Source of the DNA: Opitutales bacterium | Lineage (GTDB): Bacteria; Verrucomicrobiota; Verrucomicrobiia; Opitutales; Seribacteraceae | Assembly: GCA_029251885.1 (NCBI GenBank) | Contig: JAQXCL010000147.1 | Coordinates: forward strand, 1-53,367 | DNA length: 53,367 nucleotides | Reading direction: 5' to 3' | Shown: positions 1-53,367 of the stretch, piece by piece | How positions within the stretch are numbered: the stretch's first letter is position 1 | How the letters are laid out: each line of letters opens with the position of its first letter | The notes under the pieces: model-generated | Seen by the model: the letters and a program-made list of their open reading frames with translations, nothing else | The model's database searches: none | What the model was told of the DNA's origin: nothing | Made by a program: the position numbers and the translations under genes

Positions 1-495
1 GTTGCCCAGGGGTTCATCAAATAAATGAATTTTTGGATCGCGGACAAGAAGGCGTCCAAGTGCAACCCGTTGGCGTTGTCCGCCACTTAATTGATTAGGT
101 TTACGCCTGAGGAATTCCAAGATTTCCAACTTTTGGGCGATCCCTTCTACTTTTTTCCGAATTTCAGGAGCTGATTCCCGACGTACCTTCAGACCGTATG
201 CCATATTTTCAAAGACAGAGAGGTGGGGAAAGAGAGCATAGTTTTGAAAGACCATGCCAAGGTTCCGCTCCTGAGGTGCGAGTTGGACGGAATCTTTTCC
301 AAATATATCAATCGATCCATGTGTCTGATTTTCCAATCCGGCAACTAAGCGAAGCAATGTACTTTTTCCACAACCAGACGGACCAACCACCACAAGGAAT
401 TCGCCCTCGGCAACCGTGAGGTCGATCGATTTTAGGGCTTGAACATCCGGGGGGAAGGTCTTGCTAACCTGCTTAAATGAAATCGCACTGCTCAT
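1..495 (-). CDS. Sugar-type ABC transporter ATP-binding protein (partial, C-terminus off the left edge)
   Basis: The minus strand from an ATG at 495 encodes 165 residues of an ABC ATPase with no stop before the window edge. Visible motifs are Walker [10 protein letters not shown] (about residues 38-46), a Q-loop in [10 protein letters not shown], the signature LSGGQ (136-140) and Walker B HLFDEP (157-162). The order and style match the MalK/UgpC/PotA importer ATPases, which energise uptake of sugars, polyamines or similar solutes from the cytoplasmic face of the membrane. The missing part would carry the D/H-loops and any TOBE domain, so the substrate cannot be told. The gene is divergent from the cytochrome gene that follows. 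It is absent from the ORF track because it is incomplete. Confidence 0.9.
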
Positions 496-581
496 TAAAA
501 TATACCCACTCTAAGCATGGATGGCTTAGGGTAAAGCTTTGTCGCTTGAGCATAGAGGTCTGGAAACATAGGATATGTTTC

Positions 582-1316
582 GTGAAGCGTTCACATATTT
601 GCAGGCATACACTTGGAGGATTACTCCTCTGGTTCCTTGGTGCTGGCTTCACTGCCTGTCAGACGGAAGCTCCTCAGGTTAAAAGGATTACCAAGACGAT
701 GGAAAAGGAATCCCTTGCACGGATGGATGGATTGGTCCGCGAGTGTCTGGTATGTCATGGTGTGGAAGAGGCCCAACGCGGGCCCATTCTGGACGGAATG
801 GAATATGGGTATATCTATGACCAGTTGCAAAAATTCCGTTCAGGCATACGCGGACAAAATCCCGATAATCGCTCTGAGCACTTAATGGGCATAGGAATTA
901 AGAAAGTAAAGAATGACTTGGAATCTGCTTATTTGGCCGATTGGTTTGCACGGCAGGAACCAAAGCCGGCGGTTCGTACGGTGTTGGGAGACTTGGATCG
1001 TGGGAAACTTTTTTACGAGGCACGTTGTGTATCATGCCATGGTGAAAAGGCGGAAGGAAACCGTTTGCTTGCCGGGCCCGCCCTTAATCGTCTGGAAGGT
1101 TGGTACTTTCTCGAACAGATGCGCAAGTTCCGTGCAGGCGACCGGGGGTACCACCCCTTGGATGAGTCCGGAAGGGTAATGGCGGCTGCATCCAAAGGGA
1201 TAACAGATAGCAGTTTGCGTGACCTGGTTGCCTATGTTGTGGATGCATACGGCCCAGCTGATGCTCCTTCGATGCGTGACCGCATGATTCCCAAGAAATC
1301 AGAGAAGGCTTTTTAA
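582..1316 (+). CDS. Diheme class I cytochrome c lipoprotein
   Basis: Two CxxCH heme sites, CLVCH and CVSCH, lie about 95 residues apart, each followed by a similar QM/LQKFR.G.RG segment. The protein is therefore two tandem small cytochrome domains of the c4/c553 type and probably shuttles electrons in the periplasm. The ORF track starts at 477, but that would overlap the divergent ABC ATPase start. I prefer the GTG at 582, which follows an AGG about 9 nt upstream and directly precedes a hydrophobic segment ending in GAGFTAC, a plausible though non-ideal lipobox with Cys26. The stop overlaps the stop of the convergent murU gene by 4 nt. The redox partner is unknown. Confidence 0.85.
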   Translation: MKRSHICRHTLGGLLLWFLGAGFTACQTEAPQVKRITKTMEKESLARMDGLVRECLVCHGVEEAQRGPILDGMEYGYIYDQLQKFRSGIRGQNPDNRSEHLMGIGIKKVKNDLESAYLADWFARQEPKPAVRTVLGDLDRGKLFYEARCVSCHGEKAEGNRLLAGPALNRLEGWYFLEQMRKFRAGDRGYHPLDESGRVMAAASKGITDSSLRDLVAYVVDAYGPADAPSMRDRMIPKKSEKAF

Positions 1317-1981
1317 GCCCCGTACTGGGCGTGCAGGGACCCCAGTCGCTCAGGAGTGCCCACATCGTCCCATTCTCCTCGATGTAGCCGTCCACCTACA
1401 AGGTTGCTGGATATTGCTTGTTTGAGGCGCGGAACAATGGAGAATTTTTCAACCGTTGCACCGTCAAGAATGCTCGGATGGTAGAGAGCGATACCGGCAT
1501 AGAGGTATTCTGGAGACTGATGTTCAATTACACGGTCTTGGGAAAGAGAGAAATCCCCCCGTTCCCGCCAGTCAGGTTTGGGCACGAGGTAGAGCAGAGC
1601 CTGATCATCTAGGGGTAATGCATGAGGAATCGTGGAAAAATCCAGGTCGCACCAGACATCGCCATTAACCACCAAAAAGGTTTCGTTTCCTAACAAGGGC
1701 AGGGCCTTGGCCAATCCGCCCCCGGTTTCAAGGGGCTCCGGGCCTTCATCTGAATAAGAGATCGAAAGTCCCCAAGTTGAGCCGTTGCCCAAGGCTTCAG
1801 GAATTTTAGAGCCTAAGTGTCCCAGATTGATCACCACTTCGCTTAATCCCGCTGCGGCCAATTTCTCGAGGTGATGGACGATTAATGGCTTTCCACCTAC
1901 GGGCACAAGTGGTTTGGGTGTATGGTCAGTCAGGGGGCGTAGGCGATTGCCATAGCCTGCAGCTAATACTATTGCCTTCAT
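1313..1981 (-). CDS. murU: MurU-type nucleotidyltransferase (MurNAc-1-phosphate uridylyltransferase)
   Basis: This 222-residue sugar-phosphate nucleotidyltransferase has the N-terminal signature LAAGYGNRLRPLTDHTPKP with the downstream lysine of PKPLVPV, and a VVNGDVWCDLD metal/nucleotide motif. Its length matches Pseudomonas MurU (about 220 residues), and it sits 6 nt downstream of an AmgK-like kinase. In the known bypass, AmgK makes MurNAc-1-phosphate and MurU converts it to UDP-MurNAc, skipping de novo synthesis. The neighbour is what favours MurU over a generic mannose-1-phosphate guanylyltransferase, which remains the alternative. The enzyme is cytoplasmic. Its stop codon overlaps that of the convergent cytochrome gene. 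Confidence 0.82.
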   Translation of the reverse strand: MKAIVLAAGYGNRLRPLTDHTPKPLVPVGGKPLIVHHLEKLAAAGLSEVVINLGHLGSKIPEALGNGSTWGLSISYSDEGPEPLETGGGLAKALPLLGNETFLVVNGDVWCDLDFSTIPHALPLDDQALLYLVPKPDWRERGDFSLSQDRVIEHQSPEYLYAGIALYHPSILDGATVEKFSIVPRLKQAISSNLVGGRLHRGEWDDVGTPERLGSLHAQYGA

Positions 1982-1987
1982 CGGTTT

Positions 1988-2974
1988 TTAGGAGTCGGGA
2001 GAAAGTAAGGATGCCTGTTCCACCAGGGATTGGAGGTCGCAAAGCTCCGGGTATTTCTTGAGGACCTGTTTTACATAGCCAAGTACACGGGGAACATCCG
2101 CTAAATATTCGGGTTTTCCATCGCGGATTTTTAGGCGATGAAAAATACCCACGCACTTTAGGTGCCTCTGTAAACCTGACCAATCAAACCATCTGTTTAT
2201 GGTACTCTCATCGATTTCCGGTCCAATCAAACCACACTGAACAAGTTGAGTACGGAAACTTCTGATCTGCCGGACTATCCAGTCCTCGGAGTTATCAACA
2301 TAGCAATCGCGCAGTAAGGATACCAAGTCGTAAGTAATTGGTCCAAGCATAGCTCCTTGAAAATCAATAATTCCAGGAGTTCCGTCATCGGTGACTAATA
2401 AATTACGGCAATGGAAATCCCGGTGCATGAAGGTTTGTGGAATGGCATTGACTCCATCAATCAGTGGCTTGGTATATTTTTCGAATTCCTGACTGGATAC
2501 ATCAGGCAGGCACCATTCCCTAAAGATTTCAAGTTCCTTTGTTTGCCAGGCACGATCAAAAACAGGGAGTTGAGTAGCCCATTTGCCCAAGCCTTTTTGG
2601 AATTTGATAATTTCTTCAATGGCAAGCTCATAGAGATCATTCCTACGCTCACTTGCCAGGGCTTCCTGATAGTGTAAATCTCCGAAATCTGAAAGGATAA
2701 GAAATCCCTTTTCCAAGTCCTGAAAATAAACTTGGGGAACCTGGATTCCTGAATTCTTTAGCTTTTTGGCAAGTTGGACGAAGGGAGCACAGGGTTCCAA
2801 TTCTGGTGGGGCATCCATTACCACCCGTGAGCCATCTGGAGTACGTATACGAAAATAACGACGAAAACTGGCATCTGCCGAGGCGAGTTCCAAATCGCAA
2901 CCACCATAAGGGGTGGATTGATTTATCCATTCACCAAGAAATTCCCTGCGTTCGTCCACCACCATAGCTTCCAC
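1988..2974 (-). CDS. amgK: AmgK-type anomeric MurNAc/GlcNAc kinase
   Basis: This 328-residue protein has the aminoglycoside-phosphotransferase fold. The catalytic loop reads FMHRDFHCRNLLV and is followed by the metal-binding IIDFQGAMLGP. An N-terminal ASFRRYFRIR and LILSDFGD lobe is typical of the COG3178 group. Members next to a MurU-type nucleotidyltransferase are AmgK, which phosphorylates the anomeric hydroxyl of MurNAc or GlcNAc during peptidoglycan recycling. Here murU follows after 6 nt, which supports that role. The start is the ATG at 2974, with a second ATG three codons in. The gene probably leads a two-gene transcript, and the roughly 115-bp gap to hldD leaves room for its promoter. 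Confidence 0.83.
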   Translation of the reverse strand: MEAMVVDERREFLGEWINQSTPYGGCDLELASADASFRRYFRIRTPDGSRVVMDAPPELEPCAPFVQLAKKLKNSGIQVPQVYFQDLEKGFLILSDFGDLHYQEALASERRNDLYELAIEEIIKFQKGLGKWATQLPVFDRAWQTKELEIFREWCLPDVSSQEFEKYTKPLIDGVNAIPQTFMHRDFHCRNLLVTDDGTPGIIDFQGAMLGPITYDLVSLLRDCYVDNSEDWIVRQIRSFRTQLVQCGLIGPEIDESTINRWFDWSGLQRHLKCVGIFHRLKIRDGKPEYLADVPRVLGYVKQVLKKYPELCDLQSLVEQASLLSPDS

Positions 2975-3088
2975 AAGTTTGTTTCTCTCTAATTTTTAGG
3001 TTCCGTCAAAGAAAAAAAAGCGGGTCAGTCCGACTCCCTTTATTGATCGGATAACAGAAGCAAAAAATATCGTAGGTCTAATATGTAT

Positions 3089-4090
3089 TCAGGCACCAAG
3101 TCGATGGTCTGCTTTGAGGTATTTAACGACATAATCGTGTACCGCTTCCTCTAGTGAGAACAATTCATTGCCATAGCCTACCTCACGAAGCTTTTCAATT
3201 TTAGCCTCAGTGAAATATTGGTACTTATCACGGAGGATTTCTGGCATGTCGACAAAACGAATGTTCGGTTCCATACCTAGGGCGGAAAAGATTGCCCGTC
3301 CCAGATCGAGCCAGGTTCGTGCTTTTCCACTTCCGAGGTTAAATAGTCCGTTAGCATCATGGTTTTCTCCCAACCACAAAGACATCAATACGGCATCCTT
3401 GACATAGAGAAAATCACGCATTTGCTCGCCATCCCGGTATTCTCGATGATGGCTCTTAAACAGAGTCATCTCTTCGGTGCTCGCAATTTGTTCGTGGGCT
3501 TTACTGACTACGGAGCGCATTCCTCCCTTGTGCTCTTCATTTGGCCCATAGACATTGAAATATTTGAGGCCCACGATTTGATCGAGCCAGCCATTCTCCT
3601 GTGCAAGTAGATCAAATTTGTGCTTCGACCAACCATACAAGTTTAAAGGGGTGAACTTTTTCAAATCCACATCCTGATCGTCCATGCCCAGGGAACCATC
3701 TCCATAAGTCGATGCCGAGGAGGCGTAAACAAAACGAACACTATTTCTGAGTGACCATTCACAAAGCTCGCTGGTGTAGCCGAGGTTATTGTCGTTTAAA
3801 TATGCCTCGTTGGTCTCGGTGGTGCTTGAGCAGGCCCCGAGGTGAAAAATAGTTGAGATATCGGAGAGTTCTCCGCTGTTACCCGCAATCATTTTACGAA
3901 AATCTTCTGGAGTGATCCGGCGGGAATAGGAAAGATCCTTGAGGTTGCGTTCTTTCAAATTGTTCGGTTCTGCCCAGTCGACCAACCATAGATTTTCTAT
4001 GTTTCGATTATTTAATCCCCAAATAATTGCACTACCGATAAGACCGGCACCCCCGGTGACCACGATGGTGCCACGGGCAAGGTTACTCAT
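3089..4090 (-). CDS. hldD: ADP-L-glycero-D-manno-heptose 6-epimerase
   Basis: This NAD(P)-dependent extended SDR epimerase converts ADP-D-glycero- to ADP-L-glycero-D-manno-heptose, the donor for LPS inner-core heptose. The Rossmann motif TGGAGLIGS is near the N-terminus. The catalytic set is visible as YASSASTYG and YGWSKHKFD (YxxxK), and LKYFNVYGPNE is typical of RfaD/HldD. The track start (4141) lies inside proC; I choose ATG 4090, which overlaps the proC stop as ATGAGTAA and puts the Gly-rich motif about 10 residues in, giving 333 residues. It is the last gene of the rluB-folD-RDD-proC-hldD operon. With lpxI in this window it indicates a Gram-negative LPS-bearing envelope. Confidence 0.9.
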   Translation of the reverse strand: MSNLARGTIVVTGGAGLIGSAIIWGLNNRNIENLWLVDWAEPNNLKERNLKDLSYSRRITPEDFRKMIAGNSGELSDISTIFHLGACSSTTETNEAYLNDNNLGYTSELCEWSLRNSVRFVYASSASTYGDGSLGMDDQDVDLKKFTPLNLYGWSKHKFDLLAQENGWLDQIVGLKYFNVYGPNEEHKGGMRSVVSKAHEQIASTEEMTLFKSHHREYRDGEQMRDFLYVKDAVLMSLWLGENHDANGLFNLGSGKARTWLDLGRAIFSALGMEPNIRFVDMPEILRDKYQYFTEAKIEKLREVGYGNELFSLEEAVHDYVVKYLKADHRLGA

Positions 4091-4895
4091 GAGAAAGTTC
4101 CACCGAGCGTGCCCGGGCAGCTTCCACGGCATGACGAACAATAGTTCTTAATTCGTCAGCTGAAAAACTTTCCAATGCTGCCTGGGTAGTTCCATTGGGA
4201 GAAGTTACCTGGTCGCGCAATTCCTTGGGCCCTAATTCGGAAGATTCCATGAGCCTGGCAGCTCCCGTAACCGTGCTCAGGGCAAGTTCTTTGGCAAGCT
4301 TTCCGGATAGTCCAATTGCTCTGGCCGCCTCTTCCAAGGCACAGGTAAATTCAAAAACATATGCCGGGCCGCTCCCACTTATGGCAGTAACTCGGTCTAA
4401 GTCCGCCTCTTCGCCGAGTTCGTACGCTTTTCCAAGAGATGACAGAATTTGTTCAATCATTTTTTGGTCGGCTAGAGATGGAGACTGTGCAAACAAATAA
4501 CCAGTTACCCCGTGCCCAATTTGCCCGGGAGTGTTAGGCATTGAACGGACTACATTTCGCGACTGCGGGAAAGCCTTGGAAAGTTTGGCAATGGGAATAC
4601 CTGCCATAATTGAAAGAATCAGGCAGCCAGCACTTTTTTCTGAAACGGAGGGGGGAAGTTCGTTAATTTGTTGAGGCTTGCAACCGAGAATAAGTACGGA
4701 GGGTGAACCTGCTAACATTTCCTCGACTGAGTCAAATCGGGAAATCCCAGTGTCATTGGAGAGTTTTTCTGAAGTTCCATCATTTGCCGAACAGCAGGAA
4801 ATTTGCTTGGGGGCAAAAGAATTGGTACGCAATAAACTATGCACGATGGCGGATACCATCTTGCCGGCTCCAATGAAGCCAAGAGACTGACTCAC
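4083..4895 (-). CDS. proC: Pyrroline-5-carboxylate reductase
   Basis: It catalyses the last step of proline synthesis, the NAD(P)H reduction of pyrroline-5-carboxylate. The N-terminus LGFIGAGKM is the dinucleotide motif. VRSMPNTPGQIGHGVTG and the SGSGPAYVFEF...DQVTSPNGTT region are the family's conserved segments. The track start (4985) reads through the upstream gene. The GTG at 4895 overlaps the RDD gene stop as GTGA and sits just after an AGGAGGAG ribosome site, giving 270 residues, the normal ProC size. The downstream hldD start overlaps the proC stop, so the genes are translationally coupled. Confidence 0.93.
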   Translation of the reverse strand: MSQSLGFIGAGKMVSAIVHSLLRTNSFAPKQISCCSANDGTSEKLSNDTGISRFDSVEEMLAGSPSVLILGCKPQQINELPPSVSEKSAGCLILSIMAGIPIAKLSKAFPQSRNVVRSMPNTPGQIGHGVTGYLFAQSPSLADQKMIEQILSSLGKAYELGEEADLDRVTAISGSGPAYVFEFTCALEEAARAIGLSGKLAKELALSTVTGAARLMESSELGPKELRDQVTSPNGTTQAALESFSADELRTIVRHAVEAARARSVELSHE

Positions 4896-5527
4896 TCCGA
4901 CTCCTCCTTTTTGCTGGTTTCTTGAATGGTGATCGTCCCACCAATCATGTCGTGCAGGCAACGCCGTTGTCGGTTGAGGTAGCAAAAAAGGAAATTCATT
5001 AGTCCGGGAAGAAGGAATGGGGTAATTAGAATGAGTGAACTTAATCCTTTGCCTGCGGCCCGAAAGAATTGCCTGAAAGGAGAAGGTGGGAGATCAGTTC
5101 CATCCATTCTTACCGTGCGCAAGCCAAAGGTTGCTTTGCCCAGGCTTTTTCCAAAAAAGAAGCGCTCTCCGATGAAAAAATATAAGATGGGCAAAAAGCA
5201 GGCCCATACAACCATGGCCATGAGCATCTCATAGGTTTCAGGAGAAAGTCTGGATTGATCAATGAATTGAGACATTTCTTCTGAATTCATCTGATTTTCC
5301 TGGGCAAGTAGAGTGGCTTGTTGGAGCAAGCTTTTAAATTCATCCTGAGTATTGTTGCCCCAGAAATTGGGCAGAAAATGAGCCATTAATTGAAGAAGCA
5401 AGATGATCAAAATAAAATCCATCGCAAAAGCGATTATTCGTTTGAGCAAAGGAGCTGGCTCGAGGCTGGCGGATGGGATTTTCTCTTGTTCCTCGTCATC
5501 GAGGGTACGGGTGGGGGATTCGTTCAT
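4892..5527 (-). CDS. RDD family membrane protein
   Basis: This 211-residue integral membrane protein has an RDD domain: an R...AF..D signature in KRIIAFAMDFI opening the first membrane helix, a later FFGKSLGKATFGLRTVR segment, and the closing CLHDMIGGT motif. Three to four hydrophobic helices are visible. RDD proteins are small membrane proteins, some linked to Na+/H+ exchange or osmotic tolerance, but most have no assigned function, and none can be assigned here. The start codon overlaps the folD stop as TAATG, and the stop overlaps the proC GTG start, so it is embedded in the operon. Confidence 0.85.
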   Translation of the reverse strand: MNESPTRTLDDEEQEKIPSASLEPAPLLKRIIAFAMDFILIILLLQLMAHFLPNFWGNNTQDEFKSLLQQATLLAQENQMNSEEMSQFIDQSRLSPETYEMLMAMVVWACFLPILYFFIGERFFFGKSLGKATFGLRTVRMDGTDLPPSPFRQFFRAAGKGLSSLILITPFLLPGLMNFLFCYLNRQRRCLHDMIGGTITIQETSKKEESE

Positions 5528-6405
5528 TAAGGCTGCTTCAAGCTTTGTTCAAAGGCTTGGACCGTGTTAGCCATGAGCATGGCGACGGTCATCGGGCCAA
5601 CCCCTCCGGGTACCGGTGTGATATGAGAGGTTTTTGGGGCCACTTGTTCAAAATCAACATCACCCACCAACCGGTAACCGGATTTACGGGAGCTATCAGC
5701 CACTCGATTGATTCCCACATCAATTACGGCACATCCAGGCTTGATCATATCTGCAGTTACAAAGTAAGGCTTTCCTATAGCAGCGATGAGTATATCCGCC
5801 TCCCGGGTAAGGGCTGGCAGGTTGTGTGTCCTGGAATGGCAAAAAGTGACCGTTGCATTGCCAGGTATCGAACGGTTAAGCAGCAACATTCCAATAGGTT
5901 TTCCCACAATTAAACTGCGGCCCAATACGACCACCCGTTTACCTGCTGTTTCAATGCCTGTACGCTTAATCAGTTCAATAATTCCAGCGGGTGTACAGGA
6001 TCGGAAAGCATCGGATTGTTCCTGGCAAAGTTTTCCCAAGTTTACTGCATTAAATCCATCCACATCCTTGGCGGGTGATACCCGGTTGAATATTTGAACA
6101 TCATTAATATGAGGGGGTAGGGGTGCTTGCACCAAGATGCCGTGTACAGAGATATCCCCGTTTAAACGATCAATTTCCTCAAGCAATTGACTTTCAGATA
6201 TGGTAGAGGGAAATACGAGTAACCGGGCATCGATACCTAAGGAAGCTGCCGTTTTCTCCTTTTTCCTAACATAAGAGATGGACGCAGGATCATCACCTAC
6301 ACGCACAAAGGTAACGCTGGGCTTCCCACATTCAAAGGCAGAAACTTTGCCTCTTAACTCATCCAATACTTCCTTGGCAATTTGGTTGCCGTCGATCAAT
6401 TCCAT
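5527..6405 (-). CDS. folD: Bifunctional methylenetetrahydrofolate dehydrogenase / methenyltetrahydrofolate cyclohydrolase
   Basis: This 292-residue cytoplasmic enzyme interconverts 5,10-methylene-, methenyl- and 10-formyl-THF, supplying one-carbon units for purines and formyl-Met. Family motifs are visible in order: SYVRKKEKTAASLGI with the catalytic Lys, VQAPLPPHI, PAKDVDGF, the NADP loop VLGRSLIVGKPIGMLL, and PVPGGVGPMTVAMLM near the C-terminus. Length is normal. It overlaps the downstream RDD gene by one base and starts 35 bp after the upstream hypothetical gene. It pairs functionally with purT, which uses formate directly. Confidence 0.96.
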   Translation of the reverse strand: MELIDGNQIAKEVLDELRGKVSAFECGKPSVTFVRVGDDPASISYVRKKEKTAASLGIDARLLVFPSTISESQLLEEIDRLNGDISVHGILVQAPLPPHINDVQIFNRVSPAKDVDGFNAVNLGKLCQEQSDAFRSCTPAGIIELIKRTGIETAGKRVVVLGRSLIVGKPIGMLLLNRSIPGNATVTFCHSRTHNLPALTREADILIAAIGKPYFVTADMIKPGCAVIDVGINRVADSSRKSGYRLVGDVDFEQVAPKTSHITPVPGGVGPMTVAMLMANTVQAFEQSLKQP

Positions 6406-6440
6406 GACCCGGTAAAATTAGTGAAAGGTAAAGGGTTGGA

Positions 6441-7052
6441 TCAATTCGAAAGACGCAGCACTCGTGCCCGTATGACCAATTTGTCGGACCCTGCCTTAAT
6501 CGGTTCGAGCATGCCGAGCACATTGATCTGCTGGTCAGTAAATTGCTGGGGGTCGACGGCTTTTAATTGATCAATATCAATAAATGCGAGTCTTTTACCC
6601 TTTGAGTTTTCCAACTGGTAAGGAAAGTCGTAAGCGAAACCGAGTTTGCGGGGTTTAAAAACAAGAGTGCCTTCAAAATTTCGAACAATCCGTGTAGCTG
6701 GCTTGTTTTTGGGAGGATCTAAGGGAAGGGTGCTTGGGGCGGGCTTTACTTGCTCGGTCTCTAAGGGATCAAGTTCGTCAATTCTCGAGCTTCCAGAATC
6801 ATTTGAATTGCTTGATGATTCAGTTTGTTGCACGGGTTCATTCGAGATGTCAACGGATGCTTGAATAGGTTTTGCATTCCACCTTTCTCTTCCTACTACC
6901 ACGGGTTCAATCTCAGGCGCACCCGCATTGAATGCCTGACCTAGGCTGGGGGAACCCCCTTGGGCGGGTTGTCCAAATAAAGAAGAAAAAGAAATCAGGG
7001 AAACCGCCATTCCCCCGATGATTTTGGTGATGTATAAATTAAAAATTCCCAT
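6441..7052 (-). CDS. Exported protein of unknown function
   Basis: The protein starts MGIFNLYITKI and has a hydrophobic N-terminal segment ending near FGQPA that looks like a signal peptide. A polar, Ser/Pro/Glu-rich linker follows, then a compact C-terminal domain of about 85 residues from FEGTLVFKPRKLGFAYDF to the end. That part could be a small beta-rich, OB-like fold, but I do not recognise the family. The track start at 7094 would overlap the rluB-like gene and push the hydrophobic segment inward, so I prefer ATG 7052. It lies between a pseudouridine synthase gene and folD in the same direction and is probably co-transcribed. The product is likely periplasmic. Confidence 0.65.
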   Translation of the reverse strand: MGIFNLYITKIIGGMAVSLISFSSLFGQPAQGGSPSLGQAFNAGAPEIEPVVVGRERWNAKPIQASVDISNEPVQQTESSSNSNDSGSSRIDELDPLETEQVKPAPSTLPLDPPKNKPATRIVRNFEGTLVFKPRKLGFAYDFPYQLENSKGKRLAFIDIDQLKAVDPQQFTDQQINVLGMLEPIKAGSDKLVIRARVLRLSN

Positions 7053-7062
7053 GGTTATGAAT

Positions 7063-7833
7063 TTAGGAAATTTGCTTGGGAAAGAGCAAATCAATTTCTG
7101 AATCTTTTAAATCTCTGTAGGTTCCAAGGGGTAACTTGCCCAACCTCAAGCCTCCGATGCTGGTGCGCCGTAATTTTTTTACTTTGTAGCGATAACGGCC
7201 CATACACCTTCTGATTTCGCGTTTCTTGCCGTGCCCCATTGTAATCTCTAGCTTGGTTGAGCCTACTGGGTTTCCTGCCTTGGCACGGATTTCGTCAAGC
7301 TGTAAAAAATCTCCATCATCCTCAAATCCTGCAAGCATGGCTTGAAAGGCATCCTTTTCGAGAGGCTGGTTAATTTCTACTTTGTATTTCTTTTGGACTT
7401 TTTGGGATGGGTGGGTAAGCCGATGAGCCAGTTTACCATCATTGGTTAAGATAACCAGTCCTTCGCTCTCTAAATCCAGGCGTCCCGCACAAAACAAGCG
7501 GATATTGCGGTGCCGAGTTTCAAGTAATTCAAAAATTAGGCGTTCTGCATGGGGGTCGTCATTCGAGCAGGTAAATCCCTTTGGCTTATTGACCATAAAG
7601 ATGGTTGGCTTGATGAATTTTGCCTGAATTCTTTTCTGACCCACTTTTACAACATCGCGTTCAGGATTTACCCGTTCACCCAGTTTGGCCAACTCTCCAT
7701 TTATGGAAACTTGGCCGTCTTTAATCAATTGTTCTCCCGCCCGTCGCGAGCAGATTCCAGAATCGGCAAGAAACTTTTGAAGCTTGGGAAGAGGAGGTGT
7801 GGTCTTGGAAGATTGGTTTGTATTCTTGGACAT
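7063..7833 (-). CDS. RsuA/RluB-family rRNA pseudouridine synthase
   Basis: An N-terminal S4 RNA-binding domain (LQKFLADSGICSRRAGEQLI...GQVSINGE) is followed by the catalytic domain with GRLDLESEGLVILTNDG, whose Asp is the nucleophile, and the terminal KREIRRC segment. This is the RsuA/RluB/RluE/RluF group that isomerises a uridine in rRNA. RluB (23S helix 89) is the likeliest by overall shape, but the exact target cannot be fixed from sequence. About 256 residues, normal length. ATG at 7833 or 7839 could start; both precede a short Ser/Thr-rich N-terminus. It is the first gene of the minus-strand run leading to folD and hldD, and is divergent from fabG. Confidence 0.9.
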   Translation of the reverse strand: MSKNTNQSSKTTPPLPKLQKFLADSGICSRRAGEQLIKDGQVSINGELAKLGERVNPERDVVKVGQKRIQAKFIKPTIFMVNKPKGFTCSNDDPHAERLIFELLETRHRNIRLFCAGRLDLESEGLVILTNDGKLAHRLTHPSQKVQKKYKVEINQPLEKDAFQAMLAGFEDDGDFLQLDEIRAKAGNPVGSTKLEITMGHGKKREIRRCMGRYRYKVKKLRRTSIGGLRLGKLPLGTYRDLKDSEIDLLFPKQIS

Positions 7834-7920
7834 GTGCAAAACTTGATGTTGCCTAATTACTACGAATCCATCATTTATGGGAAACAGTCAATAACAGGGA
7901 TGGGAACCTGAATATTTTTC

Positions 7921-8670
7921 ATGAACGAAGAAACAGTTAGAATCAAGGTTGCGGTTGTTACCGGTGCAGGTCGCGGAATCGGTCGCGGAATTGCCGAGGC
8001 ATTGGCCCGCGACGGGATGAGAGTCATTTGCGTGAGTAAGTCAGAAGCCTCCTGTGGTGCAGCAGCTGAATCAATCAGAGAATCAGGCGGGCTTGCTGAT
8101 GCACTAGCCGTGGATGTATCTTCAGGCGAGCAAATCCGCCAAGCTAGTGATAAACTGCTTGAGGAACATGGACATGTTGAGGTTTTGGTAAATAACGCAG
8201 GGATTACCCGCGATAATTTGCTCTTTCGTATGGAAGAGGATGACTGGAGTTCAGTAGTTAATACCAATTTGTCCAGCTGTTTCCATTGGATTAAAGCTCT
8301 CGGACGTCCTATGACTCGGAAACGTTGGGGTCGTATTGTCAATGTTGCATCGGTGGTCGGTTTGACCGGTAACGCTGGACAGGCCAACTATTCAGCTGCC
8401 AAGGCAGGTATGGTCGGGTTGACAAAAAGCCTAGCTCGTGAGTTTGCTGCCCGTTCTGTAACTGTAAACGCAATCGCTCCCGGGTTTATTGATACTGATA
8501 TGACTTCTGAATTGGACGAACGCGTGAAGGAAGGTGCTTTAGCTACCATTCCTCTTAAACGATTCGGAAAGGTTTCCGACATTGCCGAAATGGCAGCTTT
8601 TTTATGTTCTGACAAAGCCTCCTACATCACCGGACAAGTTTTTACGGTTGACGGCGGGATGGTGATGTGA
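7921..8670 (+). CDS. fabG: 3-oxoacyl-ACP reductase
   Basis: This classical SDR reduces 3-oxoacyl-ACP with NADPH in the fatty-acid elongation cycle. It shows the cofactor motif VTGAGRGIGRG, the NNAG motif, the catalytic Ser in VASVVG and the YSAAK Tyr/Lys pair. A C-terminal ITGQVFTVDGGM is typical of FabG. At 249 residues the size is standard. It is directly followed by acpP (41 bp) and fabF (65 bp further), a classic fab cluster order, which supports FabG over other SDRs. fabD and fabH are not in the window. Confidence 0.93.
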   Translation: MNEETVRIKVAVVTGAGRGIGRGIAEALARDGMRVICVSKSEASCGAAAESIRESGGLADALAVDVSSGEQIRQASDKLLEEHGHVEVLVNNAGITRDNLLFRMEEDDWSSVVNTNLSSCFHWIKALGRPMTRKRWGRIVNVASVVGLTGNAGQANYSAAKAGMVGLTKSLAREFAARSVTVNAIAPGFIDTDMTSELDERVKEGALATIPLKRFGKVSDIAEMAAFLCSDKASYITGQVFTVDGGMVM

Positions 8671-8711
8671 GGAAAAACTTTCTACTAATAACTAACCAAA
8701 CTTAATTCATT

Positions 8712-8954
8712 ATGTCCGACAAAAGCGCCGATCGCGTAAAGAAAATCATTGTTAGCCAGCTCAACGTCAGCGAAGAGCAAGTTACTCCGGAGGCCAGCTT
8801 TATTGATGACCTTGGAGCCGACTCACTTGACCAAGTCGAATTGGTCATGGCTTTGGAAGAAGAATTTGGTAACGAGATACCTGAGGATGATGCCGAAAAG
8901 CTTCAGACTGTGGGATCAGTTATCGAATATGTTGAGAAAAATCTTTCTTCCTAA
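8712..8954 (+). CDS. acpP: Acyl carrier protein
   Basis: An 80-residue acidic protein with the phosphopantetheine attachment site [20 protein letters not shown]; the Ser of DSL is the attachment residue. It carries growing acyl chains for fatty-acid synthesis and sits between fabG and fabF, as in many bacteria. It is the housekeeping ACP; a second, more divergent ACP with a DSM motif lies at 17191-17451 in the ketosynthase/desaturase cassette. Confidence 0.96.
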
Positions 8955-9019
8955 TATTCCTTTAACTTTACAATGAAGTTCGGTTATCTCGAGCCGACTT
9001 TTTATATATTTTTTTCCAC

Positions 9020-10261
9020 ATGACCCGTGTAGTTATAACAGGAATGGGGGTAGTTTCCTCCATCGGTAACGATTTAAACAGTTACTGGACCAGCCTGAAG
9101 GCAGGAAAGTCTGGAATCACCACACCAACGAGTTTCGACTGTTCGGATATTGCCAGCAAGGTTGCTTCTGAAATCAAGGATTTTAATCCCGAAGATTTCA
9201 TGGACCCCAAAGAGGTAAGAAGAAATGACCGCTACGCTCAGCTTGCACTTGCCGCAGCGCATGGTGCTCTTAAAGATGCCAACCTAACTCGTGAGGAATT
9301 GGTGCCTAAACGTACTGGCGTACTTGTGGGTTCAGGAATTGGTGGAATGGATACCATCGAGAAACAAATGACGACCTTGATTGAAAGGGGGCCTCGCCGG
9401 GTTTCTCCTTTCATGATACCTTCTTTAATTGCCAACATTGCCGGTGGAATTATTGCGATTGATTTAGGTGCAAAAGGACCCAATTTTTCAGTGGTCAGTG
9501 CTTGTGCATCTGGATCTCACGCGATTGGTGAGGCTTTTGAAATGATTCGGCGTGGTGCTGCTGATGTTATCTTTGCCGGTGGTAGCGAAGCTGCGGTTAC
9601 CCGAATTGGTTTTGCCGGTTTTTCATCGATGAAGGCAATGAGTACCAAATTTAACGATGAGCCAAGCCGTGCATCCCGTCCCTTCGATAAAAACCGTGAT
9701 GGGTTTGTTATGGGTGAAGGTTCTGGTGTTTTGGTTCTTGAAACTTTAGAGAATGCAAAAAAGCGCGGTGCCCGCATCTATGCAGAACTTATTGGTTATG
9801 CAGCAACCTGCGATGCTTTTCATGTAACCACTCCGGATACTTCCAGTGAATCTCTTACGGAATGTATGAATTTGGCCCTTGATCAGGCTAAGTTGGAAAG
9901 GAATTCGGTGAATTATGTGAATGCACACGGCACATCCACACCATACAACGACCGGTCAGAGACCGTGGCTTTAAAGAATGTATACTCCGATTACGCCAAG
10001 AATGGATTGATGGTAAGTTCCACAAAATCCATGACCGGGCATCTACTTGGAGCAGCCGGTGCCATTGAGGCAGCAGCCTGTTGCAAGGCAATCGAGGAGG
10101 GCGTGGTTCCTCCCACCATTAATTACGAAGAACCCGATCCAGACTGTGACTTGGACTATGTACCCAATGAAGCACGCGAAGCGACAGTGAATGTGGCGAT
10201 GAGTAACAATTCTGGCTTTGGAGGGCACAACGCCTCACTTATCTTTCGTAACTTTAATTAA
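9020..10261 (+). CDS. fabF: Beta-ketoacyl-ACP synthase II
   Basis: This 413-residue condensing enzyme elongates acyl-ACP with malonyl-ACP. The catalytic triad is present: Cys162 in VVSACASGSH, His in NAHGTSTPYND, and His in KSMTGHLLGAAGA. Length and the ending NNSGFGGHNAS are typical FabF. It is the third gene of the fabG-acpP-fabF cluster. Its paralogue at 17475-18719 keeps the same triad but differs in the surrounding sequence, so the two are not recent duplicates. Confidence 0.96.
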   Translation: MTRVVITGMGVVSSIGNDLNSYWTSLKAGKSGITTPTSFDCSDIASKVASEIKDFNPEDFMDPKEVRRNDRYAQLALAAAHGALKDANLTREELVPKRTGVLVGSGIGGMDTIEKQMTTLIERGPRRVSPFMIPSLIANIAGGIIAIDLGAKGPNFSVVSACASGSHAIGEAFEMIRRGAADVIFAGGSEAAVTRIGFAGFSSMKAMSTKFNDEPSRASRPFDKNRDGFVMGEGSGVLVLETLENAKKRGARIYAELIGYAATCDAFHVTTPDTSSESLTECMNLALDQAKLERNSVNYVNAHGTSTPYNDRSETVALKNVYSDYAKNGLMVSSTKSMTGHLLGAAGAIEAAACCKAIEEGVVPPTINYEEPDPDCDLDYVPNEAREATVNVAMSNNSGFGGHNASLIFRNFN

Positions 10262-10339
10262 TCTGGTTTTTTTGCCGGTTGATACCGAAATTCGCTTGCT
10301 CCAAACGATAGGTCGGGTATTTTATAACCTTTGGCAATT

Positions 10340-10417
<78 letters not shown>

Positions 10418-10431
10418 CTTTAATTAAGCGG

Positions 10432-10480
10432 AAATCCCATTTTAATAAAGACTCTCAGCGATGGGGTTTGTTTATTGTTT
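10432..10480 (+). terminator. Likely terminator of tRNA-Arg
   Basis: Arms AAATCCCAT (10432-10440) and ATGGGGTTT (10461-10469) can pair over 9 positions with one T-G pair, enclosing a 20-nt loop, and are followed by the T-rich GTTTATTGTTT. It lies 15 nt after the tRNA CCA end. Confidence 0.5.
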
Positions 10481-10782
10481 ACTCATCAAGAATTCATGAT
10501 TGGCCACAAGATAATCGGTATAATGACACTCTTGGCAGCACATGAAGGAAGTAATTAAAAAGGGTAATTTTGTGGATCTACAAAATAGGTTGTGGTTGTA
10601 GAGTTTGAAGGAAAGAAAAGGAAGCAGGTTTTGGGATCAGTTTTGGAGGCTAAGACATCATGGATGGGTGGGTTTAAGGAAACTAAACCCGTTTGGGAAG
10701 AAAACCTTAATTTACACAGCGAGGTACTTATGCCCCGCGGAATACTTGGATATTTTAAGATATTTGTTAAACTCCTCGATAT
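10481..10782. other. Non-coding stretch between tRNA-Arg and ppnP
   Basis: About 300 bp without a convincing gene. The two small overlapping ORFs (10592-10786 and 10605-10790) show no family features, no clear ribosome site and run into the ppnP start. The region must hold the ppnP promoter, but I see no clear -35/-10 pair and no structured RNA motif I recognise. Confidence 0.5.
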
Positions 10783-11106
10783 ATGAGTAAATCAAATTTT
10801 CAAAATGTAACCGTTCACGCCAAGGCGAATATCTACTTTGATGGTAAAGTAGTAAGTCACTCGATTATTATGGAAGATGGTGCGAAGAAAACGCTGGGAC
10901 TCATTTACCCGGGAAGATATCATTTCAATACCGAACTTGCCGAGAAAATGGAGATCATTGCGGGTAACTGCAAGGTAACCTTAGATGGCAAGGACGGTCC
11001 GATTTCTTACGAGGAGAATCACTCATTTGATGTTCCGGCAATGAGTGGTTTCACCATCGAAGTGAACGATGGTACATGCGAATATATCTGCACTTTTATC
11101 GGTTAA
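10783..11106 (+). CDS. ppnP: Pyrimidine/purine nucleoside phosphorylase (PpnP family)
   Basis: This 107-residue cupin-fold protein resembles E. coli PpnP (formerly YaiE, DUF1255). Shared features are a Y/NFDGKV N-terminal strand, a GLIYPGRYHFNTELAEKMEIIAG core, the EENHSFDVPAMSGFTIEV segment and the C-terminal YICTFIG. PpnP splits several purine and pyrimidine nucleosides with phosphate to free base and (deoxy)ribose-1-phosphate in the cytoplasm. Our protein is about a dozen residues longer at the N-terminus than the E. coli one. It appears to be transcribed alone; a likely terminator lies about 285 bp downstream, past a small hairpin at 11154-11169. Confidence 0.88.
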   Translation: MSKSNFQNVTVHAKANIYFDGKVVSHSIIMEDGAKKTLGLIYPGRYHFNTELAEKMEIIAGNCKVTLDGKDGPISYEENHSFDVPAMSGFTIEVNDGTCEYICTFIG

Positions 11107-11391
11107 GCTCCTACTCTTGGCAAAGAAAATAGCGGTTGGGAAGTAAGTAACTTGAATGTACCAACATTCGTGTAAAAATGTATGCAAAACAGACAAGGTA
11201 TCTGATCAAGTTATTAGAGTCCAACAGACTAATAGTGATGCGAAGAGCAATCTCTATTCTTGTATGGGTAAAGAAGGATCATTAAGTAGCAATAAATTGT
11301 CATAACCGAGCTAGAACGGGGTAAACAAAGGGTTTAGCATTTGACAATGTAAGGATATGCTAATTCCAGTTTTGTTAATACATGGTTAAGT

Positions 11392-11418
11392 AAACTTATG
11401 CCATTAATAAGTTTTTTT
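11392..11418 (+). terminator. Rho-independent terminator
   Basis: A perfect 8-bp stem AAACTTAT/ATAAGTTT with a 7-nt loop, running directly into a tract of seven T. It could end ppnP (286 bp upstream) or an unannotated small transcript, and insulates the downstream TPM genes. Confidence 0.65.
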
Positions 11419-11453
11419 GATTTACAGGTATAAGATTTAAAACTATTAAAATA

Positions 11454-11467
11454 GTACAATATTGTAC
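11454..11467. promoter_or_regulatory. Perfect 14-bp palindrome upstream of the TPM genes (possible operator)
   Basis: The sequence GTACAATATTGTAC is a perfect inverted repeat located 73 bp before the TPM gene start, in the expected promoter region. Its symmetry suggests a site for a dimeric repressor, but no regulator is encoded nearby. Confidence 0.35.
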
Positions 11468-11540
11468 AACAATGATTTTGTTCTAATTTTCGTTATTAAA
11501 ATTACATAACACCGCCAGGCAGGATGATCAGCATTACTCG

Positions 11541-12326
11541 ATGAGGTTTCTTTTATATGTTAGCTTAATAGTTGGGTTCTATACCTTTGCCGATGCAGAG
11601 ATCCAATTTCCATTAAAACCAGCCGAAGGTAAGTTTTTGGTTGATGAAGCCAATTTGCTTTCCGTTAGTTCTGTTAACGAACTTGAACCTAAGCTCAATG
11701 AGCTACTTAAAAAAACTGCGATCCCCATCATTTTTGTGAGTATTCAAAACCAGAAAGCTTACGGTGCAGGTAATATGCCGATCGAAACATACGCTCGTCG
11801 TTTATACGATCATTGGGGAATCGGGCACGAGCGAATTACTGTAGAGGGGCGTGGTGTTGGCAGAACGGTTGATATTCCTTGGAATAAGGGTATTCTTCTT
11901 CTTGTCGCTGTTGATGATAGGAAAGCCCGTATCGAGTTGGGTGGTGGCTTCTTACAGCATAAAAACGCAACCTGTCGTTCAATTATGAGCGATCACATAA
12001 TTCCTTTCTTTCGAAAGGGAGATTATCAGGGGGGTATACTAACTGGAATACAGGCTTTGTCGCAAATGGCTAAGGGAGAAACAGTCGAGCCACCTCCTAG
12101 ACCATGGTGGCATTATGGTCTGATGGTTTTATTAGTAGTCCTCGCTATTTTTACGATTGTTTCTCTTATAAGGCGTGGTAGTTCAGGTTGGGCATGGGTG
12201 TTTTGGGCCGCAGTTTTTGCGATAATGGTTTGGCTGTTCTTTTTTTTATTAACCCCTGATAATGGATTTGGCGGATCCTGCGGAGGGGGGAGCTCAGGAG
12301 GCGGAGGTGCATCAGGTTCTTGGTAA
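11541..12326 (+). CDS. TPM-domain protein with glycine-rich tail (YgcG-like)
   Basis: A signal peptide (MRFLLYVSLIVGFYTFADA) precedes a TPM domain of about residues 30-180, with FLVDEANLLS, a DHWGIGH segment and a RKARIELGGGF segment. One or two membrane helices follow (about 195-240), then a tail GGSCGGGSSGGGGASGSW. This is the layout of YgcG/TPM proteins, whose domain faces the periplasm. Some plant and bacterial TPM domains have phosphatase or photosystem-repair roles, but no specific function can be given here. It is followed after 4 nt by a second TPM gene. Such pairs often sit downstream of lemA, which is absent here. Confidence 0.85.
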   Translation: MRFLLYVSLIVGFYTFADAEIQFPLKPAEGKFLVDEANLLSVSSVNELEPKLNELLKKTAIPIIFVSIQNQKAYGAGNMPIETYARRLYDHWGIGHERITVEGRGVGRTVDIPWNKGILLLVAVDDRKARIELGGGFLQHKNATCRSIMSDHIIPFFRKGDYQGGILTGIQALSQMAKGETVEPPPRPWWHYGLMVLLVVLAIFTIVSLIRRGSSGWAWVFWAAVFAIMVWLFFFLLTPDNGFGGSCGGGSSGGGGASGSW

Positions 12327-12330
12327 AAAC

Positions 12331-13023
12331 ATGAAAAATATCGATACTTTTTTTAATAATGATACTAAGTTGTGTATCCGGGAAGCCATTTCAGAGGCTG
12401 AATCTATTACATCTGCTGAAATTGTAACTGTACTTACTGACTGCAGTGGTCGTTACGAACGTGCGGAAGATTTAGCTGGATTTTTTTTGGCTATAATCTC
12501 GCTGGTGATTTGCTGGCTTAATTTTCAAGATGTTTTAACAGATGGTGTGTGGCTTTCCGCACAAAACCCTAATCTGCAGTTAGATTTGGGTATAATTGTA
12601 TTTATTTTAGTAGTTGGTTATTTGTTAGGTACCTTTCTTGCGAGTCGTATAGGTTGGCTAAGGCGGCTTTTTTGTTCACGCAAAACAATGGAGTCATGCT
12701 TGCATGAAAAAGCCATTCAGGCCTTTCAGTTGCAGCGTGTAGGTAAAACAAAAGATGGAACTGGTGTTATTATCTTCATCTCTTTGTTCGAGCATATGGT
12801 CTTTGTCCTTGGGGATGTTAGAATAAGTAAGCATTTAAGCAATGAGGACTTTGTAGAAGTCAGAGACATAATTCTTGATGGGTTTCGGAAGAAACAAAAA
12901 AAAGATGGTATGGTGGAGGCTATTCTTCTATGTGGTCAAAAACTTCAAAAATTCTGCCCATTCAAACCTGACGATAAAAACGAGCTTTGTAATGATCTGA
13001 GAATTTGGAAGCAGTTTTCTTAA
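12331..13023 (+). CDS. Second TPM-domain membrane protein
   Basis: This 230-residue protein has an N-terminal segment IREAISEAESITSAEIVTVL typical of the second TPM protein of LemA-TPM-TPM operons, two hydrophobic helices (about residues 55-70 and 90-115), and a C-terminal TGVIIFISLFEHMVFVLGD core. The track start (12262) lies within the previous gene; ATG 12331, 4 nt after the upstream stop, fits better. The protein is membrane-bound and probably acts with the preceding protein. Function is unknown beyond the family. Confidence 0.8.
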   Translation: MKNIDTFFNNDTKLCIREAISEAESITSAEIVTVLTDCSGRYERAEDLAGFFLAIISLVICWLNFQDVLTDGVWLSAQNPNLQLDLGIIVFILVVGYLLGTFLASRIGWLRRLFCSRKTMESCLHEKAIQAFQLQRVGKTKDGTGVIIFISLFEHMVFVLGDVRISKHLSNEDFVEVRDIILDGFRKKQKKDGMVEAILLCGQKLQKFCPFKPDDKNELCNDLRIWKQFS

Positions 13024-13593
13024 AATAACGAAAAAGTTTAGTTTCTCCTTATTTTCAGTTTTTTAATCATCATTAAGCCCGGTCATACTTTACAGTGCTC
13101 GATCCACAGTGGACGATAGGAAATTAGGCTCTCGGGTTGATGGTTGTGTACAATGACCTTGACGGTTCGGATATCAATATTGCCCGGTTAGGTGCAATCA
13201 AAGGCTGGATTATTCTTTGTCGTTGGAGAAAGATCGTTGGTGGCAGCACCGTATGTTTCCTTACAGACGGATGGGGAAGGGTGGCAAATAAGTACGAGTT
13301 ATTTTGTACCATATACTTCTCAATTCCCCCCCTTGATAGTTTTGCTGACATCAACTTTATCGAAAAGGGCTAGGAATACTTGATCATCGAGCCACAGCTA
13401 AACTATAAAAACGACCAATCAATTTTGTCCTTTTGCCCTGGGATACCGATAGAAAGGATTAAAAGTCGCCAATCCTGCGGTTGAGTAATCGAGAGTTACC
13501 CTTTGGTTTGAGTGTAGTTTGTAGGCAAGCTAGATATGCCTTTGCATTATCCCCCCGGTTGAAGCCAAGTCAGACAATATAAGATTAAGAATA
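13024..13593. other. 570-bp region without a recognisable gene
   Basis: Short ORFs exist on both strands (13137-13373 plus, 13124-13354 minus, 13192-13383 plus), but none shows a ribosome site, signal peptide or family motif, and they overlap each other. The base composition is close to that of neighbouring genes, so a decayed gene is possible. I found no convincing terminator pair or RNA fold. Confidence 0.45.
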
Positions 13594-14874
13594 CTAGGAA
13601 GCTTTATCCGGGGATTTTGTAGGCTTATCAGAATCTTCTTTTTTTATCGCGGGACTCTTTGGTTGCTCGGTCACTTTCTCCGCAGGTTTAGTCTTTTCAC
13701 TGGGAGAGGCTGGAGATTGATCTTTTTTATCCTCAGGGGAGGGGGTAGAAGTAGGTTTGGCGGGTTCGACTGATGGGGACACTTTCGGGGATTTGCTAGA
13801 CTCCTTAGGCGAGCTATCAGAAAGCTTAGTTTCTGTGCTAGTGGCATCTTTATTGTCAGAATCCTTTTTGGGTGCAGTTTTATCCTTTTTGGCTTCGGTA
13901 GTTGCTTGGGAATCGGAGGACTTTTCTTCCTTAGGCTTGGCCTCATCATCAATAGACTTACGCTTGGCAGCCTTCTTGAGCACTGCTGCTTTTTTGGCAG
14001 CATCCCGAGCCGCTTGGGCGGCCATTTCCTTGCGTGCGGTAATGAAGGAAACGATACACAAAATTACATAGATGAGCAAAAGACCCGCAGATAGAAGCAT
14101 ACTGGTAGGCTTTAAACTTGATGCCTCGTGAATTAGGTATGGCTCGCTTCGCCACCAACTCATTTCAGCAAAAGCGCCTACCACCATTTTAGCTATGGAC
14201 AAAAAACCAAGTAAAGCAATGAGCACAGCAACATGCATGATATGTTTTTTGGCATTGGGTGCCTTATCGGCAGCAACTACCAATAAAATTAAGAGCAGAC
14301 CGATTATACCTGGAATAAATGCTGTCCAACTCTTTCCGAATTCAAGAGATTTATTATTTTCAGGAGCATTGAGTACATTTTCCCAGTTGTTGGAACTCAG
14401 GGTAACAGGTCCTTCGGAGTCACCCAGATTGTTATAAATAAAGCGAATTTTTGCCTTATCCACATCAATTTTGGGCCAATCGATTGGTTCATAATTTTCC
14501 GTGCCAGCATTGCTGTAATTTTCGGACTCCTGAAGAAGGCCACGACGAGTATCTCCAGATGAACTGGCATACCAAAAAGACTCTTCTTTACCCTCCATTC
14601 GGCCTGCTTTGCGGGCGTAATTCTTTTGGTTAATATCTTTGGCGTGACTTTCGTTCAACTTATGAACTATCCACCAGACATTTTCTCCAGCAGAATCATC
14701 ACATGGCATGAAGTCTAGCATTACGCTCTGATTACCGTCTGAAAGAACAAACTCGGCGTCGCTGGCCCAAGGACCTTTCAGCTTAATGGATAGGCTGGGG
14801 TCTTGAACAATGTAACTGATAAGACCAGTTAAGATAAGGATTCCTCCAAGGATAAAGGATGGTATTTTAAGCAT
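13594..14874 (-). CDS. Membrane protein with long charged Lys/Ser/Pro tail, unknown function
   Basis: This 426-residue protein begins with a hydrophobic segment (residues about 5-25), then a soluble extracytoplasmic part to about residue 180. Three more membrane segments follow (about 185-203, 212-235, 262-282). An Ala/Lys-rich helical stretch leads into a roughly 110-residue low-complexity tail rich in K, S, P, E and T with repeated KP, SPS and KSP-like steps. The tail should be cytoplasmic and disordered. I do not recognise the family. It is divergent from clpS, separated by about 100 bp that must hold both promoters. Confidence 0.75.
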   Translation of the reverse strand: MLKIPSFILGGILILTGLISYIVQDPSLSIKLKGPWASDAEFVLSDGNQSVMLDFMPCDDSAGENVWWIVHKLNESHAKDINQKNYARKAGRMEGKEESFWYASSSGDTRRGLLQESENYSNAGTENYEPIDWPKIDVDKAKIRFIYNNLGDSEGPVTLSSNNWENVLNAPENNKSLEFGKSWTAFIPGIIGLLLILLVVAADKAPNAKKHIMHVAVLIALLGFLSIAKMVVGAFAEMSWWRSEPYLIHEASSLKPTSMLLSAGLLLIYVILCIVSFITARKEMAAQAARDAAKKAAVLKKAAKRKSIDDEAKPKEEKSSDSQATTEAKKDKTAPKKDSDNKDATSTETKLSDSSPKESSKSPKVSPSVEPAKPTSTPSPEDKKDQSPASPSEKTKPAEKVTEQPKSPAIKKEDSDKPTKSPDKAS

Positions 14875-14975
14875 CTCATTAGGAAAACTGCTTTCAGAAA
14901 ACAGGCAAGCTCGTAAAGTTTAAAAATCCTCTCGTTTCTCTGAGTTTTTCGAATAGAATATAGGTTTTAACTTTA

Positions 14976-15260
14976 ATGATCTTAGAAACCATAATTAAAA
15001 CTGAAACTGAAGAAGATACTTCCCTGGACGTACCTTGGCGTGTGATTGTTCTTAATGATCCCGTAAATCTGATGAATTATGTGGTGATGGTTTTTCGCAA
15101 GGTATTGGGTTTTGATGAGAATAAAGCCACCAAACATATGCGCGAAGTCCACGAAAACGGTCGTTCTGTTGTTTGGTCTGGTAATCGTGAAAGAGCAGAA
15201 AATTATGCGTATCAATTACAGCATTGGCGCCTGCAGACCTTGTTGGAACGGGATGATTGA
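14976..15260 (+). CDS. clpS: ATP-dependent Clp protease adaptor ClpS
   Basis: This 94-residue protein has the ClpS core: WRVIVLNDPVNLMNYVVMVF (the usual NDD/NDP..M.FV ligand pocket), KATKHMREVHENGRSVVW, and the final ERAENYAYQL helix. ClpS hands N-degron substrates to ClpA/ClpAP. Size is normal with a flexible N-terminal extension. Its stop overlaps the start of the next gene (ATGATTGA), so the downstream protein is translationally coupled. No clpA is in the window. Confidence 0.93.
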   Translation: MILETIIKTETEEDTSLDVPWRVIVLNDPVNLMNYVVMVFRKVLGFDENKATKHMREVHENGRSVVWSGNRERAENYAYQLQHWRLQTLLERDD

Positions 15261-15699
15261 ATTTCGTTTGCAAATCGATTCAAGAATTACCCGGGCGGTG
15301 GTTCCTTTGATTGTTAAATCTTTTTCAGAGTGTGGAAAAACGGCAGAACCAGTTTTTCCCTATCCAGAAGAGTCTGATCAAGAATTAATGGATACATGGG
15401 CCAAAAGTTTACGAGAGGACCTTGCTCAGGATCGTCAAAGGCTTGCCCGTCGGTTGAAGGATTCAAAATTTGCTCATGGTTATGTCGAGATTCCCGATGA
15501 GGATATGGAACTAGTTTTGCGAGCGTTAACGGAAATTCGTTTATTTATTCGTAAATCCAACCTGGATGCTTTTAGCGATGAAGAATTGGAGACGGGGGGA
15601 TTTATTTTACCTCAAAAACCTCAACTCGCTCAGTCTTACTACCTGGCCTACTTGGTTTTAGCTGAAGTGCAAGAGGGCTTGATTGCACAAGCCTCATAG
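15253..15699 (+). CDS. Conserved hypothetical protein coupled to clpS (DUF2017-like position)
   Basis: The frame is embedded in the 195-aa track ORF from 15112; the ATG at 15253, inside the clpS stop region, gives 148 residues. The protein is mostly helical and acidic, with segments LREDLAQDRQRLARRLKD and EDMELVLRALTEIRLFIR, and no membrane segment or cofactor motif. In actinobacteria a DUF2017 protein commonly follows clpS, and this one has a similar size and place, but I cannot confirm family membership. It may modulate ClpS or Clp protease activity; this is inference from coupling only. It ends 14 bp before the convergent FAD oxidoreductase gene. Confidence 0.75.
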   Translation: MIEFRLQIDSRITRAVVPLIVKSFSECGKTAEPVFPYPEESDQELMDTWAKSLREDLAQDRQRLARRLKDSKFAHGYVEIPDEDMELVLRALTEIRLFIRKSNLDAFSDEELETGGFILPQKPQLAQSYYLAYLVLAEVQEGLIAQAS

Positions 15700-15713
15700 C
15701 CGGGTACACAGTA

Positions 15714-17186
15714 TTAACCAGCTCGAAGGATTTGATTGTTGGCCACGGCAATTCCTCCTAGCATAGCACCGACAATTCCAACATAGCCTTGGTCTGTACC
15801 AGCGAGGTATAGGTTTTTGTACTTGGTCGAGCCATCCCTTTTCTTAGTTGGAGACCCATAAAGGGTACCGTTTATATGACTGGTGAACCGCTTGATTGTT
15901 TTGGGGGTAAATGTATCCAGTAGTTCGGTGCGTTGGTGTAGTTGGTCTCGCTGCTCCAGGCCATCTGGTAAATAACTGAGGGCATTATCAAGCATAGTTT
16001 TTTCCCAATAGTTTTTTTCCTTCAAGTATTGAGCCTCAGATAATTCAGACCATTTATGGAAATTTGCTGGATGAGTGACGCGCAGTTTGGATTCTTCGAC
16101 CTGATGGTTCGTTCCATAATTGTCTGGCAGACAGATTACTCCTGATTCCAAATCCACTAAACCTTTGGGGCAATCATATACAAAACGGTTTGAACGGTTG
16201 AAAAAGACTACGGTTTCGTCCCAACTCAAATCTTTTGGATGTCCCTTAAATACACGTATAGATTCAATAATACTAAACTGTCCAGTTTGGGCTTCATCTG
16301 GTTCGATACAGCTTTCTTGCAGCAAAGATTCGGTCTCACGAATACCACAGGTTGAAATTATTTTTTCTACTTTTATCGTTTCACCCGACTCTAAAATGAT
16401 TTCCTTTGCTTTATCTCCCTTGGTTCGGATTGAGCGAACAGCACTGTTCATTCTTCGATCTACCCCAAATTCCTTGAGCTTTTCAGTGAGGGGATTGAGG
16501 ATTGCTCGGATACCATCCTCTGGCCTGGATAAACCTTGTTTAAAGATGGCATCGAACAACATGATAAAGGTAGGGAAATCAATATCATCTGGCCGTGCAG
16601 ATCCATAGTAACAGGTGGGACAGAGCAGCATTTCTCCAAGTAATGGATCGATGCCTGAATCTCTAAGGATTGAGCGGGTGGAAAGTTCTTCCGCATGGAC
16701 AGAATAGGCGGGGAAATCCTCCATCTTTTTTAGGAGTTTCAAAAAAGCATTCATGGAAGATGGGAAAACCTCCTCCACTTGGCCCAGGAAATATTGAAAG
16801 TCATTATTGAATCGAAGGGACTGCTCGCCAAAGGTGATACGGGAATGACTTTGTGGGAGAAGCTTTAAATTATCAATGGATAGCCGTAATTGCCGGCAAA
16901 GCTTTAACAAAGGGGATGCTTTGCCAGAAGTGGGGGAGGGATAATTGGTTAGGGCATGCAGCCCAACATCAAACTTTCTGCCCTTGCGTGCATAAAAACT
17001 ATTTAAGCCTCCGACCACATAATGTTTTTCGAGTAGGATAACCTTTTTTCCAAACATTGCCAATCGAACTGCGGCTGCCAACCCAGCTAGCCCGGCACCA
17101 ATGATCGCAACCTCGGTTGAGGAAACTTGCGAATTTATGGATTTTGAAAGGGACAAAGAAGGGCGGGGCAGGGAAACCGACCCCAC
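15714..17186 (-). CDS. CrtI-like FAD-dependent oxidoreductase/desaturase
   Basis: This 490-residue flavoprotein has the N-terminal dinucleotide-binding motif VAIIGAGLAGLAAAVRLA, a following EKHYVVGGLNSFY segment, GLHALTNYPSP, and the C-terminal FAD motif LYLAGTDQGYVGIVGAMLGG. This is the layout of phytoene desaturase/CrtISO-type enzymes. No phytoene synthase or other carotenoid gene lies near it. It follows an ACP gene by 4 nt (GTG start at 17186) and a ketosynthase gene, so its substrate may be an ACP-bound acyl or polyene chain rather than a carotenoid; that is inference. Its product should be cytoplasmic or peripheral to the membrane. Confidence 0.85.
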   Translation of the reverse strand: MGSVSLPRPSLSLSKSINSQVSSTEVAIIGAGLAGLAAAVRLAMFGKKVILLEKHYVVGGLNSFYARKGRKFDVGLHALTNYPSPTSGKASPLLKLCRQLRLSIDNLKLLPQSHSRITFGEQSLRFNNDFQYFLGQVEEVFPSSMNAFLKLLKKMEDFPAYSVHAEELSTRSILRDSGIDPLLGEMLLCPTCYYGSARPDDIDFPTFIMLFDAIFKQGLSRPEDGIRAILNPLTEKLKEFGVDRRMNSAVRSIRTKGDKAKEIILESGETIKVEKIISTCGIRETESLLQESCIEPDEAQTGQFSIIESIRVFKGHPKDLSWDETVVFFNRSNRFVYDCPKGLVDLESGVICLPDNYGTNHQVEESKLRVTHPANFHKWSELSEAQYLKEKNYWEKTMLDNALSYLPDGLEQRDQLHQRTELLDTFTPKTIKRFTSHINGTLYGSPTKKRDGSTKYKNLYLAGTDQGYVGIVGAMLGGIAVANNQILRAG

Positions 17187-17190
17187 TCAA

Positions 17191-17451
17191 TCAGGCAGCA
17201 GCACCCGCTTCAAACTTGGGCAGCAAGTAATTGGCACAACTATCCAGAGACTCAAGTTCACGGTACTCTGGTTCAGGTACATCAATACCATGTTGCTTGC
17301 GAAGTTCCATGACTATATCGAGAAAATCCATTGAATCTAGATCAAGCTGATCTCTCAGCCGAACGTCAGACTTGACGTCGTTAAGGTCTTCATCGGGAGC
17401 AATTTCCGCAATTATATCGAGTACGATTTGTTTGACTTTATCTTTATCCAT
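17191..17451 (-). CDS. Second acyl carrier protein (DSM-type)
   Basis: An 86-residue acidic carrier protein with the attachment motif LDLDSMDFLDIVMELRKQHG; the Ser of DSM should carry phosphopantetheine. It differs from the housekeeping acpP (DSL motif) and ends in an Ala-rich tail. It lies 23 bp downstream of a ketosynthase and 4 nt upstream of a CrtI-like oxidoreductase, so it is likely dedicated to that pathway. Confidence 0.92.
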   Translation of the reverse strand: MDKDKVKQIVLDIIAEIAPDEDLNDVKSDVRLRDQLDLDSMDFLDIVMELRKQHGIDVPEPEYRELESLDSCANYLLPKFEAGAAA

Positions 17452-17474
17452 CAGTGCTAGGGGTGAATACTACC

Positions 17475-18719
17475 CTACGCTTCAAACTTTTTCAAGATAA
17501 GAACTGAATTGATTCCAAGCATACCAAAAGAATTGTTGAGAATTACCGAAACTCCACCCTCTTTTTTAATTGCCTGACCAGTTACTAAACCTGGAAGTGC
17601 ACAAGTAGGGTCAATCTCATCAACATTTAAGGTGGCATGAACCATTCCGTCTTCAAACGAGGGAATATTACCCGCAAGTTCAATAGCTCCAGCCGCTCCC
17701 ATAGAGTGACCGATAAAACTTTTTGTATTATTGACCTTCGTTCCAATACTTTCTCCGAAAAGATTACGAATTGCTTTACACTCCTGCTCGTCTCCCTGGG
17801 GAGTTGAGGTGGCATGGGTGCTTACTAAATCGATGTCTTCCGGTTGCATATTAGCATTACTCAAGGCCTGCCTCATGCACTCCTCCTGCCTTACAGGATT
17901 GGGTAGCACATAATCAGTACCGTCTGAATTGATCCGGTAGCCTGCAACCTCTGCGATGATGTTTGCATCTCTTTGGAGTGCGTCGTCTAAACGTTCCAAG
18001 ACATAAATACATCCACCCTCGCTAACCACGATTCCATTGCGTCCTTTATCAAACGGACGGCTTGCCCGAGTTGGATCCTCGTGAGAGGCAAGAGCTCCTT
18101 GGCTTTTAAAGCCAGCAAAGATACCGTAAGCTCGGATACTTTCACTCACCCCACCAGCCAGAGCAAAGTCACACTCTCCTAGGCGCAATTGTTGGACTCC
18201 CTGAATAATACCTGCATTTCCTGCAGCACAGGCTGCTCCAATCGTGTAGTGCGGACCAGTCAGACCGAGGTTAACCGTAATCTCCCCAGCAGGGTTATTG
18301 GCAACCGTGCGAGGATTGTGGTGATGGGTCCAATACTTGATATCTTCATCGTAATGATCAAATAATTGACAAACCTCAGTCTCAGTCTCGACATTTCCAT
18401 GCTCGGTGATTCCCAAGTAAATCCCGATTCTTGAAGGGTCTACTTTTTCGAGATCTAGGTTAGCATGGGCGATGGCTTCATTTGCACAATAGATTGCAAT
18501 GCTTCCAGCCCTTGTACCTACACGGATTTCTTTTCGTTTTTGATATTTTTTTTGGTCAAAATCACATACTCCGGCTGGTTGTTCGCCCATGTTGCGAACG
18601 GGAAATAAAGAAACCCCACTCTTGCCTGCCAAAAGAGCCTCTCGGTAGGTGGGCAAATCATTACCAAGCGGACATGTTAGTCCGATTCCGGTGAGAACAA
18701 TTCTGGGAAGTTGATTCAT
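17475..18719 (-). CDS. Beta-ketoacyl-ACP synthase (KAS II-like, pathway-dedicated)
   Basis: This 414-residue condensing enzyme has the full triad: Cys164 in GAACAAGNAG, His in STHATSTPQGD, and His in KSFIGHSMGAAGA. It resembles FabF overall but carries unusual segments (for instance WTHHHNPRTVANNPAGE), and is clearly a different subgroup from fabF at 9020. It precedes a dedicated ACP and a CrtI-like FAD enzyme and follows an NtrC-type regulator after 68 bp. The group probably builds a special acyl or polyene chain. It could instead be a spare fatty-acid KAS, but the clustering argues against that. Confidence 0.9.
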   Translation of the reverse strand: MNQLPRIVLTGIGLTCPLGNDLPTYREALLAGKSGVSLFPVRNMGEQPAGVCDFDQKKYQKRKEIRVGTRAGSIAIYCANEAIAHANLDLEKVDPSRIGIYLGITEHGNVETETEVCQLFDHYDEDIKYWTHHHNPRTVANNPAGEITVNLGLTGPHYTIGAACAAGNAGIIQGVQQLRLGECDFALAGGVSESIRAYGIFAGFKSQGALASHEDPTRASRPFDKGRNGIVVSEGGCIYVLERLDDALQRDANIIAEVAGYRINSDGTDYVLPNPVRQEECMRQALSNANMQPEDIDLVSTHATSTPQGDEQECKAIRNLFGESIGTKVNNTKSFIGHSMGAAGAIELAGNIPSFEDGMVHATLNVDEIDPTCALPGLVTGQAIKKEGGVSVILNNSFGMLGINSVLILKKFEA

Positions 18720-18787
18720 TTGTAAAATCAGTCTTTAATTAATGAAGCATACAACGAAATTAGGCAAGCTACCAAAGAGGCAAATTT

Positions 18788-20371
18788 TTAATATCGTATT
18801 TCGTAGCTGTCTATCCGCTTGCGCAGGGTTGCCCTTGTAATGCCGAGTAAGGCAGATGCTTTTACCTGATTGCCGCCACATTCCTGCAAGGCTCGCTGGA
18901 TAATTTCTTTTTCCATATTCTCGAGTAAATTATTAGCACTCTTTGCTCTGAGATGAGAATAGGAAATATTAAAACTTTCCTCAAGTGATATGGATGAAGG
19001 TGGCTGTGCATTACCGTATTGATTCTGATGAGGAACCGTTTCTACAGTCTGAGGCTTCTGGCCAAATAGAGATTTATTTTGAGGGGGTGTAACGACTGTT
19101 ACATCGCTAGGAGCTGTATCATCTGTCTGATAAGCTGACCGAGGATGACTAGCTTGTAAAGGTTCTGAGAGGCTAGGTGCGCTTGATACAGAAGAGATAT
19201 TTTCGGGGAGATCTTTTGCTAAAATTCTTTTACTTTTGGATACCACTGATGCCGAGTGGAGTACATTTTCCAATTCCCTTACATTGCCCGGCCATTTGCA
19301 GGATTTGAGAATTTCCATCGCTTCGATGGAAATCTCCTTGGTTCCGGTGGAAAACTTTTTGTCCAAGCGTGCGAGCATGAAATCGACAAGTTCGGGAAGG
19401 TCTTCCATGCGGTCGCGCAAAGATGGGGTTTCGATACGCACAACATTTAACCGGTAATACAAATCTTCACGAAAGGATTTATCCTTAACCATGGATTCGA
19501 GGTTTTTATGAGTTGCTGCAATCAGGCGGACATCCACTTTTTTGACCTTTGTACTACCGACTCTTTGAATTTCCCCTTCCTGGATAGCCCTGAGGATTTT
19601 AGTTTGGGTTGGCAGTCCCATATCGCCAATTTCGTCCAAAAAAAGACTTCCGCCGTGGCAAACTTCAAATTGTCCAGCCTTCGCATCGGTGGCACCAGTA
19701 AACGCCCCTTTTTCATGTCCAAAAAGTTCGCTTTCAATGAGGTTTTCCGGAATGGCCCCACAGTTTACCGCATGAAAGGGGGCATCTGAACGATGGCTGT
19801 AACGATGGATGCAACGGGCAACCAGTTCTTTGCCGGTGCCACTTTCACCTGTCACCATTACGGTAGCCTCTGAGGCAGCAACTTGGCCAATTTTCTTCAG
19901 GACTTGTTGCATCTTTTCGCCACTACCTACAATGCCTTCCTCCAAATCCTCCTTGTTTAACAGACGCTTTTCTACATTTTCTGTACTGCCCGAGTCTGCA
20001 TTTGCCTTGAGGGCCTTTGCCACCATGTCCTTGAGCTTGGGTAGGTCAAATGGCTTAAGTACATAATCAAATGCACCGTGCTTCATCGCCTGGATGGCTG
20101 TTTGAGTGGTTCCGTATGCAGTCATTAATATTACCAGTGATGTTGGAGCTGCAGTGCGTAAATGTTGGAGCGTTTCGATGCCTGACATCCCCTCCATCCG
20201 ATTGTCGAGGAAGATGAGTTGAGGATTCTCCTTTTCTGCAACTTCTACTCCGTTCTCGCCAGAATCAGCCGTTATAATGTGGTGACCGTCTGGAGAAAGT
20301 ACACGTTCCAAAGAGTAGCGGATCTCCGCATCATCATCAATAATTAGAATGGTTGATTTATCAGTTTTCAA
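18788..20371 (-). CDS. NtrC-family sigma-54-dependent response regulator
   Basis: This 527-residue regulator has a receiver domain (residues about 7-120, with phospho-Asp in LIFLDNRM), an AAA+ domain with Walker A GESGTGKE, the sigma-54 contact loop GAFTGA, and Walker [12 protein letters not shown] Fis-type helix-turn-helix closes it ([20 protein letters not shown]). An unusually long polar linker of about 100 residues, rich in S, P and Q, separates the AAA+ and HTH parts. No histidine kinase is adjacent. It lies 68 bp upstream of the ketosynthase cassette in the same direction, so it may regulate or be co-transcribed with it. Confidence 0.93.
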
Positions 20372-20456
20372 AATAAAAGGTTTAGGTTTTAATTTTTAAC
20401 CAATCGATAAGCGGGTAAAGCTCAAAGCGAAAAATTTAACGAATCATTTGTTTGCG

Positions 20457-20485
20457 TTGACGGAGGCTTAAGTGAAGTTCATAGT
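20457..20485 (+). promoter_or_regulatory. Sigma-70-type promoter of tRNA-Met
   Basis: TTGACG (-35, 20457-20462) and CATAGT (-10, 20480-20485) are separated by 17 nt and end 13 nt before the mature tRNA start. Confidence 0.6.
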
Positions 20486-20498
20486 TTGCCTCTTTCTT

Positions 20499-20575
20499 GC
20501 CAGGGTAGCTCAGGCGGTTAGAGCGTCGGACTCATAACCCGAAGGTCGGCGGTTCAAGTCCGCCCCCTGGTACCA
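20499..20575 (+). tRNA. tRNA-Met (anticodon CAT, elongator type)
   Basis: A 77-nt cloverleaf with acceptor GCCAGGG/CCCTGGT, anticodon loop CTCATAA, T-arm GGCGG-TTCAAGT-CCGCC, and encoded CCA. The acceptor begins with a G-U pair, and no initiator-type GGG/CCC anticodon stem is seen, so it is elongator Met. The CAT anticodon also occurs in lysidine-modified tRNA-Ile, which cannot be excluded by eye. Confidence 0.93.
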
Positions 20576-20618
20576 TTACCTAAGTACAGGTAATGAGGTT
20601 ATTCTGTTTTGTTTTTGA
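20574..20618 (+). terminator. Hairpin terminator after tRNA-Met
   Basis: A perfect 8-bp stem CATTACCT/AGGTAATG with loop AAGTAC begins at the tRNA CCA end (20574-20595), and is followed by a T-rich stretch ending in TGTTTTGTTTTTG. The stretch overlaps the end of the convergent lipoprotein gene. Confidence 0.5.
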
Positions 20619-21672
20619 AAAAACGCTCGAATAAACTACCTTTTGGAACTTCTTTATCTTCAACCGGCTCACTTGTTTCGGCTGGAATAGCACGTGATTC
20701 TATTACCGAGGAATCTAATTCCTTGGGTTCTTCGATAATCTGATCGACGCTTTCTTCGCTGGGAGCTTCTGTAGTGGGTTGTTCCTGTTCAAAAGCTTGG
20801 GTGGCTGGTTGGTAAAGAGTTTCTTCTTTGATGGAAGTCTTTTGTTCGAGATTTTTTTCTTGGGGAAGGGTTGGTGGGGCAGGCTGAAAGTTCTTACTCA
20901 GTTCAATCATGGGCTTGGGTGCCTCAGGAATATCATTGGTCGGTACAAGAGTTGCACTGTCTGAATCAAATAAAGGTTCTCCCTTTTGTTCCTTTTCCAA
21001 CTGGTCAGCAGTCTTTCCAACATAGGTGCGAAAAACAAGATCGTGTTGAGGATGCAACCAAAACCTACCCTGTTTATATGAGTTTCCTTCGGCAAATGCA
21101 AAGGCACCAAACCACGAACGCTTGTTGCCGATTTGGTCACAAACAATAAAATATAACCTCCCTTTCTGTTGAGGAATCTCTCCTCTCATTTGTAATGTGA
21201 TCCAACCTCGATCAGTCTCGGTTAGTCCCTGTAATGCCAATTGATTAATTATACCATCCCTAGTTAGGCTCCATTCTCCGTATTTCGGACCAGAATCTGG
21301 ATTGTCTGCGCGGATAAATCCACTCATGCTCGAACCATAATGTTCGGAGATCATGTAGTTTGGTTTCCCAAAAAGAAGAACTTTTGTGAGTATCCCATCT
21401 TTGCCCGCGGTGTAACTTGACCAGTTCTTTTTGGCGACATGACTGAAACTGGTCTCGTGCTGTTCCTTAAAATATTCCTGATACTGATCGAGTTCCTCGA
21501 TGTAAACTACTGGTACAGGTTTGGTTGGCAGAGTCGCAAGTTCGGGTTTCTCGTCTACAGTGGGGGGGAGAGATACAGGTTCCTCAGCGTCGGGCTTATT
21601 ATCAGAACAACTAAAAGCGATAAGAACCAAGCAAGATAGGTAGAACAGACGATTAGGGAAAAGGGATATCAT
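20599..21672 (-). CDS. Lipoprotein of unknown function with Pro/Glu-rich C-terminal tail
   Basis: From ATG 21672 the N-terminus MISLFPNRLFYLSCLVLIAFSC is a lipoprotein signal with the Cys of IAFSC. A domain of about 170 residues follows (from YIEELDQYQEYF to FRTYVGK), rich in aromatic and beta-type segments such as WSSYTAGKDGILTKVLLFG and GRLYFIVCDQIGNKRSWFG. The last 130 residues are low-complexity P/E/Q/S. An S/FTAG.DG.LT segment is reminiscent of beta-sandwich modules found in other PVC proteins, but I cannot name a family. The track start (21702) adds 10 residues before the signal and is less likely. It is divergent from the next gene. Confidence 0.7.
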   Translation of the reverse strand: MISLFPNRLFYLSCLVLIAFSCSDNKPDAEEPVSLPPTVDEKPELATLPTKPVPVVYIEELDQYQEYFKEQHETSFSHVAKKNWSSYTAGKDGILTKVLLFGKPNYMISEHYGSSMSGFIRADNPDSGPKYGEWSLTRDGIINQLALQGLTETDRGWITLQMRGEIPQQKGRLYFIVCDQIGNKRSWFGAFAFAEGNSYKQGRFWLHPQHDLVFRTYVGKTADQLEKEQKGEPLFDSDSATLVPTNDIPEAPKPMIELSKNFQPAPPTLPQEKNLEQKTSIKEETLYQPATQAFEQEQPTTEAPSEESVDQIIEEPKELDSSVIESRAIPAETSEPVEDKEVPKGSLFERFFKNKTE

Positions 21673-21770
21673 GGGCAGAAAGGGTAGGGAACTAATATGC
21701 AAACAAGGTAATGTTCTTATTGCAAGTTCGAATAGGAGTGGATCTACTTTTGGGATATTTAATTTTGGTT

Positions 21771-22571
21771 ATGGATACTTTGGCTTTTTGGTTGCCTCTT
21801 TTCTTACTTTTTCTTTCCGCCCTAGTTGGGGCCCTAATCAAGAGAAGATCTTGCGATCATTGCCTGAAAAGATTTAGCGGCAATAAAGTCCTGCTGCCCA
21901 TCGGCACTAAAGATTGGATATGTGGTAAATTGGAAGTTTTTGCTCAGGGACTGGAGATAATTAGCCCTGAGAAGAACCAAATTCCCTGCGGTTTTGTAAA
22001 TTCGCGAATTATTCCTTCAAAAGAAGTGTCAGAAATTAGCTTATTGATTCGACAAGCTCCTGAACCCGATACCCGGGCCGGTGTGGAATGGAGAAAAGAG
22101 AGAGAGATGCTCCTAAATCCTACCCTGAGAATACGTTTAAAAAGATTTACCTTAAATTCTTACAATATGTTAAGAGATTCTTTCGGGCAGGCCCTCAAAA
22201 CAATCATCGGTACGGTAAGCAAAGAAACGAGGTTGGGGAAAGCAAAAGGTGCCGATGGCCGATTCCATGAAATGCAGTCAAATTTAACCGGAATGGTGCC
22301 CAATGCATGGGAGCCAATTCTCGAAAAATATCGAGGTAAGTTAGTTGCCATCGAAAGAATGTCAGAGTCCGAAGAAATTTATGAATCCGGTATATTGGAT
22401 GATTATTCTGATAAATATTTGCTATTGCGGGATGTCAATTTGATCGATCCGGCGATCAAAAATGCGTTGGGGATACTCGGTGGATCGACTGATTTGTGCT
22501 ACGATGTTCTTTATTCACGCACGCAGACCTTATTAAGATATTCCGTTAAGTCCCAATCCATGCAGGATTAG
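21771..22571 (+). CDS. Membrane-anchored protein of unknown function
   Basis: From ATG 21771 the protein has an N-terminal hydrophobic helix (MDTLAFWLPLFLLFLSALVGALI) followed by basic KRR and a CDHC pair, then about 230 soluble residues, probably cytoplasmic. Segments such as GSTDLCYDVLYSRTQTLLRYSVK near the end do not match a family I know. The track start at 21711 adds a second hydrophobic stretch and overlaps the divergent lipoprotein's upstream region; either start is possible. The gene ends about 45 bp before the candidate 6S RNA. Confidence 0.65.
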   Translation: MDTLAFWLPLFLLFLSALVGALIKRRSCDHCLKRFSGNKVLLPIGTKDWICGKLEVFAQGLEIISPEKNQIPCGFVNSRIIPSKEVSEISLLIRQAPEPDTRAGVEWRKEREMLLNPTLRIRLKRFTLNSYNMLRDSFGQALKTIIGTVSKETRLGKAKGADGRFHEMQSNLTGMVPNAWEPILEKYRGKLVAIERMSESEEIYESGILDDYSDKYLLLRDVNLIDPAIKNALGILGGSTDLCYDVLYSRTQTLLRYSVKSQSMQD

Positions 22572-22579
22572 AACACAAC

Positions 22580-22607
22580 TTGACCAAATCCTGAAATCAA
22601 TTAGGTT
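22580..22607 (+). promoter_or_regulatory. Promoter of the candidate 6S RNA
   Basis: TTGACC (-35, 22580-22585) and TAGGTT (-10, 22602-22607) lie 16 nt apart and place transcription start near 22613-22616, right at the base of the long closing stem. Confidence 0.55.
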
Positions 22608-22613
22608 ATTGAG

Positions 22614-22803
22614 TTCGACTTCTGCATCGTTCGAGAAGTTTCATTCGTTCTTTTCCTTACCCCTAATTATTCGGGAACCTATCGACAATCGTTTGCAGTC
22701 AGGCCGTAAATCGGAAGACTAAGAGCGACGCGAGGGTACCCACCTGGACCTAGAAGGTCATATAACTTATGAATGCGATGAACGGCGAACGTGGAAGTCA
22801 CCA
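22614..22803 (+). ncRNA. ssrS: Candidate 6S RNA
   Basis: An intergenic stretch of about 185 nt can fold into one long rod. Closing stem: GACTTC (22617-22622) with GAAGTC (22794-22799), then CGTTCG (22628-22633) with CGAACG (22786-22791), then CATTC with GAATG. A large central bubble follows; its 3' side holds a small hairpin GACCT-AGA-AGGTC. The apical arm begins with GGGAACC (22673-22679) against GGTACCC (22735-22741) and continues TCG/CGA, TCGTTT/AGAGCGA, AGTC/GACT and CCG/CGG. Size, closing stem, bubble with 3' hairpin, and apical arm are those of 6S RNA, the RNA that mimics an open promoter and binds sigma-70 RNA polymerase. A promoter fits the start. No typical terminator is seen at the 3' end. 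Confidence 0.75.
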
Positions 22804-22813
22804 CTTTAAATCA

Positions 22814-23653
22814 TTAAGTAATTCCCAGTAGGGAAGTTCCTAATCGTTGGGCTTCCCTAATTATTTCTTTTTGATTTAATAAAAGTACTGTACCCGCCTC
22901 AATGGCGGCATTTTTAATGCCTGCACTTTCCATTGCCTCTAGGGTTTGTAACCCAAACACAGGAACATCAAAGCGTGTATCTTGTTTTGGTTTTCCAAGC
23001 TTTACGAACAGGCAATTCTTAGCACCAAACTTTCCAGCTCGTTCGAGCATTGCGTTGGTTCCTTCAAAGGCTTCCACCGCCAGCACAGTTCCCCGACTTA
23101 CCACCACGCCCTGACCGACATCGAGGCGGGCATTTTCACGGGCAATTTCAATACCATGAGCAAGGTGTTCAGGATCGATCTTTTCTTTTCCTTTAACCAT
23201 TACGCCCTCGTCCGCCAGGTCCTCATCCATAAAGACCCGGGCATCAAGTAGATGAACGCCCGCTTTTTCGATCTCTTCCCCAATGGCTCCAAATATAGTC
23301 TCTGCATTTTTGCGATCGAGCCCCGCCAGCATGCGGATAGCTTTGAGATCCGGATGCAAACCCCGAAACAGTTTACCGGGGGTCACTTGTCCCGCCATGA
23401 CCGCATAGCCAGCATTGAAATTTTTTAATTCCTTGAGAAGTTTTCCAACCTGTCCGACTTTGACTGCTGACCTTTGGTTTACGGGGAAGGATGAAATGAG
23501 ACCGGGCGAAGTTTCTCCTCCCAATTCAATTAGGCAAACACGAATGCCTGCTTTACGTGCTCTTTCTGCGAGTAAAATCGGATAGCTGCCCTGACCCGCA
23601 ATAAGAGCGAGTGGTCGACTTACATCAAAGTTCTCAGGCAGAAAGCGAGACAT
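22814..23653 (-). CDS. lpxI: UDP-2,3-diacylglucosamine diphosphatase LpxI
   Basis: This 279-residue enzyme hydrolyses UDP-2,3-diacylglucosamine to lipid X and UMP, an early lipid A step, in place of LpxH. Motifs of the LpxI (DUF1009) family are visible: LIAGQGSYPILLAERAR at the N-terminus, AVMAGQVTPGKLF, GIEIARENARLDVGQGVVV, AVEAFEGTNAML, and the C-terminal DTRFDVPVFGLQTLEAMESAG. Length is standard. It lies 12 bp downstream of leuS on the same strand and probably shares its transcript. Presence of lpxI implies an LPS-type outer membrane. Confidence 0.93.
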   Translation of the reverse strand: MSRFLPENFDVSRPLALIAGQGSYPILLAERARKAGIRVCLIELGGETSPGLISSFPVNQRSAVKVGQVGKLLKELKNFNAGYAVMAGQVTPGKLFRGLHPDLKAIRMLAGLDRKNAETIFGAIGEEIEKAGVHLLDARVFMDEDLADEGVMVKGKEKIDPEHLAHGIEIARENARLDVGQGVVVSRGTVLAVEAFEGTNAMLERAGKFGAKNCLFVKLGKPKQDTRFDVPVFGLQTLEAMESAGIKNAAIEAGTVLLLNQKEIIREAQRLGTSLLGIT

Positions 23654-23665
23654 TACTAGATGGGT

Positions 23666-26239
23666 TTATCCCTTAACCGCAAGATTTACTAACTTGCCGG
23701 GGACATAGATTTCTTTGACGATTTCCTTGCCCTCCAAAAAGCTTTGCACTTTGGCATCCTCCTTAGCCGCCAAAATTACCGCTTCTTTTTCAACATCTTT
23801 AGGGAACTGGGATTGTCCGCGCAATTTGCCGTTTACCTGAAATACGATGGTTACTTCTTCGGAAACCAATAATTCTTGGCGGGCAACTGGCCAAGGTTCG
23901 TTAACAACGGAAGGTTTTCCACCTAGTTTTTCCCAGAGTTCTTCAGATAAGTGAGGTGCAAGTGGTGCGAGGAGTTGGACCAATGCTTTTAAGCTATCAA
24001 CCGAATAACTTTCTACCTTTTGCAATTGGTTAATGAGAATCATCATTTGTGAAATTGCCACATTGAAACGAAGACCTTCGATCGCCTCTGTTACCTTGAG
24101 AATGGTTTCATGAAGAAGTCGAAGAGTTTCTTTATTGGTTTCTTCCCCCTCGCTATGTTTTTTGCTATTCAGGCACTCCCGGTGGACTTTGCGAAGGAAA
24201 CGATGCACGCCTTCAATCCCTTTCTCACTCCATGGCTTTACTGCTTCCAATGGACCTAGAAACATTTCAAAGAGTCGGAGTGAGTCGGCCCCATAGGCAT
24301 CGATCACTACATCCGGACTGACCACATTGCCCACGCTCTTAGACATCTTATTTCCATCTTCGCCCAGGATTAATCCCTGGTGGAAAAGTTTTTTGTAGGG
24401 TTCAGGGTTTTTCAAGACCCCTTCGTCATGTAAAAAACGGTGCCAAAACCTGGCGTATAGCAAGTGAAGCACGGCATGCTCAGCACCCCCAATGTAAAAG
24501 TCAGGGCTTCCCCAGTAGCCTTCTTTCTTGGGGTCAACGAGATGTTCCGAATTAGTTGGATCCAAATAACGCAAGTGATACCAGCAGGATCCAGCCCATT
24601 GGGGCATAGTGTTGGTTTCTCGCGTAGCGGATACCCAATTGTTTCCATCAGGTTTTGGCTCAGTTTGGGAAACGGATTGGCCGGACTCCAAATTAAACCA
24701 AATATCCAACCAATCAGTAATTGTAGCCAACGGACTCTCTCCGGTACCGGCTGGTTGATAATTTTCAACTTCTGGAAGTTTAAGGGGAAGCTCAGAGGCG
24801 GGAAGGGGGAGCGCATAAAAAGTTTCCCCATCTTTATCTGAAGTTACTTCATTTTCGGGTAACAAACCCTGGATAATTCCTGGCGTGGCTTTGGCTTTTA
24901 GAAAATCGGCATGGTTTACCCAGACCAACGGGATAGGCTCTCCCCAGTATCGTTGGCGCGAGAAAATCCAATCCCGAAGTTTATAATTGATAGCACCCTT
25001 CCCGGTTCCTTTTGACTCCAGATCAGCAATGATCTGAGTTTTGCAACTCTTGGCATCGAGGCCATCGTAGGCTCCGGAATTGACCATATTTCCAGGCCCG
25101 GAGTAGGGAAGTTTTCCTTTTTCCTCATCTCCTTGTGGATGTTCAATAACACGCCTGATAGGAATGTTGAATTTCTCCGCAAATTCATGATCCCTGTCAT
25201 CATGGGCAGGGACGGCCATAATCGCGCCCGTTCCGTAGCTGATCAAAACATAGTCGGCAACCCAGACAGGAATTTTTTCTCCGTTTATAGGATTGGTACA
25301 ATAACTGCCGGTAAAAACGCCTGACTTGTCTTTGGCAAGATCCGTCCGGTCTAGGTCACTCTTTTTAGCTGCTGTATTGATGTAGGCTTTTACTTCATCG
25401 GCTTTTTCTTGAACGACTAAATTTTTAAGCAAGGGATGTTCCGGTGCCACTACCATGTAGGTTGCCCCAAACAAAGTATCTGGTCGGGTGGTGTAGACCG
25501 TCAGTTTTTCTTCGCTATCAACAATAGGAAATTGAACTTCGGCACCCTCTGATTTTCCAATCCAAGCTTTTTGTTGGCGCTTGGTCGAGTCCGGCCAGTC
25601 AAGGTCATCCAATCCTTCGAGCAACTTTTCTGCATAAGCGGTGATTCGTAGCACGACCTGCCGCAGGTTCCGTCGCTCGACTGGATGTTTGCCCACTTCT
25701 GACTTCCCATCGACAACCTCTTCGTTGGCTAGTACAGCAAGTAAATTTGGACACCACCAAACTGGTTTTTCAGCAACATAGGCAAGTCCCCTTTGAAAGA
25801 GTTTAAGGAAGATCCATTGGGTCCATTGGTAGTAGCCTGGATCAGTGGTGTTGATTTCCCGCTGCCAATCAATCGCAAAGCCGATACTTTTTATCTGCCT
25901 GCGAAAGTTATCTACATTTGCCTTGGTGGTTACAGAGGGATGGGTTCCGGTTTTGATCGCATACTGTTCGGCAGGAAGCCCAAAAGCATCCCAGCCCATG
26001 GGGTGTAGCACATTGTATCCATTTGCTTTTTTATATCGGGCGAGGATATCTGAGGCTACATACCCTTCGGGGTGGCCGATATGCAAACCAGCCCCTGAAG
26101 GGTAGGGGAACATATCGAGGGCATAGTACTTTGGCTTTTCGGAATGATCTTCTGCCCGAAAGGTATTTTCGCGTTCCCAATATTCCTGCCATTTTTTTTC
26201 AATGGTGGAAAAATCGTAGTTCTGTTGGTCATCAGACAT
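23666..26239 (-). CDS. leuS: Leucyl-tRNA synthetase
   Basis: This 857-residue class I synthetase charges tRNA-Leu. The HIGH motif is in GLHIGHPEGYVASD near residue 55, the editing CP1 domain follows (including YTTRPDTLFGATYMVVAPEHP and GTGAIMAVPAHDDRD), and KMSKS appears in DGNKMSKSVGNVVSP. The anticodon-binding and C-terminal TIVFQVNGKLRG segments are complete. Length matches bacterial LeuRS. The start ATG 26239 is followed by SDDQQNYDFSTIEKKWQ, as usual for the family. lpxI follows after 12 bp. Confidence 0.98.
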   Translation of the reverse strand: MSDDQQNYDFSTIEKKWQEYWERENTFRAEDHSEKPKYYALDMFPYPSGAGLHIGHPEGYVASDILARYKKANGYNVLHPMGWDAFGLPAEQYAIKTGTHPSVTTKANVDNFRRQIKSIGFAIDWQREINTTDPGYYQWTQWIFLKLFQRGLAYVAEKPVWWCPNLLAVLANEEVVDGKSEVGKHPVERRNLRQVVLRITAYAEKLLEGLDDLDWPDSTKRQQKAWIGKSEGAEVQFPIVDSEEKLTVYTTRPDTLFGATYMVVAPEHPLLKNLVVQEKADEVKAYINTAAKKSDLDRTDLAKDKSGVFTGSYCTNPINGEKIPVWVADYVLISYGTGAIMAVPAHDDRDHEFAEKFNIPIRRVIEHPQGDEEKGKLPYSGPGNMVNSGAYDGLDAKSCKTQIIADLESKGTGKGAINYKLRDWIFSRQRYWGEPIPLVWVNHADFLKAKATPGIIQGLLPENEVTSDKDGETFYALPLPASELPLKLPEVENYQPAGTGESPLATITDWLDIWFNLESGQSVSQTEPKPDGNNWVSATRETNTMPQWAGSCWYHLRYLDPTNSEHLVDPKKEGYWGSPDFYIGGAEHAVLHLLYARFWHRFLHDEGVLKNPEPYKKLFHQGLILGEDGNKMSKSVGNVVSPDVVIDAYGADSLRLFEMFLGPLEAVKPWSEKGIEGVHRFLRKVHRECLNSKKHSEGEETNKETLRLLHETILKVTEAIEGLRFNVAISQMMILINQLQKVESYSVDSLKALVQLLAPLAPHLSEELWEKLGGKPSVVNEPWPVARQELLVSEEVTIVFQVNGKLRGQSQFPKDVEKEAVILAAKEDAKVQSFLEGKEIVKEIYVPGKLVNLAVKG

Positions 26240-26330
26240 AATTAAAATAGAGGACTATTTAAAATGAAGCATTCCTCAGACTTTGGCAAAAGTAAACCCA
26301 CCGCCTGGCAAGCATGTGAGGGAAAAGAAA

Positions 26331-27251
26331 TTATTTTGATGAACGACTCGTTTCTTCGATCATTTTTTTTATGACTTTCAATTCGGATGACAATTCCTCC
26401 ATGCGGTTTTGCAGGTCGTGCAATCCATCGCGCACAGGTTCTGGATTACTTCTGCGTTTTTCGATTTCTTGTTTGATCGACATCTCAGCATTGGACTCGT
26501 CCATGCTGTTCATAATCACCCCAATGACTAAATTGAGTACAATCATTGTTCCAATTAGTACAAAACTTACAAAGAACACCGCACCCAAAAGGGGTGATCC
26601 GGAAGATGTTGGATTCCATTTTGCCAAATCGTAGGCAGTATAGCCGTATTCGTTTGAGCCATACATATTTATGTACATCACATCTGTCCAATCTTCCAGA
26701 GTCACAACCCGAAAGAGAGAAAGGATTGAGGTTTGAAGGTTCCGGAAATGGATCGGGTCATTTTCTCCAAAAAGAAAAACTGCCATAGCCCCGTAAATAT
26801 AGAAGAGCAAAAAAAGCAGGATGCTTACATAGAACATCGATGGCAGACTTTTCAGTAAGCAGGTTACGAGTAGTTGTAGCTTTGGAATAGCAGTAACTAA
26901 ACGAAGAACACGCAAAATACGGGCAAGGCGCAGAACCGGTAGAAAAGCACCGCCCAAATTTAGAAAAGGTTCGAGTAGACAGGCGACCACAATTAAAAAA
27001 TCGAAAACATTCCAGGGGTTTTTAAAGTAGTTGAATGGATTTTTCCCTTGGCCCAAAATCTTTATCGACGCCTCAAGAGTAAAAATAATGAGAATTAACC
27101 TGTCTAGAAAGGTAAGTATTAGTGCATTTTCTTGAGCAAAATTAGTGTAGGTCTGTGCACCAACTACGACCCCAGCCAGTAAGATGGTAGCAACAATGAA
27201 CCGATTAAAATAATCGCTGTTGGCAAGGGATGAGCAATGGGAGGATATCAT
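26331..27251 (-). CDS. Voltage-gated cation channel of the NaChBac (BacNav/BacCav) family
   Basis: This 306-residue, six-helix single-domain channel should form a homotetramer. S4 carries regularly spaced arginines (R108, R111, R114, R117 in LRLARILRVLRL). The pore loop reads FRVVTLEDWTDVMY, and S6 ends in VLNLVIGVIMNSMDESN. A C-terminal coiled coil of about 30 residues (LHDLQNRMEELSSELKVIKKM) is the usual tetramer zipper. The filter TLEDWTD (184-190) has acids at positions where NavAb has Ser and Met; acids there give calcium selectivity in engineered NavAb. A roughly 25-residue insertion (YGSNEYGYTAYDLAKWNPTS) follows the filter. The transported ion is therefore open: Na+ or Ca2+. Confidence 0.9.
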   Translation of the reverse strand: MISSHCSSLANSDYFNRFIVATILLAGVVVGAQTYTNFAQENALILTFLDRLILIIFTLEASIKILGQGKNPFNYFKNPWNVFDFLIVVACLLEPFLNLGGAFLPVLRLARILRVLRLVTAIPKLQLLVTCLLKSLPSMFYVSILLFLLFYIYGAMAVFLFGENDPIHFRNLQTSILSLFRVVTLEDWTDVMYINMYGSNEYGYTAYDLAKWNPTSSGSPLLGAVFFVSFVLIGTMIVLNLVIGVIMNSMDESNAEMSIKQEIEKRRSNPEPVRDGLHDLQNRMEELSSELKVIKKMIEETSRSSK

Positions 27252-27377
27252 AACGCCTGTTTGTTATTCGGATATGACGAATGGTTGGGGAACAGGCAAG
27301 AATAGACCCCTACAGTGGCCAGGTAAATCGTGTGAATTTGCAGATTATTGAGGCAGATGCCCCTTGGTATAAGTAAG

Positions 27378-28025
27378 TTAAACCAAAGATGGAAAGGACT
27401 TAAGTAAATTTTCGCATCCAGTCTCAATAAGACGGATAATTTGATCGTATTTGGCTTGGGTCTCAACAAATTCGTCACTCTCAAAGGGGTCAGGCACATA
27501 AGGGGTGTCGCCAGTAGGTAGAAACGCACCGATCGCTTTAACCTCGCCACGTATGTAAAAATGGCGAGATTTTGTATATTCTTCACTTTCCCGATCCAGG
27601 GTAATGATGAGGTTAGCAGATGATAGTTCGGACATGTTTATCCTACGGGCATTTCCAGCAAGATCATAGCCGAATTTCTTTGCCGAATGAACCATACGTT
27701 TATCGAAAGAACAAAATTCATACGCATCGGAAATTCCACGAGCCGATGGACGAATACTTCCGAAGAGGTCAGACAGATGAAGTAGTTTACGCATAACCTC
27801 TCTGGCCAATGGAGCACGGGACATTCCGCGTTTGCTCAAAAAGAGTACATTAGAAAGTTCTGGAGAATAGTAAGGTGCCTGGTTATGTGTGGGACCTTCG
27901 CTAAATTGATCGACGAGAGATTCTTGGTTTAATTCGATAGGGTTTTCTGAGGTTGATCCCTCGAACTTTCCCTTTATCTTTTTGAAGAAATTACGGGTTT
28001 TTGATGATTTGTTTGTCTTAGTCAT
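27378..28025 (-). CDS. LMW protein-tyrosine-phosphatase-like protein, catalytic Cys replaced by Ser
   Basis: After a basic/polar N-terminal extension of about 55 residues, a domain resembling low-molecular-weight PTPs and arsenate reductases begins. The P-loop position, normally V-L-F-V-C-x5-R-S-P, reads NVLFLSKRGMSRAP, so Ser64 stands where the nucleophilic Cys should be, while Arg70 is kept. SSANLIITLDRE and the general-acid region YVPDPFESDEF are present. The codon is AGC in a clear reading frame. The protein is therefore probably a phosphate-binding pseudo-enzyme or has another activity. Neighbours are a cation channel and sufS, which do not explain it. Confidence 0.75.
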   Translation of the reverse strand: MTKTNKSSKTRNFFKKIKGKFEGSTSENPIELNQESLVDQFSEGPTHNQAPYYSPELSNVLFLSKRGMSRAPLAREVMRKLLHLSDLFGSIRPSARGISDAYEFCSFDKRMVHSAKKFGYDLAGNARRINMSELSSANLIITLDRESEEYTKSRHFYIRGEVKAIGAFLPTGDTPYVPDPFESDEFVETQAKYDQIIRLIETGCENLLKSFPSLV

Positions 28026-28262
28026 TTGGATTCTAAAATAGGTTGTTTATTAATACTGTAATAGCGATAAGCCTCAAAATTAGGAAGCTTGTTCGCATTT
28101 TTTATAAAAGTTTTTTGTAATCATATAAGTACAAAGGGCAACTTTTGTGCCAATCTTACAAAATGAATGATTCCGGGTAAATATTATTCACCTATGCCTA
28201 ATGGTAAAAAGTTAGGCTATTAAGGCGTTGAATTTGAACGAAGCCGTACGGAAAACCGTTAG

Positions 28263-29495
28263 TCAGCCAAGGATTTGAACGGCCCTTTTCACGGCATCAG
28301 TGAAGATGTTTACATCTTCCAGCGTGTTGTACATTGAATAAGATGCCCGGGCAGTAGCTTCGACCCCCAGTTTTTTCATAAGTGGTTGGCAGCAATGATG
28401 ACCTGTACGGGTGGCAATTCCTTCTGCATCAAGCAAGGTCGATAAATCGTGGGGATGGATGCCTTTGATTGTAAAACTAAAAACACCTGCTTTTTCGGCG
28501 GTGATACCGTGCTCTACAAGACCCACAATATCTTTTAGCCCCTCTCTAGTTTCCTTAAGTAGTTTTTTTTCATGAGCATCAACCTGGCTGAACTCGATAC
28601 CGTTTAAATAATCGATTGCCTCGCCCAATCCAATTGCTCCACAAACGTTTGGAGTGCCTGCTTCAAAACGCTGTGCACCTTTCGCATAGGTAGTTCCATC
28701 AAAGCTTACTTGATCAATCATATCCCCCCCTCCTTGATAGGGGAGCATCTCGTCCATTAATTCATTTTTTGCATAGACAACCCCAATACCCATAGGGGCA
28801 AATAGTTTATGACCGGAGAAAACAAAGAAATCACAATCCAAATTATGCAGATCAATCTGCATATGGGGCACTGCCTGAGCGCCATCTATTACTACCTTAA
28901 CTCCGTATTGATGAGCTTCCTCGATAATATCCTTTATCGGATTGATGGTGCCCAATACATTAGAGATGTAGCAGAGCGAAAGAATGGATGTGTTCGGAGT
29001 GGCTAAAAATTCACTTAATTTTTCCCGATCTAACGATCCATCGTTTAACACGGGGACAACTTGAATGTTCGCACCCTTTGATTTTGCAATCATCTGCCAA
29101 GGTACGATGTTTGCATGGTGTTCCATCTCCGAGAGAATTATTAAATCTCCTTTGTTAATATTGTGTTTGGCAAACGAATGAGCGATTAAGTTGATACCTT
29201 CGGTAGCACCACGGGTAAAAATAATTTCTTCAGCGGAAACTCCAAGCCAATGTGCGATTTTTTGGCGGGAATTACGGTACAAGTTTTCCGCATCTTCGGC
29301 TAACTCGTAGACTCCACGATGTACATTTGAATTACTTGATTCGTAATAGTGTGAAATAGCATTGATTACAGATTTCGGTTTTTGCGAAGTTGCAGCATTG
29401 TCCAGGTACACTAGTGGTTTCCCCCGGTTAGTACGTGAAAGGATGGGGAAGTCCTTACGGATTTCGTATGGGTCGAAAGAATTAGAACTTGTCAT
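28263..29495 (-). CDS. sufS: Cysteine desulfurase SufS
   Basis: This 410-residue PLP-dependent group II cysteine desulfurase supplies sulfur for Fe-S clusters. It shows LVYLDNAATSQKP near the N-terminus, EMEHHANIVPWQ, the PLP lysine in FSGHKLFAPMGIGV, and the active-site Cys loop RTGHHCCQPLMKK. This is the SufS rather than NifS/IscS layout. Length is normal. No other suf gene (sufBCDEU) is next to it in this window. A small hairpin, GCCTAA/TTAGGC, lies at 28196-28217 just downstream and may help termination. Confidence 0.93.
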   Translation of the reverse strand: MTSSNSFDPYEIRKDFPILSRTNRGKPLVYLDNAATSQKPKSVINAISHYYESSNSNVHRGVYELAEDAENLYRNSRQKIAHWLGVSAEEIIFTRGATEGINLIAHSFAKHNINKGDLIILSEMEHHANIVPWQMIAKSKGANIQVVPVLNDGSLDREKLSEFLATPNTSILSLCYISNVLGTINPIKDIIEEAHQYGVKVVIDGAQAVPHMQIDLHNLDCDFFVFSGHKLFAPMGIGVVYAKNELMDEMLPYQGGGDMIDQVSFDGTTYAKGAQRFEAGTPNVCGAIGLGEAIDYLNGIEFSQVDAHEKKLLKETREGLKDIVGLVEHGITAEKAGVFSFTIKGIHPHDLSTLLDAEGIATRTGHHCCQPLMKKLGVEATARASYSMYNTLEDVNIFTDAVKRAVQILG

Positions 29496-29598
29496 GATAA
29501 ACTTTCCTATTGTTTATCTTATTAAGAACCAATCCACAAGAATTTCGATGACTACGCTCCCTCATGTAGCTAAAATGTGAAAATAACTGTGGAACTAG

Positions 29599-31326
29599 TT
29601 AAAAAATAATTTTAGCTTCTGGCAGTGCTTTTCTTAAAGACTCAACACCTTTATCTGTAACCTCGGAGTTCCATAGATAAATTTCTTCTAAATCTTTTAA
29701 AACGGCTAGGTCCTTCATTGCACCATCCGTAACCTTACTTCCAGACAAGTTTAAATAACGGAGGAATTGCATCGATTTGAGTTGCTTAACTCCTTGGTTT
29801 GTAACTGCAGTACTTCGTAAACCTAACCAAGTCAGGTGTTTCATTTTTTTAACCGCCCCCATCACTTGGTCAGTAACTTTTGTTCTGGATAAGTCTAAGT
29901 GCGAAATGTTGTTTTGGATACCAGATAAGGCACCGACATCACTGTTTTCAATCAAGTTCGGACCTGATGAGAACTCCGCACGGACCATGTTATGTTTTTG
30001 GGATAGTGGGGTAACCAAGGCACCGCTTTTCTGAGCAACTTCCAACTGGGTCTTACTTGGTTTGCTTAGCCTCTTGCCTAAAAGGTCGACCAGCGGGACT
30101 TTTACATCTCCAGAGGAAACTAATGCTGCTGTGACCTTTTCTTCTTTTGGACGTTCGAATACATCTGATGGATATTCTTTAGCCCCTTCGTCAATCCATT
30201 GCTTAAACAAGGAAATTTCCTCTTTGGTTAAGGGGTCTCCTTTGGGAGGCATTATTTCGGAATCATCCGGGTCTAGTGTCATAACCACATACAGGGTACT
30301 CTCTTCGTGATTACCACGTTCGATAATAGGACCATCAAGATTGCCTTTAAGTACTGCTTCGAAGGTATCTAATGCTAGACCGGCTTTGGGGTGAATGGTT
30401 CTACCGCTTTTTACATAAGGCTCCCCATGACAATCAAGGCAGCGATCTTCTATGATGGGAAAGATGTGATCATGAAAACTAATTCCATTGCTTGCATCAG
30501 CAACAGTTGCACCCCCAGCACTTGGCTTTGCACCTTCTTCAATCCAACGTTTAATGATATCGACCTGTTCAGGCTTTAGGGGGCCGCCCTTGGGGGGCAT
30601 AAACATGTCGTCATCTTCGTCTAGAGTCAGGACTTCGTGCAAATAACTGTCAGCCACATCCCCAGCTGTAATTACGGTGTTATCAAGGTTTCCCTTCATT
30701 ACCAGTTCGTAAGTATTAAGAGCTAGCCCTGCTTTCGGCTGGATGGTACGGCCATTTTTATCATATGGCTCTTGGTGGCAACTAAAGCACCTATCTTCCA
30801 AAATAGGGAGAACATGATTGGTGAAGTCTATAGGCTGACCCTCTTCGGGCATGCCACCTTTTTTGGCTTCAACTGCTAAATCGGGGTCTTGGCCAAGTTT
30901 TACTGGTCTGTAAGAAAAAAAAGAGCCCTTACGTAGTTTGATTTTTTTCTTGGGAGGTGCTTTTAATCGTGGCCCGTCAATAGGTTCAGCAATTGAATCT
31001 TCCATCGTCGTGGAAACTTCCGTTTTTTCTTTGGTGGAAGCAACCGGTTGCTTTGACACAAGATTTCGGGGATCTCCAATAGGCAGCTTCCCAACTTGAC
31101 TAAGTTCTCTTAAATAGGACTGGTCTGCTTTGGATAGTTGCTTGTAAGGGACGGGGTAGAGCTTTTTATCTTTTCCTTCCAGGTAGAAGGTCTGGCCTTC
31201 ATAACTTAATGCACGGGCTGTAAAAGACTGTCCGTTAACAGCAGTAAAAGTCCTGAAAGCTTCTTCTGCATAGGAAAATGAAAAAGTTGTGCATGCAAGC
31301 ACACACAAAATCCAACGCCATACCAT
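29599..31326 (-). CDS. Exported protein with two PVC-type heme domains and C-terminal leucine-rich repeats
   Basis: A signal peptide (MVWRWILCVLACTTFSFSYA) precedes an SHD1-like module (FRTFTAVNGQSFTARAL...YKQLSKADQSYL). Two tandem copies of the planctomycete-type cytochrome domain follow, with CFSCHQEPY and CLDCHGEPY, each continuing through a PKAGLAL..(Y/F)E segment and M(F/M)PPKG(G/D)PL. About four leucine-rich repeats close the protein (LSRTKVTDQVMGAV, LRSTAVTNQGVKQL, LSGSKVTDGAMKDL, LWNSEVTDKGVESL). The two heme copies are similar enough to indicate an internal duplication. It lies 20 bp downstream of the DUF1501 gene and should be periplasmic. Partners are probably the two upstream gene products. 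Confidence 0.87.
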   Translation of the reverse strand: MVWRWILCVLACTTFSFSYAEEAFRTFTAVNGQSFTARALSYEGQTFYLEGKDKKLYPVPYKQLSKADQSYLRELSQVGKLPIGDPRNLVSKQPVASTKEKTEVSTTMEDSIAEPIDGPRLKAPPKKKIKLRKGSFFSYRPVKLGQDPDLAVEAKKGGMPEEGQPIDFTNHVLPILEDRCFSCHQEPYDKNGRTIQPKAGLALNTYELVMKGNLDNTVITAGDVADSYLHEVLTLDEDDDMFMPPKGGPLKPEQVDIIKRWIEEGAKPSAGGATVADASNGISFHDHIFPIIEDRCLDCHGEPYVKSGRTIHPKAGLALDTFEAVLKGNLDGPIIERGNHEESTLYVVMTLDPDDSEIMPPKGDPLTKEEISLFKQWIDEGAKEYPSDVFERPKEEKVTAALVSSGDVKVPLVDLLGKRLSKPSKTQLEVAQKSGALVTPLSQKHNMVRAEFSSGPNLIENSDVGALSGIQNNISHLDLSRTKVTDQVMGAVKKMKHLTWLGLRSTAVTNQGVKQLKSMQFLRYLNLSGSKVTDGAMKDLAVLKDLEEIYLWNSEVTDKGVESLRKALPEAKIIF

Positions 31327-31346
31327 TATTCAAAGGACCTACTTAA

Positions 31347-32651
31347 TTAAGCAAGTACGTCTAAGCAAGGTTCTCCATCGTGAGCCACTTTAAAGGGGCG
31401 ACCAGATGGAGAGTACTGTACATCATTCAAGGGAAGGCCCATGTTGTAGGCGATTGTTGCGTTGAGCCCTGCCGGGTCAACGAATTTTCCTTCTACTGGA
31501 TTTCTGCCTACTTTGTCCATTTTACCATAAACCGTACCTCCTTTAACCCCGCCACCGGCAAGAAAAGCAGAGAATCCATAAGGCCAATGGTCTCTTCCAT
31601 TTCCGCCATTAATTCTGGGTGTTCGACCAAATTCTGACACTAATACAATCATTGTATCTTGTAATAATCCTCGCATTTCTAAATCTAACATAAGGGCACT
31701 AAGGCCTTTATCCAAATCTGCACAGTTGTTAGCAACTGATTCAAAGTTATTGGAGTGGGTATCCCATCCTCCTCGGTTTACTTCGATGTAACGAACTTTG
31801 TTTTCAACAAGCCTACGAGCTAACAAGCAACCCTGTCCAAATGACGAACGCCCATACAGGTCTTTCATCGCGTCTGGTTCGGATGCGACATCAAACGCTT
31901 TCAAATCTTCACTCCGCATGAGTTTGATCGCATCATTGTAAAGGTCGGTATAAGCACGAACCTGTTTTTGGTCATAATTATCCAAAAAGCTGGAATTCAT
32001 CTTTTGTGCCATGGCTAATCTGCCATCGAACCTAGTTTGATCGAGGTAATCAGCAGCTTTACTGTTTGCTAATCCTGCATCGGGATTGCCAATAGGGAGA
32101 GGACCAAACTTAGATTCCAAGAAACCTGAACTACCAGAGCGTCCGTTAATGGCAATGTTCATTGGGATTGTTGAATTAATCGGGCCAGACATTTTTGCGA
32201 TCCAACTACCAAAGGTCGGGTGAGTAATGGTTCCCCGCATCTGATAGCTTGTATGCATTAGGTAATTGCCCTGCATGTGTGCACCTTGGCTAGTCATCAT
32301 CGTACGAATGATTGCCGCGTTATGCATATGCTTGGCCGTCTCTGGTAGGTTCTCAGATAAGAATACTCCGTCCGCACTGGTTGAAATAGGACTAACCGGG
32401 CCTTGGTAGGTATCTTTGTCTGCATCCATGTTGGGAGCAAAGGTGTCCATATGGGACATTCCAGCCGACATGTATAAATAAATGAGGTGGCGGGCACTAG
32501 CGGGTCGAGTCCCCGGTTGGAGAGCCTGAACGGGCGTGTGCATGTAGGATCCAGCCATGGGTAGAAGGCTTACGCCCAAGCATGCCTTGGCGGCACTCGC
32601 TGCAAATTCCCTACGACTTAGTTCGCTTAGTGATTTAAGGTCAGATTTCAT
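31347..32651 (-). CDS. DUF1501 (sulfatase-like) protein with Tat signal
   Basis: This 434-residue protein has a twin-arginine-type signal SRREFAASAAKACLG near the N-terminus. The DUF1501 fold shows LIYLYMSAGMSHMDTFAPN, YIEVNRGGWDTHSNNFE, VLVSEFGRTPRINGGNGRDHWP and AGGGVKGGTVYGK. It is related to alkaline phosphatase/sulfatase folds, but its substrate is not established. In PVC bacteria it almost always accompanies a DUF1549/DUF1553 protein, as here (26 bp downstream of it). The Tat signal implies folding in the cytoplasm, possibly with a cofactor, before export. Confidence 0.92.
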   Translation of the reverse strand: MKSDLKSLSELSRREFAASAAKACLGVSLLPMAGSYMHTPVQALQPGTRPASARHLIYLYMSAGMSHMDTFAPNMDADKDTYQGPVSPISTSADGVFLSENLPETAKHMHNAAIIRTMMTSQGAHMQGNYLMHTSYQMRGTITHPTFGSWIAKMSGPINSTIPMNIAINGRSGSSGFLESKFGPLPIGNPDAGLANSKAADYLDQTRFDGRLAMAQKMNSSFLDNYDQKQVRAYTDLYNDAIKLMRSEDLKAFDVASEPDAMKDLYGRSSFGQGCLLARRLVENKVRYIEVNRGGWDTHSNNFESVANNCADLDKGLSALMLDLEMRGLLQDTMIVLVSEFGRTPRINGGNGRDHWPYGFSAFLAGGGVKGGTVYGKMDKVGRNPVEGKFVDPAGLNATIAYNMGLPLNDVQYSPSGRPFKVAHDGEPCLDVLA

Positions 32652-32677
32652 AGATTTAATATGTTTTGGTAGGTTTA

Positions 32678-35092
32678 TTAGCGAATAAACAAAAATTCAT
32701 GGCTGTTAAGAAGTACCCACGCAATATCTTTATGAGTATCTTTTGATCCTATTTGTTTAATCATGTCAGTAAAGTCTGTCATTTCTCGAGAGGTTGGCTT
32801 GCGCTGAAGAATAGCCTTAAAAGCAAATTCAACCTGAGCAGTCATCGATGGTTGCTTAGCTAGTTTGTTCATGAAGATTGAGTTGGAATTACTTACAATG
32901 CTGCGCTCAACATAACCATTCATGACTGCCAAAACTTGATCAACTGCTGCTTCCTTGTGAGATACTTGGATTTGGTCTCTAGGGGAACCTCCAAACTGGC
33001 GGATAAAATGGCCGCCAGGTGCAGGGTGTCCGACTTCTGATGCACGAAGTGAGTTGGTGTCTCTCGTAGGAGTTCCCTTTCGTACATATGAATTTGATGG
33101 CGAGTCTTTAGCGCCATCCGCCATCATCTCATCATCCATCATCATTTCGTCCATTTGGGGGAGATTAGCTACAAATTGATCCTTACAATTATCGCAACAG
33201 AATGCGACCGTTTCACCTTTCTCATTTTTGGCGGTGATGCTCGGGTCTGCAGCTCTTCCAGGTCTGATTGGGCAATTTTCATTAATTGGTTTGGACATAG
33301 GCTTGTTGTCCATGGCTTTTACCATTTCTGCACTGGCGCCAGGTGGAGGAAACCCAAGCTTATCCATGAAAATTTCCTCAGCTGTCATATTGATGTACTT
33401 TTGATATTGATTAAACCCGCCATCTCCGAACCTTGCATTAATACGATTGTCCAAATCTGTATAGTTGAGAGCGACAAGCGAGTCCCATAACTGTTCCCCT
33501 GACATACGTTCGACAACTGGTCCTTGGTAAAAATAGGGAACAGCACCTCTCTTGGGGTTGTCTGGATTAGGGCCAGATATTACATGCTTAACCTCTACTG
33601 GCATTGTTTCGTCCTTAGTATCCCGTGAAGCAATTTCACGGGTTGGAGATTCGCGTTGGAAGGCACGGGTATTGTAAAGAATTCGGAGGAATTCTTTCAC
33701 GTCATAGTCCAATGCCACCATGATTTTTTCCAAGTGAAGCATGAGTTCTGGTTCGGTGGGCATAGTATCGTCAAACATGTTATCCACGGGCTCGATTAAC
33801 CCGATTCCAAAAACGGTTTTCCATAATCTGTTAGCAATTACTACAGTAAAACGGGGGTTATCAGGAGAGGCTAGCCAACTTGCGTATGATGCCCTTGAGC
33901 CTTTCTCTTGTAAGTTTTCGTCCAATTCAACGGCAAGACCGAAGATGGTATTTGCTTGTACTTCCTGCCCGGGTTGGGCGTTATCGTATTGATAATCGTT
34001 TGGAAGGTTGATCTTACCTTTACCCATGTCATCCATGCCACGATTTAAGAGTTCTCCTAAACCTCTGGTAAGTCCTCTACGGCGATTGCCAAGTCCTGCC
34101 CGCTTCCTTGCTTTTTCATCGTCACTTAAACTTGGATCGTTGTTAACCTTTTTTTGCTCCTCTTTGATCCATTGCCCGACAAGACTGGAATATTTGCCAA
34201 ATTCAGTTGATTCATTGTTTGTGGGGCGATGTGCCCCATAGGTGTAGGCGGCCATTTCATAAAATTGTTTTTGGGTCCAACGGTCAAATGGGTGGTCATG
34301 GCATTGGGCACATTCCAAACTAGTTCCGAGAAATACACGGACAGTGTTCGCCATGCTGTCCAATCCCATTCCAACATCCCGGTAAAAGTAGCCTACTTCT
34401 CCATTTCCTCTGGCCCATAACGGGCCAGTAGCAGCAAGCATGTCATGCACGAAAAGGTTGTAAGGTTTATTTTCAGAAAGAGCTTCCTTTATGTGCAGGA
34501 TGAAGGGGACACCATCAGGACCTCTATCAACACTGCCTGAAGCCCGAAGAATGTCCGCCCAGTAGATGAACCAATTATGCACATAGCCCTCGGAAGCTAA
34601 AAGTTCATCGATTAGAGCTTTCTTGGCACTGGAAGTACGCTTGGACATAAAGGCATCCGTTTCTTCAATAGTGGGAATTCTTCCGATAATTTTTAAATAA
34701 GCCCTTCGTAAAAAAGTTTCATCACTTATTTTCTTGTTGGGTCTTTGGCGGTAAGATTTGAGACGACGATCAATCTTTTGGTCTATTGAGTCGGTAAACG
34801 TCTTAAGGGTACGCTCGTTGAGTGGCTTTTTAAACTTGGGTAAGGCATCGTGATTGGGCGGGAAATTATTTTTTACGAAAGCCTGATCGTCTTCTGTGAA
34901 AATCTCTAGGCTTATCCGAAAAAGTTGAAGGTCGCTGGTTCGCTTCATCAGTACATCGCCATCCTGATAATAACTTATAACGGTCCCGCGTATCACTTGA
35001 CCATTTTTGGAGCGGAAATCTCGATCGGTTATTGCAAGTAAATTGGAAAAAAGGAGGATGAAACTAAGAACATATACTGATTTTCTTAACAT
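32678..35092 (-). CDS. DUF1549/DUF1553 protein with heme motif and Cys-rich insertion
   Basis: A signal peptide (MLRKSVYVLSFILLFSNLLA, ATG 35092) is followed by an SHD1-like module (RDFRSKNGQVIRGTVIS). DUF1549 comes next, with FLRRAYLKIIGRIPT, WFIYWADILRASG and the heme site LECAQCHDHPFDRW, then DUF1553 with TVVIANRLWKTVFGIGL and a C-terminal LLNSHEFLFIR. Between about residues 600 and 650 sits an extra module, CPIRPGR followed by FCCDNCKDQF and an Asp/Met-rich run, resembling a YHS/TRASH metal site. The family is periplasmic and of unknown biochemistry, common in polysaccharide-using PVC bacteria. It heads a three-gene operon and is divergent from the octaheme gene. Longer starts up to 35128 exist. 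Confidence 0.9.
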   Translation of the reverse strand: MLRKSVYVLSFILLFSNLLAITDRDFRSKNGQVIRGTVISYYQDGDVLMKRTSDLQLFRISLEIFTEDDQAFVKNNFPPNHDALPKFKKPLNERTLKTFTDSIDQKIDRRLKSYRQRPNKKISDETFLRRAYLKIIGRIPTIEETDAFMSKRTSSAKKALIDELLASEGYVHNWFIYWADILRASGSVDRGPDGVPFILHIKEALSENKPYNLFVHDMLAATGPLWARGNGEVGYFYRDVGMGLDSMANTVRVFLGTSLECAQCHDHPFDRWTQKQFYEMAAYTYGAHRPTNNESTEFGKYSSLVGQWIKEEQKKVNNDPSLSDDEKARKRAGLGNRRRGLTRGLGELLNRGMDDMGKGKINLPNDYQYDNAQPGQEVQANTIFGLAVELDENLQEKGSRASYASWLASPDNPRFTVVIANRLWKTVFGIGLIEPVDNMFDDTMPTEPELMLHLEKIMVALDYDVKEFLRILYNTRAFQRESPTREIASRDTKDETMPVEVKHVISGPNPDNPKRGAVPYFYQGPVVERMSGEQLWDSLVALNYTDLDNRINARFGDGGFNQYQKYINMTAEEIFMDKLGFPPPGASAEMVKAMDNKPMSKPINENCPIRPGRAADPSITAKNEKGETVAFCCDNCKDQFVANLPQMDEMMMDDEMMADGAKDSPSNSYVRKGTPTRDTNSLRASEVGHPAPGGHFIRQFGGSPRDQIQVSHKEAAVDQVLAVMNGYVERSIVSNSNSIFMNKLAKQPSMTAQVEFAFKAILQRKPTSREMTDFTDMIKQIGSKDTHKDIAWVLLNSHEFLFIR

Positions 35093-35314
35093 ACACATAA
35101 GATGTGTTAGGTTACTCATGTATTGCAAGCGGAAAAAGCCTCAATGTTGGAATTAAATCCATCAACTCACCAGTGCCTAGGCTTTGCAAACTTGAGCGGT
35201 AATAAAATCAATGAAGGTGTAATAAATATAGTATTCGCTTCGGTATTTACTTTTATTCTTTCAAGCATGTTGCCAAGCTGCCTATCTGGCCATATGAATG
35301 ATGATCTTTAGCCT

Positions 35315-37639
35315 ATGTTTACAGAATTATTTGGTTCATCCCCATTCAAAGGTAAAATTTGTTTTTGTGCGGTTTTATTGATTGCTTTTCTGTCAGTTTC
35401 TAATTGCTCGGACTCAGGAAGAGATAATCTTCGAATACCTGCAGTACATGATGATGAAAATTATCTTGTTGATCAGTATGTCGGTGCAGAAGCTTGTGCG
35501 GAATGTCATGACCAAGTGCATGAAAAATGGGAGGGATCCCACCATTATCATGCAATGGAATTGCCCAATGAGCAAACAGTCCGTGCCGACTTCAATAGTT
35601 CTAAGTTTGAGAATTATGGAATAACTACCAAATTTTTTCGTGAAGGGGAAAAATACTTGGTGGAAACCGAAAACGAGGAGGGGGAACTGGAGACCTTTGA
35701 GGTTGCTTACACCTTCGGGTGGGAGCCTCTTCAGCAATACCTAATTAAATTTCCAGATGGTCGGCTTCAGGTATTACCTACTTGTTGGGATGTCGAAAAA
35801 AAGGAATGGTATCATCTCTACCCGGACGAACGCATTGCTCCGGAAGATCCATTGTTTTGGACCCGTTCCCTACAGAATTGGGATCACATGTGTGCCGATT
35901 GCCACTCGACAAACCTACGCAAGGAATTTGATTTTTCCACGCAGGCTTTTTCCACAAAATATTCTGAAATTAATGTGGCCTGTGAATCTTGTCATGGTCC
36001 CGGGGCTGAGCATGTTGCCCGAGCGAAATCCGGTGCAGGGTGGGTTGGTATGGCTGATTTTGCTTTGGCAGATATTAATTCCACAAATCTTGCTCAGATC
36101 GAATCGTGCGCCAAATGCCACGCGAGAAGGTCCATGGTTCATCCTGGTCACCATGCGGGCAATACATTTCTTGACCATTTCCTTCCCGAGGTCACGCAAC
36201 CTTGGTCACCTGAAATGCAGGTTCCCACTTACCATGTAGATGGTCAAATTGACGATGAGGTCTATGTTTACGGCTCTTACATTCAGAGCAAGATGTTTCA
36301 TCAGGGCGTAAAGTGTACCGATTGCCATGACGCCCATACCACCAAGTTACATCATTATGACAACCAACTTTGCACCCGTTGTCATGAGCCAAATGATAAA
36401 AATCCGGCTGGTTTTGATAATCCGGGGCACCATTTTCATGAGATGGGTACAAAAGGGGCTAATTGCGTGGAATGTCACATGCCTCATAAAAATTACATGG
36501 TTATTGATTCCCGGAGGGATCATAGCATTCGGATTCCCCGACCAGATTTATCCGCAAAATTTGGGCATCCTAATGCGTGTAATAATTGCCACTCAGATAA
36601 ATCTTTCGAGTGGACTGCTGGTGCGATTGAGCGAATAAAGGGACCAATCCGGCCAAAGGAGGCTCGTCATCCCGGTGCTTTTCACGCCTACCGGTCCGGT
36701 GCTCCTGGGGCGGAAAAACTTTTACTCAAGGCAAGCCAAGACCAGTCTGCTCCAGCCTTTACCCAAACAGGAGCTTTATTGGCATTGCGTTCATTTATAA
36801 GCGAATCATCTACAGAGGAAGCCGTTCGGCAACTGGATTCAAATCAATCAGTGGTTCGAGTTGCTGCGGTTTCTAAATTGGAGAGTTCGGTACCTTCTGA
36901 TTTGTATCAATATTTAGTCCCGGTTTTGCGAGATTCTGTCCGGGCGGTTAGGACTGAAGCTGCCCGCGTTTTGACGACAGTACCAAAGTCTTACTTTAAG
37001 CAGGAAGAGTTGTCCCTCTTTGATCGGGTCTTGAAAGAGCTTAAGTCTCGTTATAATAGCAATTTAGATCGAGCTGAGTCCCATCTTTCCCTGGGGATTT
37101 TGGAAGAAAATCAAGGAGAGCCTGGCAAGGCCGAGCGTCACTATCGAAATGCTATCGTCAGGGACGATCTTTTTGTACCGGCGAGAATGAACTTAGCTAC
37201 CTTACTGAGTTCATCGGGTAGGGTAGTGGAAGCCGAAAAGCTGCTCCGCGAGTCTGCCCGTATCCAGCCTACATGGGGGCAGGTACATTACTCCCTTGGT
37301 TTGCTTCTTGCCGAAGACGGCAAGCGCTTACCCGAAGCCATTCGTTCCTTGGAGCGTGCTGCTTGGCATTGGCCTGAGAATCCTCGGGTAACCCACAACC
37401 TGGCGATAGCTTATTGGCAAAGCAATCGAATCGAGGATGCAGTTCGTTCATTTGAGCAATCCATCCGACTCCAGCCCAATAATCCGGAATTCCTTCAGCG
37501 AATAAGCGAATTACTTGCTCAAAATGATCGTTGGTCCGACGCACTGCCTTACCTTCGCAGGTTGGTTTTACTCGTACCCAACGAGCCTAGTGTTAAATCA
37601 TTCTTTGAGGAAGCTAAAAGGCAGTTGAGTATAAGGTGA
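35315..37639 (+). CDS. Octaheme cytochrome c with C-terminal TPR domain
   Basis: This 774-residue exported protein has an N-terminal hydrophobic signal ending near VSNCSDS (possibly a lipoprotein). Eight CxxCH sites follow: CAECH (61-65), CADCH, CESCH, CAKCH, CTDCH, CTRCH, CVECH and CNNCH, all within roughly the first 430 residues. The spacing resembles the cytochrome c554/NrfA-related multiheme class. The second half contains HEAT-like then TPR repeats (SHLSLGILEENQGEPGKAERHYRNAI, VHYSLGLLLAEDG, VTHNLAIAYWQSNRIEDAV). The heme half likely handles electrons or a small nitrogen/sulfur substrate in the periplasm, and the TPR half binds a partner. No reductase subunit or quinol oxidase gene is adjacent. 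Two tandem hairpins end the gene. Confidence 0.88.
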   Translation: MFTELFGSSPFKGKICFCAVLLIAFLSVSNCSDSGRDNLRIPAVHDDENYLVDQYVGAEACAECHDQVHEKWEGSHHYHAMELPNEQTVRADFNSSKFENYGITTKFFREGEKYLVETENEEGELETFEVAYTFGWEPLQQYLIKFPDGRLQVLPTCWDVEKKEWYHLYPDERIAPEDPLFWTRSLQNWDHMCADCHSTNLRKEFDFSTQAFSTKYSEINVACESCHGPGAEHVARAKSGAGWVGMADFALADINSTNLAQIESCAKCHARRSMVHPGHHAGNTFLDHFLPEVTQPWSPEMQVPTYHVDGQIDDEVYVYGSYIQSKMFHQGVKCTDCHDAHTTKLHHYDNQLCTRCHEPNDKNPAGFDNPGHHFHEMGTKGANCVECHMPHKNYMVIDSRRDHSIRIPRPDLSAKFGHPNACNNCHSDKSFEWTAGAIERIKGPIRPKEARHPGAFHAYRSGAPGAEKLLLKASQDQSAPAFTQTGALLALRSFISESSTEEAVRQLDSNQSVVRVAAVSKLESSVPSDLYQYLVPVLRDSVRAVRTEAARVLTTVPKSYFKQEELSLFDRVLKELKSRYNSNLDRAESHLSLGILEENQGEPGKAERHYRNAIVRDDLFVPARMNLATLLSSSGRVVEAEKLLRESARIQPTWGQVHYSLGLLLAEDGKRLPEAIRSLERAAWHWPENPRVTHNLAIAYWQSNRIEDAVRSFEQSIRLQPNNPEFLQRISELLAQNDRWSDALPYLRRLVLLVPNEPSVKSFFEEAKRQLSIR

Positions 37640-37715
37640 GTTGTTTACGAAAAGGTTAAACCCCTGTTATGTTTTTCGCTTCATTACTTTACCCTTTCAT
37701 TTAGATATAAAAAAA

Positions 37716-37760
37716 AACCTCCTCCGGCGACTAAAGTCTTACCGAAGGAGGAGCCTTTTT
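37716..37760 (+). terminator. Terminator after the octaheme gene (first hairpin)
   Basis: CCTCCT-C-CGG (37718-37727) pairs with CCG-A-AGGAGG (37742-37751) with one mismatch, flanked by an A-tract and followed by CCTTTTT. The A-tract on the other side makes it potentially bidirectional. Confidence 0.75.
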
Positions 37761-37768
37761 GAACTGAT

Positions 37769-37794
37769 GACCCCGTTAGTAAGCGGGATCTTTT
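37769..37794 (+). terminator. Second, weaker terminator hairpin
   Basis: CCCG/CGGG (37772-37775 with 37784-37787) with flanking GA/TC pairs and a following TTTT, 9 nt after the first hairpin; the pair forms a tandem terminator. Confidence 0.45.
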
Positions 37795-37901
37795 AACTGT
37801 ATAATTACCTTTCATTCTATAATACCTACTTGTCAAAAAAAAACTTAAATATTTCTAATTATACTCATTAGTATTATTAATTCTATGGATTTGTTGTATT
37901 T

Positions 37902-37921
37902 TTGCATTTAGTTAAATGCAA
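37902..37921. promoter_or_regulatory. Perfect 20-bp palindrome upstream of the MerC-like gene (candidate metal-regulator box)
   Basis: TTGCATTTAGTTAAATGCAA is a perfect inverted repeat (9-bp arms, GT centre) ending 39 bp before the start of a His-rich MerC-like membrane protein, inside its expected promoter. Its size and symmetry fit a Fur/Zur-type operator, though it does not match a textbook consensus. Confidence 0.5.
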
Positions 37922-37960
37922 TAATCTTGCGAAAAGCACGATTTTACTTAGCTTAGAAGG

Positions 37961-38440
37961 ATGTCTTTTTTATCTTCTTCACCTCATGTTCACCATCATC
38001 ATAGTAGTTGGTTGGATCGTTTGGGTGGAAGTCTGGCTTTGATATGTGCAGTTCACTGTTTGTTAACTCCGATGCTTGTTGTTTGCCTGCCATTAATTGC
38101 TTCGACCTTTTGGGTAAATGAAAGTTTTCACTTATGGATGCTCGGGTTGGTTGTCCCGCTCACTGCATTATCCATGTTTCTTGGTTGCCGGAAGCATCAT
38201 GATCGCTTGATTATTGTTCTGGCAACAATTGGCATATCCTTTCTCATTACTGGAGTGATCTGCGGATTTGTTCTTGGGCACAGTTGTCACACCCATTGCG
38301 GAGACCATCACTCAGTTCTTTCTTCCAGTTTCTTCCCACACGGATGGGAGTCTTTTTTTACCACTTTGGGTGGTGGATTTCTTGTCTTTGCACACATCAG
38401 GAATTACCGATTGTGTAGAAAGACTAGTTGCGATCACTAG
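37961..38440 (+). CDS. MerC-domain membrane protein with His-rich N-terminus
   Basis: This 159-residue protein opens with a His-rich HVHHHHS segment, then the MerC signature DRLGGSLALICAVHCLLTP (the Cys pair of CAVHC), and four membrane helices. A Cys/His loop HSCHTHCGDHH lies between helices 3 and 4, and a final CRKTSCDH ends the protein. MerC proteins carry Hg(II) or related soft metals inward, but chromosomal MerC-domain proteins are often tied to zinc or copper handling instead. No mer genes are nearby, so mercury resistance is not supported. The palindrome upstream suggests metal-dependent control. Confidence 0.85.
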   Translation: MSFLSSSPHVHHHHSSWLDRLGGSLALICAVHCLLTPMLVVCLPLIASTFWVNESFHLWMLGLVVPLTALSMFLGCRKHHDRLIIVLATIGISFLITGVICGFVLGHSCHTHCGDHHSVLSSSFFPHGWESFFTTLGGGFLVFAHIRNYRLCRKTSCDH

Positions 38441-38447
38441 TAGTAAT

Positions 38448-38473
38448 TAGCCTTCCGGGCTTATTATTTTTTG
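38448..38473 (+). terminator. Possible terminator of the MerC-like gene
   Basis: AGCC-TTCCG-GGCT (38449-38461) followed by TATTATTTTTT starts 9 nt after the stop codon. The stem is only 4 bp. A second candidate with a CACCA/TGGTG stem and T7 tract lies at 38617-38657. Confidence 0.4.
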
Positions 38474-38616
38474 GATTAGCTGCTTTAATTCATCTGTACT
38501 TTATACAGCTTCGGGTTTTCCAGGGTTTATAATGTGGTAGACCTTTCGCTTAATTTGGGTGAAGTCCACCTTGAGGCATCGGTTGTCGTGAATTAAATCC
38601 ACTGTTTAATGCCATT

Positions 38617-38657
38617 TAACCACCAAAGAATAAAGATATGTGGTGTTAGGTTTTTTT
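38617..38657 (+). terminator. Second possible terminator between merC-like gene and tRNA-Thr
   Basis: TAAC-CACCA (38617-38625) can pair with TGGTG-TTA (38641-38648) with a single bulged C, then GG and seven T. It lies just beyond the 3' end of the oppositely oriented tRNA-Thr. The remaining DNA from 38474 to 38616 holds no gene I can see. Confidence 0.4.
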
Positions 38658-38670
38658 ATCAGAATCAAAA

Positions 38671-38746
38671 TGGAGCCACCTGTCAGGGTCGAACTGACGA
38701 CATCCTCATTACAAGTGAGGCGCTCTACCAACTGAGCTAAGGTGGC
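38671..38746 (-). tRNA. tRNA-Thr (anticodon TGT)
   Basis: On the minus strand, a 76-nt cloverleaf with acceptor GCCACCT/AGGTGGC, D-arm GCTCAGTTGGTAGAGC, anticodon loop CTTGTAA, T-loop TTCGACC, and encoded CCA. Anticodon TGT reads ACA/ACG threonine codons. Confidence 0.96.
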
Positions 38747-38824
38747 GACCGATTTTTAGAGTACTGAAAAAAAAGAAAAAATCAACAGGATAGTCGAGAA
38801 TCTTTCTGGTTCACTTAAAATAAT

Positions 38825-39295
38825 TTAGGGTGAATGAACTGCAATTGAGTCATGCACAATTTCTTGAATCGACCGGTTTGGTGAAAGTTTGGCTCGTTTT
38901 GATACTTCATGTGCCGTTCTAATTAGCTGTGAGTTAATCTGTCGCTCCACCTCTGCCCAGCATGTTTCTTCGATATCTTTGGTGTAGGGTAATCTTGGAT
39001 CAGCGGTGTTCAAGTGGGATTTCAAGAGACGCAACTTTGCTTTTTCAACATCCTTGGAAAAGCGCAAAGATAACCATTTAGATATTTGGCCTAAACTCCA
39101 GTCCGTTGAGGGTTCTTCCCGTAAGGCAATCCATGGTTCCTGGCTCAACATGCGATCATGCATGGAAGTTCTTATTTCTAAAACTTCGAAGTAGAAGTCA
39201 TTCACATCTGCTGGTTTACGAATCGCAGTCTGGTTGGAACGGTTGATAGAACATCCTCCCATTAAAATAAGAATGATGAGGGCAAAAATCTTCAT
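38825..39295 (-). CDS. Small lipoprotein of unknown function
   Basis: From ATG 39295 the N-terminus MKIFALIILILMGGCSINRS is a clean lipoprotein signal with lipobox LMGGC. The remaining about 135 residues are mostly helical and polar (VEKAKLRLLKSHL, EETCWAEVERQINSQLIRTAHEVSKRAKLS). I compared it mentally with secreted AroQ-type chorismate mutases because of the helical pattern but saw no matching active-site residues. The track start adds four residues. It is divergent from the exported repeat protein; the two promoters share about 140 bp. Confidence 0.68.
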   Translation of the reverse strand: MKIFALIILILMGGCSINRSNQTAIRKPADVNDFYFEVLEIRTSMHDRMLSQEPWIALREEPSTDWSLGQISKWLSLRFSKDVEKAKLRLLKSHLNTADPRLPYTKDIEETCWAEVERQINSQLIRTAHEVSKRAKLSPNRSIQEIVHDSIAVHSP

Positions 39296-39381
39296 ACATC
39301 CAACCAATTATCTCTTCCATCTCATGTCAAATTAAGGTGGGTCGTTTGTTAGCAAGTGTAATAACTTTTTTTAGAAAAAGT

Positions 39382-39410
39382 TTGTTTTAATACAAATATG
39401 TATTTATACT
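39382..39410 (+). promoter_or_regulatory. Sigma-70-type promoter of the exported repeat protein
   Basis: TTGTTT (39382-39387), 17-nt spacer, TATACT (39405-39410). Predicted start near 39417 gives a leader of about 22 nt carrying the ribosome site GGAGG (39429-39433). A perfect AACTTTTT/AAAAAGTT hairpin (39363-39382) abuts the -35. Confidence 0.65.
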
Positions 39411-39438
39411 AACTTTAAATAATTAATTGGAGGTTATT

Positions 39439-40344
39439 ATGAAAATATTAAAGTCGGTCTTGGTTATCATTATCTCAATCACCCCGTTTAAAGGTGGTTT
39501 TTGTCAAAGCCCATATGAACCTGATGAGTTTTATTCGTCACAAGGAGACAGTAACTTGAGGAGTGGAAGCGATTCATTGTCTGATTTGTTAAGCAATCTT
39601 GATCGGTTCAGCCGTATAGAGGATAACGAAACAAAGAAAATGCTAAGAGATGGCATTGCCCAGGCTTCATGGGCTAAAATGAATAATGTTCGAAGAAATG
39701 TGGATCAGGCTAACCTGAAATTACATTACTCACTTAATGAAGAAAAAAATGAGTTAAGGTATATCTATGATAAGAAAGCTCTGACACGTGTAAATGAGCT
39801 CGCGGTAGCAAAAGCTTGGTGGAACAGTCCAACCTGCAAGAGACAGATACCTCGTAGGGATTGGTTTATGTTATCCGCTGAAGAGCGGGCGATGTATAGC
39901 CACAGATATATGCAATATCACAATCCTGAAATATTTGAGTCTATCAATGAGATGAAATTAGATATCCCAGAGCCAGAATATGCAATGGCATGGAATATAC
40001 GACACTTGAGTAACCCGGGAGTGCCAAGATGGAAAGAGGTTAAAAATTTTAAATCCAAAAATAACTTTCGAAAGTCTTACTATGCTCACAAGTTGGCGAA
40101 GATTAATCCCGGAATTTTTATTTCTGAGGAAGAATTTGCCAATGCATGGGAGATTGCCCAAATCGGCATAAGTAATCCTGTTCGTTGGGATCAGGTTTTA
40201 GATTCCAGTAAGCAATCAGAATTTAGGAAAAATTATTTAGCACTAAAGGAAAAGCAATTGGACAGTTCGATTCTACCCCTTGGGCGTGCTAATGAAGATA
40301 ATGTAGATATGGTGGCACTCGCATCTCGAACTACTATAAAATAA
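39439..40344 (+). CDS. Exported protein with three imperfect repeats, unknown function
   Basis: The track begins at a TTG (39427), but ATG 39439, preceded 5 nt earlier by GGAGG, is the clear start; 301 residues. A signal peptide (MKILKSVLVIIISITPFKGGFCQ) is followed by a polar linker. Then come about three copies of a roughly 55-residue unit with the pattern (E)(Y/F)A.AW.I....NP..RW..V....(K/S)..FRK.Y...K, best seen at EYAMAWNIRHLSNPGVPRW and EFANAWEIAQIGISNPVRW; a degenerate first copy covers VAKAWWNSPTCKRQIPRRDW. The repeats look all-helical. I do not know the family. It stands alone with its own promoter. Confidence 0.75.
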   Translation: MKILKSVLVIIISITPFKGGFCQSPYEPDEFYSSQGDSNLRSGSDSLSDLLSNLDRFSRIEDNETKKMLRDGIAQASWAKMNNVRRNVDQANLKLHYSLNEEKNELRYIYDKKALTRVNELAVAKAWWNSPTCKRQIPRRDWFMLSAEERAMYSHRYMQYHNPEIFESINEMKLDIPEPEYAMAWNIRHLSNPGVPRWKEVKNFKSKNNFRKSYYAHKLAKINPGIFISEEEFANAWEIAQIGISNPVRWDQVLDSSKQSEFRKNYLALKEKQLDSSILPLGRANEDNVDMVALASRTTIK

Positions 40345-40385
40345 TCTGACTTTTGTTAAACTGCAGTACTTTAAAATTCCGCTAG

Positions 40386-41375
40386 TCAGGCTTCACAGGT
40401 GAAGATTTTGTCTGGGCTAACCCACTTTTCTAGAAGTTCGAAACAGCTATGCTTTAACCTTTTTTCCGTATTTTCGCGATAGGCAATAATTCCGCCTTTC
40501 GATTCCAAGTCTGAAGCAAATAAAGGTTCCTCTGGATAGTGCTTTTCCATTTTTTTGTAGAAACCAGTAGGCATACGAAAAGCTCCCAGACTAACCGAAT
40601 GAATGGTATGTTCAGATAGGGTAGTAAAAATATTTTCAAAGAGCTTGGCATATCGATCCTTAAAATCTGCACAGTCGATCAGTGGGTCGATTCGTAACCC
40701 AATTTTCCATCCCTGTTCTGCAAGTTGTAACATTGCCCGAATCCTGGCATCCACACTGGGTACACCATGTTCAAGTTGGGTACTAATTTCTTGGGGTGTA
40801 AAACTAAAGGCAACCACCGCCCGATCCAAGGGTTCCCTATTCTGAAGTGCCCGAGTTGCCACGCTCTTGGTTCTTAGTTCGATCCATGCATTGTCCAGTT
40901 TTTTAAAAAAAGGAAGGAAATGATCGGCAAAGCCTGTGACTGACTCGAGAGCCAAACTATCACAATCATAGCCGGAAAAAAACCAGCTCTGTTCTTTGGC
41001 AGTTTTTGTCGCCCTGACAATTTCCTCTTCAAAATCCTCAAAGTTTACAAACATGAGGTAGTGGGCAGAGGGATACATACCTTGCAAAAAACAATACCTA
41101 CAATCGTAGAGGCAATTGAGCAGGTGTGAAAAATAAAAATTCCTCGTTCCACCCACACCATAGCTTGGAGGAATCGGGTGTATTAGTTTACCAGTTTGCT
41201 TGGCAAGTATGAGTGCAGGTTTTTTTTTCTGAAGCCGAAAACTTTGGCCGGCCGGATTAAACACTTCTTTGTAATGTTTACAGGGAAGAACTGTGGCACG
41301 GGGAAACCTCGCCAAAATTTGCTGACTCCTTGGATGATCTCGAATCCCGTCCTCCATGTAAATTACTTCAATCAT
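40386..41375 (-). CDS. Spore photoproduct lyase-like radical SAM protein
   Basis: This 329-residue radical SAM enzyme is of the SplB family. The cluster motif is CLYDCRYC (Cys88, Cys92, Cys95). A further cysteine at 138 (SGYDCDSLALES) matches in spacing the H-donor Cys141 of Bacillus SPL, which repairs the 5-thyminyl-dihydrothymine lesion. IELRTKS, AVVAFSFTPQEIS and IGLRIDPLI are other family segments. ATG 41375 overlaps the upstream gene's stop as ATGA; the longer track start lies inside it. SPL homologues occur in non-spore-formers with unproven roles, perhaps repair of UV-damaged DNA. Co-transcription with a nucleosidase-like gene is the main context clue. Confidence 0.88.
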   Translation of the reverse strand: MIEVIYMEDGIRDHPRSQQILARFPRATVLPCKHYKEVFNPAGQSFRLQKKKPALILAKQTGKLIHPIPPSYGVGGTRNFYFSHLLNCLYDCRYCFLQGMYPSAHYLMFVNFEDFEEEIVRATKTAKEQSWFFSGYDCDSLALESVTGFADHFLPFFKKLDNAWIELRTKSVATRALQNREPLDRAVVAFSFTPQEISTQLEHGVPSVDARIRAMLQLAEQGWKIGLRIDPLIDCADFKDRYAKLFENIFTTLSEHTIHSVSLGAFRMPTGFYKKMEKHYPEEPLFASDLESKGGIIAYRENTEKRLKHSCFELLEKWVSPDKIFTCEA

Positions 41376-42175
41376 TTGAGTTGCCGGTTTGGTTCCATCC
41401 AAAGGTTAATGTCCGAGATTACCTGAGCCCCATCCTTTGCGGATTGAGCAATAGGCTCGATTTCTTTCAGGGATAACCCAAGGGCATTGGCCTGACGAAC
41501 TAAGTCGTGCAATTGATGAGACCTGGTCGATGAAAAATGATGAATACCCAGTACTTTTTCATAGGTATTCGATACCTCAGGCTCTTGTTGCATTTCAAGG
41601 CTGATTCCTTCCATTTGCTCAACGAAAAGGGCAATGCCCTTAAGGTTCGGTTCTATCAACCCTGGGACATCTTTTGGAGAGAACTTTGATAGAGGGGAAG
41701 ATGGATTGTCTGATACAACTTTAATAACCTGAGTTAGTTCACGAGTGCTCGTGCCAACTACCGCAGCATAAAAGGCATGGGCTTCCATATCGTATCCAAG
41801 TGCGGGCTCATAGGACGAACTCGGTTTAGAACAGGTTTTGAGGCAGGTCACCGGAAAAGCGTGGTCATAAATTTGTGGTGGATAAAAGCAGTTTTCGCTT
41901 AGGTCATCCTCGATCCTTCCGGCAAGAAATGGCTGTCCTGTTTCCAGGCTTCCGTGCCCGGCAATACCCAGATTCATCCATGCCTGATTAAGTGAAATAT
42001 TTTTAGTTTTTAAGAAATTAACAGCTTGGCTTGTTTGCTCGCGTCCCTTTCCTGAGAGTACTAATTTATGATTATCTTTTTGATAATATGGAAAGGGCCG
42101 ATCGCTGACTTTTTGTAATTCATAAAAATCAATAATGGGCTGGGCTTCCCCAGGAAAGGCGATCACGAAGTTCAT
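41372..42175 (-). CDS. Nucleoside phosphorylase/nucleosidase-superfamily protein
   Basis: This 267-residue protein looks like the MTAN/PNP superfamily: FVIAFPGEAQPI at the start, the glycine-rich NLGIAGHG, the ligand-binding GYDMEAHAFYAAV (the M-E pair binds ribose hydroxyls), and KVVSDNPSS with the catalytic-type Asp. The exact substrate is not clear; futalosine hydrolase, methylthioadenosine nucleosidase and related enzymes share this set. ATG 42175 is preferred over the TTG at 42190; it follows the glycosyltransferase stop by 2 nt. It overlaps the SPL-like gene by 4 nt, so the two are probably made together. Confidence 0.75.
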   Translation of the reverse strand: MNFVIAFPGEAQPIIDFYELQKVSDRPFPYYQKDNHKLVLSGKGREQTSQAVNFLKTKNISLNQAWMNLGIAGHGSLETGQPFLAGRIEDDLSENCFYPPQIYDHAFPVTCLKTCSKPSSSYEPALGYDMEAHAFYAAVVGTSTRELTQVIKVVSDNPSSPLSKFSPKDVPGLIEPNLKGIALFVEQMEGISLEMQQEPEVSNTYEKVLGIHHFSSTRSHQLHDLVRQANALGLSLKEIEPIAQSAKDGAQVISDINLWMEPNRQLK

Positions 42176-42177
42176 AC

Positions 42178-43062
42178 TTAAGATCGACAAGTCAGTTTAG
42201 CCCGGAGTTCCAAATGATTGATTTTGAGATCACCATACTTTTGGGCGGCTTGATACTTTTCTCTTTTGATTGATCCTTGCTCAAGAACTGAGCATTTCTC
42301 AACCATGACATCCAAGGCTTGTTTGCGTTGTTGATCGGTTAGGTCTGAGCGTTTGAGGATTTTCTCTAAGGCTTTAATTCGGAACCTGTCCATTCCCCAG
42401 GTTGTGGTAGAGAGTTGGTCAGAATGTCCTCCGTGTTTACGGACCAATTTTTCTTCCGTTAATCCGACGGGATGATTCAAGAGTAAGCGTAACCAAAAAT
42501 CATAATCCTCACAGACCGGCAAAGATTCATCAAACCATCCAACCGATTCAAAAACTGTCCGGTGTAAGAGAACCGAAGATGGGCAAATTAAACAGTTTTT
42601 TAAACTTCGTTCCCACAATCTATTGTTTGATTTGTCTAAGTATGCGGGTGGGATGACTTCGTTTCCTCGGCGTATCCATTTTTCAAGAGTGTGAATAGCG
42701 AGTAATTCCGGGTTTTGATCGATATACCGCATTTGTTTTTCCAACTTTTCAGGTTCCCACTCGTCATCTGAGTCGAGCAGGGCAATCCATTTACCCCTGG
42801 CTTGCTGAATCCCCCAATTTCTAGCTGCAGAAACTCCTAAGTTCTTTTCCCTTCTCAGGCAGTGGATTTCTAAATCTTCGTGGAAATCCGAAAGGTCTGG
42901 AGAAGAAGACGAACCATCATCCACCACTAAAACCTCATCTGCCTGAGTAGTTTGCTTACTAACCGAGCTCAAGGCTCTATTGAGTAAGTCTGGACGGTTG
43001 TAAACCGGGATGACTACAGAAATATTCAAAAGTATGCCATCCGTTTGACAGGCTTCCCACAT
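42178..43062 (-). CDS. Family 2 glycosyltransferase
   Basis: This 294-residue GT-A enzyme has SVVIPVYNRPDLLNRAL, VLVVDDGS, NLGVSAARNWGI and the metal-binding ALLDSDDEW, then a CEDYDFWLRL segment with the likely catalytic acid. It transfers a sugar from a nucleotide donor, probably to an envelope glycan; donor and acceptor are unknown. A C-terminal helical, Lys/Glu-rich part (about residues 220-294) is not part of the core. It lies 16 bp downstream of the lipoprotein gene and just upstream of the nucleosidase gene. Confidence 0.9.
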   Translation of the reverse strand: MWEACQTDGILLNISVVIPVYNRPDLLNRALSSVSKQTTQADEVLVVDDGSSSSPDLSDFHEDLEIHCLRREKNLGVSAARNWGIQQARGKWIALLDSDDEWEPEKLEKQMRYIDQNPELLAIHTLEKWIRRGNEVIPPAYLDKSNNRLWERSLKNCLICPSSVLLHRTVFESVGWFDESLPVCEDYDFWLRLLLNHPVGLTEEKLVRKHGGHSDQLSTTTWGMDRFRIKALEKILKRSDLTDQQRKQALDVMVEKCSVLEQGSIKREKYQAAQKYGDLKINHLELRAKLTCRS

Positions 43063-43078
43063 TTGGGAAGCTGGGGAA

Positions 43079-43987
43079 TCAAAATACCTTAACTGTCACC
43101 TCAGCTCCTTCAAACCCCGGGGCACTGATGACTAACTTTCCTTCGCCAGCTTCTCCGCCTTTGATCGGAATATTAACGGTCATATCACCTTCGGCAATAA
43201 TGGCTTCAGGCATGATTACAGAGTTAGGAATGTTAGTCTTAACATCGATAGTCAGACCGCCAGCAGGAGCTTGGTAATCAATTTTGAAAAGCAAGGTTGC
43301 TGTATCTCCGGATTGAATCTCCAATGAGTTTGGACTCACACCTAAGCGGCTTTCATCAACTCGGAAGTTTCCAAGATCAAGGGCACCGTGTGCTCCTCCA
43401 ACCAATTTAACTGGATAATCAAGTCCGGAGGGAAGGGCGGGAATAACAAAACGCAATTCATTTTCTGATAGGTAACGGGTAGTTGCATCCTGCTCACCAA
43501 CCTTGATTGCATCATACTTGGTAAGGCCTCTTCCCTGAACGGCAATTTCTGCACCTACAGGACCACGATAGGAAGCAAGGTTGCCCACATAGCGGTTTTC
43601 CAGACGAAAGACTTGAAGATCGCTGGTTACGCGACGCTCAGCAACATTTCCATTATCCAGCACACTGGAATAGACGGCTTCAAAATAGTAGGTGGCTTCA
43701 TCAAACCCGGAAGGTAATTGATAATCACAACTCCATAATTCGGGGTTGAGATCGTCCATTACCATGACCAACCTTTCTCCTCCTACCACGGCAAACACCT
43801 CTACCGTCTTGGTTTTAATGCCACGGTCCTGAATTTCTAATTCCGTCTGTAAGGTATAGATACCAGATGGGTTTTGGCTGACATTCTTGGATGTCAGGTT
43901 GATGAAGTTAGGCTGGCGGCAACCGGAAATAAGCCACAAGCTTGCTGACAGGATGCTTAAAGTGATTAGTTTGGAGAAGAATTTCAT
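43079..43987 (-). CDS. Lipoprotein with IPT/TIG-like domain
   Basis: From ATG 43987 the N-terminus MKFFSKLITLSILSASLWLISGC carries lipobox LISGC. A beta-rich first half is followed by an IPT/TIG-like module (VGAEIAVQGRGLTKYDAIKVG, then LRFVIPALPSGLDYPVKL) and a final Ig-like segment of about 85 residues (LGVSPNSLEIQSGDTATLLF to the end). It is likely an outer-membrane or periplasmic structural or binding protein. ATG 43993 is also possible; the track start 44002 is a TTG overlapping hemW. It is divergent from hemW with only about 6 nt between starts. Confidence 0.75.
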   Translation of the reverse strand: MKFFSKLITLSILSASLWLISGCRQPNFINLTSKNVSQNPSGIYTLQTELEIQDRGIKTKTVEVFAVVGGERLVMVMDDLNPELWSCDYQLPSGFDEATYYFEAVYSSVLDNGNVAERRVTSDLQVFRLENRYVGNLASYRGPVGAEIAVQGRGLTKYDAIKVGEQDATTRYLSENELRFVIPALPSGLDYPVKLVGGAHGALDLGNFRVDESRLGVSPNSLEIQSGDTATLLFKIDYQAPAGGLTIDVKTNIPNSVIMPEAIIAEGDMTVNIPIKGGEAGEGKLVISAPGFEGAEVTVKVF

Positions 43988-43993
43988 GGTCAT

Positions 43994-45199
43994 ATGAATC
44001 AAACGGGTGAAGAATTAGATACATTGGTGTTAAACAAGGAAAGAGCTGGGCGCAAGAAACTAGCGCTCGGAATGTATTTCCATGTTCCTTTTTGTTCCAC
44101 TACTTGCGATTTTTGCGCCTTCTACCAGGAAAAACCAAGCAAAAAGAAGATCGATTCTTATTTTAGGGGATTGGAGATGGAATTATCCAGGTTTCCTCCC
44201 GACCGTTCGGTCTCGACCATTTTTATTGGCGGAGGAACTCCCGGTCTACTTCAGCCCGATGATTTGGAACGCTTGTGCAAGCTTGTAAACACTTCGGATC
44301 TGGAAAAAGATTATGAATGGTCCATCGAACTGGCACCCTCAGAAATTAATCCCCAAAAGCTGAAGGTTTTAAAAGAGCAGGGGGTCAACCGTATATCAAT
44401 GGGGGTACAGACCTTTAGCTCAACCTTCATGGATGCTCTGGGACGTAAACATCCGGTGGATAAAATTTATCAGGCCTATCAATGGATTCGGGATGCGGGC
44501 TTTCAATCGGTCAATCTCGATCTGCTTTTTGGTGCACCCGGTCAAACGCTCGAAGACTGGGAGAAGGATCTTGCCCAGGCGGTGGAATTACAACCCGACC
44601 ATCTATCCACCTACTGCCTGACTTTTGAGGAGGATACGGCAATGTTTCTCCGACTTTCTCAAGGGAAAGCAAAGATAGATCCGGAGCGTGAGGCAGAGTT
44701 TTATGAATTTGCCTGGAAGTATTTACCCGCTCATGGCTACGATCAGTATGAAGTTTCCAACTATGCAAAAGCGGGCTTCAGGTGCCGTCATAACCTAAAT
44801 ACTTGGGGGATGCATGAATGGATAGGCTATGGGCCTTCCGCCTGTTCTCAGTATCAAGGTAGGAGGAGAAAGAATATCGCCAACCTTGAAACCTGGTTAG
44901 CGGGAATGAAACCTAACCATCAACCAGCCTACATGGAGGAAGAAACTTTGAGTCCTGAGGAATTTGCCCATGATGCCATCCTCTTTGGTCTGCGAATGAA
45001 CCAGGGGATTTCGATTCCCACGATCGCCCGGCAGTTTGATCTATCCCTAGGTTTATTTTCTAATATTTCTCAATTTCTTGACCGTCTCGTTGGTGAGAAT
45101 TTGGCAAGGATTAAAGATCATGGAAATTATCAGCTTACAGGGCAGGGTAGGATTCTTTGCGATGCCATCGCCTGCGATCTTCCTGAACTTAGCTACTAA
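43994..45199 (+). CDS. hemW: Radical SAM heme chaperone HemW (coproporphyrinogen oxidase-like)
   Basis: This 401-residue protein has MYFHVPFCSTTCDFCAF (the CxxxCxxC cluster site), TIFIGGGTPGLL, and the later family segments GVNRISMGVQTF, VNLDLLFGAPGQTLEDW and YDQYEVSNYAKAGFRCRHN. This is the HemN/HemW family; lack of a separate hemN context and the 400-residue size favour HemW, a heme-binding chaperone. An N-terminal extension of about 25 residues precedes the core. It is convergent with the GH20-like gene with no gap between stop codons and divergent from the lipoprotein gene with almost no gap. Confidence 0.9.
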   Translation: MNQTGEELDTLVLNKERAGRKKLALGMYFHVPFCSTTCDFCAFYQEKPSKKKIDSYFRGLEMELSRFPPDRSVSTIFIGGGTPGLLQPDDLERLCKLVNTSDLEKDYEWSIELAPSEINPQKLKVLKEQGVNRISMGVQTFSSTFMDALGRKHPVDKIYQAYQWIRDAGFQSVNLDLLFGAPGQTLEDWEKDLAQAVELQPDHLSTYCLTFEEDTAMFLRLSQGKAKIDPEREAEFYEFAWKYLPAHGYDQYEVSNYAKAGFRCRHNLNTWGMHEWIGYGPSACSQYQGRRRKNIANLETWLAGMKPNHQPAYMEEETLSPEEFAHDAILFGLRMNQGISIPTIARQFDLSLGLFSNISQFLDRLVGENLARIKDHGNYQLTGQGRILCDAIACDLPELSY

Positions 45200-46987
45200 T
45201 TAGATGAGAGCCTCTCTTAGGTAGCCGCTTGCTTCCTCCAGACCACCCGGTCGAGCCCGTTTTAACCACAACTTTTCGAATTCCCTTACCATAGCTTCCT
45301 GGTTGGGGTGGGTAAATTCCTGACCTTCGAGTAACGATTTTCCCCGTTGCAGGGAAATGCGGGTCATCTCCACTCCGAGTTGTAATTCTTGCCGGCTAAG
45401 TAAAACCTTGCCGTCCATGTTTATTGATTCGATTTCTTTTTCGGATTCCTCGAGATGGACTAGGCCGGCAATCATCTTTTCAGCAGTTCCATGTTCCTCT
45501 AAAAATTGCTTAAACCTTTCCTCTTTGGACCCGAAAAGCAGAGTCCAATGTAGGCTTGAATTCGCAATATATGAGTCCATCTCCTCGTCCAGTCTTCCAA
45601 GTTTTAAAATGGATTGGCCCATGCTCGCACCTGGGAAATCATAGACCCAGGCATCAATCGCCTCTGCCAGATTTTCTTCAGGTAGATATTGCCCCGACCA
45701 ACTCCACTGAGCTGCCTGAAATATTCCCGGATACATCGTTGGCCATGGTTGGTGGTTTCCACCATCTCCCCAACTGGTCAGCAAGATTCCTTCTGCCCCA
45801 TGTTTTTTAGCCTGTACGCAGGAAAGTTCGATATTCTTTTGGGCGATGGGCCAACGCCCGGTAAAACTCTTCCAGGTACCAGTTCCTGGTGCCAGGCAAA
45901 AATCCAGTCCACATGCGGCGATTGCTGCTGCCTGTTCCTCAAAAGGGTGAGTCGGTTCATAGCCCCATATGATCGGTGATGCATGCTTGTCCAAAAGCTT
46001 GGCATTCTCAGGATCTTCCAACAGTACATCAGACCAAAACTGCATGTGTTTGCCGTGTTTTTCCACCAACTTGCGGATACCTTCAAGATGTCCGAGGTAG
46101 ACTTGTCCCTTACCGACTTCTTCCACCTTCTCTTTACTCCACCCCTGGCCAAGTTCCCACGGTTCGTCCAGTCCGACATTGAATTTCTTTGAGCTAAAGT
46201 TGGGCAGGTACTCCTCATAGAGCGAACTGATAAAGTCCAAGCTCTGCTGATTTGGTTTAAGCGTGCTTCCATGATCCCTTTTGATGTAGGGATTTTCGCG
46301 GACAAATCCATCCGGGCACTCAGCCATGTGCTTGTAGGTTGGGTGGCGCAACCAACGTTCAAAATGCCCGAAAGAATTCAGGTTGGGTACCAGTTCAATG
46401 AATCGATCCTTACAATAGCGATCGATTTCCTGGATTTCTGCTGGCGATATGGGGGAAGCATCCTTCCATACCTCCTCATGATCCCGAAAGCGAAATGTGT
46501 GCTCGATATAAAGCTGTAATTCATTGTACCCGATCAGGGCGAGCAGATCGATAAGGCGGAACAATTCCTCCATTGTTGGTACTTTACACCTGCTAATATC
46601 GAGCATAAATCCACGCCTTTTTAGCATCGGCCTATCCGATATTTTCAAACAGGGCAGGGTATTACCTGGCTTTTCAAACCTGAAAAGTTGCCAAATTTTT
46701 GCCAAGGCACGGAAGATACCATCTGCTTGTCCGGCAAAAATAAAAATTTTACCCTCTTCCATTTCGATTCGATATCCATCGGTATGGATGGTCACATCTT
46801 TAAAGATTACCAAGTTCGCTTTGCTTGTGGACTCGGCTGTCTTGATTGCCAAGTTTTCCCTCCATACCCCGATTCCTTCGTGCAATTCTTTATCCTCGCA
46901 ATCAATCCACCAAGCCTGGGGAACCGAAAAAACTCCCTCCAATGGTATAATTTCCCGGGGAATGGGAAAAAGGGCGGGCTTAGTCAT
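45200..46987 (-). CDS. GH20-like glycoside hydrolase (beta-N-acetylhexosaminidase-like)
   Basis: From ATG 46987 (overlapping the transporter stop as ATGA, after GAGGAAATTAAA) the product has 595 residues. An N-terminal GH20b-like domain (PIPREIIPLEG...GYRIEMEEGKIFI...GIFRALAKIWQLF) leads into a TIM barrel from RRGFMLDISRCKVPTMEELFRLIDLLALIGYN. The catalytic Asp-Glu pair is in NVGLDEPWELG (Asp274, Glu275). There is no signal peptide, so it probably acts in the cytoplasm on an imported amino sugar conjugate. It follows an SSS transporter in one operon. GH20 is the likeliest assignment, though the usual HIGGDE is replaced by NVGLDE, so substrate could differ. Confidence 0.85.
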   Translation of the reverse strand: MTKPALFPIPREIIPLEGVFSVPQAWWIDCEDKELHEGIGVWRENLAIKTAESTSKANLVIFKDVTIHTDGYRIEMEEGKIFIFAGQADGIFRALAKIWQLFRFEKPGNTLPCLKISDRPMLKRRGFMLDISRCKVPTMEELFRLIDLLALIGYNELQLYIEHTFRFRDHEEVWKDASPISPAEIQEIDRYCKDRFIELVPNLNSFGHFERWLRHPTYKHMAECPDGFVRENPYIKRDHGSTLKPNQQSLDFISSLYEEYLPNFSSKKFNVGLDEPWELGQGWSKEKVEEVGKGQVYLGHLEGIRKLVEKHGKHMQFWSDVLLEDPENAKLLDKHASPIIWGYEPTHPFEEQAAAIAACGLDFCLAPGTGTWKSFTGRWPIAQKNIELSCVQAKKHGAEGILLTSWGDGGNHQPWPTMYPGIFQAAQWSWSGQYLPEENLAEAIDAWVYDFPGASMGQSILKLGRLDEEMDSYIANSSLHWTLLFGSKEERFKQFLEEHGTAEKMIAGLVHLEESEKEIESINMDGKVLLSRQELQLGVEMTRISLQRGKSLLEGQEFTHPNQEAMVREFEKLWLKRARPGGLEEASGYLREALI

Positions 46988-48540
46988 TTTAATTTCCTCG
47001 GCAGGAGGACCCCGCAACCCCAGGTAAGAAACACCGTAACTGGCCATGCCCATGCGGTATTAATTTGAATACCCAGTTTTTCACCCTCCACCTTTAAACC
47101 ACTCCACTGGGCTACCTGTTCATAGGATAAAAGATCGAAATTTAAGAGGATTTGATAAAGGTCCGGACGAAGATACGCAACCAGTGCAAAAGACAGGGCA
47201 AATCCCAGGCTTAAACCCTTGGCACTTGCCCGGGGAGTAAGTAGCGAGGCGAGAAACATACCCAGCATCGGGCCGGTGGTGTAAGAAATCATCCCAAAGG
47301 CGAGCACCACCACATTTACTTTGCCCCGTAACTGGTCAAGTTCCACCGCAAATCCGGCAAGTAAAATTCCCCAGATCAATACAAGCATGCGGGAAAGAAA
47401 AAGATCTTTGGCTTCGCCGTCTTTGCCCGCACTCTTCCCGTCCCGAATAAGGGAGAGTGTAGTCTGGGAAAGTGCGGCAAGGATAGAATCCAGGCTGGAT
47501 ATGGCCGCGGCAAAGATTCCGGCCAGGATCAATCCGCGCAGCCCGGCGGGTAATTCTGTAACTATCCATACCGGAAACACATAATTTCCATCCTCAGAAA
47601 AAATCGCTGGCTCGGTACCCGCCATCCGCATGGGTTCGTAATAGGCATACAGAGCGGTACCCACAAAAAGCATCAGAGTCGTTAGTAACAGTGCAGCCGA
47701 ACTGGCGATCATTGCCTTACGGGCATCGCTCGCATCGCGGCAGCAAAACATCCGCTGGGCATTGAGCTGGTCCACCCCAAAAGCGCTAAGGTTTTGGAAC
47801 GGTACCGCGATGATGGCCACCCACAGGGTAAACCCAACTGCCGGATCGGTGGTCAAATTAAGCAGGGTAAATTTACCCGCCTCTCCCGCCGTATCCACCA
47901 TTTGAGTCCATCCGCCATCGAGGTGCGAAATAATCCAGCCCAAAGAAAAAAGCCCGGCTCCGACAAAAAGAAAGAATTGCATTACATCCGTCCAGATTAC
48001 AGTTCGCATCCCCCCCATCCAGGTCCACCCCACTGCAAACAATCCGATGATCCATATACAATGTTCGAATTCGAGCGGAGTGACGACCTTCAGGGCGAGG
48101 GCAGCAACCAATACCCGTACACTTTGTCCGAGAATTCCACCGATTTGAAAAATGATCGTGGCCAAACGTTTTGCCCCGATTCCCAACCGGTTGCCCATAA
48201 AATCGTAAGGGCTGTAAATTTCTTTCTCATAAAACGCTTTGACGAAATAAATACCCACCAACACGCGGGCCACAATGGATCCCAGACCCCATTGCAAATA
48301 GGTGAAGTCACCAGTTGCCGCATATACCATTCCAGGTACCCCGATAAAAGTAACCCCACTTATTTCTGTGGCAATAATCGATCCCGATACTGCTGGCCAG
48401 GGGAGGGTGCGACCTCCCAAAAAGAAGTCTTTAATGGTGGATTGCTTTCCTCTTAGTGCGTGCCCCACCCAGGTGGTTAGGGCAAGATAACCCGCTACAA
48501 CCAGCCAATCGATCTGTGTAAAAAAATGATGATATTCCAT
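46984..48540 (-). CDS. Sodium:solute symporter (SSS family)
   Basis: This 518-residue membrane protein has about 13 hydrophobic helices. It shows the SSS features WLVVAGYLALTTWVGHALRG, DFFLGGRTLPWPAVSGSIIATEISGVTFIGVPG (helix 2 Na+ site), VWTDVMQFF-like IWTDVMQFFLFVGAG, and AAISSLDSILAALSQTT. It should import a solute with Na+ across the inner membrane. Coupling to a GH20-like enzyme suggests a sugar or amino-sugar conjugate as substrate. The downstream gene overlaps by 4 nt. Confidence 0.94.
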   Translation of the reverse strand: MEYHHFFTQIDWLVVAGYLALTTWVGHALRGKQSTIKDFFLGGRTLPWPAVSGSIIATEISGVTFIGVPGMVYAATGDFTYLQWGLGSIVARVLVGIYFVKAFYEKEIYSPYDFMGNRLGIGAKRLATIIFQIGGILGQSVRVLVAALALKVVTPLEFEHCIWIIGLFAVGWTWMGGMRTVIWTDVMQFFLFVGAGLFSLGWIISHLDGGWTQMVDTAGEAGKFTLLNLTTDPAVGFTLWVAIIAVPFQNLSAFGVDQLNAQRMFCCRDASDARKAMIASSAALLLTTLMLFVGTALYAYYEPMRMAGTEPAIFSEDGNYVFPVWIVTELPAGLRGLILAGIFAAAISSLDSILAALSQTTLSLIRDGKSAGKDGEAKDLFLSRMLVLIWGILLAGFAVELDQLRGKVNVVVLAFGMISYTTGPMLGMFLASLLTPRASAKGLSLGFALSFALVAYLRPDLYQILLNFDLLSYEQVAQWSGLKVEGEKLGIQINTAWAWPVTVFLTWGCGVLLPRKLK

Positions 48541-48616
48541 CCGCCCGCCATCAAAGATAGCTTTGGATGATGTGGAAACGGAAAAGCGATTTCCGTGAAT
48601 AAGTCCTTAATCATGT

Positions 48617-48641
48617 GAATAACTTCCAGGTGCAGTTATTC
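48617..48641. promoter_or_regulatory. Inverted repeat upstream of purT
   Basis: GAATAAC (48617-48623) and GTTATTC (48635-48641) form a perfect 7-bp inverted repeat with an 11-nt spacer, 55 bp before the purT start, and a T-rich run follows. It may be an operator or an RNA hairpin; no purine riboswitch core is visible. Confidence 0.3.
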
Positions 48642-48695
48642 AATGTGAATTGTTTTTTCTCGACCCATGGTAGACCAATCTTTCTTGATCCTTCT

Positions 48696-49883
48696 ATGTC
48701 TGTATCCCTTGGTACCCCTTTTAAACCTTCGGCAAAAAAAGTTCTTCTTTGTGGCTCGGGTGAGCTTGGCAAAGAAGTCGTCATCGAACTGCAACGCTAC
48801 GGTGTGGAAGTCATCGCTCTTGATGCCTACGACAATGCACCTGCTATGCAAGTTGCGGATCGTTCCCATGTTGTATCTATGCTCGATGGAACTGCCCTGC
48901 GTGCCATCATCGAACTGGAACAACCCGACCTCGTGGTTCCTGAGGTCGAAGCCATCGCCACCGATGTTCTGGCCGATTTGGAAGCAAGCGGTACAACCAC
49001 GATCATTCCAACCGCCCGTGCGACCCAGCTTACGATGAACCGCGAGGGTATTCGCCGGCTCGCAGGTGAGGAGCTTGGCCTGCACACTTCTCCCTATCGC
49101 TTTGCAGAGACTGCGGATGAGTTCACCCAGGCAGTCGCAGAGATTGGAATGCCCTGTGTGGTCAAACCCATAATGAGTTCCTCGGGTAAGGGTCAAAGCA
49201 CCATAAAAAGTGCAGGGCAAATTACACAGGCCTGGGAATATGCCCAGGCGGGTGGACGTTCAGGGAAGGGCAAAGTGATTGTGGAAGGATTTGTCGATTT
49301 TGATTACGAAATCACCCTGCTTACGGTTCGTCATGCCGGGGGTACCTCCTTTTGCGATCCCATTGGCCACCTTCAAGTGGATGGAGATTACCGGGAGTCC
49401 TGGCAACCACACCCCATGTCCGATATTGCCATAGCTGAGGCCCATGAATATGCCCGCAAAATTACCGATTCTCTGGGCGGGTGGGGCGTATTTGGGGTGG
49501 AACTATTTATCAAAGACGATCAGGTCATTTTTAGCGAGGTCTCCCCGCGTCCTCACGATACAGGCATGGTCACGATGATTTCCCAGGACCTTTCCCAGTT
49601 TGCCCTGCATGCCCGGGCCATTCTTGGTCTGCCCATCCCTGCCATCCGCCAGTTCGGACCATCGGCATCCAATGTCATCCTCGTTGAGGGAGAGTCGGAT
49701 AATCCAAGCTTTGGCAATTTGGACAAGGCGCTTGCCCAGCCCGATGTGCAACTTCGCTTATTTGGTAAACCTGCAGTTTCTGGCCGGAGGCGCATGGGGG
49801 TTGGCCTGGCCCGAGGCGATTCACTGGAAAATGCACGGAGTAAGGCACAGTCTGCCAGTTCTTCTGTCGAGGTATCTCTTTGA
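48696..49883 (+). CDS. purT: Formate-dependent phosphoribosylglycinamide formyltransferase
   Basis: This 395-residue ATP-grasp enzyme makes formyl-GAR from GAR, formate and ATP in purine synthesis, an alternative to folate-dependent PurN. Motifs are [70 protein letters not shown] and [17 protein letters not shown] 48696 ([16 protein letters not shown]) gives the standard length; the track start at 48615 would add 27 unrelated residues. The stop overlaps the start of a MazG-like gene (TGATG). Confidence 0.96.
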
Positions 49884-50221
49884 TGAGCGAATTTTGCGAA
49901 TTGATCGACCTGCTCGAAAAATTTCGGGATGAGCGGGACTGGTCCCAATTTCACGACTCCAAGAATCTTGCCCTTGCCCTGTCCATTGAAGCGGCGGAAT
50001 TAAACGAACTCTTTTTATGGAAAAAAGATGCTGAGTGTGAAGGGGTTGATAAACAGCGTCTAAAGGAGGAACTGGCCGATGTTTTTGCCTACGCTCTTAT
50101 GCTTGCAGGTAGACATGGGCTGGACATCTCAGAAATCGTAAAGGAAAAGATCGCCCTGAATGCCCAAAAATATCCAGTTGAAGAATCCCGGGGAAGTTCT
50201 GCAAAATATAAGAAACCGTAG
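49883..50221 (+). CDS. MazG-like nucleotide pyrophosphohydrolase
   Basis: This 112-residue all-alpha NTP-PPase has the metal-binding set SIEAAELNELFLW (ExxE) and KEELADVFAYALMLA (ExxD), as in MazG-like and dCTPase/RS21-C6-type enzymes. These hydrolyse non-canonical or excess (d)NTPs to NMP and PPi. The start ATG overlaps the purT stop (TGATG), so both are made together, which fits nucleotide-pool housekeeping. The track adds a TTG-coded residue before the ATG. No toxin or restriction gene is near. Confidence 0.88.
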   Translation: MSEFCELIDLLEKFRDERDWSQFHDSKNLALALSIEAAELNELFLWKKDAECEGVDKQRLKEELADVFAYALMLAGRHGLDISEIVKEKIALNAQKYPVEESRGSSAKYKKP

Positions 50222-50355
50222 TTTCTACAGGTACTTCCCAGGACAATTTTATGTTTTCATCAAATTTTTCCATAGGGCAGGAAAGATGTTAATCAAAGAA
50301 CATAATAAGATAATTTATTGACTGCCAAGTGGTGTGCTAACACTATTAAAGGAGT

Positions 50356-51141
50356 GTGATTTCCCTCGTCCGTAAATCCTTTTTTTTCCTAAGCATTTGT
50401 TTTGCTCCTTTTTTGTCTGCACAAATTGAGCACCAAGGGGTGGTGGGCGGCCCTTTTCATGGTTACCTTGAGGATGCCATTGGACAGGCCCGTGTGCAAG
50501 TCGGGCCAATTGCCGATTTTGCCGTGCCCAGCGGATTATCTGCCCGGGCCACGCAAAACCGTATCCCTTCGGGTGGAACTTCCCAGCTTTCTGCCTCAAT
50601 AATTCTTGATGATGGTACCTACACCGTTCTTGATCCATCCCAGGTCGAGTGGAGTTTTAGTAAGCCCCACCTAAGTATTGACAATGGTTCCCTCCTTGCC
50701 GAGGTCATGCCCAAGCAAACATCCATCCGGGTGCGTGCCTCTGCCGAAGGATTTGAGCAAAGCTTTACCATCTTCATTCTTGCCGATGATGGCCTTGTTG
50801 CCGAGGAGGCAGAGGCGAGCCTTCCCGAAGTTCTACGCTCGGCTATTGAACTAGAAGCACGCGGATGGAAGGAGTCCGAATGGTTCGGGGTGTTTTATGA
50901 TGCCGATAATGGCTGGCTTTACCATGTGGATCATGGATGGTTGCACACAACTGTTCAGCCTGGGGATGCCGCGTGGTTTTGGAACGAAGAACAGGAATGG
51001 TTCTGGACGGGTCCGCAAGTCTATCCCCATCTCTTTCGCAACCGCGATGCTGCCTGGCTTTATTTTTTCCGCCAGGCATTACCCCGCCAAGTTTTTTACA
51101 ATTATAATTCCGAAAAACTGGAGGAAGTAACTGCCCCCTAA
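50356..51141 (+). CDS. Exported protein with C-terminal aromatic WLY-repeat domain
   Basis: The N-terminus MISLVRKSFFFLSICFAPFLSAQ is a signal peptide. The middle (about residues 60-150) resembles an Ig-like domain (SGGTSQLSASIILDDGTY...VEWSFSKPHLSIDNG). The last 80 residues are dense in Trp, Tyr and Phe with repeats GWLYHVDHGWLH, AAWFWNEEQEWFW and AAWLYFF, a module I associate with surface or secreted proteins of Verrucomicrobiota. The start is a GTG at 50356 directly after AAGGAGT, a tight spacing, so the exact start is uncertain. It immediately precedes a kelch adhesin in the same direction and is probably its partner. Confidence 0.8.
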   Translation: MISLVRKSFFFLSICFAPFLSAQIEHQGVVGGPFHGYLEDAIGQARVQVGPIADFAVPSGLSARATQNRIPSGGTSQLSASIILDDGTYTVLDPSQVEWSFSKPHLSIDNGSLLAEVMPKQTSIRVRASAEGFEQSFTIFILADDGLVAEEAEASLPEVLRSAIELEARGWKESEWFGVFYDADNGWLYHVDHGWLHTTVQPGDAAWFWNEEQEWFWTGPQVYPHLFRNRDAAWLYFFRQALPRQVFYNYNSEKLEEVTAP

Positions 51142-51169
51142 ACAAGCATCCTATTTTATTTGAAACCCT

Positions 51170-53367
51170 ATGAAAACCTCCATCTTTATTAGCCTACTTT
51201 CACTTTGTTTATTTAGCCTGTCCACGGCCGCACCCCCAGTTCCCTTTTCTGGGAAACTTGCGGTGGATGGAAAGAATTTTCATGGCAACGCCCGGTTTTC
51301 CTTTTCCATCGTGGATGGCCTGGGAGATGAGCACTGGAGACATTCTGAGGAACAGGGTTCAATGATTGAGAATGTTGTACTCAATGGCCGCTACCTTGTA
51401 TTGCTTGGCGGGCAGGGCATGAAAGCCCTTCCGCCCCGTTTATTTTTAGACTACGACCAACTCTTTCTTCGTGTACATGTTGACCTGCAGGACGGGCAGG
51501 GCATCCGCCTGCTCGAACCCGACCAGCGTATTACTTCCTCCCCCTATGCTTTGACTGCTGAACTCTCCCGGATTGCAGAAAAAGCCCTTATTGCCGATGC
51601 CGTATCCCCGGGGGCGATTACCCAAGATATGCTCGCCGATGGGGTATTTGCCGATTTAAACCGCACCATCACCTTGAACGATCTTGGATTAGATGTGGTA
51701 GCCGAGTTCAATTCCACTATTGGTCGCTCCCGCCTGGCTGCTGATGTCCGCAACGATTTAAACCGTACAATTGTGATCACCCGCGAGATGTTACCTCCAT
51801 CAGTACGGGAAGATTTAAACCGCAGTATCGAACTGAGCGACTTGCCTGTGGAAGTATTGCAGGGCTTAAACCGCACCATCACCTTGAACGATCTTGGATT
51901 AGATGTGGTAGCCGAGTTCAATTCCACTATTGATCGCTCCCGCCTGTCAGCTGATGTCCGCAACGATTTAAACCGTACAATTGTGATCACCCGGGAGATG
52001 TTACCTCAGAATGTACGGGATGACCTGAACAAGACTGTAACGATTACCAGAAGTATGTTGCCTGCAGATGTATTGAGTGACTTGAATCGCACCATTTCTA
52101 AATCCATGCTTGGAAGTGATGTACTTGCTGACTTAAACAAGTCCTCCGCAACTGCTTCACCTATTACCTTATCGATGCTTGCCCCGGAAGTGACCGCCAA
52201 GTTGGATCAGAATGGATCAGGAGGAAATACTACCGTTAATAATCCACCTGCAATCGGAAGCCTTATTGCATTACCTTACGGACAAAATGCTCCTGCTGGG
52301 TATTCGCTTTATCAGCGGGGAGAGCCAAAATTGGTTTGGGAGGAGAAAGCTCCTGTGAGTGTGGCGAGATATGCTTATGACGGCGTTGAGGTTTTGGATG
52401 GTAAGATTTATTTTATAGGAGGAAAGAGTGGTTCAAGTGCCAAAAATATTGCGGAAAGGTATGATCCTTCAACTAATACTTGGGAAACACTCAATTCCAT
52501 GTCAGTAGCTAGAAGTGGAGTACACTCTTCTGTCTTGAACGGAAAACTTTATGCGATTGGTGGAGAAGGTTTATCAAGTGTGGAAGTCTTTGATCCAAAT
52601 ACTGGAAATTGGACAGCAGGGGTCTCCCTACCAGTTGCAGTTAGTCATGGATCGACAATTACTGGTAATGGAAAGATTTATTTAGTAGGTGGTAAAGATT
52701 CATCGAGCCAAGACATCAATCAAGTGCTAAGCTTTGATCCAACAGCCAACCAATGGAATACTAAAGCAAATATGCCTACCGCCAGACATGGAATGAAACT
52801 TGTTTGGTTTAAAAATCGTATTTGGGCGATTGGGGGACAGCGTTCATCTTCAAGAACAACTGTTGAAAGCTACGATGTTACAACGGACACCTGGCAAACA
52901 GAAACTTCATTATCTGAAGAAAGGAGCTTCGCTGCATCTTGGGTTGCAAATGGTAGAATTTATATGGGTGGAGGAATGAATCTGGATTCTATTTCGGCTT
53001 ACAATCCACTAACTAGTAATTGGTCAGCAGCGGATAACCTTCCTGAGAAAAAATATTTAGCTGGTGCTGCCGTGCTAAACGATAAATTTTATATTTTATC
53101 TGGGCACACTGGTGAAGGCTTCTCCAACAAAGTCTTCGCGGCCGATTTGAATGCATCGGTGAGTGGGGTGTTTGATTTGTACCGCAAGGATGGCAATGCC
53201 TCCAGCGGGGTACCCACCGTGCAGGCAGAAGTGGCGGATGGGTCGGTGACGACTGCAAAGATTGCAAGTAACACCATTACCACATCTGACTTAAATGAGC
53301 AGATCCTCAAATATTTAAAGCCCGAGATTACTCTAGCACCGCAGGCACCTGGATTGGTGTTTAACGG
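51170..53367 (+). CDS. Large kelch-repeat surface protein (partial, runs off the right edge)
   Basis: ATG 51170 starts a reading frame open to the window end (732 codons). A signal peptide (MKTSIFISLLSLCLFSLSTA) leads to a fibre-like N-terminal domain (PFSGKLAVDG...RITSSPYALTAE). A repetitive spacer with many DLNRTI / DLN(K/R) units follows, then about six kelch repeats (for example GKIYFIGGKSGSS, GKLYAIGGEGLSS, GKIYLVGGKDSSS, NRIWAIGGQRSSS) forming a probable beta-propeller. The ending DLNEQILKYLKPEIT returns to the spacer style. A roughly 142-bp segment is duplicated. It probably anchors outside the cell as an adhesin or sugar-binding fibre. It is downstream of the WLY-repeat gene. Confidence 0.85.
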   Translation, partial: MKTSIFISLLSLCLFSLSTAAPPVPFSGKLAVDGKNFHGNARFSFSIVDGLGDEHWRHSEEQGSMIENVVLNGRYLVLLGGQGMKALPPRLFLDYDQLFLRVHVDLQDGQGIRLLEPDQRITSSPYALTAELSRIAEKALIADAVSPGAITQDMLADGVFADLNRTITLNDLGLDVVAEFNSTIGRSRLAADVRNDLNRTIVITREMLPPSVREDLNRSIELSDLPVEVLQGLNRTITLNDLGLDVVAEFNSTIDRSRLSADVRNDLNRTIVITREMLPQNVRDDLNKTVTITRSMLPADVLSDLNRTISKSMLGSDVLADLNKSSATASPITLSMLAPEVTAKLDQNGSGGNTTVNNPPAIGSLIALPYGQNAPAGYSLYQRGEPKLVWEEKAPVSVARYAYDGVEVLDGKIYFIGGKSGSSAKNIAERYDPSTNTWETLNSMSVARSGVHSSVLNGKLYAIGGEGLSSVEVFDPNTGNWTAGVSLPVAVSHGSTITGNGKIYLVGGKDSSSQDINQVLSFDPTANQWNTKANMPTARHGMKLVWFKNRIWAIGGQRSSSRTTVESYDVTTDTWQTETSLSEERSFAASWVANGRIYMGGGMNLDSISAYNPLTSNWSAADNLPEKKYLAGAAVLNDKFYILSGHTGEGFSNKVFAADLNASVSGVFDLYRKDGNASSGVPTVQAEVADGSVTTAKIASNTITTSDLNEQILKYLKPEITLAPQAPGLVFN
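51656..52007 (+). repeat. Two direct 142-bp repeats inside the kelch protein gene
   Basis: The segments 51656-51797 and 51866-52007 are identical except for four bases that I counted, offset by 210 bp (70 codons, in frame). They encode the NRTITLNDLGLDVVAEFNST unit. Near identity at the DNA level points to a recent duplication or gene conversion. Confidence 0.93.

Follow-up and report, generated by a model that had tools for sequence, protein, structure and literature searches.

The element at positions 22616–22801 (+ strand) of the window, the whole 53,367-nt stretch of DNA that was analysed, is a genuine 6S RNA gene (an ssrS homologue) and an ordinary representative of the known family in marine Opitutales. 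Rfam scanning of the window revealed a match to the 6S/SsrS covariance model RF00013 on the + strand only, with 62.5 bits (E = 4.7e-10) against a gathering score of 46.4 bits, and the alignment covered positions 1–187 of the 187 in the model, that is, its full length. By the model ends the RNA is 186 nt long, within the ~180–200 nt typical of 6S RNA; the only other Rfam matches within the window were three tRNAs, and a genome search found a single 6S copy. The first-pass annotation had proposed a 6S RNA candidate of ~185 nt at 22614–22803, and this was borne out by the RF00013 match together with covariation among relatives. Folding of the single sequence gave a modest signal, with a minimum free energy of −55.7 kcal/mol versus −46.5 on average for shuffled sequences (z = −2.1; 4 of 200 shuffles were equally good). 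Because this energy is just somewhat below that of shuffled sequence, folding alone could not settle the assignment, which was decided by the covariance match and the covariation in relatives. The gene, its fold, its conservation and its conserved −35 box were all observed here. We are close to certain that the best explanation of the whole is an Opitutales 6S RNA gene with its own predicted sigma70-type promoter, whose product would form a rod that serves as an RNA polymerase decoy and is released through pRNA synthesis.

We then aligned 46 sequences of the order Opitutales (alignment A1) and derived a consensus structure of 37 pairs with RNAalifold. Two-sided changes were found in 24 of the 37 pairs versus 17.4 in shuffles, and the cells with a two-sided change numbered 223 versus 75, the extensive compensation that the first-pass annotation had suggested looking for in related genomes. 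Standard pairs filled 95.4% of pair cells (82.8% in shuffles) and the covariation score was 0.453 (0.221 in shuffles); slid registers reached 39–49% and at most 0.137, respectively, a comparison that favours the consensus since it was derived from A1 itself, while the Rfam match is independent. None of 500 shuffles reached any of the observed covariation values. These compensatory changes support the rod fold (closing stem, central bubble and apical arm), most strongly in the outer closing helix and the apical arm. Several stretches in A1 are invariant or nearly so across the order: C7–T8, GGG 58–60, GCCG 88–91, CGGAAG 97–102, CCCAC 124–128 and CGGC 168–171. This conservation bears on the suggestion that the locus is a 6S pseudogene that has decayed or fallen silent, in favour of which a weak −10 hexamer (TAGGTT) and the lack of an evident terminator could be cited. 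However, compensatory changes have preserved its helices throughout the order, and copies from the same genus are almost identical in the bubble motifs and the −35 box; we consider a pseudogene extremely improbable.

Every sequence piece from which the first-pass annotation had built the fold was found on the + strand, although two of its pairings need qualification. The outer closing helix joins GACTTCTGC (22617–22625) to GTGGAAGTC (22791–22799) through 9 pairs, 7 of them with two-sided changes and 95.2% paired, and includes GACTTC (22617–22622) and GAAGTC (22794–22799). For the inner closing helix, the proposed letters CGTTCG and CGAACG are present, but this register is not retained in relatives and was rejected; TCGT(T)CG/CGGCGA is favoured instead, in which TCGTTCG (22627–22633) pairs with CGGCGA (22783–22788) in 98.9% of cases. 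Below the central bubble, CATTCGT (22642–22648) forms 7 pairs with ATGAATG (22769–22775), including the CATTC (22642–22646) and GAATG (22771–22775) noticed earlier. A helix of 6–12 bp occupies roughly the same spot in most family members, with TTGGTTCT/AGAACCAG-like sequences in place of the CATTCGT/ATGAATG of the window copy elsewhere in the family, the 5' side being of the TTGGTTCT type in other genera. The apical arm (22673–22741) is closed by GGGAACC (22673–22679) and GGTACCC (22735–22741), and 14 of the 20 pairs in its helices 3–7 showed two-sided changes. Folding, alignment and covariation place a hairpin on the 3' side of the central bubble (22742–22759), as ACCU/AGGU or GACCU/AGGUC. 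The letters of the latter, GACCT (22747–22751) and AGGTC (22755–22759), are there as first read, but this pairing competes with the canonical ACCU/AGGU, the form found across the order.

The 5' strand of the central bubble (22649–22672, + strand), UUUUCCUUACCCCUAAUUAUU, is the putative pRNA template, its role being taken from knowledge of 6S RNA and its place from conservation. It contains a UCCU tract (22654–22657) whose conservation in the order is 90% or more; by folding and A1, the tract is unpaired and lies at the expected place for a pRNA template. E. coli pRNA synthesis starts at U44. By analogy with this start, the pRNA would be copied from the bubble 5' strand, probably starting opposite the U/C in UUUUCCUUAC and beginning roughly AAGGAAAA. 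RNAalifold on the family also offered a local hairpin in this strand, GAGAAG/CUUACUC, which was rejected: it is without covariation and the window copy breaks one of its pairs (A–C). We regard it as quite unlikely that the 5' bubble strand of this Opitutales family hides the pRNA template by pairing GAGAAG with CUU-A-CUC, and covariation cannot test a helix that is almost invariant in the family; if such a switch were real, 6S release would be regulated differently in this family.

A putative sigma70-type promoter, TTGACC (22580–22585), a 16-nt spacer and TAGGTT (22602–22607), lies on the + strand at 22580–22607, 7–9 nt before the RNA start. The first-pass annotation had judged it suitably placed, and we found TTGACC at −35 in every one of the 28 family members whose upstream DNA is available, with the −10 box less conserved. 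A strict consensus promoter scan did not list the site, as its −10 hexamer TAGGTT is weak. A terminator scan found no clear intrinsic terminator directly after 6S in the window, where the closing stem is not followed by a T-run. A hairpin at ~22829–22854 was considered as the 6S terminator and rejected, having an imperfect T-rich tail and sitting inside the 3' end of lpxI. In many relatives a T-run stands directly behind the closing stem (L005, L007, L015, L017, L018, L020, L023, L028 and L030), so that in these the stem may also serve for intrinsic termination.

The RNA starts 44 nt past a same-strand gene (21711–22571) that had no match in a Pfam search, and converges with lpxI (22814–23653, − strand), whose identity, already proposed from the sequence, was confirmed by the Pfam domains LpxI_N and LpxI_C. 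The order lipoprotein-like gene, upstream gene, 6S, lpxI, leuS is kept in most of the bacterial family. The 27 named lpxI relatives are all labelled Opitutales, Opitutia, Opitutae or Verrucomicrobia, which assigns the window to Opitutales (Verrucomicrobiota). A model built on the order found 6S in 20 of these 27 loci, with lpxI on the other strand in every case; in several of the remaining loci the contig stops soon after lpxI. In one g4 relative (L057), a 632-aa ORF at 4926–6824 separates lpxI from 6S, and the spacing between the two exceeds 1 kb in several other g4 loci too. The position away from ygfA, pointed out in the first-pass annotation, is real but unremarkable: 6S gene neighbourhoods vary outside gammaproteobacteria, and the upstream gene–6S–lpxI order is kept in most of the family. 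The short distance to the same-strand upstream gene could be cited for a chance match or for a piece of an mRNA 3' UTR or attenuator. The E value of 4.7e-10 argues against chance, and a 6S with its own conserved −35 box argues against a piece of mRNA, as does genus g3 together with most other families of the order, where neither the upstream gene nor lpxI was found beside 6S. We give such readings next to no weight: since neither neighbour accompanies it in those groups, 6S behaves like a gene in its own right, separate from the mRNAs on either side.

RF00013 matched 45 of 57 related genomes (44 above the cut-off); in a selection from the whole phylum, 104 of 195 genomes had a match. The 12 relatives without a match include several incomplete or broken assemblies, among them G001, whose contig ends inside lpxI; two others of the 12, G041 (93% complete) and G053 (95%), are not accounted for in this way. 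Our own model R1, run control-less on genomes without an Rfam match and with part of the candidates scored, found nothing, which is not evidence of absence. Four contigs end a few to some 60 bases from 6S (L014, L016, L019 and L038, in G034, G005, G003 and G010), where the conserved 6S sequence probably breaks metagenome assemblies, and contigs breaking near the gene may explain some apparent absences. In the phylum groups f23/g44 and f31/g56, RF00013 matches of 28–45 bits fell below the gathering score, and many other phylum genomes had no match; divergent 6S RNAs may escape the Rfam model in both. In genome bin JAQWWZ01 (cluster3_bin.19; G015) the 6S gene occurs twice, both times accompanied by an lpxI and an upstream gene (L021/L033 on C60 and C30; L057/L053). 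The likeness of one set to genus g1 and of the other to g4 points to a mixed bin and not to a duplication.

In the general 6S mechanism, an open-promoter-like bubble binds the sigma70 holoenzyme and release follows pRNA synthesis (PMC5721685). Most probably the Opitutales RNA acts like those of E. coli and B. subtilis, binding the sigma70 holoenzyme via its bubble and leaving it after pRNA synthesis; polymerase binding, its timing and the pRNA with its start are what membership in the 6S family would predict. Its transcription would begin at its own putative sigma70-type promoter immediately behind the upstream gene, and the folded rod would imitate an open promoter and occupy the housekeeping holoenzyme; stationary phase or starvation is the most probable time for this. 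Once nucleotides return, the polymerase would copy the bubble 5' strand into a short pRNA, and the 6S RNA would be released. A literature search found no dedicated or experimental study of 6S RNA in Verrucomicrobiota, and the present work gives an uncultured Opitutales lineage a well-supported 6S annotation with a conserved −35 box and neighbourhood. Since 6S RNA is already described in most bacterial phyla, among which it is widespread (PMC5721685), the Opitutales gene fills in a known distribution and does not change its understanding.

Among polymerase-binding small RNAs, Ms1 comes into question, which is described as related in structure to 6S RNA and reported from Actinobacteria (PMC9130861). 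Ms1 binds core RNA polymerase, and the notion that the window encodes a similarly shaped Ms1-like RNA instead of a true 6S has hardly any likelihood, as the sequence scores above the gathering threshold of RF00013 along the whole length of that 6S model. The 6S RNA of the window resembles E. coli ssrS and B. subtilis bsrA/bsrB (RF00013) in its full-length covariance match, length, closing stem and central bubble, and shares with the family the GGGA...CCCACC start of the apical arm, the 3' bubble hairpin and, as predicted, a sigma70-type promoter. It differs from known 6S genes in standing beside lpxI and the upstream gene instead of ygfA, and in a lineage-specific lower helix beside the bubble, whose register changes from genus to genus.
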